Assembly (NCBI GenBank): GCA_020354125.1
Contig: CP070643.1
Span: 3,448,020-3,512,019, forward strand
Source: Betaproteobacteria bacterium
GTDB lineage: Bacteria; Pseudomonadota; Gammaproteobacteria; Burkholderiales; Eutrophovitaceae
Direction of reading: 5' to 3'
DNA: 64,000 bases
In this document: piece by piece, positions 1 to 64,000 of the stretch
Layout of the letters: each line of letters opens with the position of its first letter
Numbering within the stretch: the stretch's first letter is position 1
The notes under the pieces: generated by a model
What the model was told of the DNA's origin: nothing
The model's input: the letters and a program-made list of their open reading frames with translations, nothing else
The model's database searches: none
Made by a program: the position numbers and the translations under genes

Positions 1-60
1 TCACTCCTTGTTTGGACCGGCCAAACGGCCTCGCTCGCGCCTAGCCGGAAGCGAAAATCG

Positions 61-89
61 TTGCCATCGCACGCGCGAGCGATTATGAG
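61..89 (+). promoter_or_regulatory. candidate sigma70 promoter for radC
   Basis: A TTGCCA box (61-66) is followed after 17 bp by TATGAG (84-89), which matches four of six bases of the -10 consensus. A strong AAGGGAGGA ribosome-binding site lies at about 102-110, just before the radC ATG. This is a motif match by eye only. Confidence 0.35.
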
Positions 90-114
90 ATAGGTTCTAA
101 TAAGGGAGGATACG

Positions 115-789
115 ATGGCGTTGCGTGATTTGCCGGAGGACGAGCGGCCGCGCGAGAGGCTACTGGCCAAGGGGGCGGCAGCATTGGCGGATGCCGAGCT
201 CGTGGCGATATTTCTACGCACTGGCGTCAAGGGAAAAAGCGCGGTCGATCTCGGACGAGAACTGCTGAACCATTTCGGTTCCCTCGGCGCCATTGCCGCA
301 GCGGAGAGGTCGCAGTTTACGGCTATCGATGGCTTGGGAGACGCAAAGTACATACAGTTGCAGGCAGCTGTGGAGCTGGCGCGCCGTGCGCTGACGCAGG
401 AAATGCGCGGCTCCGACAATCTCAGTTCTCCTGAGGCGGTCAGACGTTATCTGCGCCTGTTGCTGGAGCACCGTCCGGTCGAAGTGTTCACTGGGTTGTT
501 TCTCGATGCACAGAACAGATTAATCGCCGCCCAGGAATTGTTCTCGGGCACATTGACGCAGACCAGCGTCTATCCGCGTGAGGTGGTCAAGCACGCCCTG
601 AGACATAACGCGGCTTCGGTCATATTTGCCCACAATCATCCTTCCGGTGTTGCCGAACCCAGCCGCGCCGACGAGACCCTGACCCAGGCACTGAAACAAG
701 CCCTGGCGTTGGTCGACGTGCGAGTACTCGATCACTTCGTCGTTGGCCACGGCAGCATGCTGTCCTTTGCCGAGCGCGGACTGCTGTAA
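115..789 (+). CDS. radC: RadC family JAB1/MPN-domain protein
   Basis: A 224-residue protein of normal RadC length. The N-terminal third (about 1-100) is the helical UPF0758 region, with a helix-hairpin-helix-like stretch around 'IDGLGDAKY'. The C-terminal part is a JAB1/MPN metalloprotease-like domain with the metal motif HNHPSG followed by the downstream Asp of 'SRADETLT'. The ATG follows AAGGGAGGA. RadC is named for DNA repair, but its biochemical role is unresolved; cytoplasmic. In many gammaproteobacteria radC sits directly upstream of rpmB-rpmG. Here that arrangement is split by about 5 kb of minus-strand genes, so the Gld-like transporter and lactonase genes were probably inserted between them. 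Confidence 0.95.
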
Positions 790-844
790 CGTCCGCGGGT
801 CCGCGCTACTTTTCGGCGGGACGGTGGCACAATGACGAGAGGTT

Positions 845-1447
845 TCAGCTTGCTGATGCGGCTGCCGGAGGCGGTTGCGCCGTCACTGCTTCGATCAGAT
901 TGAGCAGATTCTGGATCTGATAATCCGGAATCGACACCACTTCTGATCCCCCGGCAATGTGCACGTAACGGCTGAGATCGTCCGGGGCCAGGTCGCCGAC
1001 CGAATAGCGCTTGGTGGGTTTCACCGGGTCAGACACGTACACCAGTATGATCATTTCCGGTTTGGTCACGCCAAACGGATCGTCATCAGTCAGTTCAAAA
1101 CGCCGTTCGATACGCGCGCGGCCCAATCCGGCCAGGAATTTTGCGATCTTCTCCGACATCACGGGATCGGGTACGTGTTCATGTACCTCTTGCGGGCCAG
1201 CATGAATACCGTGATAGAACCATGCGTTGTTCTCATCACGTGAAAAACGGTGCAGATTGCCATCGACAGCGATTTCGATTGCGCTGATTTCTTCCATCGG
1301 TGCCGGCATGAGCATGCTCGGACCTGTCGCCTCCTCGGCGTCGGAGCGCGATGCCCAATCACGGATTTCCAGCGTCGCAACGATTACCAGCAAAACCGCC
1401 AGAACACTCCAGACAACTTTGGAGCGGCCGCGGTTGGTTGCCGTCAT
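845..1447 (-). CDS. DUF4340-like membrane-anchored protein of a Gld-type ABC system
   Basis: About 200 residues from the ATG at 1447. That ATG overlaps the stop of the upstream Gld-like gene (ATGA) and follows GGTGGAGA at good spacing, so it is preferred over a start 15 nt further up. One N-terminal transmembrane helix (about residues 8-27) is followed by a periplasmic domain with the beta-rich DUF4340 look ('IEIAVDGNLHRFSRD', 'YSVGDLAPDDLSRYV'). DUF4340 proteins commonly close operons that encode GldA/GldF/GldG-like ABC components. This is the last gene of the four-gene minus-strand operon. The domain call rests on context and pattern; the protein is short for the family. Confidence 0.7.
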   Translation of the reverse strand: MTATNRGRSKVVWSVLAVLLVIVATLEIRDWASRSDAEEATGPSMLMPAPMEEISAIEIAVDGNLHRFSRDENNAWFYHGIHAGPQEVHEHVPDPVMSEKIAKFLAGLGRARIERRFELTDDDPFGVTKPEMIILVYVSDPVKPTKRYSVGDLAPDDLSRYVHIAGGSEVVSIPDYQIQNLLNLIEAVTAQPPPAAASAS

Positions 1448-3060
1448 CGCTGTCTCCACCAAACAGCAAACCCGATGATGGCGAGCAAAGCGGGAATGAG
1501 CACCACGGAGATGACGAACACGCCTTTCATCTGACGGTTGGTCAGATTCACCCGTGGTGGATCATAGGTTTTCGGCTCGATGCCGATTAGGTTTTCCTGC
1601 TCTGCAAGAAAGTTGACTGCGTTCAGAAATATATTGCCGTTGCCGAGGAGATGGAAGAACGAGTTGGTGGCGAAATCCGAATCACCGATCACCACGATCC
1701 GCGAGTTGGCCCGACCTTCGATGACGGGTGAGGGCAGATCGCCCTCGCTAGCGGTGGACAGGAGTGCAGTCTCCTCGACAGCCTGTTCAGGCCTCAGGGC
1801 CGACGTTACCATCAACGTCAGCGGGCCCGCCGCGTCCTGTCCCGCATCAAAGCGGACGCTCTCCGGATTGCTTTCGCCAAAACTCTCCTGCGAGGAATTG
1901 ACCAGCGGCACCACCGAGGTGCCCGGTATTTTCTCAGTGGGAGACAGCGATCGTACGCCTGGATAGAAGGTCAGTGGCAGTCCGCGAGTGATCTGGTGGT
2001 AGCCGTACCGAGTGACTGCCGGCGACGACGGGTCGGCCCAGAAATGACTCAACGGATCGAGCACGATGTTATTGTCAACGACAATGCCGTAGCGCCGGAC
2101 GATGGGTTCAAGACCGGTTTCGACGAACGGGTCGAGCATGAAAAAGACATTGCCGCCATTGTCGAGATAGTCACTGATTGATTCGATTTCATCTGGCAGC
2201 AACTTGGTCTTCGGTCCGGCAATCACCAGCACGGCGCAGTGCGACATCGACCTGTTACCGCGCATCAGGCCGGTCTTCTCTACGACGTAATTGAGTGCCT
2301 CCAGACCATGCCTGGCCTTTGCCATGCCATGGGTTTCGTGGATGACCATTTTTGAACCGGCGCCGTGCGAGTGGCCAGCCGCGCCCTCGAGGTGATCGTG
2401 CGCTTCCTTGCTGAACGGGTCGGCTTCGCCATGCCCGTCGAGAAAACAGGCGGTCTGCTGAGCGCCGAGCGAGATGCGCAGGATGGCGTTGGCAATGTCT
2501 GCTTCCTCCGGGCCGTGCACCTGCATTTCGCGTTCGCCGCTTTTCAGCAGTGCGGTGCCGGCAAATTGCACGCCGCGCATTCTCGCCTGTGCTGGATTGA
2601 CCATTGGGTCAAAGAACTCGACGGTGACCTTGTCGGTCTGCGCTGCGATCAATTCGTAGCGTTCGATCGTTTCGCGCATTCCTGAATCGTGAAAGAAGGT
2701 AATTTCGACTGGATTTTCCAGTTTCTGCAGCATGGTGACTGTTTGATCCGAGAGCGAATGCATCCTCGATTCTGAAAGATCATAGCGGACCGTGTACCGC
2801 GTTGAGAAATACGCGATGACGACCAGGATACCGATCACACCAACTGTGAAAATGGCAATTTCGCCGCGGCGTTGGCGTATCAATCCCGCCAGTTCTGAGC
2901 GCAATTGATATAGCCCGAAGGCGGTCAGCCCCGCGCCGACTGCCTGCAGCAGTAATGTCCAGATGCCGGGCTCCAGGATGATTGCGTTGAGTGCGATGCC
3001 GGTGACTAGGCAAGCGAGACCGGCCAGCAGGATCAGAAATGAGCGAAAAGAATGTTCCAT
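1444..3060 (-). CDS. GldG-like ABC transporter auxiliary protein
   Basis: 538 residues if started at the ATG at 3060; an in-frame GTG lies three codons upstream at 3069. The N-terminus has two or three transmembrane helices (within about 1-100). A large extracytoplasmic region of the ABC_transp_aux/GldG family follows, and a single C-terminal helix ends in a basic tail (WWRQR). A His-rich insert lies around 'HDHLEGAAGHSHG', which may bind metal. Such proteins partner an ABC ATPase and a permease in the Gld-type exporters known from gliding Bacteroidetes and are widespread in proteobacteria, where the substrate is unknown. It sits downstream of the permease gene across a gap filled by 15-bp tandem repeats, and overlaps the DUF4340-like gene by 4 nt. 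Confidence 0.85.
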   Translation of the reverse strand: MEHSFRSFLILLAGLACLVTGIALNAIILEPGIWTLLLQAVGAGLTAFGLYQLRSELAGLIRQRRGEIAIFTVGVIGILVVIAYFSTRYTVRYDLSESRMHSLSDQTVTMLQKLENPVEITFFHDSGMRETIERYELIAAQTDKVTVEFFDPMVNPAQARMRGVQFAGTALLKSGEREMQVHGPEEADIANAILRISLGAQQTACFLDGHGEADPFSKEAHDHLEGAAGHSHGAGSKMVIHETHGMAKARHGLEALNYVVEKTGLMRGNRSMSHCAVLVIAGPKTKLLPDEIESISDYLDNGGNVFFMLDPFVETGLEPIVRRYGIVVDNNIVLDPLSHFWADPSSPAVTRYGYHQITRGLPLTFYPGVRSLSPTEKIPGTSVVPLVNSSQESFGESNPESVRFDAGQDAAGPLTLMVTSALRPEQAVEETALLSTASEGDLPSPVIEGRANSRIVVIGDSDFATNSFFHLLGNGNIFLNAVNFLAEQENLIGIEPKTYDPPRVNLTNRQMKGVFVISVVLIPALLAIIGFAVWWRQR

Positions 3061-3066
3061 AGTCAC

Positions 3067-3126
3067 CACGGCGCTGTTTTAATCGGTGTGATACTCATCG
3101 GCGCGATTTCTATCTGCGCCATTGCA
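3067..3126 (-). repeat. 15-bp degenerate tandem repeat array, 4 units
   Basis: Read on the minus strand, four consecutive 15-mers are TGCAATGGCGCAGAT, AGAAATCGCGCCGAT, GAGTATCACACCGAT and TAAAACAGCGCCGTG. They share a C-rich core ending in CGAT or a close variant. The array starts inside the last codons of the permease gene (stop at 3110-3112) and ends at the start region of the GldG-like gene, so the whole intergenic gap is repeat. It is one of seven such arrays in the window. Confidence 0.6.
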
Positions 3127-3817
3127 GATAACTGGCGTTGAGCGCTAGCGCGATGGCCGTGACAACCAGGTAGAAAACCACTGCTTCGCTGCGTATCAGG
3201 CCGGCGACAAAATCCCCGAAGTGAAGGGAAAAAGACAGGTAGCCGAACACCTTTTGCAGGATGACAGTCGACTGAAAACTGTAAAGGTGCCCAACGAACC
3301 AAAACCCCAGAAGGATCGGGAATGTGATCAAGGCGGCGATGACCTGGTTACGTGTCAATGCCGAAAAGAACTGCCCTACCGCAAGGCATGCCATGCCGAG
3401 AAGCAGGAATCCGATGTATCCGGACAGGATGTTTGATGTTTCCGGCGAGCCATAAAGATAAAGCGGAATCAGATTGATCGCCGTGCCAAATGTCATCAGC
3501 AGGAGAATCGTGACGGCACCGAAGTACTTACCGAGAACAATCTGCCATGACTTCAACGGCAGGGTGCTGAGCAATTCCATGGTTCGCCCGGTGTATTCGC
3601 CTGGAAAAAGGCGCATCGTAATAATCGGGCAAACGATCAGCAGCAACACACCCATGCTTTTGAATGGTTCGTCCATACTCGCTGTGCCGGTCAGGAAAAC
3701 TTCGTAGATAAAGAAGTAGCCCGTGCCAAGCAGAAATACTGACACCACGAAATAGGCGATCGGCGAACGAAAGTATGTGAACAACTCTTTTTCGTACAGG
3801 GCTAAGACACGATTCAT
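3110..3817 (-). CDS. ABC-2 type permease, GldF-like
   Basis: 235 residues with six predicted transmembrane helices, typical of ABC-2 permeases: the N-terminal 'ELFTYFRSPIAYFV' entry helix, a cytoplasmic loop with 'FPGEYTGRTMELLSTLP', and paired helices to the C-terminus. The motif at 'GRTMELLSTLPLKSWQIVLGK' (residues about 75-95) is the conserved GldF/NosY-like coupling region. The start ATG overlaps the ATPase stop codon (ATGA, 3814-3817), implying translational coupling. Together with the ATPase and the GldG-like protein it should form an inner-membrane exporter or lipid/protein-handling complex; the substrate cannot be read from sequence. Confidence 0.9.
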   Translation of the reverse strand: MNRVLALYEKELFTYFRSPIAYFVVSVFLLGTGYFFIYEVFLTGTASMDEPFKSMGVLLLIVCPIITMRLFPGEYTGRTMELLSTLPLKSWQIVLGKYFGAVTILLLMTFGTAINLIPLYLYGSPETSNILSGYIGFLLLGMACLAVGQFFSALTRNQVIAALITFPILLGFWFVGHLYSFQSTVILQKVFGYLSFSLHFGDFVAGLIRSEAVVFYLVVTAIALALNASYLQWRR

Positions 3818-4773
3818 GCCGCCTCCCGGTGCTGCTCACCTATGTAGCGCAGGAAGATATTCTCAAGCGTCGGTTGCTGACGTTCCAGTTTGTGCATATT
3901 CCATCCGGCGGCCGTCACGCGTGCGATCGCGGCCTCGATTCCCTCGCGTGCGTCCACGTGACAATCCACGCTAACGATGCCACTCTCTCCGGCCACATTC
4001 GAAAACGATACGGACTGAACGCCGTCAATTCCCAGCAGCTCCTCGCGCAAGCCATCGACAGGCGTGGAAACATGCAGGCTGACTCTGCTGCTATCTTCCG
4101 ATGCCTGTTGCAGACCGCTTGGCGAATCAATGGCCAGCAATCTGCCGTTGTTGATGATGGCAACTCGCTTGCAGATCAGTGTGACCTCGGGAAGGATGTG
4201 AGTGCTGATCAGCACCGCGTGGTTCTCGCCGAATGCACGTATGACTTCACGCGTTTCCTGAATCTGTCCGGGATCGAGTCCGGCGGTTGGCTCGTCGAGT
4301 AACAGGACCTCCGGGTTGCCCAGCAGCGCCTGCGCCAGGCCGGTTCGCTGCCGATAGCCTTTCGACAGTTTGTAGATTTCCCGGTTCACCACCGCCTCGA
4401 GGCGGCATGCAGTGATGACGCGGTCGAGATTGTCTGGTATCGAGCGCGCTGGTACCCCTTTGACCTTGGCGACGAAGCGCAGGTATTGCTCGACATCGAG
4501 CGTGTCATACAGTGGCGGGTGCTCTGGTAGATAACCGAGCTTCTCAGCGGCTTGCTCGTTGTCGCTGACCATATCGTAGCCGGCGACCTTGATTGCCCCG
4601 GAGCTCGGAGTTGTGAACCCGGCGATCATGCGCATGGTTGTCGTCTTGCCGGCACCGTTAGGGCCGAGAAAGCCGACGATCTCGCCTTTGTCGACGCTGA
4701 AAGACACATCGTGAATGATGGTCTTGGGTCCGTAACGTTTATAAACGGACTGCAATTCGATTGCTGCTGACAT
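3814..4773 (-). CDS. ABC transporter ATP-binding protein, GldA-like
   Basis: 319 residues. The nucleotide-binding domain has Walker A GPNGAGKTT, a degenerate signature in 'LSKGYRQRTGLAQAL', Walker B 'EVLLLDEPTAGLD' and the switch His in 'ISTHIL'. The C-terminal extension (about 220-319) is the regulatory or dimerisation tail seen in GldA/CcmA/NatA-type ATPases. It is the first gene of the four-gene operon with permease, GldG-like and DUF4340-like proteins, and should power that inner-membrane complex. The start is the ATG at 4773. No gliding-specific partners are visible in this window. Confidence 0.93.
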   Translation of the reverse strand: MSAAIELQSVYKRYGPKTIIHDVSFSVDKGEIVGFLGPNGAGKTTTMRMIAGFTTPSSGAIKVAGYDMVSDNEQAAEKLGYLPEHPPLYDTLDVEQYLRFVAKVKGVPARSIPDNLDRVITACRLEAVVNREIYKLSKGYRQRTGLAQALLGNPEVLLLDEPTAGLDPGQIQETREVIRAFGENHAVLISTHILPEVTLICKRVAIINNGRLLAIDSPSGLQQASEDSSRVSLHVSTPVDGLREELLGIDGVQSVSFSNVAGESGIVSVDCHVDAREGIEAAIARVTAAGWNMHKLERQQPTLENIFLRYIGEQHREAA

Positions 4774-4804
4774 GATGATGGATGCTTCGGAAAACGCAGA
4801 ATAG

Positions 4805-4832
4805 AAAAGGCCCCCCTTCCGGAGGGCCTTTC
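4805..4832 (-). terminator. Rho-independent terminator downstream of the lactonase gene
   Basis: A GC-rich hairpin (plus strand AAAGGCCCCCCTTCC / GGAGGGCCTTT) lies in the 90-bp gap between the lactonase stop and the ATPase start. Read on the minus strand it is followed by TTTTCTAT. It should end transcription of the lactonase before the ABC operon begins. Confidence 0.85.
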
Positions 4833-4863
4833 ACTGTTTTACGGCTTGTGACCGCTTACAGCT

Positions 4864-5733
4864 TTACTTGTACCAGCGATTACCTTTTTCTTTCCACTGC
4901 TGCTCGTCGTGACCGAAGAACAGTGTGCCGCCCTCGAGGTCGGCCATCGACTTGAGTCTCTGGGCAGATTCAAAGTAGGTCTTGACACTGAAATTCAAGC
5001 CGGCGGGATAACCTTCGAGGTTTTCACGCATCCACAGTGCATCTTGCGCAATGATGAAGGTGTCGCCATTGCGGAACTTGAGCTTGAGTGACTGGTTGCC
5101 CAGCGTGTGGCCCGGGGCGTTCAGTACCACGATAGAGCCGTCACCGAAGATGTCGAAGTCGCCGTCGAGGGTGAGATAGTTGAAGTCGCGGGCGTTGTCA
5201 TAGTCGGCCATGATATGGGCTCCGGAAGCACGCTGGAACGGCTCCGGCCACCACGCCTGGTACAGCTCATTCTTCTGGACGATGTGCAGCGCGTTCGGGA
5301 ACATCTCGATGTTGCCGATGTGGTCCAGGTGCGAGTGCGAGGTGACCACGGCGACAACGTCGTTGACGGAATAGCCGAGTTTCTTCAGCTGCATATCGAT
5401 CACGTCGGAACGCTTCTGACTGGGCTTGAGGAAGGCGCAGCTGCCTTCGCCCCAATGTGCAGCACAACCGCCAGTGTTCAGTGCGACGTTGTTACCAGTG
5501 TCAAACACGACGATGCCTTTCGGGTGATCGATAATCCACATTGGCACCGGAATAGTGATGTCGCGGGCACGATCTTCCGGCAGTGCCGGGATCAGGCCGC
5601 GAATGTTAAATGGGCCGAACATGCCGCTCGCGGCCCAATAGGCCTTGATATTGGTGTTGTGTGCGGAGCCTACGGATGCGCCCATGGCGCAGGCAAGGCC
5701 GAGTATCACCGCAATAATGGTTGACTTCTTCAT
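4864..5733 (-). CDS. secreted N-acyl-homoserine-lactonase-like metallo-beta-lactamase-fold hydrolase
   Basis: 289 residues from the ATG at 5733, chosen because GGAGGA lies 10 nt upstream; the earlier in-frame ATG overlaps that ribosome-binding site. A Sec signal peptide (MKKSTIIAVILGLACAMG) ends near 'GSAHN'. The zinc motif HSHLDH lies at about residues 133-138, followed by a downstream His in 'APGHTLGN', Asp in 'AQDALW' and His in 'FGHDEQQW', as in AiiA-type lactonases. Family members hydrolyse lactones, including N-acyl-homoserine lactones; the real substrate is untested. Export to the periplasm is unusual for classic AiiA. The gene is flanked by its own terminator and a 390-bp upstream gap, so it is probably monocistronic. 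Confidence 0.85.
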   Translation of the reverse strand: MKKSTIIAVILGLACAMGASVGSAHNTNIKAYWAASGMFGPFNIRGLIPALPEDRARDITIPVPMWIIDHPKGIVVFDTGNNVALNTGGCAAHWGEGSCAFLKPSQKRSDVIDMQLKKLGYSVNDVVAVVTSHSHLDHIGNIEMFPNALHIVQKNELYQAWWPEPFQRASGAHIMADYDNARDFNYLTLDGDFDIFGDGSIVVLNAPGHTLGNQSLKLKFRNGDTFIIAQDALWMRENLEGYPAGLNFSVKTYFESAQRLKSMADLEGGTLFFGHDEQQWKEKGNRWYK

Positions 5734-5751
5734 GGCTAGGCATTCCTCCAT

Positions 5752-6125
5752 ATGGTGGTCTTATCGTTGGCCGCAGCTCGTCGTGACCAGCCCGTCCGCC
5801 TTTTGAGCTCCGGGACAGATCAGGTCCCGGCCGGGAGTACTTCACAAATGCGATGCTGCTTAAGGCCGTTCGTTCTTCTGGAGTCTTTTGACTCACGTGC
5901 CAGATTACTATAGACGCGGCGGCGGGGACAACAGAAAAATGCCCTATAGAGCAGGTTTTTACAGGCCTGCCGCCAGCTCGTCACGAGTGTGCATTTTGTA
6001 CCAACGGCGAGGGCCCTCGCAGCGGCGTCAAAACGAGGCTGCGCAGGGCTCTCGCGCCTTGCTTGGATAACTCCCTCATGGTATAAAACGCGGCTTCGAA
6101 TTTCGTACTGCAGAGAAAGAAAACC
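5752..6125. other. divergent intergenic region between the lactonase gene and rpmB
   Basis: A 374-bp gap with no convincing gene; the reading frames crossing it look like chance. It holds the rpmB promoter candidate at its right end and must hold the lactonase promoter at its left. Confidence 0.5.
6059..6087 (+). promoter_or_regulatory. sigma70 promoter of rpmB-rpmG
   Basis: TTGCTT (6059-6064), a 17-bp spacer and TATAAA (6082-6087) lie 38 bp upstream of the rpmB ATG. This is the best promoter match seen in the window and suits a highly expressed ribosomal-protein operon. Confidence 0.65.
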
Positions 6126-6362
6126 ATGTCCCGCGTATGCCAGGTGACCGGCAAGAAGCCGCAGTCGGGGAACAACGTTTCCCATGCCAACAACAAGACC
6201 AAGCGTCGCTTCCTGCCCAATCTTCATTACAAGCGAATCTGGGTAGAGAGCGAAAATCGCTGGGTGCGGTTGCGACTGACGCGGGCCGGATTGCGTATCA
6301 TCGACAAGAAAGGCATCGATGCTGTGCTTGCCGAAATGCGTGCCCGAGGCGAGTCAGTTTGA
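6126..6362 (+). CDS. rpmB: 50S ribosomal protein L28
   Basis: 78 residues, the usual length. It starts '[23 protein letters not shown]', which is characteristic of bacterial L28, and lacks the zinc-binding cysteine pairs of the C+ paralogues apart from a single N-terminal Cys. L28 is a large-subunit protein. It is co-transcribed with rpmG 62 bp downstream and ends at a shared terminator at 6599-6628. Confidence 0.98.
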
Positions 6363-6424
6363 TATCGCGAAGCAGTTTAATGTGGCCAGTCGGTTTGGCG
6401 GACTGAATCAGGAGGGAAAACCAA

Positions 6425-6580
6425 ATGCGTGACAAGATCAAGCTTGTATCAAGTGCCGGCACCGGCCACTTCTACACCACCACCAAGAACAAGCGCGCCA
6501 TGCCGGAGAAAATGGAGATCAAGAAATTTGATCCGGTAGCTCGTAAGCACGTGATTTACAAGGAAACCAAGCTGAAGTAA
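6425..6580 (+). CDS. rpmG: 50S ribosomal protein L33
   Basis: A 51-residue protein, [10 protein letters not shown]... ending KETKLK. It matches proteobacterial L33 of the cysteine-free (zinc-independent) type, with the conserved '[14 protein letters not shown]' stretch. GGAGGGAAAACC provides the ribosome-binding site. It follows rpmB, as in most gammaproteobacteria, and is followed 18 bp later by a strong terminator. Confidence 0.98.
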
Positions 6581-6598
6581 GTGGCTGCTACCGATATC

Positions 6599-6628
6599 AA
6601 AAAAGCCCGCCTTGGCGGGCTTTTTTAT
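6599..6628. terminator. bidirectional Rho-independent terminator
   Basis: AAAAAAGCCCGCC TT GGCGGGCTTTTTT forms a 7-bp GC stem with an A/T-paired base and a T tract on either strand. It ends the rpmB-rpmG transcript and, from the other side, the minus-strand desaturase transcript. Confidence 0.92.
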
Positions 6629-6647
6629 TGCACCAGGCGCCTCTGCA

Positions 6648-6675
6648 ACGGTGCGATCAGAACGGTGCGATCAGA
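6648..6675. repeat. perfect 14-bp tandem duplication
   Basis: ACGGTGCGATCAGA occurs twice in immediate succession (6648-6661 and 6662-6675). The desaturase stop codon (6671-6673) lies in the second copy. It looks like a recent tandem duplication starting at a stop codon, the same placement as the longer arrays elsewhere. Confidence 0.85.
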
Positions 6676-7867
6676 TGGCGTAGCTGCGTAGCGTTCTCGA
6701 GAAGTCCTGCAATGCCGCGATTCCGGAAAGCTCGGCGCGCCGGCACCAGTCTTCGAGTTGTTTGACCAACTGCTCCTTGGTGGCCGAAGACCTCTGCCAG
6801 AGCTGTATCAGTTCTTGCCGCATAGTCACCACCGTATTGAGGATACGGCTCTTCTCCGCCAGGTTGGCGACCCGGGCACGTTGTTGCTCACTGATGAATC
6901 GCTCGTCCTGGTTCAGCCAGCGCCGGAAGTCGAGTGCCGAAACCGGATTGTTTTCGGCGATGCGGCGGATCTCCTCGGCGCAAGTGTTGCGCACCGAGCG
7001 CGAGAACCTCGCCAGCACATCCCAGCGGTGGGTAATGATTGCCTGTAGCGTCTGGTCGTCGCAGGCGCGCGCCGCAGTCCCCACGCGCACCTGAGGCGCC
7101 AGTTTCTTGACTTTGGCCAAACCGGCCATTTCCATCAGCCGGATGTAGAGCCAGCCAATATCGAACTCATACCATTTCGACGAAAGTCGCGCCGACGAGG
7201 CGTAGGCGTGGTGATTGTTGTGCAATTCCTCCCCGCCGATGATGATGCCCCACGGCACGATATTGGTACTTGCGTCATCCACCTGGAAGTTGCGATAGCC
7301 GAGATAGTGTCCGACGCCGTTGATAATGCCCGCGGCAAAAATCGGGATCCACAGCATCTGAATAGCCCAGATCGTCAAGCCAATGGGGCCGAATAACACC
7401 GTGTTGATTACCAGCATCAGGCCTACGCCCGCCATATCGGACTTGGTATAGATGTTCCTTTCCATCCAGTCGTCCGGCGTGCCATGGCCGTATTTGTCGA
7501 GCGTTTCCTGGTCAAGTGCGCCGGCGCGGTAAAGCTCTGATCCTTCGAGCAAAACTTTGCGCAGTCCGAGTACCTGGGGACTGTGCGGATCTTCCTCTGT
7601 CTCGCACTTGGCGTGGTGCTTTCTGTGTACGGCGGTCCACTCCTTGGTGACCATTCCGGTAGTCAGCCACAGCCAGAAGCGGAAGAAATGCGATACCAAC
7701 GGGTGCAGGTCGAGCGCACGGTGCGCTGAGTGCCGATGCAGGTATATGGTGACTGCGGCGATAGTAATGTGCGTGAACACCAGCGTGACTATGATGTAGC
7801 CCCACCACGGTAGACCAAGCACACCGCCTATCCAGCTCGGCAACTCGGGTAACCCATTGATATTCAT
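6671..7867 (-). CDS. membrane fatty-acid (acyl-CoA) desaturase
   Basis: 398 residues. The three histidine boxes of integral-membrane desaturases are complete: HRHSAH (44-49), HRKHH (81-85) and HNNHH (215-219). Hydrophobic pairs lie between boxes one and two and around residues 145-185. The C-terminal 150 residues form a soluble, charged extension. Members introduce a double bond, usually delta-9, into acyl chains in the inner membrane using di-iron, O2 and an electron donor. No ferredoxin or reductase gene is adjacent. A 299-bp gap lies upstream and the terminator at 6599-6628 downstream, so it is probably a single-gene unit controlling membrane fluidity. Confidence 0.93.
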   Translation of the reverse strand: MNINGLPELPSWIGGVLGLPWWGYIIVTLVFTHITIAAVTIYLHRHSAHRALDLHPLVSHFFRFWLWLTTGMVTKEWTAVHRKHHAKCETEEDPHSPQVLGLRKVLLEGSELYRAGALDQETLDKYGHGTPDDWMERNIYTKSDMAGVGLMLVINTVLFGPIGLTIWAIQMLWIPIFAAGIINGVGHYLGYRNFQVDDASTNIVPWGIIIGGEELHNNHHAYASSARLSSKWYEFDIGWLYIRLMEMAGLAKVKKLAPQVRVGTAARACDDQTLQAIITHRWDVLARFSRSVRNTCAEEIRRIAENNPVSALDFRRWLNQDERFISEQQRARVANLAEKSRILNTVVTMRQELIQLWQRSSATKEQLVKQLEDWCRRAELSGIAALQDFSRTLRSYAI

Positions 7868-8166
7868 CTAGTTTCCTTTATGTTCGTAGAGTAATAATAT
7901 TTTACAGGAACGATGCGCAATGCACCTGCGAATTTTCTTCATGCACCCGGAACGGTCTCGCATTCTGAGCAGCGATGAGCCTGCCGAGGCTGTGTATCTT
8001 TCAGTAAAATCGTCGAAAAGACGCCAATTGTCGGCGAAAGAGCTGTCATCTCCTCCGATCAAGATTCCCCAAATTATTAGATTGAGGCATTTTCGTTGAT
8101 TTCAACTTGATTTCGAGCAAGTTCTACTCCCATCACAACACGCTGCCGAATGGTACGAACATGATT
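7868..8166. other. intergenic region upstream of the desaturase
   Basis: 299 bp of AT-richer sequence between two minus-strand genes. A 64-codon frame crosses it but has no recognisable protein and no good ribosome-binding site, so I treat the region as non-coding promoter DNA for the desaturase. I see no clear operator. Confidence 0.45.
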
Positions 8167-9432
8167 TCAAGCCACCTCGGTTCTCTCGAGAACGGCTGCA
8201 AAGAAGCCGTCACAGCCATGCTCGTCGGGCAGAACCCGGAAATAATGGCCGGTGTCCAGCTGAATGCGTTGCGCCTCCAGGACTGACTGACTATTCAACA
8301 GGCAGAACCTGCCGTTCTGCGACTCGAGAAAGGCTTCGACGATCTCCTCGTTTTCCGCGGCCAACAGGCTGCACGTCGCATAGACCAGACGCCCGCCCGG
8401 TTTCACCAGCTGGCTGCTGGCCTGCAGGACCCTTACTTGCGCCTTAACCCAGTCGCTTACCGAGGCGGGCGACTGTCGCCACTTCAGGTCGGGACTGCGG
8501 CGCAGAGTGCCAAGCCCGCTGCAAGGCGCATCTACCAGCACCCGGTCAACCTTGCCCGCCAGGCGTGCGATCCGCGGATCGTGCTCGCTGCCGATCAGTT
8601 GCGGATGCACATTGGCGAGCTGCGCGCGTTTGACCCTCTGCTTCAGTGCTTCTAGCCGCTTCGCGGACACGTCAAAGGCATAGAGCCGACCCTGATCCCG
8701 CATCATGGCGCCGAGCAGCAAGGTTTTGCCGCCGGTTCCGGCGCAGAAGTCGACCACCATCTGGCGCCTGGCAGGTGCCACCAGCAAGCCCAGTAGCTGA
8801 CTGCCTTCGTCCTGTATTTCGATCGCTCCGCTCAGATACAGCGGATTTTGATTTAGTGACGGCTTGCCTTCCAGCCGTACGCCAATCGGTGAGTACGCCG
8901 TTGGCCGTGCCGTGATGCCGCCGCGGGTCAACTCCTCGATCACGCCTTTTCTGTTTGCAATTAGTGTGTTGACGCGTAAGTCCAGCGGTGCCGGAGCAAG
9001 CAGCGCCTCGCTCAGGCGAAGCGCTTTGTCCTCGCCGAAATCTGACTGCAGGTTTTGCCAGAGCCAGTCCGGCAAAGACAGCCGAACGGCCGGCGGCAAG
9101 TTACTGGTCGAAACGCGTTCGACCTCGCGCAGCCACGCTTGGTCCGAGGGGGCGCCCACCGCTTCCACGGCGTTCAGCGGAAGACCTTGAAATTTCAGCA
9201 GGCTTGCCAGCACCAGTCGGCGCAGATCAGGCTGTGGAACGATTGCCTCGAGCAGCCGCTTGTGGCGAAGAATGCTGAATACCGTGTCACTGATGAAGTG
9301 CCGATCGTGGCTGCCCAACTGACGATTCTGCCGGAAGAACTCGGCCAAGATGGTGTCAGCAGGCCGGTCGAATTTGCATGCAAGTGCGGTGGCGTTGTTG
9401 GCTGAATCCAGTAACGCTCTGGACAGTCTCAC
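8167..9432 (-). CDS. RsmB/NOP family 16S rRNA (cytosine-5) methyltransferase
   Basis: 421 residues. The N-terminal NusB-like RNA-binding region (about 1-130) is followed by the SAM-dependent NOL1/NOP2/Sun domain. SAM motif I is 'VDFCAGTGGKT' (about 227-237). The catalytic and product-release cysteines are Cys304 in 'DAPCSG' and Cys354 in 'YATCSL'. It should make m5C in rRNA, position 967 if it is a true RsmB. The N-terminal region is less clearly NusB-like than in E. coli, so I give the family rather than a firm symbol. It lies 4 bp downstream of the DUF3108 gene and likely shares the purM-purN transcript. Confidence 0.88.
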   Translation of the reverse strand: MRLSRALLDSANNATALACKFDRPADTILAEFFRQNRQLGSHDRHFISDTVFSILRHKRLLEAIVPQPDLRRLVLASLLKFQGLPLNAVEAVGAPSDQAWLREVERVSTSNLPPAVRLSLPDWLWQNLQSDFGEDKALRLSEALLAPAPLDLRVNTLIANRKGVIEELTRGGITARPTAYSPIGVRLEGKPSLNQNPLYLSGAIEIQDEGSQLLGLLVAPARRQMVVDFCAGTGGKTLLLGAMMRDQGRLYAFDVSAKRLEALKQRVKRAQLANVHPQLIGSEHDPRIARLAGKVDRVLVDAPCSGLGTLRRSPDLKWRQSPASVSDWVKAQVRVLQASSQLVKPGGRLVYATCSLLAAENEEIVEAFLESQNGRFCLLNSQSVLEAQRIQLDTGHYFRVLPDEHGCDGFFAAVLERTEVA

Positions 9433-9436
9433 CGGA

Positions 9437-10153
9437 TCAGGGATAGCGGATCGAGGTTACTACCGATTCGAACAGCCTTCCTTTCTTGTCGGTGTAACGC
9501 ATCCGCACTGGTAGATAGTGCTGCTCCACCGCGACCCAGAATTCGAAGCTGCGCTTGCTGCTGGGGTCGAACCGTCTCTGGACATGGATTGTCTCGATTT
9601 CGCCCAATGCCGACTTGATCCGCTCGCGGCCGATAATGCGGTACTGATACTCCTTGATTCTGCGCCCATCAGTGACGTGGATGCTGAAGTTATCGGGGAT
9701 TTTCCCGGCAAAGGCGAAGGCATACGGCAGACTGACCATGTCAATCGAGCCTTTCGGCAGGTCGACGATCTGGTTCGATTCGCCATGAGTCAGCTGCAAA
9801 CGGTTGTTGGTCCAATCGAATTCCGCAGCCCGTATACCTTTCTTGCGGCCTCGTTCGATGAAGCTGACCGGTCTCAAGCCATCCTCGGTTATGGAGCCTT
9901 TACTTTCGCGTCGGATGGTATCGATGAACAAGGCGGCGATACCTTTCGGAACGGTGTCGCTGTAGACCTGATATTGCTTGCCGTCATGTTTGAGGCGCTC
10001 CTCGCCAACACCGAGCTTCATCTGTCCAAAGCTGATCTCGAACGTGATCTCGACCCGTTCGGGTGGTGCCGCCTGTGCCGCGCTGGCACCCAACAAGATG
10101 ATGCAGATGAGGAGGTAGCAGGCCAGTTTTAATGTGTTGCGATTTGCGCGCAT
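9437..10153 (-). CDS. DUF3108 domain-containing exported protein
   Basis: 238 residues from the ATG at 10153, one base after the purN stop (TGA C ATG). A longer in-frame start lies inside purN and is rejected. A Sec signal peptide (hydrophobic 'LACYLLICIILLGASAAQA') precedes the mature protein, so it is periplasmic or outer-membrane associated. The rest fits DUF3108: repeated beta-strands, 'DGLRPVSFIERGRKKGIRAAEFDW' (about residues 100-123) and a C-terminal 'YLPVRMRYTDKKG'. Function is unknown. In gammaproteobacteria it is typically found right after purN, as here. Confidence 0.9.
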   Translation of the reverse strand: MRANRNTLKLACYLLICIILLGASAAQAAPPERVEITFEISFGQMKLGVGEERLKHDGKQYQVYSDTVPKGIAALFIDTIRRESKGSITEDGLRPVSFIERGRKKGIRAAEFDWTNNRLQLTHGESNQIVDLPKGSIDMVSLPYAFAFAGKIPDNFSIHVTDGRRIKEYQYRIIGRERIKSALGEIETIHVQRRFDPSSKRSFEFWVAVEQHYLPVRMRYTDKKGRLFESVVTSIRYP

Positions 10154-10154
10154 G

Positions 10155-10793
10155 TCAACTCGTTTCAGTAGGCGATATGACCGCCTCGGGAAAGTGCAGT
10201 GTACTGTCAATTCGCACCTGGCTATCGTGCAGCGTGATCCGGTCTTCGAGAAACCATCGCACCGCCAGCGGAAAAATGCGGTGCTCCTGCTCGAGAACTC
10301 GTGCCGCAAGCGTGGCTTCATCATCTTCCGGCAGCACCGCAACGGCGGCCTGAATGATGATCGGGCCGTGATCCAGATCTGTGGTCACAAAATGCACGGT
10401 GCAGCCGTGCAGCCTGACGCCCTCATCAATGGCTCGCTGGTGCGTATTGACTCCGGGGAATGCGGGAAGTAGTGACGGGTGTATGTTCACAATGCGGCCC
10501 GCGAAGCGCAATACAAAGGCCTCGGTGAGAATGCGCATGAAGCCGGCCAGCACCACCAGATCCGGAGCAAACGAGTCAACCTCATTGGCCAACGCGGTGT
10601 CGAACGCGCCGCGGTCGGCAAAGTCCCGATGGTTGATGACGCGAGTCTCGATATCTTGCTCGCGCGCGTAGTTCAGGCCAGCCGCACTAGGGTTGTTGCT
10701 GACGATGGCAACGATTTTTCCAGGCAGGCCCGCTTCGAACAATGCGCGCATGTTGCTGCCTCGCCCGGATATCAGAATGACAACGCGTTTCAT
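10155..10793 (-). CDS. purN: phosphoribosylglycinamide formyltransferase (GART)
   Basis: 212 residues from the ATG at 10793; an upstream GTG would add 11 residues with no homology. It transfers formyl from 10-formyl-THF to GAR in de novo purine synthesis. 'ISGRGSNMRAL' is the phosphate-binding loop, 'VNIHPSLLPAFPG' carries the catalytic Asn and His, and the catalytic Asp is in 'TTDLDHGPII'. It follows purM by 45 bp across a gap of three 16-bp repeats, and precedes the DUF3108 gene by one base. Confidence 0.97.
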   Translation of the reverse strand: MKRVVILISGRGSNMRALFEAGLPGKIVAIVSNNPSAAGLNYAREQDIETRVINHRDFADRGAFDTALANEVDSFAPDLVVLAGFMRILTEAFVLRFAGRIVNIHPSLLPAFPGVNTHQRAIDEGVRLHGCTVHFVTTDLDHGPIIIQAAVAVLPEDDEATLAARVLEQEHRIFPLAVRWFLEDRITLHDSQVRIDSTLHFPEAVISPTETS

Positions 10794-10798
10794 GCTGC

Positions 10799-10846
10799 TC
10801 GTTCCATCACACAACCGGTTAATCACACGACCGTTTAGTCACAAAA
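10799..10846 (-). repeat. 16-bp degenerate tandem repeat array, 3 units
   Basis: Minus-strand units TTTTGTGACTAAACGG, TCGTGTGATTAACCGG and TTGTGTGATGGAACGA are exactly contiguous. The purM stop codon (TGA at 10839-10841) lies inside the first unit, and the last ends 5 bp before the purN ATG. The repeats therefore make up essentially all of the purM-purN spacer. Confidence 0.8.
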
Positions 10847-11885
10847 CGATAGTTTGCGCGTCGTCGCCGCGGCGCTCGCGTACCGTGCCGATGCGATAGA
10901 CGCTCTCGCCTTGATCGGTCAGCACGCCAGTCAGACGGTCCACGTCGTCCTCGGCTGCAATCAAAACCATGCCGATACCGCAATTGAATACCCGCAGCAT
11001 TTCCGCCGCGGCCACTTTGCCGCTGGTTTGCAGCCAGTCAAACACCGGCGGGCGCGGCCAGGCGTCATGGTGCAGCTCGGCGACCACGTCTCCGGGCAAC
11101 ACCCGCGGCACATTGTCTAACAGTCCGCCACCGGTAATGTGTGCCATCCCTTTGATATTTGTCTCCTTCATCGCCGCCAGCACAGCGTTGACGTAAATTC
11201 GTGTCGGTTCCAGCAGTGTTTCTCCTAACGTTTGGTCCCCATAAGCGGATGACAAATCCGAGCCAGTTTGTTCGACGATACGTCTGATCAACGAATAGCC
11301 ATTTGAATGTGGTCCGCTGCTGCCCAGGCCGAGTACAACGTCACTTGGCCGAATCGAAGAGCCGTCGATGATGGCCGTTTTCTCTACCGCGCCGACCACG
11401 AAGCCTGCGAGATCATAGTCGCCTTCTGCATACATCCCCGGCATTTCGGCGGTCTCACCACCGATGAGCGCGCAATTGGCAAGCTGACAGCCGCGCGCGA
11501 TGCCGCTGACGACCTCCGTTGCGACCTTCACGTCGAGTTTGCCGCAAGAGAAATAGTCGAGGAAGAACAACGGTTCTGCGCCTTGCACCAGAATGTCATT
11601 GACACTCATTGCGACCAGGTCGATGCCAATCGTGTCGTGTTTACCAATCTTCGATGCGAGCTTCAGTTTGGTGCCGACCCCGTCGGTGCCGGTGACCAGC
11701 ACCGGTCGCCGGTAGCGCTTCGGAATCTCGAACAACGCGCCGAAACCGCCGACACCGGCCAGCACACCCTCTCTTTTCGTGCTGCGCGCCAGCGGTTTGA
11801 TGTTCTCAACCAGTTGCTCTCCGGCATCGATATCGACACCGGCGTCGCGATAGGAAAGCTGCTTACTGTCTTTGCCGGAAGTCAA
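10839..11885 (-). CDS. purM: phosphoribosylformylglycinamidine cyclo-ligase (AIR synthetase)
   Basis: 348 residues, the usual length. It catalyses ATP-dependent ring closure of FGAM to AIR in purine synthesis. Signature stretches include '[18 protein letters not shown]' at the N-terminus, '[12 protein letters not shown]' and '[15 protein letters not shown]'. It is the first gene of a minus-strand run purM, purN, DUF3108, rsmB-like. It is divergent from hda across about 205 bp, the common gammaproteobacterial arrangement. Confidence 0.98.
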
Positions 11886-12090
11886 GTTGAGTGCTTGTCC
11901 GCTTCGGGATACATTGAGCGTCCGATTCAGCGCAATAACCCCGTGCCAGTGGACGCCATTCGACGCTCGCGAATTTTACAAAAAAAATGAATATCATTCG
12001 CCCCGTTCCGGTTCTTATCGGTGTGCGCATGGTTCTCATTAACAACCCGGCTTGCATGCGAGTCGGACGAGCTGCGAAGGGCGGTCGCTG

Positions 12091-12768
12091 ATGCGACAAA
12101 TGGCGTTGTCACTGGCGCCGGCGCCAGCGCCGACGTTACGCAATTTTGTCCACGGCCGCAATGCCGAGTTGATGTCGCTGCTGAGCGCGCTTGCAAACGG
12201 TGCGCGCGCCGAGCGTTTCGTCTATATCTGGGGCGTGCGTGGTTGCGGCAAGACGCACCTGCTGCGAGCGATGGGTGCTGCGTTCGCCGAGCACAACGTC
12301 GCGACTGCCGTGTTCACTGGTGGCGAGCTGCAAGTCGATATTCCGCAGTGCGAAGTGATATTGGCTGACGACGTCGATCAGTTGACCGAATCGGACCAGG
12401 AGCGACTGTTCAACGTCTACAACAAGCAAAGAGATGGCGGTGGTGTTCTGATCGCGGCGGGCGCCGTACCTCCTGCGCGCCTTGAGTTGAGAAATGACCT
12501 GGTGACTCGTCTTGGCTGGGGCCTTGTTTACCAGGTTCATACGCTGTCGGATGAGGAAAAGATGGCGGCCATGATCGAACATGCGCGGGCCAGAGGTTTC
12601 AGTCTGAATCGGGAGGTAATCGACTATCTCCTCAAACGACAAGCGCGTGATCTCCCGGGGCTGCTTGGCATGCTGGACGCGCTCGATCGCTATTCGCTGG
12701 AGAGCAAGCGTGCCGTGACAATTCCGCTGGTGCGCGAGCTGCTGTCCGAGCCGCCGGCTGAGGGCTGA
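12091..12768 (+). CDS. hda: DnaA regulatory inactivator Hda
   Basis: 225 residues from the ATG at 12091. This start puts QMALSL at residues 3-8, which resembles the N-terminal beta-clamp-binding motif of Hda; a longer in-frame start upstream would bury it. The AAA+ core has Walker A 'GVRGCGKTH' (48-56), Walker B 'VILADDVDQL' and an arginine finger around 'DLVTRLGWG'. No DNA-binding helix-turn-helix follows, which separates Hda from DnaA. With the sliding clamp it stimulates ATP hydrolysis by DnaA to prevent re-initiation. It is followed by a 328-bp gap that contains a long 16-bp repeat array. Confidence 0.93.
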   Translation: MRQMALSLAPAPAPTLRNFVHGRNAELMSLLSALANGARAERFVYIWGVRGCGKTHLLRAMGAAFAEHNVATAVFTGGELQVDIPQCEVILADDVDQLTESDQERLFNVYNKQRDGGGVLIAAGAVPPARLELRNDLVTRLGWGLVYQVHTLSDEEKMAAMIEHARARGFSLNREVIDYLLKRQARDLPGLLGMLDALDRYSLESKRAVTIPLVRELLSEPPAEG

Positions 12769-13102
12769 TTGGGGTGCATTCCGGTACCATTATTTGGTTG
12801 AATTTTCGTGTCGTTGGCGCCCTTGCCGATTCGGCAATTCGGCTATACTGGTCCGGGGACGATGTCGTCACCGGTTATCGTCTCGGTGCTGTCGGTGAGT
12901 GGTGACATTTCTGACCGCCGCTAGTACTGATCGGGGCCAATACCGATTGAAGCGAGTACTGATCGGGGCTGGTACTGACCAGGTTGAATACGAACCGGCG
13001 CGAATATTGGCTGGAGCAAATACTGACTGACGCGATTCGGTTTTTTCCTCGTTATGGTCTGGCTGGTTGGTGCTGCGCCAGTGAGTCCTTGGGGGCGTGC
13101 TC
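12769..13102. other. intergenic region between hda and the HAD phosphatase gene
   Basis: No gene is supported here. The central and right part is the 16-bp tandem array. More decayed units may extend left to about 12845, where 'ATACTGGTCCGGGG' resembles the array consensus and is nearly in phase. Confidence 0.6.
12908..13035 (+). repeat. 16-bp degenerate tandem repeat array, 8 units
   Basis: Eight contiguous 16-mers, including GTACTGATCGGGGCCA, GTACTGATCGGGGCTG, GTACTGACCAGGTTGA and ATACTGACTGACGCGA, fit the consensus RTACTGAYYGGRGCGA. The period is exactly 16 with no indel across 128 bp. The first unit (12908-12923) and the seventh are the most diverged. It ends 61 bp before the next start codon. 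This is the longest array in the window. Confidence 0.9.
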
Positions 13103-13759
13103 GTGAGACTCACTCTGTTTGATCTGGACAACACCTTGCTGTCGGGCGACAGTGATTTCGAGTGGGCGCAGTTTCTGATTGAAAAGCGGGTCCTTGACCG
13201 CGAGGTCTACGAGGCGCGCAATCAGGAGTTTTTCGAGGCCTATAAGGCAGGCACACTGGATATCCACGAATTTCTCGACTTCCAGCTAAAACCTCTGTCC
13301 CGTCATCCGCGCGAGCAGCTTGACCAATGGCATGAGGAGTACATGGAGCAAAAGATCCTGCACATGATCTCGCAAAAGGCGCGCGACCTGGTCGATAGTC
13401 ACGCTGAAGATGCCCGTGTCATCGTGACCGCTACTAATAGCTTCGTTACCTGGCCGATCGCTCGAGAATTCGGCGTAGAGAACCTCATCGCAACCGAACC
13501 GGAGGAAGTCGACGGAGAGTTCACCGGCCGTGTCGATGGCACACCCGCATTCCGCGAAGGGAAGGTGGATCGGCTCAGGGAGTGGCTAGAAGAGCATGAC
13601 CTGAAGTGGGAGATGTTTGACGAAACCTGGTTTTACAGCGACTCGCTGAATGACCTGCCGCTGCTCGAGATGGTCAGTCATCCGATCGCAGTCGATCCGG
13701 ATGAAACCCTGAAGGAACATGCGCTGAAAGAGGGCTGGGAACTCATTAGTCTGCGCTGA
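13103..13759 (+). CDS. HAD-superfamily (subclass IB) phosphatase
   Basis: 218 residues from the GTG at 13103, preferred over a GTG 6 nt earlier because of spacing from GGGGG. HAD motif I is DLDNT with the nucleophile Asp at about residue 7. Motif II is the 'VTATNS' region, a conserved Lys is near 'REGKVDRL', and motif III is 'YSDSLNDLPLLE'. A helical cap lies between motifs I and II. It resembles SerB/CicA-type small-molecule phosphatases; the substrate is unknown. The gene ends 22 bp before the FecCD-type permease and may be co-transcribed with it. Confidence 0.88.
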   Translation: MRLTLFDLDNTLLSGDSDFEWAQFLIEKRVLDREVYEARNQEFFEAYKAGTLDIHEFLDFQLKPLSRHPREQLDQWHEEYMEQKILHMISQKARDLVDSHAEDARVIVTATNSFVTWPIAREFGVENLIATEPEEVDGEFTGRVDGTPAFREGKVDRLREWLEEHDLKWEMFDETWFYSDSLNDLPLLEMVSHPIAVDPDETLKEHALKEGWELISLR

Positions 13760-13781
13760 GTGTCCGCGAAAAGGCACCGAC

Positions 13782-14756
13782 TTGAACAACACGCGCAAGT
13801 TCGTTCTGGTCCTTCTTCTCGCGCTTGCGGCAGTGGCGGCCGGACTGGCAACGGGAAGTGTATCGCTTGACGCCGATCAATTGTTGTCCGCGTTCTTGAT
13901 GCGCGAGGGCGTCGCATCGGACATCGTATGGCAGTTGCGCGCGCCGCGCGTTTTTGCCGCGTTCGTTACCGGTGCTCTGCTTTCTATAGCAGGCTGCTTC
14001 CTCCAAACCCTGCTCCGAAACCCGCTCGCCGATCCCTACATATTCGGGGTGTCCAGTGGCGCAGCTGCCGGAATGCTCGCCGCGATGCTGCTCGGACTGA
14101 CCATGAATGTCGGTTATCTACTCGGTTTTGCCGGGGCGGCGGCGGTAGCCCTGTTAGTCGCGCTGCTGTCATACCGCGTTGCCGACTGGAATCCGTACCG
14201 CCTGCTGCTTACCGGAGTGATGGTCGCCGCTGGCCTGAACGCGGTGATCAGCCTGGTTTTGGTGCTAGCGCCATCGTACGCGGTAAAAGGCATGTTGTTC
14301 TGGCTGATGGGTGACTTGACTTATGCTGAACCGCCAGTCGGAGCTGGATTATTGTTGTGTTTTCTGTTTGTGCTGTCGATCGCGTTTGGCCCGGCTATGA
14401 ACGCTTTGGCGCTCGGGCGTCTCAAGGCGGCAAGCCTTGGCGTAGAAACGCGTCGACTCGAATACACCCTCTATCTGGGTGCCGCGGCGGCGACCGCGGC
14501 GGCGGTGATCACCGCCGGAACCATCGGATTCGTCGGGCTGGTTGTGCCCCACTTGATCCGGCTGTTCGGTGTACACGATCATCGCTTGCTTGTGCCGTTG
14601 GCGGCGCTTGCGGGTGGCAGCCTGGTCATCTTCGCGGATACGGTCGCGCGCAGCGCGTGGGCGCCCGTCCAGCTGCCCGTGGGCATTCTCACGGCGCTTG
14701 TCGGTGTGCCGGTGCTGCTGTTGCTGTTGGGAAGGCAGGCCGATGCTGCACGCTGA
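13782..14756 (+). CDS. FecCD/BtuC family ABC transporter permease
   Basis: 324 residues, started at a TTG 22 bp after the HAD gene. It has about ten transmembrane helices and the family signature 'LSIAGCFLQTLLRNPLADPYIFGVSSGA' (about 65-92). A coupling 'GTIGFVGLVVPHLIRLF' lies near residue 250. Such permeases import iron-siderophores, haem or cobalamin from the periplasm. The cognate ATPase gene starts 14 nt before this one ends. No periplasmic binding protein or TonB-dependent receptor lies nearby, so the ligand cannot be assigned. Confidence 0.93.
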   Translation: MNNTRKFVLVLLLALAAVAAGLATGSVSLDADQLLSAFLMREGVASDIVWQLRAPRVFAAFVTGALLSIAGCFLQTLLRNPLADPYIFGVSSGAAAGMLAAMLLGLTMNVGYLLGFAGAAAVALLVALLSYRVADWNPYRLLLTGVMVAAGLNAVISLVLVLAPSYAVKGMLFWLMGDLTYAEPPVGAGLLLCFLFVLSIAFGPAMNALALGRLKAASLGVETRRLEYTLYLGAAAATAAAVITAGTIGFVGLVVPHLIRLFGVHDHRLLVPLAALAGGSLVIFADTVARSAWAPVQLPVGILTALVGVPVLLLLLGRQADAAR

Positions 14757-15528
14757 AGCGGTTGACGTTCGCATAGATGGCCGCGTACTTGTCCGCGGCC
14801 TTGACCTGCTTGTTGCCAGCGGTGAACGCTGGGGGGTGCTAGGACGAAACGGAGCCGGTAAATCAACCCTGTTGCATGTGCTCGCCGGTTTGCGATCCGC
14901 AGATGGTGGCCGGGTGCTGATCAACGGGGAGCCCGTCGCCGCGATGCCCCGTCGCCAGGTGGCACGCCATATCGGTGTTCTGCTGCAGGAGGAAACCCGC
15001 GATTACTGGGGCAGCGCACATGACTATGCAACACTTGGCCGCTACCCGCATCAGCGCGGGCTGTTCGGCCCTGCGCAGCGTGATCGCGAGATTGTGGAAG
15101 GTGCGCTGGTGGCGATGGACCTGGATGCACTCGCCAATCGCGCCTATCGCTCACTTTCCGGAGGTGAGCGTCAGCGCGCCCGCCTGGCGGCACTATTCGC
15201 ACAACAGCCGGCGTGCTATTTGTGTGACGAGCCGTTGCAGCAACTCGATCTCCCGCACCAGGTTGCTTTTCTGGAGTGGATAAGCAGTGAAACGCGTCAT
15301 CGAGGTCGCGCCTGCGTCATGGTGTTGCACGACCTGGTGTTGGCGCATCGCTATTGCGACCGTCTACTGTTGTTATTCGGCGATGGAAGCTATTCCGAGG
15401 GAAGTCGTGACGATATGATGACCGAGGAGAATTTGCGCCGGCTCTACGGATTTCCTGTCCAAGTGCGGATGATTGGCGAAGACTCGGTTTTTCTTCCGGT
15501 AAGGCCTGGCGGTGAAGCAAAGTTATAA
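14743..15528 (+). CDS. ABC transporter ATP-binding protein, FecE/BtuD-like
   Basis: 261 residues from the ATG at 14743, which overlaps the permease end by 14 nt; much longer in-frame starts lie inside the permease and are rejected. It has Walker A 'GRNGAGKST', Q-loop 'GVLLQEE', signature 'LSGGERQRARLA' and Walker B 'ACYLCDEPLQQLD'. The Asp-Glu of Walker B is present although the preceding Cys is unusual. The switch His is in 'VLHDLVL'. It energises the adjacent FecCD-type permease at the inner membrane for uptake of an iron chelate or corrinoid. Confidence 0.93.
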   Translation: MLHAEAVDVRIDGRVLVRGLDLLVASGERWGVLGRNGAGKSTLLHVLAGLRSADGGRVLINGEPVAAMPRRQVARHIGVLLQEETRDYWGSAHDYATLGRYPHQRGLFGPAQRDREIVEGALVAMDLDALANRAYRSLSGGERQRARLAALFAQQPACYLCDEPLQQLDLPHQVAFLEWISSETRHRGRACVMVLHDLVLAHRYCDRLLLLFGDGSYSEGSRDDMMTEENLRRLYGFPVQVRMIGEDSVFLPVRPGGEAKL

Positions 15529-15588
15529 TCCGCCACTTTTCATTGAACGGTTTGCATCACTAATGACCGCGACGAATCGGCGACACAA

Positions 15589-16938
15589 ATGATTCGAAAG
15601 TTGTTGCTGCGACTTGTCAATGGCCCTTCGCGGCCGTCTGCACCCCGGGTTATTTCTCATTCCCGGCATGGCGTGTCGCGCCACGCCATCAGCGCATGCG
15701 CCCGGCGGGTGACATCGACGCTGCAGGCCGAGGGATTTGACGCCTACGTTGTCGGCGGCGCGGTACGTGACCTTCTGCTTGGCCGCGAGCCCAAGGATTT
15801 TGATGTTGCCACCAACGCGACGCCGGAGCGTGTGCGTGGTTTGTTTCGAAGGTCACGCATCATTGGCCGGCGCTTTCAACTAGTGCACGTGCTTTGCGGG
15901 CGCGAGGTGGTGGAGGTTTCGACCTTTCGTGGTAAACACGCAGGTGTTGACAGCGAGCGCGGTGCCACCGATGAGCATGGGCGCATTTTGCGCGACAACG
16001 TATTCGGTACCCGCGAAGAAGATGCGGTGCGTCGCGATTTCACTGTCAACGCTTTGTTCTACGATCCTTCGAGCGAAGAAATCATTGACTATTGCGGCGG
16101 CCTCGCCGATCTCAAGGATCGGAAACTGCGCATCATTGGTGACGCCGAGGCACGTTATCGGGAAGACCCGGTACGAATGCTCAGAGCGGTTCGTCTCGCC
16201 GCGAAACTCGACCTGGAAATTGAACACGGTACGCGTGCGCCTATTCCCGAACTCGCAGATTTGCTCGAGAGCGTTCCACCCTCTCGGCTATTTGAAGAAA
16301 TGCTCAAGCTGCTATTATCCGGCGGCTCGGCTCAGTGCGTTCAACAGCTGCGTGCGCTCGGTCTTCACCATGGATTGCTGCCGATGCTCGATGTCATACT
16401 CGAGCAACCCCTGGGTCAGCGATTTGTTATGCTGGCCTTACAACGCACCGACGAGCGCGTGCGTAATGACAAGCCGGTATCTCCGGGTTTTCTTTTTGCC
16501 GCTTTGCTATGGCATGAAGTATTGTCCGCTTGGCGCAATGGGGAAGCTGCTGGCAAAAGCACCATGCTCGCCTTGTTCGAAGCGATTGATCGGGTGATCG
16601 AAGAACAGTCCGCGAACCTGGCCATACCGCGCCGTTTCAGCTCTGACATGCGGGAGATCTGGATATTGCAGGCGCGGTTGCTCAATCGTTCCGGCCGGCG
16701 TCCTTTCGCGCTGCTCGGCAATCCGCGTTTCCGCGCAGCTTATGATTTCTTGCTGTTGCGTTGCGAGAGCGGGGAACTGGATATGGAGATTGGTGAATGG
16801 TGGGAGCGATTCCAGCACGCGGGCGAGGAGGAACGCAGGAGCATGTTGCTTCCCGGCACCGGTGGCCGTCGCCGCCGCCGTCGTCGCAAGAAGCCAAAGT
16901 CGCGAGCCAGCGATGACGTCGCACCGGGTCAACAATAG
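15589..16938 (+). CDS. pcnB: polynucleotide adenylyltransferase (poly(A) polymerase I)
   Basis: 449 residues. The class II nucleotidyltransferase core has 'VVGGAVRDLLLGREPKDFDVAT', with catalytic Asp70 and Asp72. The RNA-binding neck follows ('GDAEARYREDPVRMLRAVRLAAKL'). The C-terminus is a run of arginines and lysines (about 425-440), which is typical of PcnB rather than CCA-adding enzymes. It adds 3' poly(A) to RNA and promotes decay. It heads the operon with folK, the deoxynucleoside kinase, panB and panC. Its stop codon lies inside the first unit of a tandem repeat array. Confidence 0.95.
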   Translation: MIRKLLLRLVNGPSRPSAPRVISHSRHGVSRHAISACARRVTSTLQAEGFDAYVVGGAVRDLLLGREPKDFDVATNATPERVRGLFRRSRIIGRRFQLVHVLCGREVVEVSTFRGKHAGVDSERGATDEHGRILRDNVFGTREEDAVRRDFTVNALFYDPSSEEIIDYCGGLADLKDRKLRIIGDAEARYREDPVRMLRAVRLAAKLDLEIEHGTRAPIPELADLLESVPPSRLFEEMLKLLLSGGSAQCVQQLRALGLHHGLLPMLDVILEQPLGQRFVMLALQRTDERVRNDKPVSPGFLFAALLWHEVLSAWRNGEAAGKSTMLALFEAIDRVIEEQSANLAIPRRFSSDMREIWILQARLLNRSGRRPFALLGNPRFRAAYDFLLLRCESGELDMEIGEWWERFQHAGEEERRSMLLPGTGGRRRRRRRKKPKSRASDDVAPGQQ

Positions 16939-17006
16939 AACCGGGGCAACAATAAAATTGGCTCAAACATAAACCGGTGTCAAACATGAACTCGGTGCAA
17001 ACGTGA
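16923..17006 (+). repeat. 16/17-bp degenerate tandem repeat array, 5 units
   Basis: Units ACCGGGTCAACAATAGA, ACCGGGGCAACAATAAA, ATTGGCTCAAACATAA, ACCGGTGTCAAACATGA and ACTCGGTGCAAACGTGA run without interruption. They start in the last codons of pcnB (TAG at 16936-16938 is part of unit 1) and end on the folK start codon. The entire pcnB-folK spacer is repeat. Confidence 0.85.
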
Positions 17007-17548
17007 TGCAACCGCCACATTGGCAGCGGGCGTATATCGGAATTGGCGCCAACCTCGATGACCCCGAATCGGGCGTGCGGCGCGCCATAGACTCGTTGCG
17101 TTGCCTGACCGACGTGAAACTCGTCAAGTGCTCGTCACTGTACCGAACCGCGCCGGTCGGCTATCTCGACCAGCCGGACTTCGTCAATGCTGTCGTGGAA
17201 CTCGAGACTGCGCTCGAGCCGCACACGTTGCTTGCGCAACTACATTCGATTGAAAGGCAATTCGGACGCAAGCGCACCTGGCGTAATGCGCCGCGCACGC
17301 TTGATCTTGACTTGTTGCTTTACGGCGATCGACAGATGAAGTCGGAGAACCTTACGCTGCCGCACCCACGCATGGCTGAGCGTGCTTTTGTGCTGGTACC
17401 TTTGACTGAGATTGCCCCTGAGGTGATGGTCGGCGGTGCCGGCACGGCTTCCGAATTGCTGCAGGCTGTGTCTACCGAAGATGTAGAACGTCTTGATGAT
17501 ACCGGTTCAAATAGTACCGGTGACTTACATCGCAGTGGTGTTGTCTGA
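17006..17548 (+). CDS. folK: 2-amino-4-hydroxy-6-hydroxymethyldihydropteridine pyrophosphokinase
   Basis: 180 residues from the ATG at 17006; a GTG one codon earlier is also possible. HPPK transfers pyrophosphate from ATP to 6-hydroxymethyl-dihydropterin in folate synthesis. Family features are 'YIGIGANLDDPESGVRRAIDSL' at the N-terminus, 'SSLYRTAPVGYLDQPDFVNAVVEL', and the metal and substrate motif 'RTLDLDLLLYGD', followed by 'LPHPRMAERAFVLVPL'. The start codon coincides with the last unit of the upstream repeat array. The last 25 residues are low-conservation and may themselves be repeat-derived ('TGSNSTGD'). Confidence 0.96.
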   Translation: MQPPHWQRAYIGIGANLDDPESGVRRAIDSLRCLTDVKLVKCSSLYRTAPVGYLDQPDFVNAVVELETALEPHTLLAQLHSIERQFGRKRTWRNAPRTLDLDLLLYGDRQMKSENLTLPHPRMAERAFVLVPLTEIAPEVMVGGAGTASELLQAVSTEDVERLDDTGSNSTGDLHRSGVV

Positions 17549-17564
17549 AGGCATATCAACATAA

Positions 17565-18209
17565 ATGCTGCTGCCCGCGCGTTTTCGTTACATTGTTGTC
17601 GAAGGCCCCATGGGGGCTGGCAAGACCAGTCTCGCCCAACGCCTGGCAAGCCGGCTGAGTGCAGAGCTAGTGTTGGAAGCACCGGATGAGAATCCGTTTC
17701 TGCCGCGTTTCTATGAAGAGCCCACACGTCATGCTCTGGCGACGCAGTTGTTCTTTCTGTTTCAACGCATCCAGCAATTGCGCGACCTAAAGCAGATAGA
17801 CTTGTTTGCGGGCACGACCGTTTCGGATTTCCTGTTCGACAAGGACGCCTTGTTCGCGCGGCTTAATCTTGCTGACGACGAGTTGCACTTGTACCAACAG
17901 ATCTACAACCAGCTGGCGCCACAGGCGCCGGTACCCGATCTGGTGATTTATTTGCAGGCCTCGCATCGCCAGCTTTTTGAGCGGGTGAGACGTCGCAACA
18001 TAGCTTACGAGCGAAATATCGACGAGCGTTATCTGGGCATGCTTGCGGATGAGTACCAGAGGTTCTTCTACCAGTTCGATGCGGCACCGCTGTTGATCGT
18101 CAATAGCGACCGGCTGAACTTTGTTGATGATGAGGCGGATTTTGATTTATTGTTGCAGCGCATCGGCGAAATGAAGGGGCCTCGCGCATTCTTCAGCAGG
18201 GGCGATTAG
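17565..18209 (+). CDS. deoxynucleoside kinase (dGK/dAK/dCK family)
   Basis: 214 residues. The P-loop is 'VEGPMGAGKTS' near residue 15. A conserved 'SDFLFDKDALFA' DRS-like region lies near residue 85, and the LID-region arginines are in 'RVRRRNIAYERNIDERYL'. It phosphorylates deoxynucleosides for salvage; base preference cannot be fixed from sequence. It sits between folK and panB in the pcnB operon, an arrangement seen in several non-enteric gammaproteobacteria but absent from E. coli. Confidence 0.92.
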   Translation: MLLPARFRYIVVEGPMGAGKTSLAQRLASRLSAELVLEAPDENPFLPRFYEEPTRHALATQLFFLFQRIQQLRDLKQIDLFAGTTVSDFLFDKDALFARLNLADDELHLYQQIYNQLAPQAPVPDLVIYLQASHRQLFERVRRRNIAYERNIDERYLGMLADEYQRFFYQFDAAPLLIVNSDRLNFVDDEADFDLLLQRIGEMKGPRAFFSRGD

Positions 18210-18314
18210 GCAGGCGTACTGCGATAGCGCAACAATTGCCGGGGGGCACATTCGCCCTGGGGAGGATGAAGCGGAACACTTGCTCGCCCGGCATTCATTT
18301 ACGGGATTTTCTGT

Positions 18315-19109
18315 ATGGCAAAAGTTACTACGGGCACGCTACAAAAAATGTGGCAGGAGAATGATGCAATCACCATGCTGACCTGTACCGATGCCAGCTT
18401 TGCTGCATTACTCGACGCGGCCGGCGTAGACATTTTTCTCATTGGTGATTCGCTTGGCATGGTTGTGCAGGGTCACGATTCGACGCTTCCGGTGACAATG
18501 GATGACATGGTCTATCACACGCGATGCGTTGCTCGAACCACACAGCGCGCACTCGTCCTCGGCGACCTGCCGTTCGGCAGTTATCAGCAAAGTCCGCAAC
18601 AGGCATTCGAAAACTCGGCGCGTTTGATGAGCGCGGGCGCACACATGGTCAAGCTTGAAGGCGGCGAAGTCATGGCCGAGACAGTCGCGTTTCTCGTTAG
18701 CCGCGGGATTCCGGTCTGTGGTCATATCGGGCTGACGCCACAGTCGGTTCACGCGCTCGGCGGCTTCAAGGTCCAGGGCAAGACCGATGACGCGGCACTT
18801 GGACTGGTCAATGCGGGCAAGGCATTGCAGGAGGCGGGTGCAAGTCTGATGGTGCTGGAGCTGGTGCCGGCCGAAGTCGGGAAACAAGTCACCGAAGCCC
18901 TCGACATTCCGGTCATGGGTATTGGTGCAGGCCCGCATTGCAGCGGGCAGATACTCAATCTGTACGATATGCTCGATATCTATCAAGGGCGCAAGCCACG
19001 TTTTGTCAAAAATTTCATGCAAGGCGCCGACTCGATTGCTACAGCGGTGGGGAATTACGTCAAGGAGGTAAAGGCCGGGACATTCCCGGGACCGGAACAC
19101 TGCTTCTGA
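18315..19109 (+). CDS. panB: 3-methyl-2-oxobutanoate hydroxymethyltransferase
   Basis: 264 residues, the normal length. It makes ketopantoate from 2-oxoisovalerate and methylene-THF, the first committed step of pantothenate synthesis. The Mg2+- and substrate-binding stretches are clear: 'LTCTDASFAALLDAAGVDIFLIGDSLGMV', 'VKLEGGEVM', 'CGHIGLTPQSVHALGGFKVQGK' and 'MGIGAGPHCSGQILNLYDML'. panC follows after 125 bp. panD and panE are not in this cluster. Confidence 0.98.
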   Translation: MAKVTTGTLQKMWQENDAITMLTCTDASFAALLDAAGVDIFLIGDSLGMVVQGHDSTLPVTMDDMVYHTRCVARTTQRALVLGDLPFGSYQQSPQQAFENSARLMSAGAHMVKLEGGEVMAETVAFLVSRGIPVCGHIGLTPQSVHALGGFKVQGKTDDAALGLVNAGKALQEAGASLMVLELVPAEVGKQVTEALDIPVMGIGAGPHCSGQILNLYDMLDIYQGRKPRFVKNFMQGADSIATAVGNYVKEVKAGTFPGPEHCF

Positions 19110-19234
19110 ATGATGCCTTGCGCCGTGCCCGCGCAACGCAAGCGCGGCTCGAAAAACTGGCGTAACCTGATGAACAGGTGAAGCCTGAAGAATAAGAATA
19201 CTGATCTTTATTGCCGTTTTGCGGCAGGGGGGAC

Positions 19235-20068
19235 ATGGAAGTAATCAGAACAATTGCAGAACTGCGCGCACGCCTTGCCGGAGAGCGGGACGTGTGCTGT
19301 GTTCCGACCATGGGCAATATTCACGACGGTCATTTGAGTCTGGTCAAGATCGCAGTGAAAAATGCGCCCGTGACGGTGACGACAATCTTTGTCAATCGAC
19401 TCCAGTTCGGCCAGGGTGAAGATTTCGAACGCTATCCGCGCACGTTTGAAGAAGACTGCGCTAAGCTAGAAGCCGTTGGAAATACGATCGTATTTCACCC
19501 TGACGAAGAACAGATGTACCCCGAACCGCAAGCATTCTTCGTCGATCCGCCCAAAGTGGCCAAAAAGCTCGAAGGGCGATTCCGGCCAGGCCATTTCCGC
19601 GGTGTTTGCTCTGTGGTGTTGAAGCTGTTCAACACTGTGCAGCCGCAGTCGGCGGTTTTCGGTAAAAAAGACTATCAGCAACTCGCCATCATCCGACACA
19701 TGGTCGACCAGTTTGCACTGCCCATTCGGATTATTCCGGCAGAGACGGTGCGTGCCGACGACGGTTTGGCTCTGGCATCGCGTAATCGATATTTGTCGAA
19801 AGAAGAGAGGAAAGAAGCGCCGCGATTGCGCGAGGCGATCCTGCAGATTCGAGACGCGATCAACGAGGGCGATCGCAAGTTTGTCGCTATGGAGTATGCG
19901 GCCGGTGCACTGCTTTCCCGCCACGGCTGGAACGTCGATTACGTCGTCGTTCGAACTCAACGTGGCTTGAAACGGCCTTCGCCAGACGACTCTGACCTGG
20001 TGATACTCGGCGCTGCAACGCTCGGTTCGACGAGGTTGATTGATAACCTCGAAGTTGTCGCCCCGTGA
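19235..20068 (+). CDS. panC: pantothenate synthetase (pantoate-beta-alanine ligase)
   Basis: 277 residues from the ATG at 19235, six to seven bases after an AGGGGGG ribosome-binding site; an upstream in-frame ATG adds eight unconserved residues. It condenses pantoate and beta-alanine with ATP. The HxGH-type nucleotide motif is in 'PTMGNIHDGHLSLV'. Other conserved runs are 'FVNRLQFGQGEDFERYPRT', 'FRPGHFRGVCSVVLKLFN', 'FGKKDYQQLAIIR' and the KMSKS-equivalent 'ALASRNRYLS'. It is the last biosynthetic gene of the pcnB-folK-dNK-panB-panC run. Confidence 0.98.
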   Translation: MEVIRTIAELRARLAGERDVCCVPTMGNIHDGHLSLVKIAVKNAPVTVTTIFVNRLQFGQGEDFERYPRTFEEDCAKLEAVGNTIVFHPDEEQMYPEPQAFFVDPPKVAKKLEGRFRPGHFRGVCSVVLKLFNTVQPQSAVFGKKDYQQLAIIRHMVDQFALPIRIIPAETVRADDGLALASRNRYLSKEERKEAPRLREAILQIRDAINEGDRKFVAMEYAAGALLSRHGWNVDYVVVRTQRGLKRPSPDDSDLVILGAATLGSTRLIDNLEVVAP

Positions 20069-20123
20069 TGTCACGGAGCTAGCGAAATGTGGCACTGGCG
20101 ATTTGATTGAGCAAGCGTAGCGT

Positions 20124-20146
20124 GCGGCTCGAGTGCAAGGAGCCGC
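20124..20146. other. hairpin downstream of panC
   Basis: GCGGCTC and GAGCCGC pair across a 9-nt loop, with further partial pairing outside (CGTG/GCACG). No T tract follows, so it is at best a weak terminator or an RNA-stabilising hairpin between panC and the dehydrogenase. Confidence 0.35.
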
Positions 20147-20200
20147 GGAGCACGCGGCACAGCAATCGGATTGCGCAGTAGTTCTTTTTTCAAACTGCCG

Positions 20201-21127
20201 ATGAGTGTTCTTTTCTACAGCGAAGCCGACGATCCTGTCCCATGGCGGCAGGCGTTTGCCGCAGCGCTACCGGAGATGCCATTCCAGGTTTGGCCCGATG
20301 TAGAAGATACCGAGTCGGTCCGTTACGCACTGGTCTGGAATCCGCCTTCCGGATTGCTGGAGAAACTTCCTAACCTGCGCGCCGTATTGGCGTTGGGTGC
20401 CGGTGTCGACGCGTTGCTTGCCGATCCGGCGACGCCGCAGGTTCCGGTGCTGCGATTGCTCGACGCCGGCCTCGCTCCGCAAATGGCGGAGTACGCGGTC
20501 TATGCCGTGCTGCATTTTCACCGGCGAATGCGCGACTATGAGAAGCAGCAGAAGCAGCGCATATGGAATCAACTTGCACCGATGCCAGCAAGAAGCTGGT
20601 CAGTCGGCATCATGGGAACTGGCGTCATCGGCGGCCTCATTCTCGAGCACCTGGTGACACTGGGATATCTCGCGTGTGGCTGGAGCCGATCTGGTACCTC
20701 AATTCAAGGCGTCGAGAGTTTCGCCGGCGAGGCCGAACTGGAGGCATTTCTTTCGAAGTGCCGCGTCGTTATCAATGTGTTGCCGTTGACGCCCCATACC
20801 ATAGGAATTCTTGGCAGGCGTACGTTTAACGCCATGCCGCGCGGCAGTTACGTGGTGAATATCGGACGTGGCGGCCACCTCATTGAAGAAGAGCTTGTCG
20901 CTGCGCTTGATTCCGGTCAGATTGCGGGCGCCATGCTCGACGTATTCAATGAAGAACCCTTGCCGCAATCCAGCCCGCTGTGGTCGCATCCGAATGTCAT
21001 CGTTACTCCGCACATTGCCGGGGTTACCATTGCCGCCGAGGCTGAGGCGCAGGTGATCGAGAACGTCAAACGGATGGAGCGGGGAGAGCAACCTGTTGGC
21101 GTGGTTGATCGGGCGAAAGGTTATTAG
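20201..21127 (+). CDS. D-isomer 2-hydroxyacid dehydrogenase, GhrA-like
   Basis: 308 residues from 'MSVLFYSEAD' (ATG at 20201); a start ten codons earlier is possible but not conserved. The NAD(P)-binding motif is 'VGIMGTGVIGG'. The catalytic triad is Arg in 'NIGRGGHLIEE', Glu in 'DVFNEEPLP' and His in 'VTPHIAGVT'. The N-terminal substrate domain lacks long insertions, as in glyoxylate/hydroxypyruvate reductase A. It likely reduces glyoxylate or hydroxypyruvate in the cytoplasm. It is separated from panC by 132 bp and followed by the 503-bp inverted-repeat element. Confidence 0.9.
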   Translation: MSVLFYSEADDPVPWRQAFAAALPEMPFQVWPDVEDTESVRYALVWNPPSGLLEKLPNLRAVLALGAGVDALLADPATPQVPVLRLLDAGLAPQMAEYAVYAVLHFHRRMRDYEKQQKQRIWNQLAPMPARSWSVGIMGTGVIGGLILEHLVTLGYLACGWSRSGTSIQGVESFAGEAELEAFLSKCRVVINVLPLTPHTIGILGRRTFNAMPRGSYVVNIGRGGHLIEEELVAALDSGQIAGAMLDVFNEEPLPQSSPLWSHPNVIVTPHIAGVTIAAEAEAQVIENVKRMERGEQPVGVVDRAKGY

Positions 21128-21194
21128 CAGTTTTTTCGTCGGCTGTGGTTCGCCAGTCCACTATCAACCTGTCTGCCTGTTGCATGCGCTGGTT

Positions 21195-21697
21195 GGCCGG
21201 GGGTAGCCCGGCGGCTAGTTACTTTCTCTTGCCTGCCCAAGAGAAAGTAACCAAAGAGAAGGGCACCCCAATGCCGCTTTGATCCTGCGCTGCCCGATGT
21301 CCACGCGGCGCCTGCGGAACTTGTCCGCGCAAAAAACGCGCGCGGCCTTCGAACAGTCCTCGGCGAAACCCCGCGTGCACATCGGCCTGCTCGGCGCGGC
21401 ATAAGGGGACTCTAACCCCCGGTACGTTTGGCCGAATGCATTTTGTGGAACCGAGCCAATCGGGCTGGCCTTCCGACTAGCCCCTTGTGAACCGCCTGGT
21501 AACGCGCAAGCGACAGGGGAAGTCGGCGAGGACTGTCTGAGCTCGCACATGCTCCACGCGCGGGCGAGTTCCGCAGCCGCCTGTCGTTTCGAGTAACGCA
21601 GGGCACCCCGAAGGGGCGATTCAGTGGGGCGGCCTTCCTTGGCCTACCTTTCTTGGCCGCGCAAGAAAGGTAGGTAGCCGCCGGGCTACCCCCGGCC
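21195..21697. repeat. 503-bp non-coding element with 22-bp terminal inverted repeats
   Basis: GGCCGGGGGTAGCCCGGCGG (first 20 of 22 bp, 21195-21216) is exactly inverted at 21676-21697. Just inside each end is a long hairpin: GTTACTTTCTCTTG / CAAGAGAAAGTAAC (21218-21251, 14-bp stem, 6-nt loop) and CCTACCTTTCTTG / CAAGAAAGGTAGG (21643-21674, 13-bp stem, 6-nt loop). The interior has no convincing gene. Similar hairpin-ended GC-rich elements occur as dispersed repeats in some proteobacterial genomes, as I recall. There is no transposase, so if mobile it moves in trans. Confidence 0.85.
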
Positions 21698-21772
21698 TAC
21701 AGACCTTAAAGACGTGAAAGTGCTAAAACGATCGGACGACCTAACCAGGTGCGTTGAATTCAAAAACTTCGC

Positions 21773-21815
21773 ATTTCCTCAGCGCCCTCTGCGTCCTCCA
21801 CAGTGAGCGGTTTTT
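21773..21815. repeat. copy of a dispersed CCTCTGCGTCCT-type repeat
   Basis: TTTCCTCAGCGCCCTCTGCG, continuing TCCTCCACAGTGAGCGG, closely matches the sequence at 27312-27353. It lies between the 503-bp element and the acyl-CoA ligase stop. This short GC-rich string is shared by several otherwise unrelated intergenic regions here. Confidence 0.7.
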
Positions 21816-21828
21816 CACGTATCAAGAG

Positions 21829-23466
21829 CTAAGCTGTGGGGAGTTTATGATCCCCATAGTCTTCGCGCAGTTTAGTCTTCAGCAGTTTGCCCGTCGCTGT
21901 GTGCGGCAACTTGTCGACGAATAACACGTCGTCAGGAATCCACCACTTGGCGACTTTGCCTTCGTAGAACTTCAATAGTTCATCGCGACTGACGTCCTGA
22001 CCTTCTTTCTTCACCACGATCAGCAGTGGTCGCTCGTCCCACTTCGGATGTGCCGCCGATATCACGGCGGCTTCGGCAACGGCCGGATGCGCAACCGCGG
22101 TGTTTTCCAGATCGATCGAACTGATCCATTCTCCGCCGGACTTGATGACGTCTTTCGAGCGGTCGGTGATTTGCATGTAGCCGTCGGGGTCGATGGTCGC
22201 GACGTCGCCGGTCGGGAACCAGTCGTTTCCGGCTTCGTCTTTGCGCATCGGATTTCCGCCTTCGCTTCGATAATACTCACTGAGAATCCACGGTCCGCGT
22301 ACCAGCAAGTCGCCGAATGCCTTGCCATCCCACGGAAGTTCCTTGCCGTCGGCGTCGACGATCTTCATATCGACACCAAACAGCACTCGTCCTTGCTTGT
22401 TCAGCAGCGCTAACTTCTGCTCGTTGTCCAGGTCCTGGTGCTTGTTCTTGAACGTGCAGACCGTACCAAGCGGGCTCATTTCAGTCATGCCCCAGGCATG
22501 CAGAACGTGTACGCCGTAATCTTCCTCGAATGAGCGAATCATTGCCGGCGGGCAGGCGGAGCCGCCGATGACGGTGCGGCTCAAAGTGGAGAATTTGGCA
22601 TTGTTTTGCTTGAGGTGCGCCAACAGGCCCATCCAGATCGTCGGCACACCTGCCGAAACGGTGACTTTTTCCGTCTCCATTAACTCGTGCAGGCTGGCGC
22701 CATCCATGCCGGCACCGGGAAAGACAAGTTTTGCGCCGGCCATCGCACACGAGTATGGCAAGCCCCATGCGTTGACGTGAAACATTGGCACCACGGGCAG
22801 CACGGCGTCGGCCGCTGACAATCCGAGCGCGTCGGGCATGCACTCGGCGTAGGCGTGCAATATTGTCGAGCGGTGTTGGTACAGCACACCTTTCGGATTG
22901 CCGGTCGTGCCCGAGGTGTAGCACAGCGACGAGGCAGTACGCTCATCGAACTGCGGCCACGCATAGTCGCTCGAACCCGAATCGAGCAGTTCTTCGTAGC
23001 ATGTCGCGTCAGGCAGCGAGGCTGGCATGTGGGCCTTGTCGGTCATGACAACGAGACCTTTGACCGTTTTCAGGTGCTCTTGGAGTTTTTCGACCAACGG
23101 GACAAAAGTCAGGTCGAAGAACAGGTAGCTGTCTTCGGCGTGATTGGCGATATAGGCAATCTGCTCCGGGAACAAACGCGGGTTGATGGTATGGCACACC
23201 GCGCCCATACCGGCGACTGCGTAATACACTTCCATGTGCCGGTGCGTATTCCACGCCAGCGTGCCGATTCGGTCTCCATGTTTGACACCCAACTTTTCAA
23301 GCGCGCTGGCAAGGCGTCGGCTGCGCGTGTGGGCATCGCGATAGGTGTAGCGATGAATCGGGCCTTCGACGGTTTGGGTGACGATCTCCGCGTCGCCGTG
23401 GTGGCGATCGGCGTGTACGATCAAAGACGAGATCAATAGCGGCATGTCCATCATCTGACCGTGCAT
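21829..23466 (-). CDS. acyl-CoA synthetase (AMP-forming; DmdB-like)
   Basis: 545 residues from the ATG at 23466, preceded by AGGAGGAG. ANL-superfamily motifs are complete: the P-loop-like '[11 protein letters not shown]', '[12 protein letters not shown]', '[31 protein letters not shown]' in the hinge and the C-terminal catalytic Lys in '[13 protein letters not shown]'. Sequence style is that of the medium/long-chain acyl-CoA or 3-(methylthio)propionyl-CoA ligase (DmdB) group. It activates a carboxylate for the divergent beta-oxidation genes starting at 23782. Substrate range cannot be read from sequence. Confidence 0.92.
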
Positions 23467-23781
23467 GGATGGTCTCCTCCTGAATAGTTCGGTTTGTGCG
23501 ATTTTATCAGTGCTACCGTCACGCCTAGCCCTATTGCGGCACTGACCGAATCAGGCCCGTCTCAGTTTATAATCGAACCCGGTTGCAGTCATTGAATCCC
23601 AAGGGCATTTCTCTCTCGGGGAGTGTTGCGCACAGGTCAATTGAGCCAGAGCTTGTTGCCTTGCTGCGCGTGCCCGCGTGCTGGTGGCGGTCCTTTTGTC
23701 TGACCCCGGAAGCGGATTCAAACATCAAGAAGAGTAATGCATCGCTGCCCTGTAACCGCTTGCTCTAGCGGAGGAGAATGT
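23467..23781. other. divergent promoter region of the acyl-CoA degradation cluster
   Basis: A 315-bp gap between the divergent ligase and hydratase/dehydrogenase genes. A perfect -10-like TATAAT lies at 23568-23573 on the plus strand, but no convincing -35 sits at normal distance. I see no clear PsrA- or FadR-type palindrome. A strong GGAGGAG precedes the plus-strand gene. Confidence 0.4.
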
Positions 23782-25884
23782 ATGTCTGATTTTGTCAGTT
23801 ACGAGGTTCAGGGGCCCATCGGGGTCATCACGCTCAATAACCCGCCGGTCAACGCCTTGTCGGTGAGCAAGGGAGTGCTGCAGGGAATTCTCGATGCCAT
23901 CAAGGAAGGTGAACACGATCAGCACGTCAATGGCTTTTTGTTGATCGGTGGCGGACGCAACTTTTCGGGCGGTGCCGACATTACCGAATTTGGCAAACCG
24001 CGCGAGCCCGGGTTGGCAACACTTCCAGACTTGCTCGCCTACATGGATACGGTGACTAAACCGATATTTGCAGCGTTGTCTGGCCCGACCATGGGCGGTG
24101 GCCTGGAACTGGCGTTGGGCTGTCACTACCGCGTGGCATCGCCGGACACGCTGCTGGCACTTCCCGAGGTGAAACTCGGCATTCTGCCTGGCGGTGGTGG
24201 CACGCAGCGACTGCCGCGCATTGTCGGCGCCGAACGCGCGCTCGACTTCATGATCGATGGCAATCCCATTAAGGCCGACGAGGGCGCCGAGTTGGGAATT
24301 GTTGACGAAGTGATCAAGGGCGATTTGCTGAAGAACGCGCTGACCTGGGCCAAGCGTGCAATTCGTGAAGGCAAAGGTGTGCGGCGTGCCAGTCAGTTAA
24401 CCGCATCGCTCGATCAGGATGTCGACACCTTCATCAACGCGGCGAGCGAGCGTGTTGCCAAGCGATGGCGCGGTTATCCTGCACCATTGGCAATTATCGA
24501 GTGCGTCAAGGCGGCGCTGACGCTGCCATTCGACAAGGCCATTGGTGTAGAACGCAGTGAGTTCGCCAAACTGGTGAAATCGGATGAATCGAAAGCATTG
24601 CGCCATCTGTTTTTCGCTGAGAGACAGGCGGCGAAGATCGCTGACGTGCCGCGCGACACACCGCAGATACCGATCAAGACAGCTGCGGTCATTGGCGCTG
24701 GCACCATGGGTGGCGGTATCACGATGAACTTCGCCAACGCAGGTATACCTGTGACTATGGTCGAAGTAAGCCAAGAGGCGCTTGATCGCGGCCTGGAAAC
24801 AATCCGCAAGAATTACGCCGCTACGGTGTCCAAGGGTCGTTTGTCGCAGGAAGCGATGGACAAGCGCATGGCGCTGATCAAGCCCTCGCTGGACATGAAG
24901 TCGATCGGCAAGGCGGACATTACCATCGAAGCGGTGTTCGAAGAGATGGACGTCAAGAAAGAAGTGTTCAAGAAAATGGATGCGCTCGCCAAGGCCGGTT
25001 CCATCCTCGCCACCAACACTTCGACGCTCGACGTCAACGAAATCGCCGCGACAACATCACGGCCAGAGTCTGTGATTGGCTTGCATTTCTTCAGTCCGGC
25101 CAACGTCATGCGCCTGCTCGAAGTCGTGCGTGGCGACAAGACTGGTAAGGACGTGCTCGCCACCAGCATGCAGCTGGGCAAGACCATCGCCAAAGTGCCG
25201 GTTTGCGTTGGCGTGTGTGACGGCTTTGTCGGCAACCGTATGGTTCACACCTATTTGAAAGAGGCTGGCTACCTTCTCGAAGAGGGTGCCTTGCCGCAGC
25301 AGATTGACGGTGCCATCGAAAAGTTTGGTTTTGCCATGGGGCCGTTTCGTATGAGCGACCTCGCCGGTCTCGACATCGGCTGGGCGATTCGCAAGCGCCA
25401 GGCGGCGACCCGCCCCGCCGATGAACGCTATGTCAAGATCGCGGATCTGATCTGCGAGAAAGGCCGTTTCGGACAGAAGACCGGTGCCGGCTACTATCGC
25501 TACGAAAAGGGCCGCCGTGCGGCCAATCCCGACCCGGAGATAGAAGCATTGATCGTCGAGGCTTCGCGTGAGAAGGGTATTGAGCGGCGTAATATCAGCG
25601 ACGAGGAAATTGTCGAGCGGCTGCTCTATTCACTGGTGAATGAAGGCGCGAACATACTCGATGAGGGCATTGCTCAACGTGCCTCCGATATTGACGTTAT
25701 CTATGCATTTGGCTACGGATTCCCGCGTTATCGTGGCGGCCCGATGTTCTATGCTGATCTTGTCGGGCTGGAAAAAGTGCTCGCGGCGATTCGGCGCTAC
25801 GGCGATAGTCCATTGGGCGTACACTGGAAATCTGCGCCGTTGCTTGAGAAACTTGCGGCTGAAGGCGGCAAGTTTAATCAATAA
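23782..25884 (+). CDS. bifunctional enoyl-CoA hydratase / 3-hydroxyacyl-CoA dehydrogenase
   Basis: 700 residues from the ATG at 23782, seven bases after GGAGGAG; a 15-codon longer frame has no support. The N-terminal crotonase domain (1-190) has the oxyanion hole in 'GRNFSGGADI' and 'MGGGLELALG' and a catalytic Glu in 'LPEVKLGILPGGGG'. The 3-hydroxyacyl-CoA dehydrogenase NAD domain starts at 'AAVIGAGTMGGGI' (about 298-310), with the catalytic His in 'GLHFFSPANVM'. Two C-terminal helical domains end near 'GYGFPRYRGGPMFYAD'. The architecture is that of FadB/FadJ or peroxisomal multifunctional enzymes. The thiolase gene follows after 27 bp, giving the last three steps of beta-oxidation. Confidence 0.95.
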   Translation: MSDFVSYEVQGPIGVITLNNPPVNALSVSKGVLQGILDAIKEGEHDQHVNGFLLIGGGRNFSGGADITEFGKPREPGLATLPDLLAYMDTVTKPIFAALSGPTMGGGLELALGCHYRVASPDTLLALPEVKLGILPGGGGTQRLPRIVGAERALDFMIDGNPIKADEGAELGIVDEVIKGDLLKNALTWAKRAIREGKGVRRASQLTASLDQDVDTFINAASERVAKRWRGYPAPLAIIECVKAALTLPFDKAIGVERSEFAKLVKSDESKALRHLFFAERQAAKIADVPRDTPQIPIKTAAVIGAGTMGGGITMNFANAGIPVTMVEVSQEALDRGLETIRKNYAATVSKGRLSQEAMDKRMALIKPSLDMKSIGKADITIEAVFEEMDVKKEVFKKMDALAKAGSILATNTSTLDVNEIAATTSRPESVIGLHFFSPANVMRLLEVVRGDKTGKDVLATSMQLGKTIAKVPVCVGVCDGFVGNRMVHTYLKEAGYLLEEGALPQQIDGAIEKFGFAMGPFRMSDLAGLDIGWAIRKRQAATRPADERYVKIADLICEKGRFGQKTGAGYYRYEKGRRAANPDPEIEALIVEASREKGIERRNISDEEIVERLLYSLVNEGANILDEGIAQRASDIDVIYAFGYGFPRYRGGPMFYADLVGLEKVLAAIRRYGDSPLGVHWKSAPLLEKLAAEGGKFNQ

Positions 25885-25911
25885 GCGCTTAAATGGATGG
25901 GAGGATGAACA

Positions 25912-27090
25912 ATGGCTGAGGCTGTAATCGTTTCCACCGCACGCACACCGTTGTGCAAGAGCTGGCGTGGTGCAATGAACATGACTCACGGCGCAAAACT
26001 GGGTGCGCATGCAGCCAAGGCGGCGGTACACCGCGCCGGACTCGATGTCAGTGAGATTGAGGATGTGATCATGGGCTGCGCCAATCCCGAAGGCGCGACT
26101 GGTAGCAACATTGCACGGCAAATTGCCATTCGTGCCGGGATGCCGGTGTCTGTCTCCGGAATGACGGTCAACCGCTTCTGCTCGTCCGGCCTGCAAACGG
26201 TGGCGCTCGCTTCGCAGCGAATCATGTCCGGCGAAGAAGGTATTTACGTCGCTGGTGGTGTCGAATCGATCTCCTGCGTCCAGAACGAAATGAACAAGCA
26301 CATGCTTGAAGATGAATGGCTGCATCGCCACAAGCCGGAAATTTATTGGCCAATGCTGGCGACAGCGGAAAATGTCGCCAAGCGCTACGACATCTCCCGC
26401 GAACTGCAGGATCGTTATGGCGTCGATAGTCAGAACAAGGCAGAAAAGGCGCGCGCTGAAGGCAAGTTCGACGATGAGATCGTTCCGATTACCACCAAAA
26501 TGAAAATCGTCGACAAGGAAACGGCGCAGGAATCGATCAAGGAAGTGACCGTGTCGAAGGACGAAGGTATTCGCCCCGGCACCAATTACGAAGCAGTCTC
26601 GCAGATCAAACCGGCAATTGAAGGTGGTGTCATTGCTGCCGGCAATGCCAGCCAGTTCTCCGATGGTGCTTCGGCACAGGTGGTGATGAGTGACAAGATG
26701 GCGGCCAGCAAGAACTTGACACCAATGGGGGTGTTTCGCGGATTCGCCGTTGCCGGCCTCGAACCTGACGAAATGGGCATCGGCCCGGTCTATGCAGTTC
26801 CGAAGCTGCTCCAACGTGTTGGCATGAAGGTCGAAGACATAGACTTGTGGGAACTCAACGAAGCGTTCGCCGTGCAGGTGATCTATTGCCGGGACAAGCT
26901 CGGCATTCCGAATGACCGGCTGAACGTTAATGGTGGCGCCATCGCGCTTGGCCACCCTTACGGCGTCAGCGGAAGCCGCCTCGTCGGACACGCTTTAATC
27001 GAAGGCAAGCGCCGCGGCGCCAAGAACGTCGTCGTTACCATGTGTATCGGCGGCGGCATGGGTGCCGCCGGCCTGTTTGAGGTGGTTTAG
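25912..27090 (+). CDS. acetyl-CoA C-acyltransferase (thiolase)
   Basis: 392 residues. The nucleophile is Cys90 in '[11 protein letters not shown]', with His348 in 'GHPYGVSG' and Cys378 in '[10 protein letters not shown]', so the catalytic set is complete. It cleaves 3-ketoacyl-CoA with CoA to give acetyl-CoA and a shortened acyl-CoA. It is co-transcribed with the upstream hydratase/dehydrogenase (27 bp, ribosome-binding site GGGAGGA). The pair corresponds to FadB/FadA in function, though I do not assert orthology. Confidence 0.95.
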
Positions 27091-27103
27091 TCTATTTCCC
27101 GTC

Positions 27104-27128
27104 GGAGCCGCGGTTACACCGCGGCTCC
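27104..27128. other. perfect 11-bp hairpin after the thiolase gene
   Basis: GGAGCCGCGGT TAC ACCGCGGCTCC lies 14 bp after the thiolase stop. The stem is perfect but no T run follows. It could be a Rho-dependent end, an mRNA-stabilising hairpin or part of the repeat element beginning at 27138. Confidence 0.6.
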
Positions 27129-27137
27129 CTACCAAGC

Positions 27138-27353
27138 GCTTACCGCTGAGTTCGCGGAGGACGCCGAGGAAAAGCAACGACAATTACAACGCGGCGCGCG
27201 ACGGGCTGTTGTTTGCAGTGCACTTTGCCAGTGCTGTACCACCGCGAACACCGATGACTCGACGATTCTGCTGGTCTTGGCGTGTTGGCTGTGATGTTTT
27301 TTGCTCTGAGGGTTTCCTCCGCGCCCTCTGCGTCCTTCGCGGTGAGAGGTTTA
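27138..27353. repeat. intergenic segment bounded by inverted copies of a dispersed repeat
   Basis: The left end (27138-27173, GCTTACCGCTGAGTTCGCGG and onward to GACGCCGAGGAAA) is an imperfect inverted copy of the right end (27312-27353, TTTCCTCCGCGCCCTCTGCG and onward to GGTGAGAGGTTTA). The right end also matches 21773-21815. The 140 bp between have no gene. It fills most of the 305-bp thiolase to acyl-CoA-dehydrogenase gap. Confidence 0.6.
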
Positions 27354-27395
27354 CTTTGGCTTAAGTTGAAGGTGCTCCATTTCTGATCGATTGAT

Positions 27396-29201
27396 ATGCA
27401 GTCAAAGATTCTCAATCCACGCGATATCAGCTTCATTCTCTATGAACTGCTCGACATCGAATCGGTGACCGCATGGCCGCGGTTTGCCGAGCACGGTCGC
27501 GAGACTTTCGACGCAGCGCTGGAAACTGCAAGCAAGATTGCCGCGGAAAAGTTTGCGCCACACAACCGAAAGGCGGATCTGAACGAGCCGACTTTTGATG
27601 GCAAGCGCGTGAGCATGATTCCGGAAGTCGGCGAGGCGCTGCGTGCGTTCAACGATGCCGGGTTCCTTTCGGCGACGCAGGATTTCGACGACAATGGCAT
27701 GCAGCTGCCGTGGACTGTCGCCCAGGCCTGTCTGGCGTGGTTTCATGCAGCCAATATTTCCACCGCAGCGTATCCGTTCCTGTCGATTGCGAACGGCAAT
27801 CTCATGGAGGTATTCGGCAGCGAGCAACAAAAGGCGCGTTATCTTCCCGGTCTGCGCTCGGGGCGCTTCTCCGGCACCATGTGCTTGTCTGAGACGCAAG
27901 CCGGGTCCTCGCTGTCCGATATTCGCTGTAGTGCGGTGAAACAAAAAGATGGCAGCTATCGATTGCGCGGTAGCAAGATGTGGATTTCGGCAGGCGAGCA
28001 CGAACTGTCGGAGAACATCATTCATCTGGTACTGGCGCGTATTGAAGGCGCGCCCCCGGGTGTCAAAGGCATCTCGCTATTTATCGTTCCGAAGTTTCGT
28101 CTCAACAATGACGGCTCGATCGGTGAACGCAATGAAGTGGCACTGGCAGGGCTTAACCACAAGATGGGCTATCGCGGTACGACAAACTGCGTGCTCAGTT
28201 TCGGTGAAGGCGAGGGCGCCTGGGCAGAGCTGATCGGCGATCCTAATCGTGGACTGGCGTGCATGTTCCACATGATGAACGAGGCACGCATCGGCGTCGG
28301 CATGGGTGCCGCAGCACTTGGCTACACGGGTTATTTGCACGCGCTTGCTTACGCTCGCGAACGGCCCCAAGGTCGCTTGCCGGGTGCCAAGGACCCGACG
28401 CAACCACAGTTACCGATCGTAGAGCATGCTGACGTGCGCCGCATGCTGCTTGCGCAGAAAGCCTTTGCTGAAGGGGCTCTGGCGTTATGTCTGATCTGCG
28501 CGCGGCTGGTCGACGAAGAACACAGTCCTGATAAAGATGCACAAAGCGATGCCGCCTTGCTGCTCGAAATGATGACACCGATCGCCAAGGCCTGGCCTTC
28601 AGAGTTCTGTGTCGAGGCCAATAGCCTGGCGGTTCAGGTACACGGCGGCTATGGCTACACGCGAGAATTTCCTGTCGAGCAGTTCTACCGTGACAACAGA
28701 CTCAATCCAATTCACGAAGGCACCAACGGTATACAGAGTATCGATCTGCTCGGCCGCAAGGCCGGCATGCAGGATGGCGCGGCGATCCAGTTACTGGCAC
28801 GGGAAATTCACGCAACCGTGCGCGAAGCATCTAAATGCCAATCCGATGAGTTGCGCCAATGTGGCAAGTCCCTGCTCGAAGCGTTGGACTGCATTATGGA
28901 CGTGACACGTGACCTGTTGTGTGTGATTGACAGGGGAGAAACGGAGATCGCGCTGGCAAATTCGGCGGTGTACCTGAATCTTGTCGGGCACACTGTCATA
29001 GCCTGGGTCTGGTTGCGCCAAGCCCTGGTTGCGGTTAAACGACTGGGCGCCGAAACACCTGAAGAACGCGACTTCTATCAGGGCAAGCTGCAGGCCTGCA
29101 GTTATTTCTTTCGTTGGGAGCTTCCCAGAACGAAGCACTGGTTCGAGTTGCTGCACAGCCGCGACGCGACCTGCCTGGAAATGCAGGACAGGTGGTTCTA
29201 G
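27396..29201 (+). CDS. acyl-CoA dehydrogenase, DmdC-like
   Basis: 601 residues, the longer acyl-CoA dehydrogenase type with a C-terminal extension. FAD- and substrate-binding stretches are 'GTMCLSETQAGSSLSDI' and 'KMWISAGEH'. The catalytic Glu is at about 441 in 'NPIHEGTNGIQSIDLLGRK'. A further helical domain (about 460-600) follows, as in 3-(methylthio)propionyl-CoA dehydrogenase DmdC. It introduces the alpha-beta double bond in an acyl-CoA, the first beta-oxidation step. With the DmdB-like ligase it recalls DMSP-demethylation downstream chemistry, but no dmdA is visible, so a general fatty-acid role is as likely. Confidence 0.93.
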   Translation: MQSKILNPRDISFILYELLDIESVTAWPRFAEHGRETFDAALETASKIAAEKFAPHNRKADLNEPTFDGKRVSMIPEVGEALRAFNDAGFLSATQDFDDNGMQLPWTVAQACLAWFHAANISTAAYPFLSIANGNLMEVFGSEQQKARYLPGLRSGRFSGTMCLSETQAGSSLSDIRCSAVKQKDGSYRLRGSKMWISAGEHELSENIIHLVLARIEGAPPGVKGISLFIVPKFRLNNDGSIGERNEVALAGLNHKMGYRGTTNCVLSFGEGEGAWAELIGDPNRGLACMFHMMNEARIGVGMGAAALGYTGYLHALAYARERPQGRLPGAKDPTQPQLPIVEHADVRRMLLAQKAFAEGALALCLICARLVDEEHSPDKDAQSDAALLLEMMTPIAKAWPSEFCVEANSLAVQVHGGYGYTREFPVEQFYRDNRLNPIHEGTNGIQSIDLLGRKAGMQDGAAIQLLAREIHATVREASKCQSDELRQCGKSLLEALDCIMDVTRDLLCVIDRGETEIALANSAVYLNLVGHTVIAWVWLRQALVAVKRLGAETPEERDFYQGKLQACSYFFRWELPRTKHWFELLHSRDATCLEMQDRWF

Positions 29202-29285
29202 TATGGTCAGCAAAATGAGCGTGTCCTTATTGCTCGCCGCTGATCTGATTGGTCGCACTTCATGCCACCGGATGCGGTTACCAAA

Positions 29286-30581
29286 ATGAAACCAGGCGCC
29301 AATCTCGATCTTCTGATCGTGGGCGGCGGCATTGGTGGCGTCATCTGCCTTAAGTACGCAAAAGATGCAGGCCTGAACGTGCTTTTGCTTGAGAGCAAGG
29401 AGCGTATCGGCGGACTATGGCGTGACGTTCCTTTCTGGCAAGACATTCAGTTTCGCAAGGAAGACTGGGCGCTTGGCGAACTTCCGCTAGCCGGTGAAGA
29501 CCAGGCGAATATTCTTCGTAACATCGAGGCGTGGGCCGAGCATTTTGATCTCGTGCCCAACATTGTGCTCAATGCGACGGTTACGGATGCCAGGCGGCAT
29601 TCGAACGGATGGCGTGTGAGGACCGATGACGCCACTTACGAAACAAAGTGGCTCATAGCGGCGACCGGCGGGCACAATGACCCGGTCATACCGGAAGTCG
29701 AGCGCGAAGATGCATCGATCGTCGAATATCACTCATCTGCGCTGCGCGATCCCGAACAATTGAAAGGCAGGCGTGTCACTGTCGTTGGCGGCGGGGCATC
29801 CGCATACGATCTGCTGGACTTGTGTTTCGAGCACGACGCATCGAGCGTCTCGTGGATTTACCGTTCAACCAAGTGGATGCGTCCGACCCGGCAACGCAAG
29901 TACGATGGCATCGATATGCGATTGCTGTCGAGATACCAGATGCTCGGCCTGCCTGTTGCCATGATCAACAAGCTTGCCAACAAGGACCTGCGTATCCGAT
30001 ATCAGAAATCGGGAATTGCCGAGATCATGCCCGAAGGCAAGTTCGATATCAGTCGTGATCAACTCATTCCCGGCCGCTGGCGAATGATCAGGAACTTCGG
30101 TCAAATTGCGCGTTACCGCGGGGAAGTAAGAGCGGTTAATGGAAACACGATTACCGTGTCCAACGGTCAAAAGGTCGACTCGGATCTGCTGCTCTGGGGT
30201 ACTGGGTACCGGACGAATATGGACTATCTGGATGTCGAGGGGCTGAAGAGTACTGCGGGCCTCAACGACATGGCGAAACGGTGTTATTCGGCATTCCGTT
30301 CAATGGACGCAGACAATTTGTTCCTGCTGGCGCCCGGAGTGCTTGAAACGAATACGGCAACACCCTGGGCATATGCGCATGTTGCCAGGTCGATCATGTC
30401 GCATATCAAGGGCGTCCCGGTATTCATGGACTTGCCCCAGGCAGCAATGATTAACCATTACGACCTGGTCAAGATTCTCGCGCGTCGCGACAGCATTAAT
30501 TATCCCTTTGGCCGCTGGTATCTTAAGTACTTTTCGCTTGCGATGTTTCATCCCAAGCGCCGGCCATTACCTCTTCCATGA
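29286..30581 (+). CDS. FAD-dependent flavin monooxygenase-like oxidoreductase
   Basis: 431 residues from the ATG at 29286; an ATG eight codons earlier (29262) is an alternative. The FAD Rossmann motif is 'LIVGGGIGG', followed by 'LLESKERIGGLWRDV' typical of flavin-containing monooxygenases. A second NADP-type motif is 'VTVVGGGASAYDLLD'. A late 'LLWGTGYRTN' matches the ATG-containing FMO motif. It should oxygenate a soft nucleophile or ketone using NADPH and O2. It starts 84 bp after the acyl-CoA dehydrogenase and may extend that operon. Confidence 0.87.
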   Translation: MKPGANLDLLIVGGGIGGVICLKYAKDAGLNVLLLESKERIGGLWRDVPFWQDIQFRKEDWALGELPLAGEDQANILRNIEAWAEHFDLVPNIVLNATVTDARRHSNGWRVRTDDATYETKWLIAATGGHNDPVIPEVEREDASIVEYHSSALRDPEQLKGRRVTVVGGGASAYDLLDLCFEHDASSVSWIYRSTKWMRPTRQRKYDGIDMRLLSRYQMLGLPVAMINKLANKDLRIRYQKSGIAEIMPEGKFDISRDQLIPGRWRMIRNFGQIARYRGEVRAVNGNTITVSNGQKVDSDLLLWGTGYRTNMDYLDVEGLKSTAGLNDMAKRCYSAFRSMDADNLFLLAPGVLETNTATPWAYAHVARSIMSHIKGVPVFMDLPQAAMINHYDLVKILARRDSINYPFGRWYLKYFSLAMFHPKRRPLPLP

Positions 30582-30698
30582 AGTACTCATAGAAGCAACT
30601 CAAGCGTCGGTGTTTGTTGCGGCTTCTCCGGGCGGACGCGACCGCTCTCGATTCAAAGCGGTTATTTAACAACCTCGATCAAAATAGGACTCCTATCC

Positions 30699-31388
30699 AT
30701 GTCTAATCCAGTTTGCGCGATTGTCGGCATTGGGCCGAAGAATGGCGCCGCTTTCGCTCATCGATTTGATAATGCAGGGTACCGCATCGCGCTTTTGTCA
30801 CGCAGCACTGATTACAGCGGCGAGTTGGCAAGCAAACTTAGTGATGCTCGAGCTTACCAATGCGATGCGTCTGATTCGGCGTCGGTAAACGCCGCACTTG
30901 CCCAAGTAGAGAAGCAATTGGGCGAGGTTGACGTCCTGATCTATAACGCGGGAGGCGGCAGCTGGCAGACGGTGGAAGAGATCTCCCCGGAGGACTTCGA
31001 GCAGGGCTGGCGCGTGAATGCACTGGGCGCTTTGGTGGCCTCGCAGCGGGTGATTCCAGCGATGAAAAAGAAAGGCTCAGGAAACATCATCTTTGTCGGG
31101 GCCACAGCGTCGCTCAGAGGGCGCCCCAAGACCACCGGGTTCGCTTCGGCAAAGGCAGCGCAGAGAAGCCTTGCTCAATCGATGGCGAAGCACCTTGGAC
31201 CGCTCGGAATCCACGTCTCGCTCCTGGTAATTGACGGCTCAATTGCTTCGGCCGGATCTGCCAATGCCAAGCGAGGCGAGCAACTCGATCCGGGAGATAT
31301 CGCTGAATTGGCTCATTATGTGACGACACAGCCGCGCTCGGCCTGGTCTTTCGAAGTTGACGCACGGCCATCGAACGAATCCTGGTGA
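30699..31388 (+). CDS. SDR-fold protein lacking the catalytic tyrosine
   Basis: 229 residues with a short-chain dehydrogenase fold. The N-terminal 'CAIVGIGPKNGAAFA' is a divergent glycine-rich cofactor loop; 'IYNAGGGSW' and 'VGATASLRG' follow. The catalytic YxxxK is FASAK (Phe148, Lys152), so the proton-donating Tyr is absent. This form recurs in a subgroup of atypical SDRs whose enzymatic activity is uncertain. Its ATG follows a weak ribosome-binding site. It lies 117 bp downstream of the monooxygenase gene. Confidence 0.82.
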   Translation: MSNPVCAIVGIGPKNGAAFAHRFDNAGYRIALLSRSTDYSGELASKLSDARAYQCDASDSASVNAALAQVEKQLGEVDVLIYNAGGGSWQTVEEISPEDFEQGWRVNALGALVASQRVIPAMKKKGSGNIIFVGATASLRGRPKTTGFASAKAAQRSLAQSMAKHLGPLGIHVSLLVIDGSIASAGSANAKRGEQLDPGDIAELAHYVTTQPRSAWSFEVDARPSNESW

Positions 31389-31446
31389 GCTGCTCAGGTA
31401 GACTCTCGAGCTGGTGTGTATTAAATAGCGCGAAAGAACCTCAATC

Positions 31447-31953
31447 GTGGCAGCCGTTTGCACAAATGTAGAGTTTGCAACTGACTTAGACGCAGTCGAA
31501 ATCGCCGAACTCTCGCGACAGCACATTGAGTACGACCTTGGCTGGAAGTACAAACCATCTCGTATTCGCGAATCCATTCGTGACAGATCGAAGAACGTGG
31601 TGGTGGCTCGCGATGACCGCGCACTGGCCGGTTTCGGAATCATGACTTACCAGGATGATCATGCGAACCTGGATCTTCTAGCCGTGAAAAGCGCTTATCG
31701 TCGTCGGGGAGTTGGAAAACAAGTCGTCCTGTGGCTCGAACAAGTCGCTCTGACTGCAGGTATAACGAACGTTTTCGTGCAAGTCAGAAAAACGAATCTT
31801 GGCGCTATCGGGTTCTACGAGACGCTGGGCTACCATGTTGTAGACGTGGCAACGGGCTACTATCAAAGGCGCGAGTCTGCCGTCTTTATGTGCAAGGGGA
31901 TCGGTCGAATGATCGGCAGTGTCCAAAGGTTTGATGAGAAAGGCTGCCAATAG
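31447..31953 (+). CDS. GNAT family N-acetyltransferase
   Basis: 168 residues from a GTG. The acetyl-CoA loop is 'VKSAYRRRGVGKQVVLWLEQ' (about 80-99) with the R-R-x-G-x-G pattern. 'AIGFYETLGY' is the conserved C-terminal motif B. It acetylates an unknown amine, either a protein N-terminus such as RimI substrates or a small molecule. It is followed by an imperfect hairpin-prone region (31985-32088) that weakly resembles an integron attC site. Confidence 0.85.
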   Translation: MAAVCTNVEFATDLDAVEIAELSRQHIEYDLGWKYKPSRIRESIRDRSKNVVVARDDRALAGFGIMTYQDDHANLDLLAVKSAYRRRGVGKQVVLWLEQVALTAGITNVFVQVRKTNLGAIGFYETLGYHVVDVATGYYQRRESAVFMCKGIGRMIGSVQRFDEKGCQ

Positions 31954-31984
31954 ATCATGAAGATGAAAAACCAGTAACCTGTAT

Positions 31985-32088
31985 TAGCTAACGCCCGCAT
32001 TCGCGTGTGTTGCCAAAAAAGCCGTGTATCTCAAAGTATTCAGAGGCAATGTCAACGCGGGACGCAAAACTCCAATATGCGTTATCCC
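31985..32088. other. imperfect palindromic segment with AAC/GTT ends
   Basis: TAACGC (31989-31994) pairs with GCGTTA (32079-32084). Inside, CGCGT pairs with ACGCG and TTGCC with GGCAA, leaving a central loop of about 30 nt. Size and layering resemble an integron attC site after a GNAT cassette gene. The flanking consensus positions RYYYAAC and GTTRRRY are only partly met, so this is tentative. Confidence 0.25.
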
Positions 32089-32117
32089 TAGACACATGAT
32101 AGAAACGGAATAAGAGA

Positions 32118-32744
32118 ATGAAAAGATCGTTTCCCAAACCGTTCTACAGATGGCGCCCGCATCCCTGGCATGGTCTTGAGCTTGGGCCCGAGCCGCCGCG
32201 CATCGTGCATGCGTTTATCGAGATTTGCCCGTTTGATCTGGTCAAGTACGAGGTGGACAAAACCACCGGCTACCTGCGTGTGGACAGGCCGCACAGGACT
32301 TCCTCCCAGCATCCGACCTTGTATGGATTCATTCCGAAAACGTTCTGCGGCGACAAGGTCGGCGCACTGATGAAGGACGCCGAGCGTGGCGATGGCGACC
32401 CGCTGGATATTTGCGTGCTGAGTGAGCGGCCCATATCAAAAACCGAGATATTGCTCAATGCACGAGTTGTCGGCGGGCTTCCGATGTTGGATCACGGTGA
32501 AGCGGACGACAAGATCATCGCTGTCCTTGAAAAGGATCCTCTTTGGGCGTCTGTAGATGACATCAGTGATTTGGCGCCGGCATTGATTGAACGACTGCGG
32601 CATTACTTCATGACTTACAAGCTGATGCCGGGCGAGGAAAGCAAGGTCTCCATTGGCCCGGCCTATGGCTACGAACATGCAAAACGCGTCATTCAGGCGG
32701 CAATTGACGACTACGAGGATGAGTTCGGGTCTGACGCTCGCTGA
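32118..32744 (+). CDS. ppa: inorganic pyrophosphatase (family I)
   Basis: 208 residues. It hydrolyses pyrophosphate in the cytoplasm. The family I active site is '[14 protein letters not shown]' (about 95-108), with three metal-binding Asp residues. Upstream Lys/Glu/Arg residues lie in '[15 protein letters not shown]', the Tyr is in '[10 protein letters not shown]', and '[14 protein letters not shown]' carries the later Asp and Lys. It is longer than the E. coli enzyme by about 30 residues, mainly at the N-terminus. No operon partner is evident; the downstream gap contains an 18-bp repeat array. Confidence 0.92.
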
Positions 32745-33077
32745 CCACTGCTCAACACGTGGCGTGGCGCTCTGCGTGGCGCCCCATACATTCTGAAGCT
32801 CGCCAAACGCTGTAACGCGCAAACCGGCACGCGCATCCATTCCCATCGCATCAACGGGGCACATTTATTGCACCCATACTGCCGTCCCGCCTCCTTGTGA
32901 TGGAGGCGTTGATCGGTGGTGCTCGAGATCAAACTGGTGCTCGAGATCAAACTGGTGCTCGAGATCAAACTGGTGCTCGAGATCAAGCTGGTGGCCAAGA
33001 CAAGCGCCTAGGACCCCCATCACGATCACGCCCAATTCTGAGGCCCGACGCCGCGTCACACTGCAAATGGGGACCTC
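32745..33077. other. intergenic region between ppa and the DUF3592 gene
   Basis: 333 bp with no supported gene. The only feature is the 18-bp tandem array at 32918-32989. Reading frames across it give regular hexapeptide repeats (for example 'LEHQFD') purely because the unit length is a multiple of three, and I do not call them as genes. Confidence 0.6.
32918..32989 (+). repeat. 18-bp tandem repeat array, 4 near-identical units
   Basis: GGTGCTCGAGATCAAACT occurs three times identically (32918, 32936, 32954), then once as GGTGCTCGAGATCAAGCT (32972). A decayed fifth unit, GGTGGCCAAGACAAGCGC, follows. It is the youngest-looking array in the window and contains a CTCGAG palindrome in each unit. 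Confidence 0.95.
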
Positions 33078-34976
33078 ATGCGCGTACTGCGAGCACTGCC
33101 AGCCCTGATTTTCGGACTGATGTTTGCCGGCGGCGGGCTGTTCTTCCTGTCCCAATTGGCGCTTCCGATGTGGCAGGACTGGCGGGCCATGCGAGACTGG
33201 CAGCCGGCATACGCAATGCTGCGGTCGGTATCCGGAAGCGAGAATGAGACGAAAGCCAGCTACCAGTACGAGTTTGACGGGGTTGGCTACAGCGGCGACC
33301 GAATCTACGTCTCATCCTTTAACGACAACATCGGTCCTTACCACAAGAACTTGCTTGCCAAGCTGAGACAGCATCAGCGTAACGGTGAGTCTGTGCCGGT
33401 ATGGGTCAATCCGCAGGATCCGGGACAAGCCGTAATCGATCGCAACATGCGCTGGGGTCTGTTCGCCCTGATGAGCGCTTTCTGTTCAGTGTTTGTGCTG
33501 ATCGGTTTGCTGGTCGCGTATGCGGGTATTCGTTCAGCCGGCAAGAAGCCGGGCTCCGGGCGGCCATCGCTTTCCGCACTGCGCCGCGAATGGAAGCAGA
33601 AGAACAGCGATCCGCAGTTCACCATGAGTTTTCTCGAATACGCGCAGCAGCGGGCCGCGGAGTTCGATGAGCAGGAAAAGAGCATGGCGCCGCAACTCGA
33701 TTGGCACCTGCGCAAAGGATGGGGCACATCGACAATTCGCTCCGAAGCCAAGAGCGGGCTGATTGCGATCTGGGGGTTCGCCGTTTTCTGGAATGCGATC
33801 AGCTGGCCACTCATTCTGGTTTTGCCCAAAGAGCTTGCCAAGGAGAACTACCCGGCCTTGTTTACCCTGGCGTTCCCGCTGGTCGGCCTGTTTTTGCTTT
33901 ACCAGGCTCTGCGCAAGTTGCACGAGTACCGTCGATTCGGGGTAGTGACATTCGAGATGGACCCTTACCCTGGTTCAATTGGCGGCCATGTCGGTGGACA
34001 AGTTCGCGTCTCTCGTCTCGATTACGGAACCGCAACGTATTCGACATCGAAGTTATTGGTTCGCCTCGAGTGTGTGTACTCCTATATTTCCGGCAGCGGC
34101 AAGAACCGTTCTCGTCGGGAAGATGTCAAGTGGGCGGAGGAAGGCGCGCCACACATCGAAAGCTCAATTCAGGGTATCAGGCTGAGCTTCCATTTCAATG
34201 TGCCGGAGAATCTGCCGGCAGCAGATGTGGAGCAAACCGGTGCTTATCACTTCTGGCGCCTGAGCATAAAGGCGGACATTCCTGGTGTTGACCTCGATCG
34301 TCAGTTCAATATACCGGTGTTCAAAAGGGCTGAAACAACAAGCAGTGTCCGCGAAGACATCAGTGCGCAAGTCGCAGAGAAGAAGGAGCAGAAGTCGGAA
34401 GCCGCCAGGCAATCAATCGAGCAAGGCAAATTTGATTTGCCCGGTCTTTCGCGCGCGATGCGGATCAGTGATTACGGCGGCGAGATCAGAATGGCGTTTC
34501 CGATGTTTCGCAACAAAGTGTTGTCGGTGTTTGCAGCCGTTTTTGCCGGTGGCTTTGGATTCGCGAGTTACCAGATGTTCTTGATGGTGCTCAAGGGCGG
34601 GGTTATGGGCGTATTCATCGGCCTGTTTAGTGTGCCGTTCGTCCTGGTAGCCATCGTTGCCTCACTCGCCACCATTTACCTGCCGCTCAACAATCTGCGG
34701 GTACGCATTGCCCGCAACGAGATCACTGTGTTGCGGCGGTTGTTGTTCATCCCTGTTTTCTATCGCCGGTTGAGTGTCACGGATGTGTCCCATCTCACGA
34801 TCAAGAGCACAGGCAGCACCGGTCAGGGGGTGAACAAGGTGGGCCATTTCAAGGTCCTCGCGCACGACAGATACGGCAAGAAAGTAACACTCGCAGAAGA
34901 CATCGACGGTGAGGCTGTTGCCGGGCATTTTCGTGATTATCTCGCTCGGCGTTTGAACGTTGAAGTGCGCAAGTGA
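33078..34976 (+). CDS. DUF3592 domain-containing membrane protein
   Basis: 632 residues. An N-terminal helix (about 5-30) leads to a DUF3592 region ('ASYQYEFDGVGYSGDRIYV', then 'VPVWVNPQDPGQAVIDR') and another helix (about 130-155). Two helices follow around 230-275, a soluble beta-rich domain lies at about 290-440, and a final helix pair is near 480-530. It is probably an inner-membrane protein with large soluble segments. Function is unknown. The ATG follows a weak ribosome-binding site after the repeat-bearing gap. Confidence 0.8.
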   Translation: MRVLRALPALIFGLMFAGGGLFFLSQLALPMWQDWRAMRDWQPAYAMLRSVSGSENETKASYQYEFDGVGYSGDRIYVSSFNDNIGPYHKNLLAKLRQHQRNGESVPVWVNPQDPGQAVIDRNMRWGLFALMSAFCSVFVLIGLLVAYAGIRSAGKKPGSGRPSLSALRREWKQKNSDPQFTMSFLEYAQQRAAEFDEQEKSMAPQLDWHLRKGWGTSTIRSEAKSGLIAIWGFAVFWNAISWPLILVLPKELAKENYPALFTLAFPLVGLFLLYQALRKLHEYRRFGVVTFEMDPYPGSIGGHVGGQVRVSRLDYGTATYSTSKLLVRLECVYSYISGSGKNRSRREDVKWAEEGAPHIESSIQGIRLSFHFNVPENLPAADVEQTGAYHFWRLSIKADIPGVDLDRQFNIPVFKRAETTSSVREDISAQVAEKKEQKSEAARQSIEQGKFDLPGLSRAMRISDYGGEIRMAFPMFRNKVLSVFAAVFAGGFGFASYQMFLMVLKGGVMGVFIGLFSVPFVLVAIVASLATIYLPLNNLRVRIARNEITVLRRLLFIPVFYRRLSVTDVSHLTIKSTGSTGQGVNKVGHFKVLAHDRYGKKVTLAEDIDGEAVAGHFRDYLARRLNVEVRK

Positions 34977-35179
34977 CCAAAATAATCTGTCGTGTTTGGC
35001 ATTTTCGTTATGCCTGCCTATATCTCCTATATCTGCAGTATTTGAGTGTCAGGCGTTGAGGCCATACAAATTGGGGGAGTTATCCAGAGAATGTTATCCG
35101 ACACCGTGTCATGTTAGTTGGCACTTTTGCAACATAAATCACGTTATATGTTTAACAAGAATGAATCAAAGGAGGAGGA

Positions 35180-35593
35180 ATGAGCGAAGGAAAAGGGCAT
35201 TGCCTTTGTGGCGCGGTGAGGTTAACGGTCAAAAACATGAAGAACAGCGTAGAAGCTTGTCATTGTGGCATGTGCAGGAGATGGGGCGGCGGACCTTTAA
35301 TGTGTGTTGACTATGGAAGAGATGTTAGTTTTGAAGGAGAAGAGAATATTACTGTATACAACTCTTCTGACTGGGCGGAGCGAGGATTCTGCAAGAAATG
35401 CGGCAGTCACCTGTTTTACAGGCTCAAAGAAGCAAGTGATCATCAGTTGCCAGTCGGTTTATTTGATGATCAGAAGGACTTCCATTTTGACTTGCAGGTA
35501 TTCACAGATCGAAAACCCGCATTCTATGACTTCGCGAACAAAACTAAAGAAATGACGGAAGCGGAGGTGATAGAAAAATTTGCACCGGAATAG
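35180..35593 (+). CDS. GFA family (glutathione-dependent formaldehyde-activating-like) zinc protein
   Basis: 137 residues. The zinc ligands of the GFA fold are all present: Cys8 and Cys10 (HCLCG), Cys27, Cys29 and Cys32 (ACHCGMC), and Cys71 and Cys74 (FCKKCG). A very strong ribosome-binding site (AAAGGAGGAGG) precedes the ATG. The gene and its flanks are clearly more AT-rich than the neighbours, which suggests recent acquisition. Most members of this family are not shown to act on formaldehyde, so the substrate is unknown. It stands alone between long non-coding gaps. Confidence 0.88.
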   Translation: MSEGKGHCLCGAVRLTVKNMKNSVEACHCGMCRRWGGGPLMCVDYGRDVSFEGEENITVYNSSDWAERGFCKKCGSHLFYRLKEASDHQLPVGLFDDQKDFHFDLQVFTDRKPAFYDFANKTKEMTEAEVIEKFAPE

Positions 35594-36150
35594 AGCAGAT
35601 AAGAAGGGTATAGAGTCAGACCGTTCTACTCCCCGCGCAAGTCATACGGTGGCTGATGCGAAGCGTTAGGAAGAGAAAATAGCGCGAGCTCACAAACAAC
35701 CATGGCTAAGTTGCAGTCCCTCCCGGAAAGACAAACAGACTTTGTCCTTTCACTCAATTGGGAGAACGAAACATGGATCTGGGTGCTGGTCGTGTTGGGC
35801 TGTGCTGCCGTCGTTATTGCTGCCCTCCTTTACAGACGCTGTGGGCGTAAGTGATTAATTGCATTCTTTGGGAGACATGCCTGGCCTACGCTTGACTCAT
35901 GAGCGATAGGGCGAAGCTGGCTAAAAGTACGAGAGTGAGCAATGCTAGCGTTTCGTCGCTACGAGCCTCCTCCAGGGCGGCACGTGCGAACGTTAGCCGG
36001 CTGAGGTGAGTCACTATGTCGTGAAGAGGGGAGAGTGGGTGTATTTCGCTGGATTCGGTTAGTGATGCCAGTGTCTCCAGCTAACGGGACTCATCCGTGA
36101 GAGTACCGTATCGCGGCCCGCTGCGAATGAGCTTTTAACTGAAGAAGGAT
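35594..36150. other. long, lower-GC intergenic region
   Basis: 557 bp between the GFA and molybdopterin genes. It holds one plausible 50-codon frame (35702-35854) and otherwise no gene I can support. Several GTTAG-like strings occur (about 35665, 35992, 36078) without forming a convincing attC structure. Confidence 0.4.
35702..35854 (+). CDS. candidate 50-residue single-span membrane protein
   Basis: The frame encodes MAKLQSLPER... with one clear transmembrane helix (about residues 25-44, 'WIWVLVVLGCAAVVIAALLY') and a positively charged C-terminal end RRCGRK. This is a sensible C-in tail-anchored topology. There is no good ribosome-binding site and no recognised homologue, so it may be chance. 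Confidence 0.3.
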   Translation: MAKLQSLPERQTDFVLSLNWENETWIWVLVVLGCAAVVIAALLYRRCGRK

Positions 36151-36156
36151 ATGGCG

Positions 36157-36861
36157 ATGGATAAAGACTGGGTCATATCGAGGCGCACTTTTCTGGCTGC
36201 CGCCGGTGGCACGCTGGTGAGCATCGGTTTGCCCGGGACCTTCGTCAAACTTGCGGACGCTGAACAGTACGCTTTGGCAGCCTCGACCAGACCGGATGGC
36301 AGGCCGAGGCTCCCGCCCGGGCAGACGGCGGTCGAAAAGATTCGGAATATGGGCGGAACGCCTGGCACTGCCGACGTTACGAACTGGAAACTGCGTGTTT
36401 ATGGTCAAGTGAAAAGACCGATCGTCCTTTCCTACCAGGACCTCCTGGATCTGGAGCAGGTGGACATCGTCTGTGATATCCACTGTGTCACCGGATGGTC
36501 ACTACTGGATTCACGTTGGAGTGGCGTTCGCCTAAAGACAATCATTGATGAAGCGAGACCTCGCGCAGATGGACGTTTTGTCATCTTTGAGGCCGCCGCC
36601 GGTTTCACCAGCAACATACCCATAAGCGACATCCATGAAGAGGACGTGATCCTCGCGCACAGCTTGTTTGGCGAGAAGCTACCGCGAGCGAACGGCGCCC
36701 CTGTTCGCGCGATTGTTCCTGACCGGTACTTTTACAAAAGCGCCAAGTGGCTCGAGGCTGTCAAAGTCAGCGCTCGAGACGAACCCGGATCTTGGGAAAG
36801 CCTTGGTTACAGCAACTCCGCTGATCCATGGACAGGACAACGTTTCGATGAGAAGCGGTGA
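36157..36861 (+). CDS. exported molybdopterin-dependent oxidoreductase (sulfite-oxidase fold)
   Basis: 234 residues from the ATG at 36157, spaced correctly from AAGGA; an ATG two codons earlier is too close. A Tat-type signal has Arg9-Arg10 in 'ISRRTFLAAAGG'. The Moco domain (PF00174-like) has the molybdenum-ligating Cys in 'IHCVTGWS' and the cofactor-contacting 'NGAPVRAIVPDRYFYKSAKWL' region. It resembles MsrP/YedY-type periplasmic reductases but is shorter, and no haem membrane partner (MsrQ) lies next to it. Substrate unknown. Confidence 0.9.
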   Translation: MDKDWVISRRTFLAAAGGTLVSIGLPGTFVKLADAEQYALAASTRPDGRPRLPPGQTAVEKIRNMGGTPGTADVTNWKLRVYGQVKRPIVLSYQDLLDLEQVDIVCDIHCVTGWSLLDSRWSGVRLKTIIDEARPRADGRFVIFEAAAGFTSNIPISDIHEEDVILAHSLFGEKLPRANGAPVRAIVPDRYFYKSAKWLEAVKVSARDEPGSWESLGYSNSADPWTGQRFDEKR

Positions 36862-36953
36862 AGTCTGGCGCGTTTACGACGTTCGGGAACAAGGCGCAGA
36901 CATTGTTTGCCTGCGAATGCACGTTGGGTTGCGCGCCTGATGACCTCTGTGAC

Positions 36954-37649
36954 TCAGTGTAGCTCTCGAATTCGAATTGATCGGTACTCAACGACACCAG
37001 TTTCGCCCTGAAAGCCGATGAATCCGGTCGAGGCGGTGAGGTTTTCGGCGTGCGTGACCTGTCGGCCGTCGAGCGTCACGGTAAGGTCTGATCCAGACAC
37101 GACGATAATCAACTCATGCCACACCCCAACCCCGTCATACAGGTTTTAGATGAGGGTCTCGTCGTAATGTGTTTCGCCGTCCGGCACGCCGTGGCGGTAG
37201 ATTTGTCCCAGCGGCATCAACCGGGATGGCCGGTGCATGTCGCGCAATTGAACCTGGTAGCTTTCGTTTGGCCACCCTCGCATGAAAGTGTCTGTCGCTG
37301 CTGCGCGGTTGAAGACGCCACTTTCCGCGCCGTCGGTGACTAGTCGAAATTCAAGACGAAGTTCGTAATCACCAAACATCCGCTCGGATCGAAGCCACCC
37401 CTCAGGTTCTTCCATACGTAGAATTCCTGCGTGCACCGAGAAGTTGGACCCGCCTGAATTCTCAATCACCCAACCGCTGAGCATTTTGCCGTCGAAAAGA
37501 GACGTGAACCCATCTGGCGTCTGAGCGGGCACGGGCCCACACTTTAGTCCCAGAATGACGCACAAAGTGACGACGCTACGCGCCATCGCGCTCCAAGCAG
37601 TCGATGCTGCGCGCGCACTGCTCATTCGTGATGCCCCCCATTTCTTCAA
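36954..37649 (-). pseudogene. DUF1080 (3-keto-disaccharide hydrolase-like) gene interrupted by one in-frame stop
   Basis: The frame starts at 37649 with a signal peptide, then 'GFTSLFDGKMLSGWVIENSGGSN' and 'YELRLEFRLVTDGAESGVFNR', typical of DUF1080 LamG-like proteins. A TAA at 37146-37148 ends it after 167 residues. The same frame continues for another 63 codons with family-like sequence ('GVWHELIIVVSGSDLTVTLDG', 'ASTGFIGFQGETG') to a TGA at 36954-36956. A single nonsense change therefore splits an otherwise intact gene of 231 sense codons. It is either a recent pseudogene, a sequencing error, or (less likely) a readthrough gene. Confidence 0.85.
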
Positions 37650-37802
37650 GCCTGCTCGCCTTGTTGTAGACGTTGCCGGTCGGCGCCTCGGTGACCTTCA
37701 AGTGTCCCGTGAGATGCTGACATCAGAAGCGACTCCCGAATTGGCTGTATGCTTGCGACCTTGTCCCAATTTGCCGAGAGCAAATAGAAGGAAACCAGAG
37801 CC

Positions 37803-39638
37803 TTGTTTAGTGATGCGACCTTTGTCTACGCGGTCATAGTCGTTGCCGCTGTCCTCATGGCCAGTAACCGGGTGCGTTTTGACGTGATTGCGCTGTTGGT
37901 GGTGCTGGCCTTGATGCTGAGCGGCGTGCTCACGGTCAGGGAAGCACTGGCGGGCTTCGGCAGTTCGGTAGTCATACTCGTCGCCGGCTTGCTGATCGTG
38001 GGTGAGATGCTGGCCCGAACCGGCGTGGCGCGGGCCGTCGGTGACTGGATCATGAAGCATGGCGGGACAAGCGAGACGCGCCTGTTGATTCTGATCATGG
38101 TCGGCGCCGGCGTGTTGGGTTCGGCAATGAGCTCGACAGCGGTTGTTGCCATCTTCATTCCCATCGTTCTGCGAATAGCGGCGGAGACAAATCTCAATGC
38201 CTCGCGCATGTTGTTGCCAATGTCTTACGCCGCACTGATCAGTGGCATGTTGACGCTGATCGGTACGACGCCGAACATCGTTGTGCATGAGGAACTCAAG
38301 GGCGCGGGCTATGATGGCTTCGGCTTTTTCAGTTTCATGCCTGTGGGCATTGTGGTTTTGGCGGTCGCCATCATCTACATTCTGTTGATTGGCCGGCGGT
38401 TGCTTTCCAGCGAGGTACACAAACCCTCCGAGCAGAACTTGAGCCGCTCGATTCTCGATTTATGGGATGATTTTCGTACCGGAGAGGATGTTGCGCGGTT
38501 GCGAATCAATAAAGGCTCGCCGCTGGTGGGGCGGACCATCGCGCAGACCGAGTTGCATACGCGGGAACGGGTCCTCATCATTGGAGTCAATCGTGCCTCG
38601 AGCGGGGCTGAGCGTATATCGGTGCCGGTACCAACGACCGAACTTCAGGCGCAAGACGTTCTGGTTGTGGTTGGCAGGCCGGAGGACGTGCAGCGATTGA
38701 TCGAGTCGCAATTGCTGACCTCATTGCCACGAACAACCCGCGAGCGCCAAAGGTGGCTATGGGAAATGGGGGGCGCGCGAGTACTGATCCATCCCGAATC
38801 GAGACTGATCGGCAAGTCGATTCGGGAGGCAGAGTTTCGAAGCACCTATGGGCTGCATGTTCTTGGCTTGCGACGTGCCAAGGAACCGTTTCCTGACCCG
38901 GCGGACGAAAAAATTCGGCCCGCCGACAGCCTTTTTGTGGTTGGCCCCTGGTCCCGGATCAGGCAACTGCAACGCTGGTCGCATGATTTCGTTGTAACAG
39001 AGCTACCTTCCGAGTTTGCCGATATCGTGCCATCGTATCGCCGCATGCCGGTTGCCCTGGGGATTCTCGCCGCGATGGTTGCGCTGACGGTGTTTGATGT
39101 GGTGCCGCTGGTTGCGGCTGTCCTCATGGCGTCGCTCGCCGCTGTTTTCACCCGTTGTTTGACGATGGAAGATGCTTATCGGGCGATTCACTGGAGTAGC
39201 CTGGTGCTGGTCGCCGGCATGCTGCCGTTGGCGGATGCATTGCAGAAGACCGGCGGTTCGCAGCTGGTGGTCGACGCGCTGATGTCGGCGGTCGGTGACG
39301 CAAGCCCCTACATGATGCTCACTGTGCTGTTTTTTCTGACAGCAGGGTTGGGACTGGTGCTTTCCAATACCGCGTCGGCGGTCCTCGTTGCCCCGATCGC
39401 TATCTATGCCGCATCGCTGCTGGGTGTGTCGCCGTACCCGTTCGCGGTAGCCGTTCTGATCGCGGCGTCTGCCGCGTATTCGACTCCCGTATCGACACCG
39501 GTGGTGACGCTGGTCGTCGATCCCGGCAAATACAAGTTCACTGACTTTCTAAAGCTCGGAATTCCCTTGCTGGTACTGACCTACCTTGTCACCCTCGTAG
39601 TTGCGCCATTGGTATTTCCTTTCCATCCTTCGTACTGA
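37803..39638 (+). CDS. SLC13 (DASS) family carrier with internal TrkA-C domains
   Basis: 611 residues from a TTG preceded by AAGGAA. Two blocks of transmembrane helices (about 1-200 and 400-611) surround a soluble region (about 205-390) holding two RCK_C/TrkA-C-type domains ('GSPLVGRTIAQTELHTRERVLIIGVNR' and 'ESRLIGKSIREAEFRSTYGLHVLGLRR'). The transport motifs are 'SSTAVVAIFIP' with 'TLIGTTPNIVV', and 'LSNTASAVLVAP' in the second half. It should be a sodium-coupled importer of an anion such as a dicarboxylate or sulfate, gated by the soluble domains. Confidence 0.92.
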   Translation: MFSDATFVYAVIVVAAVLMASNRVRFDVIALLVVLALMLSGVLTVREALAGFGSSVVILVAGLLIVGEMLARTGVARAVGDWIMKHGGTSETRLLILIMVGAGVLGSAMSSTAVVAIFIPIVLRIAAETNLNASRMLLPMSYAALISGMLTLIGTTPNIVVHEELKGAGYDGFGFFSFMPVGIVVLAVAIIYILLIGRRLLSSEVHKPSEQNLSRSILDLWDDFRTGEDVARLRINKGSPLVGRTIAQTELHTRERVLIIGVNRASSGAERISVPVPTTELQAQDVLVVVGRPEDVQRLIESQLLTSLPRTTRERQRWLWEMGGARVLIHPESRLIGKSIREAEFRSTYGLHVLGLRRAKEPFPDPADEKIRPADSLFVVGPWSRIRQLQRWSHDFVVTELPSEFADIVPSYRRMPVALGILAAMVALTVFDVVPLVAAVLMASLAAVFTRCLTMEDAYRAIHWSSLVLVAGMLPLADALQKTGGSQLVVDALMSAVGDASPYMMLTVLFFLTAGLGLVLSNTASAVLVAPIAIYAASLLGVSPYPFAVAVLIAASAAYSTPVSTPVVTLVVDPGKYKFTDFLKLGIPLLVLTYLVTLVVAPLVFPFHPSY

Positions 39639-39754
39639 AGAATGGCGCGACAGGTTTGTCGCTATTGAGTCTGGATCCATCGTCTCGGTGTCAGCTTCGC
39701 GTCATCAGGTGCGCGTTCGCTGCAAATGTTGTTCGGTGAACTAGACAGACATCG

Positions 39755-39774
39755 GACAATCCAGATTGATTGTC
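39755..39774. promoter_or_regulatory. perfect inverted repeat upstream of the DUF3604 gene
   Basis: GACAATC CAGATT GATTGTC is a 7-bp perfect palindrome with a 6-bp spacer, 94 bp before the DUF3604 ATG. It could be an operator for a dimeric regulator or a small RNA hairpin; no regulator gene is adjacent. Confidence 0.35.
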
Positions 39775-39867
39775 GACGCCGGACAAGCTGTGATGTAGTC
39801 TTTGCGCATGATCAATAGTCGGTAACAAAAAAGACGTAAGGTCTGCATGTCATTCAGGAGGAGATCC

Positions 39868-41778
39868 ATGAATCCAAGTCGCTTGCTCTCGGTTACGGTT
39901 GCGCCGCTGCTGGTAATGCTCAGTCCCGCATCGCCTCTCGCAGCTCCCCAGGAACTGGTGGTGACGCCGGATATGGTCGAGCCAGAGCGCGTCTATTCGC
40001 CCTATGCCGGCCGCGATTATCCCGACCAGGTCCTGTTTGGCGATACCCATTTCCATACCGACCTGTCGTTCGATGCCGGACTGGTCGGTACCACGCTGGA
40101 CGTTCACGCCGGCTATCGCTTTGCGCGGGGGGAGAAAGTCATTTCCAACACTGGTCAGCCGGTGCAACTGATACGGCCACTCGATTTCCTCGCGATCACC
40201 GATCATGCCGAGATGATAGGGTTGGCGCCAATGCTGCGCAGTTCCGATCCGTTTCTGCTGGCGGACCCGTGGGGTAAGTGGGCCCATGAGCGGTTCAACG
40301 CTGGTCAGGAAGGGCGGATGGAGTTGTTTCAGAACCTCATCCGCCTCGCAACGGTTGAAGGCCGCAATCCGTTCAGCAGTGATGAGGCCGCACGCAATAT
40401 CTGGCAACGTTTCGTCGAGGTTGCGGATACATACAATGAGCCTGGCCGCTTCACGGCGATGACCGGTTTCGAGTGGACCTCCAGTCCCAAGGGCGACAAC
40501 CTGCACCGGGTCGTCCTGTTTGCCGATGGCGCGGAGAAAACCAGCCAGATCGTGCCGTTCTCATTATTTGATAGCGACGATCCGGAAGATCTCTGGAAAT
40601 TCCTGGCTGTCTATGAAGCAAAAACCGGCGGGCGGGCCATATCGCCAGCGCATAACGGCAACCTTAGCAACGGCATTATGTTCCTGGATAAAACTTTCAA
40701 GGGTGCGCCGTTGACGCCTGCCTATGCTGAAGCGCGGATGCGTTTTGAACCACTCTACGAGGTGACCCAAATCAAGGGGGATGGTGAAGCGCACCCGTAT
40801 CTGTCGCCGAAGGATGAATTTGCTGACTACGAAAACTGGGACGTTAGCAATATTTCAGGTTCGGCTCCAAAACAGAAGTCGATGCTGCAGTATGAATACG
40901 GGCGCTCGGCGCTCAAGCTGGGATTGAAGCTCGGAGAGAAACTCGGCGTGAATCCTTTCAAGTTCGGCCTGTTCGGTGCTTCGGATTCGCACACGGCGCT
41001 TGCGACGACGCGAGAGGAGAATTATTTCGGCAAATACCAGCATACCGAGCCGTCGCCGAAACGCCACGGCCACGAAGTGATTCCGGCTGATGATCCCAGT
41101 TTGCGCATTCTCACCTCGCAAGAGGTTGCCTCCGGTCTCATGGCGGTGTGGGCGCGGGAGAACACGCGCCGCGATATTTTCGATGCGATGCAGCGCAAGG
41201 AGGTTTATGCGACGACCGGGACGCGTATCCGTGTCCGCGTGTTCGCAGGCTGGGACTTCAAAGCCGATGAAGTCTCGCGGCCCGACTTTATCGACCAGGG
41301 TTACCAGCGCGGCGTACCGATGGGTGGTGACCTCAGCAAAGCACCCAGAGGTAAAGCTCCGACCTTCATGATTCGGGCCTTGCGCGACCCGGATGGCGCC
41401 AATCTCGACCGGGTGCAGATCATAAAGGGTTGGCTCGACAAAGGCGGCAAGACCCACGAGCGGATCTATGACGTGGCCGTGTCAGATGGTCGCAAGATCG
41501 GGCGTGACGGGCGGGCCAGGAAACCGGTCGGCAGCACAGTTGATCTGGAAAGGGCGACTTACACGAACACGATCGGCGATGCGCTCATGGCAGCGTATTG
41601 GCGTGACCCGGATTTTGATCCCAATGAGCATGCTTTTTACTACGTGCGTGTACTCGAGATTCCGACTCCGCGCTGGACGACCTACGACGCGGCCTTTTTC
41701 GGGATCGAGCGTCCGGATAATGTGCCGGCAACAATTCAGGATCGCGCCTACACCTCGCCGATCTGGTATACACCCTAG
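39868..41778 (+). CDS. DUF3604 domain-containing exported protein (PHP-like fold)
   Basis: 636 residues from the ATG at 39868 after AGGAGGAGA; the upstream ATG lies before that ribosome-binding site. A signal peptide ends near 'ASPLAAPQ'. Metal-binding histidines typical of PHP-type phosphoesterases are visible: 'FGDTHFHTDLSFDAG' (about 60-75), 'AITDHAEMIG', 'ISPAHNGN' and 'GASDSHTA'. DUF3604 proteins are widespread in marine bacteria; the reaction is unknown, though metal-dependent hydrolysis is likely. Periplasmic. It is the first gene of a plus-strand run of envelope proteins. Confidence 0.9.
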   Translation: MNPSRLLSVTVAPLLVMLSPASPLAAPQELVVTPDMVEPERVYSPYAGRDYPDQVLFGDTHFHTDLSFDAGLVGTTLDVHAGYRFARGEKVISNTGQPVQLIRPLDFLAITDHAEMIGLAPMLRSSDPFLLADPWGKWAHERFNAGQEGRMELFQNLIRLATVEGRNPFSSDEAARNIWQRFVEVADTYNEPGRFTAMTGFEWTSSPKGDNLHRVVLFADGAEKTSQIVPFSLFDSDDPEDLWKFLAVYEAKTGGRAISPAHNGNLSNGIMFLDKTFKGAPLTPAYAEARMRFEPLYEVTQIKGDGEAHPYLSPKDEFADYENWDVSNISGSAPKQKSMLQYEYGRSALKLGLKLGEKLGVNPFKFGLFGASDSHTALATTREENYFGKYQHTEPSPKRHGHEVIPADDPSLRILTSQEVASGLMAVWARENTRRDIFDAMQRKEVYATTGTRIRVRVFAGWDFKADEVSRPDFIDQGYQRGVPMGGDLSKAPRGKAPTFMIRALRDPDGANLDRVQIIKGWLDKGGKTHERIYDVAVSDGRKIGRDGRARKPVGSTVDLERATYTNTIGDALMAAYWRDPDFDPNEHAFYYVRVLEIPTPRWTTYDAAFFGIERPDNVPATIQDRAYTSPIWYTP

Positions 41779-41846
41779 ATTCGCGGCTTGCAGGGAAAAG
41801 AGTGATGAGGACAATCGCGAGGCCAGACAATAATGAGGGTGGAACC

Positions 41847-42392
41847 ATGAGGCGCGCAGCGGTCATTCTCATGGCGATCGGGCTGTGCGCATGCAGCAGC
41901 ATCTCTGTGGAGAGCGACTGGGACACGAGCGTCGATTTCTCCACGTTTCAGACCTTCGCCTTGATCGACAATCCGGAGTCAACCATTAACCGGTTGGTTG
42001 ACGAGCGAATCAGGAACGCTATCAGCACCGATCTCGAATCCAAGGGATTGAGCCAACTCGATGACTACGACGATGCGGATCTTGCGATCGGATATGAGGT
42101 GACAACCGAGCAACGGGCGACGTATCACACAATCCACAGTGGTTGGGGCGCGAGCGGATTTCGCACCAGCAATGTGCGTATCGGCGCATCGGTGGGCACG
42201 AGCCAGACGGTACGAAACGATTTCACGGTCGGTACCCTGGTCATTGCTGTTTTCAGGGTCGAGGACAAGACGCTGATATGGGAGGGCTCGGGAAGCGACA
42301 CGGTTTCGCCATCGCGCGGCCCGGAGGAGAGCACGCAGAAAATCAACGAAGCGGTTGAGAAGATTCTTGGAGGTTTCCCGCCGGGCGTTTGA
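41847..42392 (+). CDS. DUF4136 lipoprotein
   Basis: 181 residues from the ATG at 41847 (GAGGGTGG upstream). The lipobox LCAC places the lipidated Cys at residue 16. The mature part fits DUF4136: 'DFSTFQTFALID' near the N-terminus, 'IRNAISTDLESKGL', 'DADLAIGYEV', and 'LVIAVFRVEDKTLIWEGSGSD'. It is probably an outer-membrane lipoprotein of unknown role. It ends just before the DUF900 hydrolase gene (12 bp), so the two are likely co-translated. Confidence 0.9.
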   Translation: MRRAAVILMAIGLCACSSISVESDWDTSVDFSTFQTFALIDNPESTINRLVDERIRNAISTDLESKGLSQLDDYDDADLAIGYEVTTEQRATYHTIHSGWGASGFRTSNVRIGASVGTSQTVRNDFTVGTLVIAVFRVEDKTLIWEGSGSDTVSPSRGPEESTQKINEAVEKILGGFPPGV

Positions 42393-42403
42393 AGAGCAGA
42401 CTA

Positions 42404-43597
42404 ATGACAAGAAAACAAATCAGAACAACGATTCTGATTGCGGCGCTTGTATTCCTGCTGATTGCCGGGCTATGGCTTTATTTCACCGTCTACAGGTCAA
42501 CCGCATCGGTGCTCTATCGCGCCGAAAATTTCCTGTTCACGCGCATGACGGTGAACCAACTTGGTGAGCAGGGAAGCACACGGTACTTTTTTGTAACCAA
42601 TCGTCGGCAGACGGAAGACTCGGACGAGCTGGCCGAACAGTTTGGTAATTCGCGAGGGCCAGAGCTCAGTTTCGGGTTCTTTGATACGACTATCGAACCC
42701 AGTGTCGGCCTCGGTATGTTCATCAATCCGAGTGAGTGGTTCCAGAATGAGGAAATCAGTGTCGATGACGTGGTGGCGCTTCAACAGGACGTGTTTGTTG
42801 AACGGGTACGCCAGCTGGTCAGTTCGTCGCCTCAGCGCTCGTTGTTGATCGTCATTCATGGCTTCAGGGAACGATTTCCCTCGGCACTTCGCAAAACTGC
42901 ATTCGTCGGCACCATCCTCGATATCAATTCGCCGGTGATGCTGTTCGACTGGCCAGGCGATCAGGGCTCGACCCTGCCCGGTTACCGTCGTGCCCGAGCC
43001 GTTGCCGCGGAATCAGGTGCGGAACTGGCAGCGACTCTGGAGTTGATTGTCAGCGATATTCGCCCTGAGAAGATCTGGCTGGTCGCAAACAGCATGGGTG
43101 CGCAGGTGGTGGTCGACGCGTTCAGCCGCTTGTACCAGACACCAGAGTTCGCTGATGCGGAGACTGAATTGGAGGACGTCGTTCTTACCGCTCCGGATGT
43201 CAGCCGTAAGGAATTCGATCGGCAGTTCAAACGTGAACTGACGGCGCTGACAAGCGAGCTCACCGTCTACGTATCATCGAACGACCGGGCTCTTGTAATG
43301 AGCCGTATCGTCAACCGTGATGTTCGGCTCGGGGAAAGCACGCTCGGCCCCGCTATGCGTGATGAAGCAGCGAGGTTCTCGGAAGTCATGAGCCCGGGTC
43401 AGGATGTAGTTACTCTGGTTGATGTTACGCCGGTAAACCGTACGCGTAATTTCCATAACTTCAGTCTCGAGACTCCGGAGTTTTTTGACGACCTGTTCGT
43501 TCGCTTGACCAACGAACAGACACCGAATACGCGCCCCTTGTACCGGCTGGAAACAGAGAAAGGCGCGAATTACTGGGTGCTAACACCCGGACGCTAG
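42404..43597 (+). CDS. membrane-anchored alpha/beta hydrolase (DUF900)
   Basis: 397 residues from the ATG at 42404; a TTG five codons earlier overlaps the previous stop and is an alternative. One N-terminal transmembrane anchor (about 10-30) leads to a periplasmic DUF900-type hydrolase. The sequence has 'LLIVIHGFRERF' (oxyanion strand), nucleophile Ser in 'LVANSMGAQVVVDAF', and 'VYVSSNDRALVMS', a likely acid region. The substrate, possibly an ester, is unknown. It is followed at 15 bp by a second alpha/beta hydrolase gene. Confidence 0.87.
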   Translation: MTRKQIRTTILIAALVFLLIAGLWLYFTVYRSTASVLYRAENFLFTRMTVNQLGEQGSTRYFFVTNRRQTEDSDELAEQFGNSRGPELSFGFFDTTIEPSVGLGMFINPSEWFQNEEISVDDVVALQQDVFVERVRQLVSSSPQRSLLIVIHGFRERFPSALRKTAFVGTILDINSPVMLFDWPGDQGSTLPGYRRARAVAAESGAELAATLELIVSDIRPEKIWLVANSMGAQVVVDAFSRLYQTPEFADAETELEDVVLTAPDVSRKEFDRQFKRELTALTSELTVYVSSNDRALVMSRIVNRDVRLGESTLGPAMRDEAARFSEVMSPGQDVVTLVDVTPVNRTRNFHNFSLETPEFFDDLFVRLTNEQTPNTRPLYRLETEKGANYWVLTPGR

Positions 43598-43612
43598 GCC
43601 CGAGACAAGGCG

Positions 43613-45082
43613 ATGGCTGTGTTCAATTCAAGCTTGTCCGCACAATACAGCTTTCGAATAATGGGTCTGTGCTGCGCTGCAGTTCTTTTGAGCTTGCAGG
43701 GTTGCGGCGGAATGCCATTGCAGCCATGGCATACCGAAAAGCTGGACGAGGAATTTACGCGTAACGATGCCGACGAAGTCCGGGGTTTCGATGACTACCT
43801 GCAACTGGAACACCGGCTGTTCGATCAACTCGACGAAAAGGTTTACTCACGGTCCGAGACCGGACCGGAATACCAGATCGATCGTTACAGCGCTGGTAGC
43901 GCGGCCGATCCGCGGCAGCAGTCGCCGGACTGGAATCGAAGTTTTGAACTGACTACAGAGCAACCGCGCGGCGCCGTGCTGTTGTTGCACGGGATGTCCG
44001 ATTCGCCGTATTCACTGCGCGCTTTGGGGCAGGCATTCAACGAGCGTGGTTACCACGTCCTCGGATTGCGGCTGCCGGGGCACGGTACGGCGCCCTCGGG
44101 GCTCAGATTCATCAAGCGATACGATATGGCGGTGGCCGTGCGGTTGGCGATGCAGCACCTCGACGAACAAGTCGAGGGTAAACCGGTACATATCGTCGGA
44201 TACTCTAACGGTGCTGCACTGGCGGTTGAGTTTGCGCTCGATGCACTGGAAGCCAAGACACAGCCGGTACCTGCCAGCTTGACTCTGATCTCGCCCGCTG
44301 TTGGTGTGCATCCGGCAGGGGCACTGGCAGGGACCAAGAATGCGCTATCGAACTTGCCGGGTTTGAGTGGTCTTGCTTTCTTGTCGATCCAGCAAGAGTT
44401 TGATCCGTACAAATACAATTCTTTTGCGACCAACGCCGGCGCCGTGGTGCACCATCTGACGCAGTCGGTCGCGCGGCGTATAGCCGACAGGGCAAGTATG
44501 GATACCGAGAACGTCTTGCCACCGGTGTTGGTATTCAAGTCAACCGTTGATGCAACCGTGAGCACCGATGCCGTCATTGATCGCTTGTTGAAACATCTGC
44601 GGCCGGGTCGTCATGAATTGGTGTTGTTCGATGTGAATCGTTTTGCAGTGATAGCGTCGAGACTGCTGATAGAAGACCCGGCGCCGCTAACCGACCGGGT
44701 AATGAATGACGCGACACTGCCAATAAAGGTCACGCTGGTAACGAACGAAAATGCAAATACGCGCGAGGTTGCCAGCAAACACAAGAATCCATTTTCGGCC
44801 GAGGTGTCGGGCACACAGCGACTCGGACTCAGCTGGCCGGCAGGCGTTGTGTCCTTGTCGCACGTCGCGCTGCCGTTTCCTCCCGGAGATCCGCTGTACG
44901 GTCAGTATGCCCCGGAAAGCGACGATGTTCTGTTTCTTGGTCGGGTGTCGCTTCATGGCGAGCGGGGTCTAATGCAGATTCCCGCCGACTGGTTTTTTCG
45001 TTTGAGATACAACCCGTTTTTCGATTATCTCGAAAGTCGGGCGCTCGATTGGGTAGACGCTGCAAATGGCGCGGCGATGTAA
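43613..45082 (+). CDS. alpha/beta hydrolase lipoprotein (serine esterase/lipase-like)
   Basis: 489 residues. The N-terminal hydrophobic stretch ends in lipobox LQGC (Cys31), so it should be lipid-anchored. The hydrolase core starts at 'GAVLLLHGMSDSPYSLRALG' (about 122-141). The nucleophile Ser is in 'IVGYSNGAALAVEF', the Asp is around 'FKSTVDATVS', and a late His is in 'SLSHVALPFP'. The C-terminal 130 residues form an insertion not seen in small carboxylesterases. The substrate is unknown. It is part of a tight run with the DUF900 gene. Confidence 0.88.
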   Translation: MAVFNSSLSAQYSFRIMGLCCAAVLLSLQGCGGMPLQPWHTEKLDEEFTRNDADEVRGFDDYLQLEHRLFDQLDEKVYSRSETGPEYQIDRYSAGSAADPRQQSPDWNRSFELTTEQPRGAVLLLHGMSDSPYSLRALGQAFNERGYHVLGLRLPGHGTAPSGLRFIKRYDMAVAVRLAMQHLDEQVEGKPVHIVGYSNGAALAVEFALDALEAKTQPVPASLTLISPAVGVHPAGALAGTKNALSNLPGLSGLAFLSIQQEFDPYKYNSFATNAGAVVHHLTQSVARRIADRASMDTENVLPPVLVFKSTVDATVSTDAVIDRLLKHLRPGRHELVLFDVNRFAVIASRLLIEDPAPLTDRVMNDATLPIKVTLVTNENANTREVASKHKNPFSAEVSGTQRLGLSWPAGVVSLSHVALPFPPGDPLYGQYAPESDDVLFLGRVSLHGERGLMQIPADWFFRLRYNPFFDYLESRALDWVDAANGAAM

Positions 45083-45154
45083 TTACGCATCGCGAGACCG
45101 GTGCCGATGTGCGGAGCGAGTGTACGCTGTTGTATGCAATTGCGACGGCGCGTT

Positions 45155-46444
45155 ATGAGTATATTTGAGAAAAAACGGGCCTCGCGGATACTGCCGGGTC
45201 TTCTCGCGCTGTCGCTATCCGTGCAGGTGGTTTGCGCCGAGGACACGCCCGTCACTGAACCGCAGACCGTTGACGATGCGGAGTCGAAAGAGAAAGAAGG
45301 CGCCAAAAAAGAGGCACGCAAGCGTGAAATAGGCGTTGAAGAAGACCCAGCGGTCAAACAGGCGGTCGATGCAGCGGAGAAGCGTGTAGAGGGGGTTGTT
45401 GAACGCTTCGATCTGCAGCTGTACGGCAGTGTTCGTCTTCGCTACCGCCAGGTTGACTCGGAGAGTGTCTGGAGTGATGGTGGATCGCGAATTGGACTCA
45501 CTGGAGGTTGGCAGGTCAGCGACAACATCAGGCTTTTCGCACGCGGTGAGGCGGGCTTCAATCTCCTTGATCAGGTGGATTTCATCTTCAATCGTGGCGA
45601 CAGGCCACCGGACCAGGATTTTGGTGACACCTTCTTCCGACGGCTGTTGAACGTCGGGGCTGAAACACCTCACGCCGTTCTTGCGGTGGGTAAAGCCTGG
45701 TCGACGTACTACCGCGTTTCCAGTTTCACTGACCGTTTTCAGGGCACGGGCGCAAGTGCAAGCGGTACCTACAACGCCGGTACCGATGGCGGTAACACAG
45801 GAACCGGCCGCGCTGACGATGTCTTGCAGGTGCGCGGATTCGTTGGCCCCCTCCAAAGCGAACTGCTACGCTATCCGCTCACTCTCAACGTACAGGCGCA
45901 GAATGGCGAACCGATTCCATTGGTGGACGGAAAGAACTACAAAACGACGGTTGGTCTGAGTACTGTCTTCGAAGGCAAATCCGATTGGGCGATCGGTGTT
46001 GCATACAATCATGCCAACATTAACGAGGCCGATCTTGAGTCACTTCGGTCGGTCGGCATCGATGGTGATGCCACTGCACTCGTGGTCGGGGCGCGTTGGT
46101 ACGGAGACGATTTCTATGCCGGCACTGTCGTCTCGCGCCTGGAGAACCACGAAGCCACCGCCGAGGGGATCTATTTTGACGGTACCGGATGGGAAGTGTA
46201 CAGCCAGTACAGATTTCACCGTCGTTGGTGGGCGATCGCCGGCTGGAACATTCTCGAGCCGCGCTCCTCGCAGAGTCAGGTCGGCCCATTCAAGATCGAT
46301 TACGGTGTTCTCGGAATACGTTACAGTTTTCAGGATTTCCGGCAGATGATTTTTGTGAATGCACGGCTGGAATCCAGCGTCACACAGGACGGACGAGAAC
46401 GCCCTAACGTCTACACTATCGGCGTGCGCTGGGATTTTCCCTGA
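45155..46444 (+). CDS. outer-membrane porin
   Basis: 429 residues from the ATG at 45155; a longer frame starts upstream but would place residues before the signal peptide. The signal peptide ends at 'VVCAED'. A charged helical or coiled segment (about 30-85, rich in Glu/Lys) then precedes the barrel, as in porins with a periplasmic N-terminal helix. From 'DLQLYGSVRLRYR' onward alternating strands run to the C-terminal 'TIGVRWDFP', close to the usual terminal aromatic signature. It fits the general Gram-negative porin family and allows diffusion of small solutes. Confidence 0.88.
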   Translation: MSIFEKKRASRILPGLLALSLSVQVVCAEDTPVTEPQTVDDAESKEKEGAKKEARKREIGVEEDPAVKQAVDAAEKRVEGVVERFDLQLYGSVRLRYRQVDSESVWSDGGSRIGLTGGWQVSDNIRLFARGEAGFNLLDQVDFIFNRGDRPPDQDFGDTFFRRLLNVGAETPHAVLAVGKAWSTYYRVSSFTDRFQGTGASASGTYNAGTDGGNTGTGRADDVLQVRGFVGPLQSELLRYPLTLNVQAQNGEPIPLVDGKNYKTTVGLSTVFEGKSDWAIGVAYNHANINEADLESLRSVGIDGDATALVVGARWYGDDFYAGTVVSRLENHEATAEGIYFDGTGWEVYSQYRFHRRWWAIAGWNILEPRSSQSQVGPFKIDYGVLGIRYSFQDFRQMIFVNARLESSVTQDGRERPNVYTIGVRWDFP

Positions 46445-46590
46445 GATGCGATGTCGCTGGGCGCCATCGCTCGTACGGCGCACTTGTCTCGCTCGGAGCC
46501 CTGTGGTCGTCGTGTTCGGGTGTGGAGCCGCAATGAGGTGTCTTCTTCATGGTGCGTCGACGTTGACTGGCGCGGAGCAACTATGACGAC

Positions 46591-47454
46591 GTGAATGGAC
46601 CCATGCTACTACTCTGGCTTGTCGTGCTGTTTCTTTCACCTGTTTACGCCGTGACCGTGAATGGCGACCCAGCGCAGAGGGAGGCACCGATCTGCGGCGC
46701 GATCAAGGAGCCATTCGTCTTTTGGTTGTGGAGCCGAATGGCGCCACGCGCAAAGCCGACGCGGGCCACCCGGCACGCACATGTCGAAGCGGTGAGCTTT
46801 GAAACCGGTGACGGCAAGAAACTCAGCGGTTACAGGGTCGGGGCACACGACGGGTCCGGCGAACTGGTGGAACCGAAAGGCTACGTATTGATGGCACTGG
46901 GCAATGCCATGATCGCCGACCAGATGATTGGAGAGTTATCGGCTTATGCGCGGGCGGGATATGATGCTTACATATACGATTACCGGGGTTATGGCCTGTC
47001 CGAGGGAAAACGCCGCATCAATGCCATCCTTGAAGATTATCGCGAGATCGTTACCGACCTGAACGGCAAATATCAGCGAAAGATGCTTTATGGTGTGTCG
47101 CTCGGCGGTATGGTGATGATGAACACGATCGGGGCTGGAGTTGATTTTGATGCCGCGGTGATTGACTCGGCACCAAGCCGGTTGTCCAACTATGGCTGCC
47201 CCGACAGAATTGACCCAGTCAATCATCTATCTGAAGCAAGTGCTACCAAACTGCTGATCATTACAGGAAAGCGCGATCAGGTTCTGGGTCCGAAGGATAC
47301 ACGTGAGCTTCGCGAACAAGCCGGTGCAATGGGGGCGAAGACATACGATGGTGAGAATTTCGCGCACCCGTATATGGACCGGATGTACGATGTCCATTTA
47401 CAGCGCGTCAGACTGGTTCAGGAGCACTTGTTGCCGCCAGCGTCGAGCCGTTGA
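46591..47454 (+). CDS. exported alpha/beta hydrolase
   Basis: 287 residues from a GTG; an ATG four codons later (46603) is equally plausible. A signal peptide (hydrophobic 'LLLWLVVLFLSPVYA') precedes the mature protein. Hydrolase features are 'YDAYIYDYRGYGLSEGKRR', nucleophile Ser in 'LYGVSLGGMVMMN', Asp in 'ITGKRDQVLGP' and His in 'ENFAHPYMD', so the triad is complete. It lacks a lid domain. It probably acts in the periplasm on an ester or peptide bond. Confidence 0.87.
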   Translation: MNGPMLLLWLVVLFLSPVYAVTVNGDPAQREAPICGAIKEPFVFWLWSRMAPRAKPTRATRHAHVEAVSFETGDGKKLSGYRVGAHDGSGELVEPKGYVLMALGNAMIADQMIGELSAYARAGYDAYIYDYRGYGLSEGKRRINAILEDYREIVTDLNGKYQRKMLYGVSLGGMVMMNTIGAGVDFDAAVIDSAPSRLSNYGCPDRIDPVNHLSEASATKLLIITGKRDQVLGPKDTRELREQAGAMGAKTYDGENFAHPYMDRMYDVHLQRVRLVQEHLLPPASSR

Positions 47455-47458
47455 CTTA

Positions 47459-47524
47459 CGGCTTCGGTCATACTCTGCGTCGTTGACGCAACCCGTCGAA
47501 GGTAGCGCCGTGCAGAGTAAGCCG
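47459..47524. other. structured intergenic palindrome
   Basis: CGGCTT and ACTCTGC on the left pair with GCAGAGTAAGCCG on the right (47512-47524). A smaller perfect hairpin, TGCGTC GTT GACGCA, lies inside at 47476-47490. No T tract follows. It may be a 3' end structure of the hydrolase mRNA. Confidence 0.4.
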
Positions 47525-47589
47525 CTATGCTGATGCGGGTTTGTTGCGCCAGTCGATACATGTCTCGTAATCAGCCACAGGAGCCTGGA

Positions 47590-47835
47590 ATGAACATCGA
47601 ACCCGTCACGCAGTTTTTCATGTGGTGCACCGTTATCAATGTCGCCATCTATATCGTCTGGGTGTTATTTGTTCTGCTTGCGCCCGACTTCGTTCATCGT
47701 GTCCAAACCAGGTGGATTCCAATCTCTCGGGAAACTTTCAACCTAGTCATGTATTCCTTCATGGGCGCCTTCAAGGTGGTGATCATCGTGTTCTGCTTTG
47801 TCCCTTATTTGAGCCTGGTGATCATCAGCGACTAG
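47590..47835 (+). CDS. DUF6868-type small membrane protein
   Basis: 81 residues from the ATG at 47590 (AGGAG upstream); longer frames upstream lack support. It has two transmembrane helices (about 8-30 and 50-78) around a short loop with 'QTRWIPISRETFNLVMYSFMGAFK'. The pattern 'FFMWCTVINVAIYIVWVL' with that loop recalls the DUF6868 family, as far as I can recognise it. Inner-membrane; function unknown. It lies 85 bp upstream of the lipocalin gene. Confidence 0.75.
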   Translation: MNIEPVTQFFMWCTVINVAIYIVWVLFVLLAPDFVHRVQTRWIPISRETFNLVMYSFMGAFKVVIIVFCFVPYLSLVIISD

Positions 47836-47919
47836 CTGCTCAGGAATTGTCCCAGGCGAATCCGACATAAGAAGCTGTTTAACTGGAATCGTAGTGAAAA
47901 GCAGTCTGAAAGGCGTGCG

Positions 47920-48444
47920 ATGAAACATTTCATCAAATATCTGTTCCTTGTGCCGTTGGTCGTGTTTGCCGGCTGCACCGGTCGTCCAACCGGCGTTGAG
48001 CCGGTCCGGGAATTCGAACTAAACAAATACCTTGGCAAATGGTACGAGATTGCGCGTCTGGATCATCGCTTTGAGCGGGGACTTGAGCAGGTCAGTGCCG
48101 AGTACACGCTGCGTGATGATGGCGGGGTTCGCGTGGTCAACAAAGGCTACAAGACAGATGCCGGGGAATGGACGGAGATCGAGGGAAAGGCATACTTCGT
48201 TGGCCCTGAGGACGAGGGGCATCTCAAGGTGTCGTTCTTCGGGCCGCTCTATGCCTCGTACGTGGTGTTTGAACTTGACAAAGAAGACTATCAGTACGCA
48301 TTCGTCGCGGGCAACACTACGTCCTACCTCTGGCTTCTGTCGCGAACACCGGAAGTCAGCGATGAACTGCTGGCGCGCTTCAGGGCGCGCGCGACAGAAC
48401 TGGGGTTTGATGCCGAAGCCCTGATTCTGGTGCCCCAGAAGTAA
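47920..48444 (+). CDS. blc: bacterial lipocalin lipoprotein (Blc-like)
   Basis: 174 residues. The lipobox FAGC puts the lipidated Cys at residue 19. The lipocalin signature 'LNKYLGKWYEIARLDHRFERGL' (about 35-56) contains the GxW motif. 'VSAEYTLRDDGGVRVVNKG' follows, and later 'YVVFELDKEDYQYAFVAG' and 'WLLSRTPEV'. It binds lipids such as lysophospholipids at the inner face of the outer membrane. It ends 13 bp before the MliC-domain gene. Confidence 0.95.
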   Translation: MKHFIKYLFLVPLVVFAGCTGRPTGVEPVREFELNKYLGKWYEIARLDHRFERGLEQVSAEYTLRDDGGVRVVNKGYKTDAGEWTEIEGKAYFVGPEDEGHLKVSFFGPLYASYVVFELDKEDYQYAFVAGNTTSYLWLLSRTPEVSDELLARFRARATELGFDAEALILVPQK

Positions 48445-48457
48445 CTTGCCGACACTT

Positions 48458-49171
48458 ATGGAACGTCCTTGTCTTCGGTTAGCGATTTCGATTGCGACGA
48501 TGTTGATTGCGGCGACGTTGTGGCTCGCGGCTTGCACGGCTGAAGAGGGGGTATCGCCGCAGGCAGAAGATTCAGGCCAGTCAAAACCTTCAACTACCGT
48601 GGGCCGACCTGGAGCGACCTACGTGTATGAGTGCGGCGACCAGTCTGTGTTCACAGCGAGGATCGAAGGAGAGAAAGCCTGGCTGTTTCTCCGGTCTGGC
48701 ACGATCAGTTTGCCGCATGTAGAAGCGGCCTCGGGTGCGAAGTACAGTGACGGCACGACCACTTACTGGAGCAAAGGCGAATCGGCGATGCTGGAACGAC
48801 CCGGTCATCCCCGTACTGAGTGCAAGAACAATCGTCGCATGGCTATTTGGGAGGACGCCAAACTGAGAGGCGCCGACTTCAGGGCAACCGGAAACGAACC
48901 GGGTTGGTACATGGAAATCAGCGAAGCTTACGGCATTGTCTTTGTGGCCAATTACGGATCGGACCGTTATCACTTTGAAGAATTCGAGACCAACAGTGAT
49001 GCAGCATCCAGAGAAACGATATTCAAAGCCAGCAAGGACGGTCGCGAGTTGCTGGTCCTGTTGGCGGGCAAGCGTTGTACCGACTCGATGAGTGGTGAGA
49101 AGTTTGAGACCACGGTCGTCGTCACGTTGAACGAAACGAAACTGAACGGTTGCGGCAGGGCCTTGCACTGA
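48458..49171 (+). CDS. lipoprotein with MliC-like lysozyme-inhibitor domain and a second C-terminal domain
   Basis: 237 residues from the ATG at 48458; a TTG four codons upstream is an alternative. A signal peptide ends in lipobox LAAC. The first domain (about 50-115) looks like MliC: 'YVYECGDQSVFTARIEG' and 'KYSDGTTTYWSKGESAMLE', with its paired cysteines. The second (about 130-237), starting 'ATGNEPGWYMEI', resembles the COG3650-type domain often joined to MliC or META domains. It may protect the cell wall against host or grazer lysozymes. Adjacent to blc. Confidence 0.82.
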   Translation: MERPCLRLAISIATMLIAATLWLAACTAEEGVSPQAEDSGQSKPSTTVGRPGATYVYECGDQSVFTARIEGEKAWLFLRSGTISLPHVEAASGAKYSDGTTTYWSKGESAMLERPGHPRTECKNNRRMAIWEDAKLRGADFRATGNEPGWYMEISEAYGIVFVANYGSDRYHFEEFETNSDAASRETIFKASKDGRELLVLLAGKRCTDSMSGEKFETTVVVTLNETKLNGCGRALH

Positions 49172-49428
49172 TTCGGCTCGCGAAAACTGGGTGCGCTACC
49201 GGAAGTGGTGTGGCCAGAGTACGGCCGAGTGAAACGCTTCGCCTTGCCATCGTAAGGCGCACACGGTAAGGAGGTATTCAACGTCTGAACAAACGCGTTT
49301 GTCATATCGTTGACGCATATGCGGCACGAGCGTCTAATGGGGCAACGTTGTTTGTGGGCGGTCGATGTATCGGGTGCCCCGGACTGCGTATCTTTGAGTT
49401 CTATAAGGACAATCAGGGGAGAAGAGCC
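49172..49428. other. intergenic region upstream of the solute-binding protein gene
   Basis: 257 bp without a supported gene. The solute-binding protein's upstream in-frame extension (from 49348) is rejected because a strong GGGGAGAAGAG sits directly before the ATG at 49429. Confidence 0.4.
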
Positions 49429-50646
49429 ATGAAAAAATCACTTGTCCTATTGTCGTGCGCGATGTTGCTCGCTTTCGTCAACGCTTGTAGCCGGGAAGAA
49501 GCCAGCAAATATGGTCCGGGCGTATCGGACACCGAAATAAAGCTCGGCAATACCATGCCCTATAGTGGGCCAGCTTCAGCCATTGGCGCCCTTGGAAGAA
49601 CGATTTCCGCCTATTTCGAGAAGGTGAATGAAAACGGCGGCATAAATGGCAGGCAGGTGCGTCTCATCAGCCTGGACGATAGCTACACTCCCCCCAAAAC
49701 CGTCGAGCAAATGCGCAAGCTTGTCGAGCAGGAGGAAGTTGCCGCGATCGTGGCGCCGTTGGGTACGCCGACCAATGTTGCGGTGAGAGACTACCTGAAT
49801 CAGCAGCAGGTGCCACATTTATTCTTGATCAGTGCGGCGAGTTTCTGGAACGATCCCGAGCAATATCCATGGTCGATGAGTATGACCTGGGGCCCGAATT
49901 ATCAAAGTGAAGGATTCATTCAGGCCAGATATGTTCTCAACAACAATCCCGATGCGCGCGTCGCAGTCATATACCAGAACGATGACGGCGGAAAGGATCT
50001 GCTCAGTGGCCTCAAGGCCGGTCTCGGCGACAAGGTTGATACCGTGCTCGTGGCGGAAGCCTCTTACGAGGTGACTGATCCGACGATCGATTCTCAGGTC
50101 ATTTCCCTGCACGCTAGCGGAGCGGACACACTGTTTATTTACGCGATCACGCCAAAAGCCTGTTCGCAGACGATACGCAAGGTATACAACCTTGGCTGGC
50201 GCCCCATGCGCTTCCTTTTTTCTGGTTGCGTTCACCCCAAAGCGGTGCTCGAGCCGGCGGGGCTCACAGCATCAAAAGGCTTGTTGTCATTGCGGGCTTT
50301 GAAGACGGTAGCAGAGGAAACGCAAGACGATCCGATCGTTCAGGAATACCTTGCGTTCATGGCAAAGTACTATCCCGAAGGCGCGCCCGAAGACGGTTAC
50401 AGCATTTACGGTTACATGATCGCACACGCGATTGCGGAGGTGATTACCCGAGCCGGTGACAACCTGACCCGTGAGAACATCATGAAACAAGCGACTAGCC
50501 TCACGGACGTTAGCTTGCCGATGCTCATGCCCGGTATTTTGATCAATACCAGTCCGACCGATTACGCGACGATACAAGACGCGTACATGATGAAATTTGA
50601 TGGCGAGGGCTGGCGGTTGATCGGCGACCTCCTGCGTGGAAATTAG
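49429..50646 (+). CDS. ABC-type solute-binding lipoprotein, Leu/Ile/Val (LivK/UrtA-like) family
   Basis: 405 residues. The signal peptide ends in lipobox VNAC, so it is a lipoprotein. The periplasmic-binding-protein type 1 fold is shown by 'IKLGNTMPYSGPASAIGALGRTISAYFEKVNENGGINGR', 'YTPPKTVEQMRKLVEQEEVAAIV', and later 'VAVIYQNDDGGKDLLSGLKAGLG'. Members bind branched-chain amino acids, amides, urea or aromatic acids. No LivH/M/G/F genes are adjacent, so it is an orphan here and its transporter must be elsewhere. Confidence 0.92.
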   Translation: MKKSLVLLSCAMLLAFVNACSREEASKYGPGVSDTEIKLGNTMPYSGPASAIGALGRTISAYFEKVNENGGINGRQVRLISLDDSYTPPKTVEQMRKLVEQEEVAAIVAPLGTPTNVAVRDYLNQQQVPHLFLISAASFWNDPEQYPWSMSMTWGPNYQSEGFIQARYVLNNNPDARVAVIYQNDDGGKDLLSGLKAGLGDKVDTVLVAEASYEVTDPTIDSQVISLHASGADTLFIYAITPKACSQTIRKVYNLGWRPMRFLFSGCVHPKAVLEPAGLTASKGLLSLRALKTVAEETQDDPIVQEYLAFMAKYYPEGAPEDGYSIYGYMIAHAIAEVITRAGDNLTRENIMKQATSLTDVSLPMLMPGILINTSPTDYATIQDAYMMKFDGEGWRLIGDLLRGN

Positions 50647-50783
50647 TCAAGCGGAGCAGGGGCGAGGCGTACTTTGGAACGCGCTCGTCGGGAATTGTTT
50701 CTTCTCGGCGCGGGGCTGTCGTTTCGCCAGGCGCGGCGAATATAACAATATAAAGTCATGATATCCGGGCTGAGACGGCGTAG

Positions 50784-52364
50784 ATGACGACTGATAACGA
50801 GAATAGCGACCTGGAGCCGACGGAGCAATCGTCCGAATACCTTAGTACGGCATGGCGGGGACGTCTGACCGGGTTGGCGATTGGCATCCCGCTTTTTATT
50901 CTGATGTTATTGCTGCCGCCGCCGGACAGTCTTAGCGTCGAGGCCTGGCGTGCTGCAGCGGTCGGTTTGTTGATGGCGGTCTTCTGGGTGACTGAAGCAT
51001 TACCGTTGCCGGCAACTGCGTTGATACCACTGCCGCTGTTTCCGATATTGGGTGTCGCGCCGATCAAGGATACGGCCTCGCCCTATGCCAACCCGGTCAT
51101 TTTTCTGTTCATGGGTGGCTTCGTCGTGGCGCTGGCAATGGAGCGCTGGCGCTTGCATGAGCGCATTGCGTTGTTCGTGTTGAAATCAGTTGGCGAACGC
51201 ATGGATTTTCTTGTCGGCGGATTCATGCTGGCGACGGCGGCGCTGAGCATGTGGGTGTCGAATACCGCAACCACCTTGATGATGCTGCCAATCGCGTTGT
51301 CAATAGTTTCGCTGTACAAAGGGCGCGAACACGATGACTCCGGTAGCAAACGTAGCGGGCCACTGGCTTTTCCCAGTGCTTTGTTGTTGTCTGTCGCCTA
51401 TGGCGCGACTGCAGGTGGTATGGCAACTCTGGTTGGCACACCACCAAATGCCTTTCTCGCTGGATTCATGCGGCAAACCTACGGTATCGAAATCGGCTTT
51501 GCGCAGTGGATGGCAATGGCACTGCCGCTGTCGATCGTAATGCTGTTCATTATCTGGTGGTTGATGACGCGGGTTATCTTCGATCTAAGGGGACGTGTCA
51601 TCGAAGGCGCACACGAATTGATCAGCGAACGCGCCGCCCGGCAAGGCAAGATGAGCAATGGAGAGGTGCGCGTCGCCTTCCTGTTCGCGCTACTCGCCAC
51701 AGCCTGGGTGCTACGACCATGGCTGAGCAAACTTGCTCCAGCGCTTAATCTGGACGACACCGTGATCGCAATGTCCGCGGCGGTCCTGGCGTTCCTCATC
51801 CCGGTTGATATCAAGCGCGGCGAGTTTCTGATGAATTGGGAATGGGCGCAACGGCTTCCGTTTGGGGTGCTGATTCTGTTCGGCGGCGGACTGACACTAG
51901 CGGCAGCGATTTCCAAGACCGGGCTGGCGGCATGGATCGGGACCCAACTTGCAGTTGTCGGCGGTTTGCCGCCAGTGCTGATCGTGGTGGTGATGATCAC
52001 CATCCTGATTTTTCTGACTGAACTGACGTCGAACACGGCAACCACCGCAGCGTTCCTGCCCATTGTCGCGGCTTTGGCAATTTCTCTTGGCGAACATCCG
52101 CTGCTGCTGGTTGTTCCTGCTGCTCTCGCGGCGAGTTGCGCGTTCATGTTGCCGGTTGCAACGCCGCCGAATGCAATCGTGTTTGCGTCGGGTCAGCTCA
52201 GCATCGTGCAAATGGCGCGCGCCGGCGTGCTGTTGAACCTCGTCGCGATCGTGGTGATCACGATGGTCGCTTACTCGGCGTTGTTGCTGGTGTTTGGTGT
52301 CGAGCCCGGTGTGCTGCCTGATGTGATCAGGGCGGCGGCAGGTTCTAGTAACTTGACGCGCTAA
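50784..52364 (+). CDS. SLC13 (DASS) family sodium-coupled dicarboxylate/sulfate carrier
   Basis: 526 residues and about 12 helices. The two SNT signature motifs are in 'MWVSNTATTLMMLPIALSIV' and 'ELTSNTATTAAFLPIVAALA', as in VcINDY-type Na+/succinate symporters. The family motif 'LPVATPPNAIVFASGQL' is near the C-terminus. It lacks the TrkA-C insert of the other SLC13 protein in this window. It should import C4-dicarboxylates or a similar anion. Its stop overlaps the convergent SUMF1 gene by 4 bp. Confidence 0.94.
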   Translation: MTTDNENSDLEPTEQSSEYLSTAWRGRLTGLAIGIPLFILMLLLPPPDSLSVEAWRAAAVGLLMAVFWVTEALPLPATALIPLPLFPILGVAPIKDTASPYANPVIFLFMGGFVVALAMERWRLHERIALFVLKSVGERMDFLVGGFMLATAALSMWVSNTATTLMMLPIALSIVSLYKGREHDDSGSKRSGPLAFPSALLLSVAYGATAGGMATLVGTPPNAFLAGFMRQTYGIEIGFAQWMAMALPLSIVMLFIIWWLMTRVIFDLRGRVIEGAHELISERAARQGKMSNGEVRVAFLFALLATAWVLRPWLSKLAPALNLDDTVIAMSAAVLAFLIPVDIKRGEFLMNWEWAQRLPFGVLILFGGGLTLAAAISKTGLAAWIGTQLAVVGGLPPVLIVVVMITILIFLTELTSNTATTAAFLPIVAALAISLGEHPLLLVVPAALAASCAFMLPVATPPNAIVFASGQLSIVQMARAGVLLNLVAIVVITMVAYSALLLVFGVEPGVLPDVIRAAAGSSNLTR

Positions 52365-53236
52365 TCGAGTGATCGGGCCACGCGAAAACCGAGATCGTTA
52401 TATCGCGCGCCACTGAACTTGTAGCGCTCGCCGGTACGCAAGTAGTAGGGCTGATTGGCAAGCCACGAGCCGCCGCGGTAGGCGCGCTGATCGCAATCAC
52501 CTTCGACAAACGCAGAGCCGTCTGTTGCAGCGCGGCTGAATCGCCAGTTCGGATTCAGACAATCCTGCACCCATTCCCATACATTTCCCAGCATGTCATG
52601 AACACCGAACGCATTCGCACTGAATGATCCAACCGGCGCAGTGCCGGGGTAACCATCGCGGCACGGAAGATGAGCCCAGCCAAAGCCGTGGACTTCATTT
52701 CCGGTCTCATCGTAGACATTGCCGTAAAGGCACGTTTGCTCGGGCGGAATTCCAAAGTAACGTGCCCGTTCAGTGCCGGACTGTGCTGTGTATTCCCACT
52801 CCTGTTCCGAGGCAAGGCGATATGGCTTACCAGTCTTCCTCGATAGCCATTCGGTGTAAGCGACCGCATCGTGCCAACTCGTGTTCACAACCGGCCGGTT
52901 TCCACGGCCCAGACCGTCGTCGCCGACAACTCTGCAGGCGCCGTCGCGCACGCATTGGTCCCATTGATCGAACGTGACTTCGTGTTTGCCCAGAGCAAAC
53001 GGGCGCGCAAAGTGGATGTCGAGAATGTAGCCTTCGTTGTAAGGGCTGCCGAACTCGTTTGGCGGTGAGCCGAATCCATAGTCGCCAGGCGGAATGACAA
53101 CCATCTCCGGGCAAGTGTCGCAATCCCTGAAGGTGCTGCCTGGTTGTGCCGCTTCTTGTGCCTGGCATACCAGAGTGGCAAGAGACAGCGCGGCGCCGAG
53201 CAGGCGTGCGCGCACGTCCGCTTTGCTGGGTGTCAT
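52361..53236 (-). CDS. SUMF1/FGE-domain exported protein without catalytic cysteines (copy B)
   Basis: 291 residues with a signal peptide ('GAALSLATLVCQAQEA'). The FGE-sulfatase domain runs from 'CPEMVVIPPGDYGFGSP' through 'GKHEVTFDQWDQCV', 'YRLASEQEWEYTA' and 'VHDMLGNVWEWVQDC' to 'AYRGGSWLANQ...LGFRVARS'. In copper-dependent formylglycine-generating enzymes two Cys follow the GGS(Y/W) motif. Here that stretch is GGSWLANQPYY, with none. It is therefore unlikely to make formylglycine and is probably a binding or structural relative. It overlaps copy A by ATGA and ends 4 bp into the convergent carrier gene. Confidence 0.9.
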   Translation of the reverse strand: MTPSKADVRARLLGAALSLATLVCQAQEAAQPGSTFRDCDTCPEMVVIPPGDYGFGSPPNEFGSPYNEGYILDIHFARPFALGKHEVTFDQWDQCVRDGACRVVGDDGLGRGNRPVVNTSWHDAVAYTEWLSRKTGKPYRLASEQEWEYTAQSGTERARYFGIPPEQTCLYGNVYDETGNEVHGFGWAHLPCRDGYPGTAPVGSFSANAFGVHDMLGNVWEWVQDCLNPNWRFSRAATDGSAFVEGDCDQRAYRGGSWLANQPYYLRTGERYKFSGARYNDLGFRVARSLD

Positions 53237-54108
53237 TCGAGCGACCGGGCTACACGAAAACCGAGATCGTTATATCGCGCGCCGAGAAATCTGTAACGAT
53301 CTCCAACCTGGATGTAGGGGGGCGGATGGCTCAGCCATGACGAGCCACGGTATGCTCGCTCGGAACACTTGCCGTCTACCCGGGCGCTGGAGTCGGTCGG
53401 CGCGTTGCGCCATAAGACTGCCTGACAATCCTCGGTCCACTCCCAGACATTGCCGAGCATGTCGTGCAAACCGAACGCATTTGGTTTGAACGAACCAACC
53501 GGCGCGGTCACATCGAAGCCATCATCGCAAGGCAACATTTCCATGCCAAATTCGAGTTCCTTCTCCGCGGTCATGTCGTAGACGTTGGCGTAACGACAAA
53601 CCTCTTCGGGCTCGATGCCCAGGAACCGGGCCCGCCCCGCCCCGGCCCGCGCCGAGTATTCCCACTCGGCTTCGGTCGGCAACCGGTAATTCTTGCCGGT
53701 TTTTTCCGATAACCAGCGCGTGTAACGATAGGCTTGGATCCACGAAATATTGATGACCGGCCGCTTTCCCTTGCCCCAGCCTTCGTCTTCTGCGGCAGCG
53801 CACTTTCCGTCAGCCACACAAGCGTCCCATTGGTCAAAAGTGACTTCGAACTTGCCCACGGCGAACGGCTCGGTGATGTTCACCAGCCGATTCTCGCCCT
53901 CGGTAAAAGGTCGTCCCTGATCAATCGGCGGCATGGGCATGCCATACCTGCCGGGCGGAATGATCACCATCACCGGACAGTCGGGGCAATCCTGGAATTC
54001 GCTGCCCGGGGTTTGCCTATCCTGTCCCCGTGCGCTCGGCGCGGCAAGGCATAGCGCAAGCGTCACAGTTGCGCATAGCAGCGACAATACCGATCTGCGG
54101 CTGTCCAT
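53233..54108 (-). CDS. SUMF1/FGE-domain exported protein without catalytic cysteines (copy A)
   Basis: 291 residues if started at the ATG at 54108 (GAGA spaced six bases upstream); in-frame starts up to 54210 exist. A signal peptide ends near 'PSARGQ'. It is a tandem paralogue of copy B with the same length and motif order: 'CPDCPVMVIIPPGRYG', 'GKFEVTFDQWDAC', 'YRLPTEAEWEYSA', 'LHDMLGNVWEWTEDC' and 'AYRGSSWLSHPP...LGFRVARS'. The FGE copper Cys pair is missing (GSSWLSHPPPY). The gene overlaps copy B by 4 nt, so both are made together. No sulfatase gene is near. Confidence 0.9.
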   Translation of the reverse strand: MDSRRSVLSLLCATVTLALCLAAPSARGQDRQTPGSEFQDCPDCPVMVIIPPGRYGMPMPPIDQGRPFTEGENRLVNITEPFAVGKFEVTFDQWDACVADGKCAAAEDEGWGKGKRPVINISWIQAYRYTRWLSEKTGKNYRLPTEAEWEYSARAGAGRARFLGIEPEEVCRYANVYDMTAEKELEFGMEMLPCDDGFDVTAPVGSFKPNAFGLHDMLGNVWEWTEDCQAVLWRNAPTDSSARVDGKCSERAYRGSSWLSHPPPYIQVGDRYRFLGARYNDLGFRVARSLE

Positions 54109-54237
54109 TTCGTATCTCATTTGAAAGGTCATGACGCGAGTATAAACAAGGTCGGGATGATCTTTTTCTTGAAGGTCGCTTTGACCCTCCATGTTTGTGT
54201 TAGGTTTCACGCTTGCGCAATTGGGAGCACGATATTT

Positions 54238-55779
54238 ATGAATGGAGCCGAAAGTCTGGTGCGCTCACTGTTGTTGAGCGGCGTTGATACCTGCTTCGCC
54301 AACCCCGGCACGTCGGAGATGCATTTCGTCGCCGCACTCGACAAGGTCGAAGGCATGCGCTGCGTGTTGGGTTTAGCCGAAACTGTCGTGACCGGCTGTG
54401 CCGATGGCTATGCGCGTCTGAGCGGCAAACCGGCTGCCACGCTGATGCACTGCGGACCTGGTCTGGCCAACGGTTTGTCGAACGTTCACAACGCACGACG
54501 GGCGTTTTCGCCGATGGTGAACATCGTCGGAGATCACGCCACTTATCATCGCCCGTTTGATTCGCCGCTGACTTTCGATACCGAAGGACTGGCCCGAACC
54601 GTCTCGCACTGGGTGAGGACCAGTGCCTCATCGCAGCGCGTTGGCCCTGACGGTGCCGCAGCGGTGCAGGCGGCGCTGACCTCGCCGGGACAGATCGCTA
54701 CGCTGATACTGCCTGCCGATACAGCGTGGAGTGACGGTGGACAACTTGCTGACCCGTTGCCAGTGCCGGAAGCGCCGTTGGTGGCCCCCGAGACCATCCG
54801 TTCGGTGGCGCAGGCACTTCGCAGCGGTGAACAGGCAATGTTAGTGCTGACTGGAAAGGCGTTATCGGAAAAAGGGCTGGTGGCTGCACAACGCGTGGTA
54901 AGCGTGACCGGCGCGAAGTTGCGTTGTCCTACTCAGTTGCCGCGCATGGCGCGCGGTCGTGGCCGCGTCCCGGTAGACCGCATCCCCTATGTTGTAGAAA
55001 AGGCACTCGAGGTGCTCTCCGGTGTGCGTCACGTGGTTCTGGTCGGCGCCAAACCGCCAACCGGATTCTTTGCCTATCCGGGCAAGCCGAGTTTGCTGGC
55101 ACCCACAGATTCGATGACGCATGTGCTGGCGCGCCCCGAGCATGACCTGGTGGCAGCACTCAACGCGCTGGCGGATGAACTGGGTGCACCGGAGAAAGTA
55201 GCGATTCCGCAAGCCGATAGCGAACCGCAGCTGCTTAGAGGCGCGTTCGAACCAGTTGCATTCGCCACGACGCTGGCAGCGTTGCTTCCAGAGAACTGCA
55301 TTGTTTCCGAGGACGGGGTGACTTCGGGCCGTGCACTCCTGGCGCCGACTTTCAATGCAGCGCCGCACGACTGGATTCAGATAACCGGTGGTGCGATCGG
55401 GCAGGGGTTTCCCGCAGCAACCGGCGCGGCAATGGCTTGTCCGGACCGCAAAGTGGTGTGTCTGCAGGCTGACGGTGCGGGCATGTATACCTTGCAAGCG
55501 CTGTGGACCCAGGCACGTGAGAAACTGGACGTCATCAATGTGGTATTCGCTAACCGCGTTTACAAGATCCTGCACGGTGAACTGCTCGCAGTTGGCGCCC
55601 AACCGGGGCACGCCTCAAAAGAGCTGTTCGACCTGTCGCCGCCGGAACTCGACTGGATCAAGCTGGCCAACGGCATGGGCGTGGAAGCGCGTCGCGTTGA
55701 AACGCTCGAAGACTTCGCCGATGTGTTCAAGGCAGCTTGCACGAATCGCGGACCGTTTCTGATTGAGTTTCGCATCTGA
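54238..55779 (+). CDS. thiamine-diphosphate-dependent enzyme (acetolactate synthase/benzoylformate decarboxylase-like)
   Basis: 513 residues from the ATG at 54238; the frame is open 39 codons further up without homology. The N-terminal PYR domain has catalytic Glu48 in 'GLAETVVTGCADGYAR'. The middle domain is of the transhydrogenase type. The C-terminal PP domain has the ThDP-Mg motif 'ADGAGMYTLQALWTQAREKLDVINVVFAN' (about 418-446). It decarboxylates or ligates a 2-oxo acid; the substrate is unknown. FAD-dependence typical of ALS is not evident. It is divergent from the SUMF1 pair. Confidence 0.92.
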   Translation: MNGAESLVRSLLLSGVDTCFANPGTSEMHFVAALDKVEGMRCVLGLAETVVTGCADGYARLSGKPAATLMHCGPGLANGLSNVHNARRAFSPMVNIVGDHATYHRPFDSPLTFDTEGLARTVSHWVRTSASSQRVGPDGAAAVQAALTSPGQIATLILPADTAWSDGGQLADPLPVPEAPLVAPETIRSVAQALRSGEQAMLVLTGKALSEKGLVAAQRVVSVTGAKLRCPTQLPRMARGRGRVPVDRIPYVVEKALEVLSGVRHVVLVGAKPPTGFFAYPGKPSLLAPTDSMTHVLARPEHDLVAALNALADELGAPEKVAIPQADSEPQLLRGAFEPVAFATTLAALLPENCIVSEDGVTSGRALLAPTFNAAPHDWIQITGGAIGQGFPAATGAAMACPDRKVVCLQADGAGMYTLQALWTQAREKLDVINVVFANRVYKILHGELLAVGAQPGHASKELFDLSPPELDWIKLANGMGVEARRVETLEDFADVFKAACTNRGPFLIEFRI

Positions 55780-56094
55780 CAACAGCGGTATTACTCAGGC
55801 CTGACGTGTTCGCGGCGGGCGGCAGCTGCTGTCATCGGCTAGGGCTAGACCGCGACCTACAACTCGAAGTGCGAAAAAGTGCTCAGGATTAAGAACGCAG
55901 CTTGTGAAAATCAGGCGTTTTGTGAGGCGCCAGAGAGGCGTTTTGTGTGGCACCGAGATTGCATGGGATAGGCTGGCAGGCGGGGTTAGCCACTGTCGCG
56001 CGATCCGTCACACCGTCGATGCGGACGAACCCGTCGGGTCAACCGAAGTTAACCCGGCCTGCACTCACCAGCTTTCGCCGTGCGCGCCTGGCTC
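55780..56094. other. convergent intergenic region with a short direct duplication
   Basis: 315 bp between the convergent ThDP-enzyme and VOC genes. No gene is supported. It contains the 22/23-bp tandem duplication at 55913-55957 and no clear T-tailed terminator. Confidence 0.5.
55913..55957. repeat. 22/23-bp tandem duplication
   Basis: AGGCGTTTTGTG followed by AGGCGCCAGAG (55913-55935) is repeated as AGGCGTTTTGTG followed by TGGCACCGAG (55936-55957). Two units, diverged only in the second half. Confidence 0.85.
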
Positions 56095-56868
56095 TCATAA
56101 CAGGTAAAAACGCGTACCGCATACCATGACCTGATCGTCGCTGATATAGGCATTGCGTTTCTTCGCCTGAGCGAGAATCGTGTCTCTGTCATCGACCGTG
56201 AGGTCGACACCGCCAAGTCCCGGCCCGCGGCCATCTTCGATTCCCACGAAACGAAGCCTCGCATTGTTCAACGCTATGACGGGATGGTCGTTTTCAGAGG
56301 TGACTGGCACATCTGCGATATGCGCCCATTTCTTGGCCAGCTCCGCAGGGTCTTCACACTGCAACTCGACGCCGGTGAAACCGCTGACTCGCTCGGTTCG
56401 AACATGGCTGGTCCAGCCGCTGCCACCGGCCGGCTCCCAGCGACCAGTGAAATCGGACTCGACGTCCCAGTCGATCTCGAAAAAGGCGGCCTCCAGATCG
56501 CGCGGATGCAACTGCATGATGCGGAAGCCTTCGCGTTCATTATCTTCGTAGGCGACACGCACGCCGACGGCGGCCGCCCGCTGACGGCAGGCGTTTTGGT
56601 TTGCGAGTGTCTCGGTCTGGCAGATCACCATGTAGCCGCCGGCACCGCCGCGTCGCTGCAGATAACGGCTCGCCGCGGTACCGTCCTTGACTGGTGCGAC
56701 GACTTCAAGAAAATTCCGGCCCACTGGCAGCAGCGAGTTTTCCAGTCCCCAGATACCGACACCCGGGTCAACATGGCAAACCTCTATGCCGAATATCGTC
56801 GAGAGATCATCTACCGCAGAAGCCAGTTGCGGTGCGACCAGCGCGATCTGACGCAATTGAATAGACAC
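56095..56868 (-). CDS. VOC family (glyoxalase-like domain) protein
   Basis: 257 residues from a GTG at 56868 preceded by GGGAG; a much longer open frame upstream has no homology and would span the promoter region. It begins with a beta-alpha VOC half, 'RQIALVAPQLASAVDDLSTIFG' (about 4-25), continues with 'VGIWGLENSLLPVGRNFLEVVAPV', and a second half begins around 'GFTGVELQCEDPAELAKKWAHIA'. It belongs to the glyoxalase-like group of unknown specificity. It is divergently transcribed from the enolase-superfamily gene, with about 200 bp between. Confidence 0.85.
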   Translation of the reverse strand: MSIQLRQIALVAPQLASAVDDLSTIFGIEVCHVDPGVGIWGLENSLLPVGRNFLEVVAPVKDGTAASRYLQRRGGAGGYMVICQTETLANQNACRQRAAAVGVRVAYEDNEREGFRIMQLHPRDLEAAFFEIDWDVESDFTGRWEPAGGSGWTSHVRTERVSGFTGVELQCEDPAELAKKWAHIADVPVTSENDHPVIALNNARLRFVGIEDGRGPGLGGVDLTVDDRDTILAQAKKRNAYISDDQVMVCGTRFYLL

Positions 56869-57069
56869 TGTAAGTTGCTCCCTTGTTGATTGACTGAATG
56901 ACCGCTGAGTTAGGGGGTAATTATCCCAGAGCGGCACACGGGCACGGAAATACTTCGTGCCGCCAACAAACGCTGGCACAATCGTCCTGAATTGGTGTGC
57001 CCCTGCGCTGTGTGTTGGTGAAGAGCAGGGCTGAGCATCATGGGCGTCAAGACAAAACAGGAAAGAAAC

Positions 57070-58248
57070 ATGAAAATCGAGCGAATAGATGTTCTGCATG
57101 CGGATGGAGCCTGGAGAAATTTCGATTTCCTGAAGGTAACCGCAGATAACGGCGTGGTAGGCTGGAGTGAATACAACGAAAGCTTTGGCGGGCGCGGCGT
57201 AACGGCGCTGATTAATGAATTCGCCGAATTGCTGATCGGCCGCGATCCGCGCAGCTTCGAAGCGCATACTGCCTGGTTGTACGCGCGCACCCGGACCGCG
57301 CAGGGCGGTATCGCCCAGCAAGCGATTGCTGCGATTGAGAACGCGCTGATCGACGTAAAGGCACGCGCGCTCGGAATTCCGGTTTACGAACTGTTTGGCG
57401 GACCGTTGCGCGAGCGCATCCGGCTCTACTGGTCACACTGCGGTACCTACCGGGTATGGGGCGACAAGATTGGCATTCCCGCCGTTCGCAGTTATGACGA
57501 TGTCGTTGAACTCGGACGTGAAGTCGCAGCGAGCGGCTACAGCGCTCTGAAAACCAACGTACTGCTACTGGGTGACGGTGAACCGCAAGTGCGCAATGGT
57601 GGCTTCGGACGCGGCGACGGCTACCCGGACCTGAACGCGGACCGTTACGTGCTGGAAGCACTACGCAACGAGCTGTCCGCATTTCGCGAGGGTGCCGGCA
57701 AGGACATGGACATCCTGGTCGACCTGAACTGGAATTTCAAACCGGAGGGCTTTCTCAAGGTCGCGCGTACCATGGAACCCTACGACCTGATGTGGGTGGA
57801 GATCGACAGCCGTGATCCGAAAGCGTTGGCGCACATTCGCCGGCACACGACCATACCGGTCGCCTCGTGTGAGTGTCTGTTCGGCCGTCGCGACTATCGT
57901 CCTTATTTCGAACACGCGTCCATGGATGTTGCCATCATCGACGTGCCGTGGAATGGTTTCAGTGAATCCCTGAAGATTGCTGCCATGGCCGATACCTACG
58001 AACTGAACGTGGCGCCGCATAATTTCTACGGGCATCTGTCGACAATGATGAGCGCGCATCTGGCCGCGGTCGTGCCGAACCTGCGCATTATGGAAACTGA
58101 CCCGGACGTGGTGCCATGGCATGACGATTTGTTTACCGTCAAACCGGTCGTCAAGGACGGCATGCTGAGTTTGCCCGAGAGGCCCGGCTGGGGCACCGAG
58201 ATCAATGAAGAAGCCGTGCGTGCGCATCCGCCGAAAGGCGATTGGTGA
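57070..58248 (+). CDS. enolase-superfamily (mandelate racemase/muconate lactonizing) enzyme
   Basis: 392 residues from the ATG at 57070, after AGGAAAG. The N-terminal capping domain (about 1-125) leads to the TIM barrel, with 'GYSALKTNVLLLGDG' (Lys base region). The metal ligands are Asp in 'ILVDLNWNF', Glu in 'LMWVEIDSRDP' and Glu in 'PVASCECLFGR'. A late 'NVAPHNFYGHLSTMMSAHLAA' supplies His. Likely an acid-sugar dehydratase or cycloisomerase; the exact substrate is unknown. It is 29 bp upstream of the PanE-like gene, suggesting a shared catabolic pathway. Confidence 0.92.
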   Translation: MKIERIDVLHADGAWRNFDFLKVTADNGVVGWSEYNESFGGRGVTALINEFAELLIGRDPRSFEAHTAWLYARTRTAQGGIAQQAIAAIENALIDVKARALGIPVYELFGGPLRERIRLYWSHCGTYRVWGDKIGIPAVRSYDDVVELGREVAASGYSALKTNVLLLGDGEPQVRNGGFGRGDGYPDLNADRYVLEALRNELSAFREGAGKDMDILVDLNWNFKPEGFLKVARTMEPYDLMWVEIDSRDPKALAHIRRHTTIPVASCECLFGRRDYRPYFEHASMDVAIIDVPWNGFSESLKIAAMADTYELNVAPHNFYGHLSTMMSAHLAAVVPNLRIMETDPDVVPWHDDLFTVKPVVKDGMLSLPERPGWGTEINEEAVRAHPPKGDW

Positions 58249-58277
58249 GTCGTTGATTTTGCGAACGAGAGGGCGCT

Positions 58278-59279
58278 ATGAACTCAGATTGGCGAATATA
58301 TGTGATCGGCGCTGGAGCCATGGGTGGATTCTATGGCGGGCTTCTCAAGCTTGCCGGCTATGACGTGTCACTGATAGACGTGCGAGAAGATCATGTGGCC
58401 ATCATCAACCGTGACGGTCTTAAGGTTGGGGGCGTGCGCGGAGATCATGTCATCACCATTCCTGCCCACGCGAGTCACCAGGGTCTCGAGCCGTGCGACC
58501 TGGCAATCATCTTCACTGACTCGAACGCGACGCGTGAAGCCGCCGCAACGGCAAAGGCGGTGCTCAAGCCCGATGGATTTGCGATGACGCTGCAGAACGG
58601 GATCGGCAATGTCGAAGCGCTGGTCGAGCAGTTGGGCAAGGAGAGGGTGGTGGCTGGTGTCACCATGAACAGTGGCGCGCACCCGGAACTTGGCTGCTCG
58701 GTCTACACCAATGCTGATATGACCACCATCGGTGAGCTCGATGGCAAGCGGTCTGATCGCATTCTTGCGATGGCTGACATGCTCAACAAAGCCGGCATCG
58801 AGACCGAAGTGGTGGACGATCCGATGTCATACGTTTACGGAAAGTTTGTGCTCAATTGCGGTGTCAACGCGATTGCGGCGGTGACGGGCTTACGCAGTGG
58901 CGAGGTCTACCGCACACCCGAGCTCAGGGCGCTACAGAGCAAGATGATGGATGAGGTCCTGCAAGTCGTCGCAGCCAAAGGTTGGAGGCTTTCGGAGTCG
59001 GATCCGCGCGGCAAGATCTTGCATCATTCGAAATTGCGCTTCAACAAGCCGTCGATGCTGCAGCACGTAGAGCAGGGGCGGCGAACCGAAATTGATGCCA
59101 TCAACGGTGCACTGGTGCGTGAGGCACATGAGCTGGGTATCGCCGTGCCGTACAACGAGGCGGTGGTCGCCATTGTGAAGGGCGTGGAAAAAAGCCGCCG
59201 GCAACTATTGCACGAACAGCCGATCGATTATGCCGCGCTGGAAGCGGCTGCTGCCGAGGAAGACCACTCACGCAAGTAG
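58278..59279 (+). CDS. 2-dehydropantoate 2-reductase family (PanE/ApbA) protein
   Basis: 333 residues. The NADP-binding motif is 'VIGAGAMGGFYGGLLKLAG' (about 9-27). 'TLQNGIGNVEAL' is the conserved active-site Asn region, and a catalytic Lys is in 'YVYGKFVLNCGVNAIAAVTG'. The C-terminal helical domain has 'TEIDAINGALVREAHELGIAVPYNE'. The family includes ketopantoate reductase and many reductases of other 2-oxo acids. As it sits beside an enolase-superfamily enzyme and not beside panB/panC, a sugar-acid or 2-oxo-acid role is as likely as pantothenate synthesis. Confidence 0.9.
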   Translation: MNSDWRIYVIGAGAMGGFYGGLLKLAGYDVSLIDVREDHVAIINRDGLKVGGVRGDHVITIPAHASHQGLEPCDLAIIFTDSNATREAAATAKAVLKPDGFAMTLQNGIGNVEALVEQLGKERVVAGVTMNSGAHPELGCSVYTNADMTTIGELDGKRSDRILAMADMLNKAGIETEVVDDPMSYVYGKFVLNCGVNAIAAVTGLRSGEVYRTPELRALQSKMMDEVLQVVAAKGWRLSESDPRGKILHHSKLRFNKPSMLQHVEQGRRTEIDAINGALVREAHELGIAVPYNEAVVAIVKGVEKSRRQLLHEQPIDYAALEAAAAEEDHSRK

Positions 59280-59427
59280 GGTATTTGCCAGGGTACGCGG
59301 TGCCTGCGATGGCCACATCTAAAGTGCCCCGCCCCGCGTATTGCGCTTAACGGCGCGCCTGACGGCATTTCACGGCAAAAAGGGGCCGAAGCTGGTTTCA
59401 CCAGGCCTGCGCCCGGGCATTTCGAAT

Positions 59428-59517
59428 CGGGTCAATTTGAACCCGATCAATCTAGATCGGGTCAATCCTTAATGGGTCAATATGAGTCGCACCAACCTAA
59501 ATGGCGTCGATGTAAAC
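59428..59517 (+). repeat. 15-bp degenerate tandem repeat array, 6 units
   Basis: Six contiguous 15-mers: CGGGTCAATTTGAAC, CCGATCAATCTAGAT, CGGGTCAATCCTTAA, TGGGTCAATATGAGT, CGCACCAACCTAAAT and GGCGTCGATGTAAAC. A likely earlier unit (59413-59427) has one indel. The array ends 28 bp before the preferred cyclase start. Its GGGTCAA core is shared with the pcnB-folK array. Confidence 0.9.
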
Positions 59518-59545
59518 AGTGCAAGAAGTTCTGGAGAGATCACTG

Positions 59546-60946
59546 GTGGCGGCTGAGCAAATAGAAGAGACCGGGCGACGGCAGGGCGTCGACAGCCTCT
59601 TTTTTCGCCTCACCGGGATCAATCTTTCAAATCCAGAGCACCTTTTGCCGGACGCGACTCAAGCGCAGTTGGTAGAGTCACGGCGCGGCGCGGAAAGGCT
59701 GGTCGGTTGGGTTCAGTTGGGCATCGTCGCTCTGTTTGCGCTTCTGTACTTCGCAGCCCCGAAAACGTTCACGGAACAAGCGCCCTTTGCACCGATCCCT
59801 TGGGTGCTTGGCGGCTACACGTTGTTCACCGTACTGCGTCTTTATCTTTCGTACCGAATGATTTTGCCGGCATGGGTGTTGGTGATGTCGGCAGTTGCCG
59901 ATATTGTTATTCTCATGGTCGCCGTCTGGAGTTTTCATGTGCAGTATGGCCAACCTGCTGCCTTTTATCTGAAAGCGCCGACGCTACTTTACGTTTTCAT
60001 TTTCATTTCTTTGCGGGCGCTGTCTTTTTCTCCGAAGTACCTCTTGGTCACCGGACTGGCGGCATCCATCGGCTGGTTCGGGCTGGTCGCATACGCTGTA
60101 TTCGAGCCGGATGGCACGGAGCGTGTTACGCGCGATTACATCGAGTACATGACTTCTGCGACGATCCTGATCGGCGCAGAGATCGACAAAGTCATTTCCA
60201 TTGTTGTGGTGACAGTCATTCTGGCAATTGCGGTTGCCCGTTCGCGTGCACTGTTAGTCAGCGCCATTGCTGAGCACACGGCTGCCAACAATCTGTCGCG
60301 TTTCCTCGAACCGAACGTGGCCGAATCCGTGCGCACCGGGCGGGACGTTCCCGAAATAGGCAGAGGTGCCGAGAGGGAAGCTGCAGTGCTGTTCATCGAC
60401 TTGCGCGGTTTCACCGCGCTGGCGGCACAGCTGTCGCCGCGCGATCTAATCGCGCTACTCGGGAGATACCAGCACCTGGTTGTTCCCATCGTTCATTCTC
60501 ATAGCGGCAGCATTACCACTTTCCTTGGCGATGGGATCATGATCACCTTTGGCGCTGTGCAGCCCTCAAATACCTATGCTGCTGACGCGTTTCGCTGTGC
60601 CCATGACCTCCTGAAGGGCATTTCGGATTGGAGTGCCGAGCGAGAGAGTTCGGGTTTATCCGAAATCCGGGTCGGCATCGGAATCGAGGTCGGACTTGTG
60701 GTGTGTGGGCCAATCGGCGACGAGCAGCGCCTCGAGTATGCCGTTGTCGGCGACACCGTCAATCGTGCCGCCAAGCTTCAGAACCACACCAAGCAGGAGA
60801 AAGTAGCGGCGCTCGCCAGTGCCAACGCTTTTCGCCGTGCTGAGGCTCAGGGTTACGTGGCGGATGCAAACCTGAGCAATCGGCCGGACAGCAATGTAGA
60901 AGGCATTGCATCACCGGTCGACCTGGTGGTTGTCCAGGCTTCGTGA
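59546..60946 (+). CDS. membrane class III adenylate/guanylate cyclase-like protein
   Basis: 466 residues from a GTG at 59546, seven bases after GGAGAG; a GTG nine codons upstream (59519) abuts the repeat array. About six transmembrane helices (roughly 55-240) are followed by a class III cyclase domain. The metal-binding Asp residues are present ('LFIDLRGFTAL', Asp285, and 'FLGDGIMITFG', Asp329). The adenine-specifying Lys/Asp pair is replaced (TFLGD has Thr for Lys; 'LEYAVVGDTVN' has Glu for Asp), and the transition-state Arg is Lys in 'VNRAAKLQ'. Product and activity are therefore uncertain. Confidence 0.88.
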   Translation: MAAEQIEETGRRQGVDSLFFRLTGINLSNPEHLLPDATQAQLVESRRGAERLVGWVQLGIVALFALLYFAAPKTFTEQAPFAPIPWVLGGYTLFTVLRLYLSYRMILPAWVLVMSAVADIVILMVAVWSFHVQYGQPAAFYLKAPTLLYVFIFISLRALSFSPKYLLVTGLAASIGWFGLVAYAVFEPDGTERVTRDYIEYMTSATILIGAEIDKVISIVVVTVILAIAVARSRALLVSAIAEHTAANNLSRFLEPNVAESVRTGRDVPEIGRGAEREAAVLFIDLRGFTALAAQLSPRDLIALLGRYQHLVVPIVHSHSGSITTFLGDGIMITFGAVQPSNTYAADAFRCAHDLLKGISDWSAERESSGLSEIRVGIGIEVGLVVCGPIGDEQRLEYAVVGDTVNRAAKLQNHTKQEKVAALASANAFRRAEAQGYVADANLSNRPDSNVEGIASPVDLVVVQAS

Positions 60947-61063
60947 GCTTGTGTCCAAAGTCAGGCGCTGATTTCCCCGGTCTTGGCCGGGCAACGCTGG
61001 GCGCGCTGACGGCAATTTCGGTACCATTCACGAGTTTCCCGTTCGATTTCCTATGGAGGAGAT

Positions 61064-61372
61064 ATGATTCACGTTGTTGCGGTCATTACCGCCAAGCCGG
61101 GCCAACGCGAAAAGATTCTCGAAGCCGCGCGTGACAATCTTGCGGCAGTCCGCGCCGAAAACGGTTGTATTGAATATGGGCCGGTCGTCGATGCCGAGTT
61201 TGGCTCTTTCCAGACGCCGTTGGGCCCCGATACGTTTATGGTGATCGAGAAGTGGCAAGACGCCGCCGCGCTGAAAGCGCACGCCGCTGCTCCGCACATG
61301 GCGGCCTATGCCAAAAAAGTCAAAGACCTGATCGCAGACCGTCAGATCCACGTGCTGTCTGAGGCAGAGTAG
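61064..61372 (+). CDS. antibiotic biosynthesis monooxygenase (ABM/YgiN-like) protein
   Basis: 102 residues. The dimeric ferredoxin-like alpha/beta fold is indicated by 'VVAVITAKPGQREKILEAARDNLAAVRAENGCIEYGPVVD', 'TFMVIEKWQDAAALKAHAAAPHM' and a final strand. The ATG follows ATGGAGGAGAT. Members oxidise quinols or polyketides without cofactors, or simply bind small aromatics. The gene stands between the cyclase and the gamma-glutamylcyclotransferase. Confidence 0.92.
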   Translation: MIHVVAVITAKPGQREKILEAARDNLAAVRAENGCIEYGPVVDAEFGSFQTPLGPDTFMVIEKWQDAAALKAHAAAPHMAAYAKKVKDLIADRQIHVLSEAE

Positions 61373-61453
61373 AGTGATCTCAAACTGAGCGATATGCGTT
61401 GGCAAAGAGTTTGCCTTAACGGGTCATGAGATCCATCAGGGTATGAGGTAGGG

Positions 61454-62404
61454 ATGGCTATTTATTTCGCATACGGGTCCAATCTCGACGCGCAAAACTG
61501 GGCGGAGTTTTGCGCGCGCTATGATGCCGACCCGGCTTGCATGAAGCCCATCGGGACCGCATGGCTGCCTGATTGCGAACTCGTGTTCAATTACCGTTCG
61601 GTGCTACGTGCCGGCGGCGCCTTGAACATTCGCGAGCGCAAAGGCCATTTTGTACACGGCGCGTTGTTTGAAGTCACAGAGCTCGGCTGGGAGGTGCTCG
61701 ATATCAAGGAGAGCGTGGCAAAGGGCTGCTACACGCGGATCGAGCACATGGCAATCATGCACGGTGGCCGACCGCTGCCGGTGACGACTTACCAGGTTAC
61801 GCCGCAGCGACAAGAAGGATTCGTACCGCCTTCCGACGAATACTCGGAGATTGTGTCGCGCGGCTTAAAGGCGTTTGGCTTGCCGTCAACGCAGTACGAA
61901 AATGCCGCGCGCAATCAAAGGTCCGAGCCTGATGCCGAGGGCGTTTTCGTCTACGGCACACTGATGCGCGGCGAAACCAATCACGACGCCATCCGGCAGC
62001 ACGACCCGGAAGAAACGCTACGCGGTCGCGCGCGTGGGCGGTTACATGCGACGGCAGCCGACTATCCGATGCTCGACGTGCACGAACATCAAGTCCACGA
62101 AGTGGTGCATGGTGAGTTCATGCGCTTCTTTGATGCCGGTCCGGTGCTTGAAACGCTCGACGAGGTAGAGACTTTTGGTGGCTATGCACGTGACGGTAAT
62201 GAGTACGTTCGTACGCTGGTCGAAGTCGACACCGGTCATTCCACAACGCGCCTGGCGTGGACCTACGTGGTGGCCGATCGTTCGATCATTGGCGAGCGTA
62301 TCGAATCAGGCTGCTGGCGCACGCATCGCGGCATTGCGCCCGCGGCGGTCGACGATCAAGATGCCGGGCAAAGAGATACAGAACCCGAAGCCATCGGTGA
62401 GTAA
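61454..62404 (+). CDS. two-domain gamma-glutamylcyclotransferase-like protein
   Basis: 316 residues made of two GGCT/AIG2 folds in tandem. The first starts 'IYFAYGSNLDAQNW' (about 3-16) with the catalytic Glu in 'LDIKES' (about residue 80). The second starts 'GVFVYGTLMRGETNH' (about 165-179) with Glu in 'ETLDEVETFGG'. Each half keeps the YGS/YGT substrate loop and acid. GGCT enzymes release 5-oxoproline from gamma-glutamyl amines or glutathione. The fusion could be an intramolecular dimer. A repeat array follows immediately after its stop. Confidence 0.88.
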   Translation: MAIYFAYGSNLDAQNWAEFCARYDADPACMKPIGTAWLPDCELVFNYRSVLRAGGALNIRERKGHFVHGALFEVTELGWEVLDIKESVAKGCYTRIEHMAIMHGGRPLPVTTYQVTPQRQEGFVPPSDEYSEIVSRGLKAFGLPSTQYENAARNQRSEPDAEGVFVYGTLMRGETNHDAIRQHDPEETLRGRARGRLHATAADYPMLDVHEHQVHEVVHGEFMRFFDAGPVLETLDEVETFGGYARDGNEYVRTLVEVDTGHSTTRLAWTYVVADRSIIGERIESGCWRTHRGIAPAAVDDQDAGQRDTEPEAIGE

Positions 62405-62433
62405 GCGGCGGGCATCGCACGGCTTGCGCCGTA

Positions 62434-62508
62434 CAAAACGACCCGAGTGAAAACGCCCCGGGCGCAACGGCCCGGGCAGAAACGAGCCCGGTCGTAACGA
62501 ATCAAGGA
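62434..62508 (+). repeat. 14/15-bp degenerate tandem repeat array, 5 units
   Basis: ACGACCCGAGTGAAA, ACGCCCCGGGCGCA, ACGGCCCGGGCAGAA, ACGAGCCCGGTCGTA and ACGAATCAAGGAG start at 62438, 62453, 62467, 62482 and 62497. The period is 15 with one 14. The last unit runs into the AAGGAG ribosome-binding site of the MAPEG gene. Confidence 0.8.
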
Positions 62509-62518
62509 GAAACCATCA

Positions 62519-62917
62519 GTGCAAACACTGCCATTGACTGTGACAGCGTTATACGCAGGATCGCTCGCGCTATGGTTCCTGGTGCTGAGCTATCGCGTGG
62601 TCGGCCGCCGCCGTGCCGGTATTTCCCTTGGAGACGGCGGTGATCCGGGTATGCTGCGAGTCGTTCGCGGACATGCGAACTTTGCCGAGTATGTGCCGCT
62701 GGCGCTGATCATGCTCGCGATTCTCGAACTCGGCGGCACTTCGCCACTGGTTTTGCACGCGCTCGGTCTGGCATTGCTGGCCGGGCGGTTGTTGCATGGC
62801 TACGCACTGTCGTTCACGCAGCAGTTCGGTTTCGGCCGTTTCTGGGGAACCTTGCTGACCTATGGCATTCTGGTTGTTGAAGCGCTGCTTTGCCTGCATC
62901 TGGCGGTGTTGCGATAG
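62519..62917 (+). CDS. MAPEG family membrane protein
   Basis: 132 residues from a GTG after AAGGAG. It has four transmembrane helices. The MAPEG signature stretch 'GMLRVVRGHANFAEYVPLALIMLAILELGG' (about 43-72) carries the conserved Arg/His/Asn/Glu residues. Such proteins act in eicosanoid or glutathione metabolism in eukaryotes; in bacteria the substrate is unknown. Its position after a gamma-glutamylcyclotransferase gene is at least consistent with glutathione chemistry. The ribosome-binding site forms the last unit of the repeat array. Confidence 0.93.
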   Translation: MQTLPLTVTALYAGSLALWFLVLSYRVVGRRRAGISLGDGGDPGMLRVVRGHANFAEYVPLALIMLAILELGGTSPLVLHALGLALLAGRLLHGYALSFTQQFGFGRFWGTLLTYGILVVEALLCLHLAVLR

Positions 62918-62979
62918 CGCTCGAGTTCCGAGTGGGAGACTGCCCTCAGTAGCTGGCACCACGTAACCGCAGCCACCTG

Positions 62980-63774
62980 TCAGGTTATCTGATTGACGAT
63001 TCCACCCTCGACGCGCAGCGCAGCGCCAGTCGTGATCGCCGACAGCGGGCTGCAAAGATAAACGGCCAGTGGCGCGACTTCACCAACGTCGGCAAAACGT
63101 TTGATAATGGAACTGGGGCGGGCTCGTTGGAAAAACTCGCTCTCCAGCTGTTGCAACGAAATGCCGGCTTCTGCTGCACGGTCCTTACGCATTTTTTCTG
63201 TCGTGTCGGTTCGCGTCGGGCCCGGTAACAAGGAGTTCACCGTCACACCGGTACCGCTCAGCGCCATTGCCAGCCCGCGCGAAATACTCAACTGGGCGGT
63301 CTTGCTGAAGCCGTAGTGAATCATTTCAGGTGGAATGCTCAAGCCTGACTCACTGGATACGAATATCACGCGTCCCCACTTGCGTTCCACCATTTTCGGC
63401 GTGTAGAAGCGGGTGAAACGCACGCCGCTCATGACATTGACCTCGAACATGCGCTCCCAGTCTTCGTCGGGTATCTCGAAGAAAGGCTTGCGCTCATAGA
63501 TACCGAGGTTGTTGACAAGAATTTCGGTATCCGGGACCTGGTCAAAGACCTTCTTGGCTCCGGCAGCGGTAGCACAGTCGGCGGCAACGCCCGCGGCTTT
63601 CGCTTCAGGAATCTCCTTTTTGAGTTTCGCCAGCGCCTCGTCAACGCGCTGCTGGGTGCGACCGGTCAAAGTGACGTGAGCGCCTTCGGACGCCAGCGCG
63701 CGAGCAATGGCGTAGCCGATCCCGGAGGTCGATCCGGTGATCAGTGCACGGCGGTCGGTTAGTTGCATGTCCAT
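62980..63774 (-). CDS. short-chain dehydrogenase/reductase (classical SDR)
   Basis: 264 residues; an ATG two codons later is also possible. The TGxxxGIG cofactor motif is 'ITGSTSGIGYAIA' (about 13-25). 'LVNNLGIYE' is the NNxG motif. The catalytic Ser is in 'IFVSSESGLS' and the YxxxK in 'IHYGFSK', all present. Arg in 'TLTGRTQQRVD' favours NADP. Substrate unknown. It is convergent with the MAPEG gene and divergent from the final ThDP enzyme, with about 118 bp between them. Confidence 0.93.
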   Translation of the reverse strand: MDMQLTDRRALITGSTSGIGYAIARALASEGAHVTLTGRTQQRVDEALAKLKKEIPEAKAAGVAADCATAAGAKKVFDQVPDTEILVNNLGIYERKPFFEIPDEDWERMFEVNVMSGVRFTRFYTPKMVERKWGRVIFVSSESGLSIPPEMIHYGFSKTAQLSISRGLAMALSGTGVTVNSLLPGPTRTDTTEKMRKDRAAEAGISLQQLESEFFQRARPSSIIKRFADVGEVAPLAVYLCSPLSAITTGAALRVEGGIVNQIT

Positions 63775-63892
63775 TTCGAATTCCCCATGTCGTGGCCATC
63801 AAGTCCATTCATGCTAGCGCAAAGCGCCAACGTTCGCCCGCCGGGGTGGGTAAACTACAAGATTCACGACATTTGCGGGGATGGGAGGAGCC

Positions 63893-64000
63893 ATGACACG
63901 TATGACGGGCGGCCAGGCGGTTGCCGCTGCATTGAAAGCCGAAGGCATCGATCACGTTTTCGGTATCGTCGGCACGCATAACACCCCGCTGTACGACGGT
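63893..64000 (+). CDS. N-terminus of a thiamine-diphosphate-dependent enzyme (truncated by window end)
   Basis: Only the first 36 codons are in the window: an ATG after GGGAGGAG, then 'GGQAVAAALKAEGIDHVFGIVG'. This is the PYR-domain opening of acetolactate-synthase-like ThDP enzymes. The catalytic Glu would lie past the edge. It is a second ThDP enzyme in this 10-kb region, distinct from the one at 54238. Confidence 0.8.
   Translation, partial: MTRMTGGQAVAAALKAEGIDHVFGIVGTHNTPLYDG

Follow-up and report, generated by a model that had tools for sequence, protein, structure and literature searches.

The window analysed in this study, a stretch of 64,000 nucleotides, corresponds to positions 3448020-3512019 of a 4.24-Mb single-contig genome (G000). 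At 32118-32744 of the window it carries ppa, the inorganic pyrophosphatase gene (+ strand, 208 aa; PF00719, E 5.5e-43), which is followed at 33078-34976 by a gene for a DUF3592 protein (+ strand, 632 aa; PF12158, E 2.4e-10). Hydrophobic stretches make the product of the latter a putative membrane protein. The ppa stop at 32744 and the ATG at 33078 enclose the 333-bp gap that had been described from the sequence alone. A Pfam scan of six neighboring proteins assigned them as GNAT acetyltransferase, Ppa, DUF3592, GFA, molybdopterin oxidoreductase and SDR.

The gap harbors four 18-bp units arranged head to tail at 32918-32989, located at 32918-32935, 32936-32953, 32954-32971 and 32972-32989. Units 1 to 3 are identical and read GGTGCTCGAGATCAAACT each, and unit 4 differs by a single base, a G at 32987 of the + strand where units 1 to 3 have an A. 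Tandem Repeats Finder (TRF) delimited an array at 32917-32993, to which no strand was assigned, with a period of 18 bp, 4.3 copies, 98% matches and a score of 147. The sequence-only reading was therefore correct in its coordinates, the number of units and the single difference. As the 18-bp period continues past unit 4 to 32993, the array is bounded by a 5-bp direct repeat, TGGTG, on the + strand. Its left copy lies at 32917-32921, and its right copy at 32989-32993 is composed of the last base of unit 4 and the start of a partial fifth unit; both copies may have seeded slippage. The array begins 172 bp past the ppa stop, and 88 bp separate the last full unit from the ATG of the DUF3592 gene.

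Such near-identical head-to-tail units lie far beyond chance expectation. When the gap was shuffled 500 times with its dinucleotide content preserved, no shuffle reached a TRF score of 50; the top one scored 43 as compared to 147 for the array. A scan of the window allowing up to 3 mismatches found these four units only. The array is positioned outside genes; open frames overlapping it exist, none of them with support. The gap had been called featureless, which held for promoter-like and terminator-like sites, none of which were found in 32700-33140 (promoters were checked by a simple sigma-70 consensus only), but not for secondary structure. Just upstream of the array, at 32888-32908 of the + strand, a hairpin with a 7-bp stem, CGCCTCC-TTGTGAT-GGAGGCG, is present in the sequence and in the RNA fold; no T run follows it. 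Rfam families had no matches in the window at the gathering threshold.

To place the array in context, intergenic arrays with a TRF score of 50 or more and a period of 9-60 were counted under one common mask. This simple mask treated every ORF of 300 bp or longer as coding, in place of gene calls, and the window arrays 10806 and 21857 were thereby counted as coding. The own-genome sample consisted of 20 stretches of 20 kb from G000 (400 kb), giving 464 kb together with the 64-kb window. We found 31 intergenic arrays in these 464 kb, 6 in the window and 25 in the sample, while shuffled intergenic DNA gave 0.1 and 0.2 arrays, respectively. Including the coding ones, the 400-kb sample contained 40 arrays. 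Units of 13-19 bp made up 26 of the 31 intergenic arrays; the lower limit of unit size is owed in part to how arrays were detected, which does not apply to the scarcity of units of 22-30 bp. Since 20 of the 31 periods were not multiples of 3, this class of arrays is not coding. Hence, the 32917 array is not special in its own genome, but one of many intergenic arrays. Its cleanness had been set apart from the worn arrays elsewhere. This distinction is valid within the window and is lost in the genome sample: similar arrays with worn units (67-90% matches) do occur in this genome, but 2 of the 31 intergenic arrays combine at least 3 copies with at least 95% matches, the 32917 array and the array L112:14656-14729.

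A sequence-specific element common to the arrays was considered and rejected. Array units shared 921 5-mers as compared to 779.5 +/- 55.9 in 200 background draws, the largest of which gave 961. This comparison was based on 48 of 50 arrays from a relaxed search, two arrays with periods above 36 having been dropped. No single 5-, 6- or 7-mer in the 48 arrays exceeded the largest null value. The slight 5-mer excess is thus not accompanied by a common motif. Four intergenic arrays of this genome, L101:2508-2569, L102:4091-4163, L115:9781-9835 and L100:5276-5312, have GTCAC-type short repeats in common, whereas the units of different loci are for the most part unrelated.

Further copies of the 32917 unit were sought in several collections. 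In the own genome, exact matches to its 15-base core were confined to the four array copies, and a match with one mismatch was found at one other place, window position 61693, where only 14 of the 18 unit bases fit. Matches with up to 3 mismatches amounted to 370, versus 78 for a reversed control. We take this excess for the likeness of the core to common codons, which is a supposition. The array pattern had no match in the genome_contigs and viral_contigs collections, in which the own record was possibly left out. Iteron arrays of replication origins are made up of multiple direct repeats, each about 18-22 bp long, and the 32917 array resembles them in having several direct repeats near that unit size. 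An array of the plasmid iteron type was nevertheless rejected: the six Pfam-scanned neighbors include no replication-initiator gene, and the whole gap had no match among plasmid records.

Three readings other than a functionless repeat have to be weighed. Each unit might be a putative binding site, via CTCGAG or GATC, controlling the DUF3592 gene or the ppa end, with the copy number tuning expression. In favor of such a role, the sites are arranged head to tail upstream of the DUF3592 gene, 88 bp from its ATG. We nevertheless regard it as improbable. The same simple consensus search left the gap without a promoter-like site, and the fold of its RNA was no better than that of shuffles (z -0.82). 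The CTCGAG palindrome, to which attention had been drawn before, is indeed present in every unit but carries no visible meaning. It was seen 234 times in the 400-kb own-genome sample versus 241 expected and is thus neither enriched nor avoided; GATC was likewise near expectation (2424 seen versus 2545 expected). Moreover, with close copies of the unit confined to this array in the genome, a regulator would have no second such array to act on, and the neighboring genes and the gap are not conserved together.

The array might alternatively belong to a small protein gene. A 31-codon frame at 32916-33011 of the + strand, a candidate only, would start with GTG behind a GGAGG at 32902-32906 and encode a putative peptide of 31 residues with VLEIKL repeats. 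The GGAGG is placed 9 nt ahead of the GTG, the 18-bp period keeps the frame, and the sole substitution is silent in it (AAA to AAG, Lys). On the other hand, the GGAGG sits in the stem of the hairpin, and openness means little where 5 of the 6 frames through the unit are open. Relatives of the array, with which the frame might be compared, were found neither in the congeners nor in genome_contigs and viral_contigs. In this class, most periods are moreover not divisible by 3, which speaks against coding. We therefore consider a peptide gene highly improbable. Hardly credible at all is an inflation of the unit number by the assembly. The genome is a single contig of unknown sequencing method, which leaves room for such an error. 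However, usual reads are longer than the 72-bp array, a distinct base sets one unit apart, and the worn arrays of the same genome are hardly something that an assembler would make up. The congener G002, an assembly of 70 contigs, has this class of arrays too.

The locus was compared with three further genomes of the genus, G001, G002 and G003, in none of which a counterpart of the gap was found. DNA of ppa is present in G002 (80%) and G003 (78%), but the downstream neighbors differ. The DUF3592 gene had no match in G001 and G002; in G003 it is located on another contig than ppa and its start is cut by the contig end. A stretch of G001 matches window positions 24001-28520, and the part from ppa to the DUF3592 gene was covered by no G001 match. 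Near the DUF3592 gene of G003, an intergenic array with 5.3 copies of a 14-bp unit was noted (L179:10810-10885). In a contig titled as a Klebsiella pneumoniae MAG (L026), the ppa product is 79% identical to the betaproteobacterial Ppa described here, and the title looks wrong.

No position in G001 could be assigned to arrays 6647 and 32917. Eight other own-genome array loci, six in the window and two in the sample, were placed there by means of both flanks, of which the left one at locus 21857 is only 63 bp long. Segments comprising the array plus 30 bp on each side were compared. The G001 segment was shorter at 6 of the 8 loci, by 26 to 119 bp, and equal at 2. Selecting loci by the presence of an own-genome array biases the direction of change, 10806 excepted. 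The shorter ones were 10806 (102 bp in the own genome, 69 bp in G001), 12920 (176 and 98 bp), 16963 (139 and 68 bp), 62451 (137 and 111 bp), L112:14656 (165 and 83 bp) and L107:10822 (192 and 73 bp). Segment 21857 measured 92 bp in both genomes, and 55913 measured 106 bp as compared to 107 bp in G001, where its repeat is undetectable. Strict TRF reported an array in G001 at none of the eight placed loci and relaxed TRF at one, L107:10822, with 2.2 copies versus 7.8 in the own genome. At 12920, about two units are kept in G001 as judged by eye. The array at L107:10819-10950 has 17-bp units in 7.6-7.8 copies in the own genome and one to two units in G001. The 10806 array is absent from G001, G002 and G003 alike, for which a gain in the own lineage is the simplest reading. 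Thus, arrays of this class change between species, as seen at loci other than 32917.

Taken together, 32917-32993 is in all probability an ordinary intergenic minisatellite, a VNTR-type locus made by replication slippage and most likely without function. The slippage mechanism, the youth of the array and the absence of function are all three properties that we infer. The ancestral state, as deduced from the sequence, would have been a single 18-bp stretch, TGGTG-CTCGAGATCAAGC-TGGTG. Slipping of the nascent strand between the two TGGTG copies may have produced an 18-bp duplication, and the resulting two units may have grown to four by more slippage or by unequal exchange. As the stretch from ppa to the DUF3592 gene is non-coding, selection would tolerate such insertions in it.

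A recent expansion had been proposed for this array. A fairly recent one stands as the likeliest reading, the units being near-identical and private and comparable arrays being shorter in G001 at six of the eight placed loci. Since the locus was placed in none of the three congeners, however, neither expansion nor copy-number change is seen at the locus itself, and the expansion of this very array is something that we infer. By a star-tree bound, three 18-bp copies free of changes are compatible with as much as about 0.06 substitutions per site. Clean units limit the age of the array only loosely, as slippage that is still going on can also keep an old array clean. Copy-number change at the present time is plausible as a candidate property of the locus. 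The array would be a candidate marker to tell strains of this uncultured lineage apart, although it matters little singly.

The density of arrays differed strongly within the genus. G002 contained 16 intergenic arrays in 400 kb, G003 2 in 170 kb and G001 1 in 400 kb. Outside the genus, none were found in 343 kb from three other family members and 2 in 400 kb from four order-level genomes. The own sample, with 58 arrays per 100 kb of intergenic DNA, was markedly richer than G001 (p = 1e-6) and than the four order-level controls, whose 39 kb of intergenic DNA contained 2 arrays (p = 9e-6). A mixed background was drawn from 80 loci spanning many phyla, all in named genomes and one of them (L018) being G003. 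Its 52 kb of intergenic DNA contained 17 arrays, or 33 per 100 kb, and the own sample was not significantly richer (p = 0.087). This comparison weakens the idea that the genome is exceptional among bacteria. The relaxed TRF setting yielded 103 arrays per 100 kb of intergenic DNA in the own genome, 81 in G002, 41 in G001 and 53 in the controls, with about 7-10 per set in shuffles, and hence shrinks the contrast between the own genome and G001. Genomes differ a lot in array density, and G000 is on the high side without being unique. The contrast between lineages is the sole part of these results that might interest a specialist: 31 arrays in 464 kb versus 1 in 400 kb in G001 would offer a clean comparison for asking what determines how often short tandem duplications arise in bacteria. 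Four candidate causes gave no hint. A match to Ku was found in none of the four genomes of the genus. MutS, RecJ and ExoVII occur in G000, G001 and G002 alike, and G003, which is 71% complete, was the sole genome without matches to them. The content of these four does not account for the scarcity of arrays in G001.

A further possibility is that tandem duplication proceeds at an elevated rate in the lineage of G000 and G002, favoring sizes of about 14-18 bp in sequences unrelated to one another; the 32917 array would then be a fresh product. We regard this as unlikely. Among exact repeats of at least 12 bases in own intergenic DNA, 11 of the 13 at offsets of up to 25 fall at 14-19, and G001 shows no such repeats at those offsets despite the same G+C and intergenic share. 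Of the 15 arrays in coding regions of the 400-kb sample, 11 had periods divisible by 3, as the reading frame would demand, and 8 of those were 15 or 18. In G002, only 8 of 19 coding arrays had such periods. The three other family members also show offsets 15 and 18, and the mixed 80-locus background contained many 13-18-bp arrays too. These last three observations suggest that the preference for 14-18 bp may be general.

Short tandem arrays are also known from VNTR loci of Burkholderia pseudomallei. The report on them (PMC1853098) gives 70-102 arrays per Mb by TRF, mostly intergenic, with rates above 1e-5 per locus per generation, mostly 6-9-bp units and partial duplication elsewhere for 36.3% of the arrays. 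Our 40 arrays in 400 kb resemble that density, the two counts having been obtained with different cut-offs. In contrast to the units described there, those found here mostly are 13-19 bp long, and there is little sharing between loci.

Some other elements of the window were noted. The 153 bp at 21257-21409 are 97% identical to G003:C177, while the adjoining matches reach 74-78%; no Rfam family was assigned to this segment, and ARAGORN predicted no tRNA in the window. Window positions 1-100 comprise an element with copies in G001 at 95-96% and in G003 at 83%, away from the main match of the flank. A short dispersed repeat at 27310-27352, just upstream of an ORF starting at 27396, has several further matches in G001 at 84-93%.
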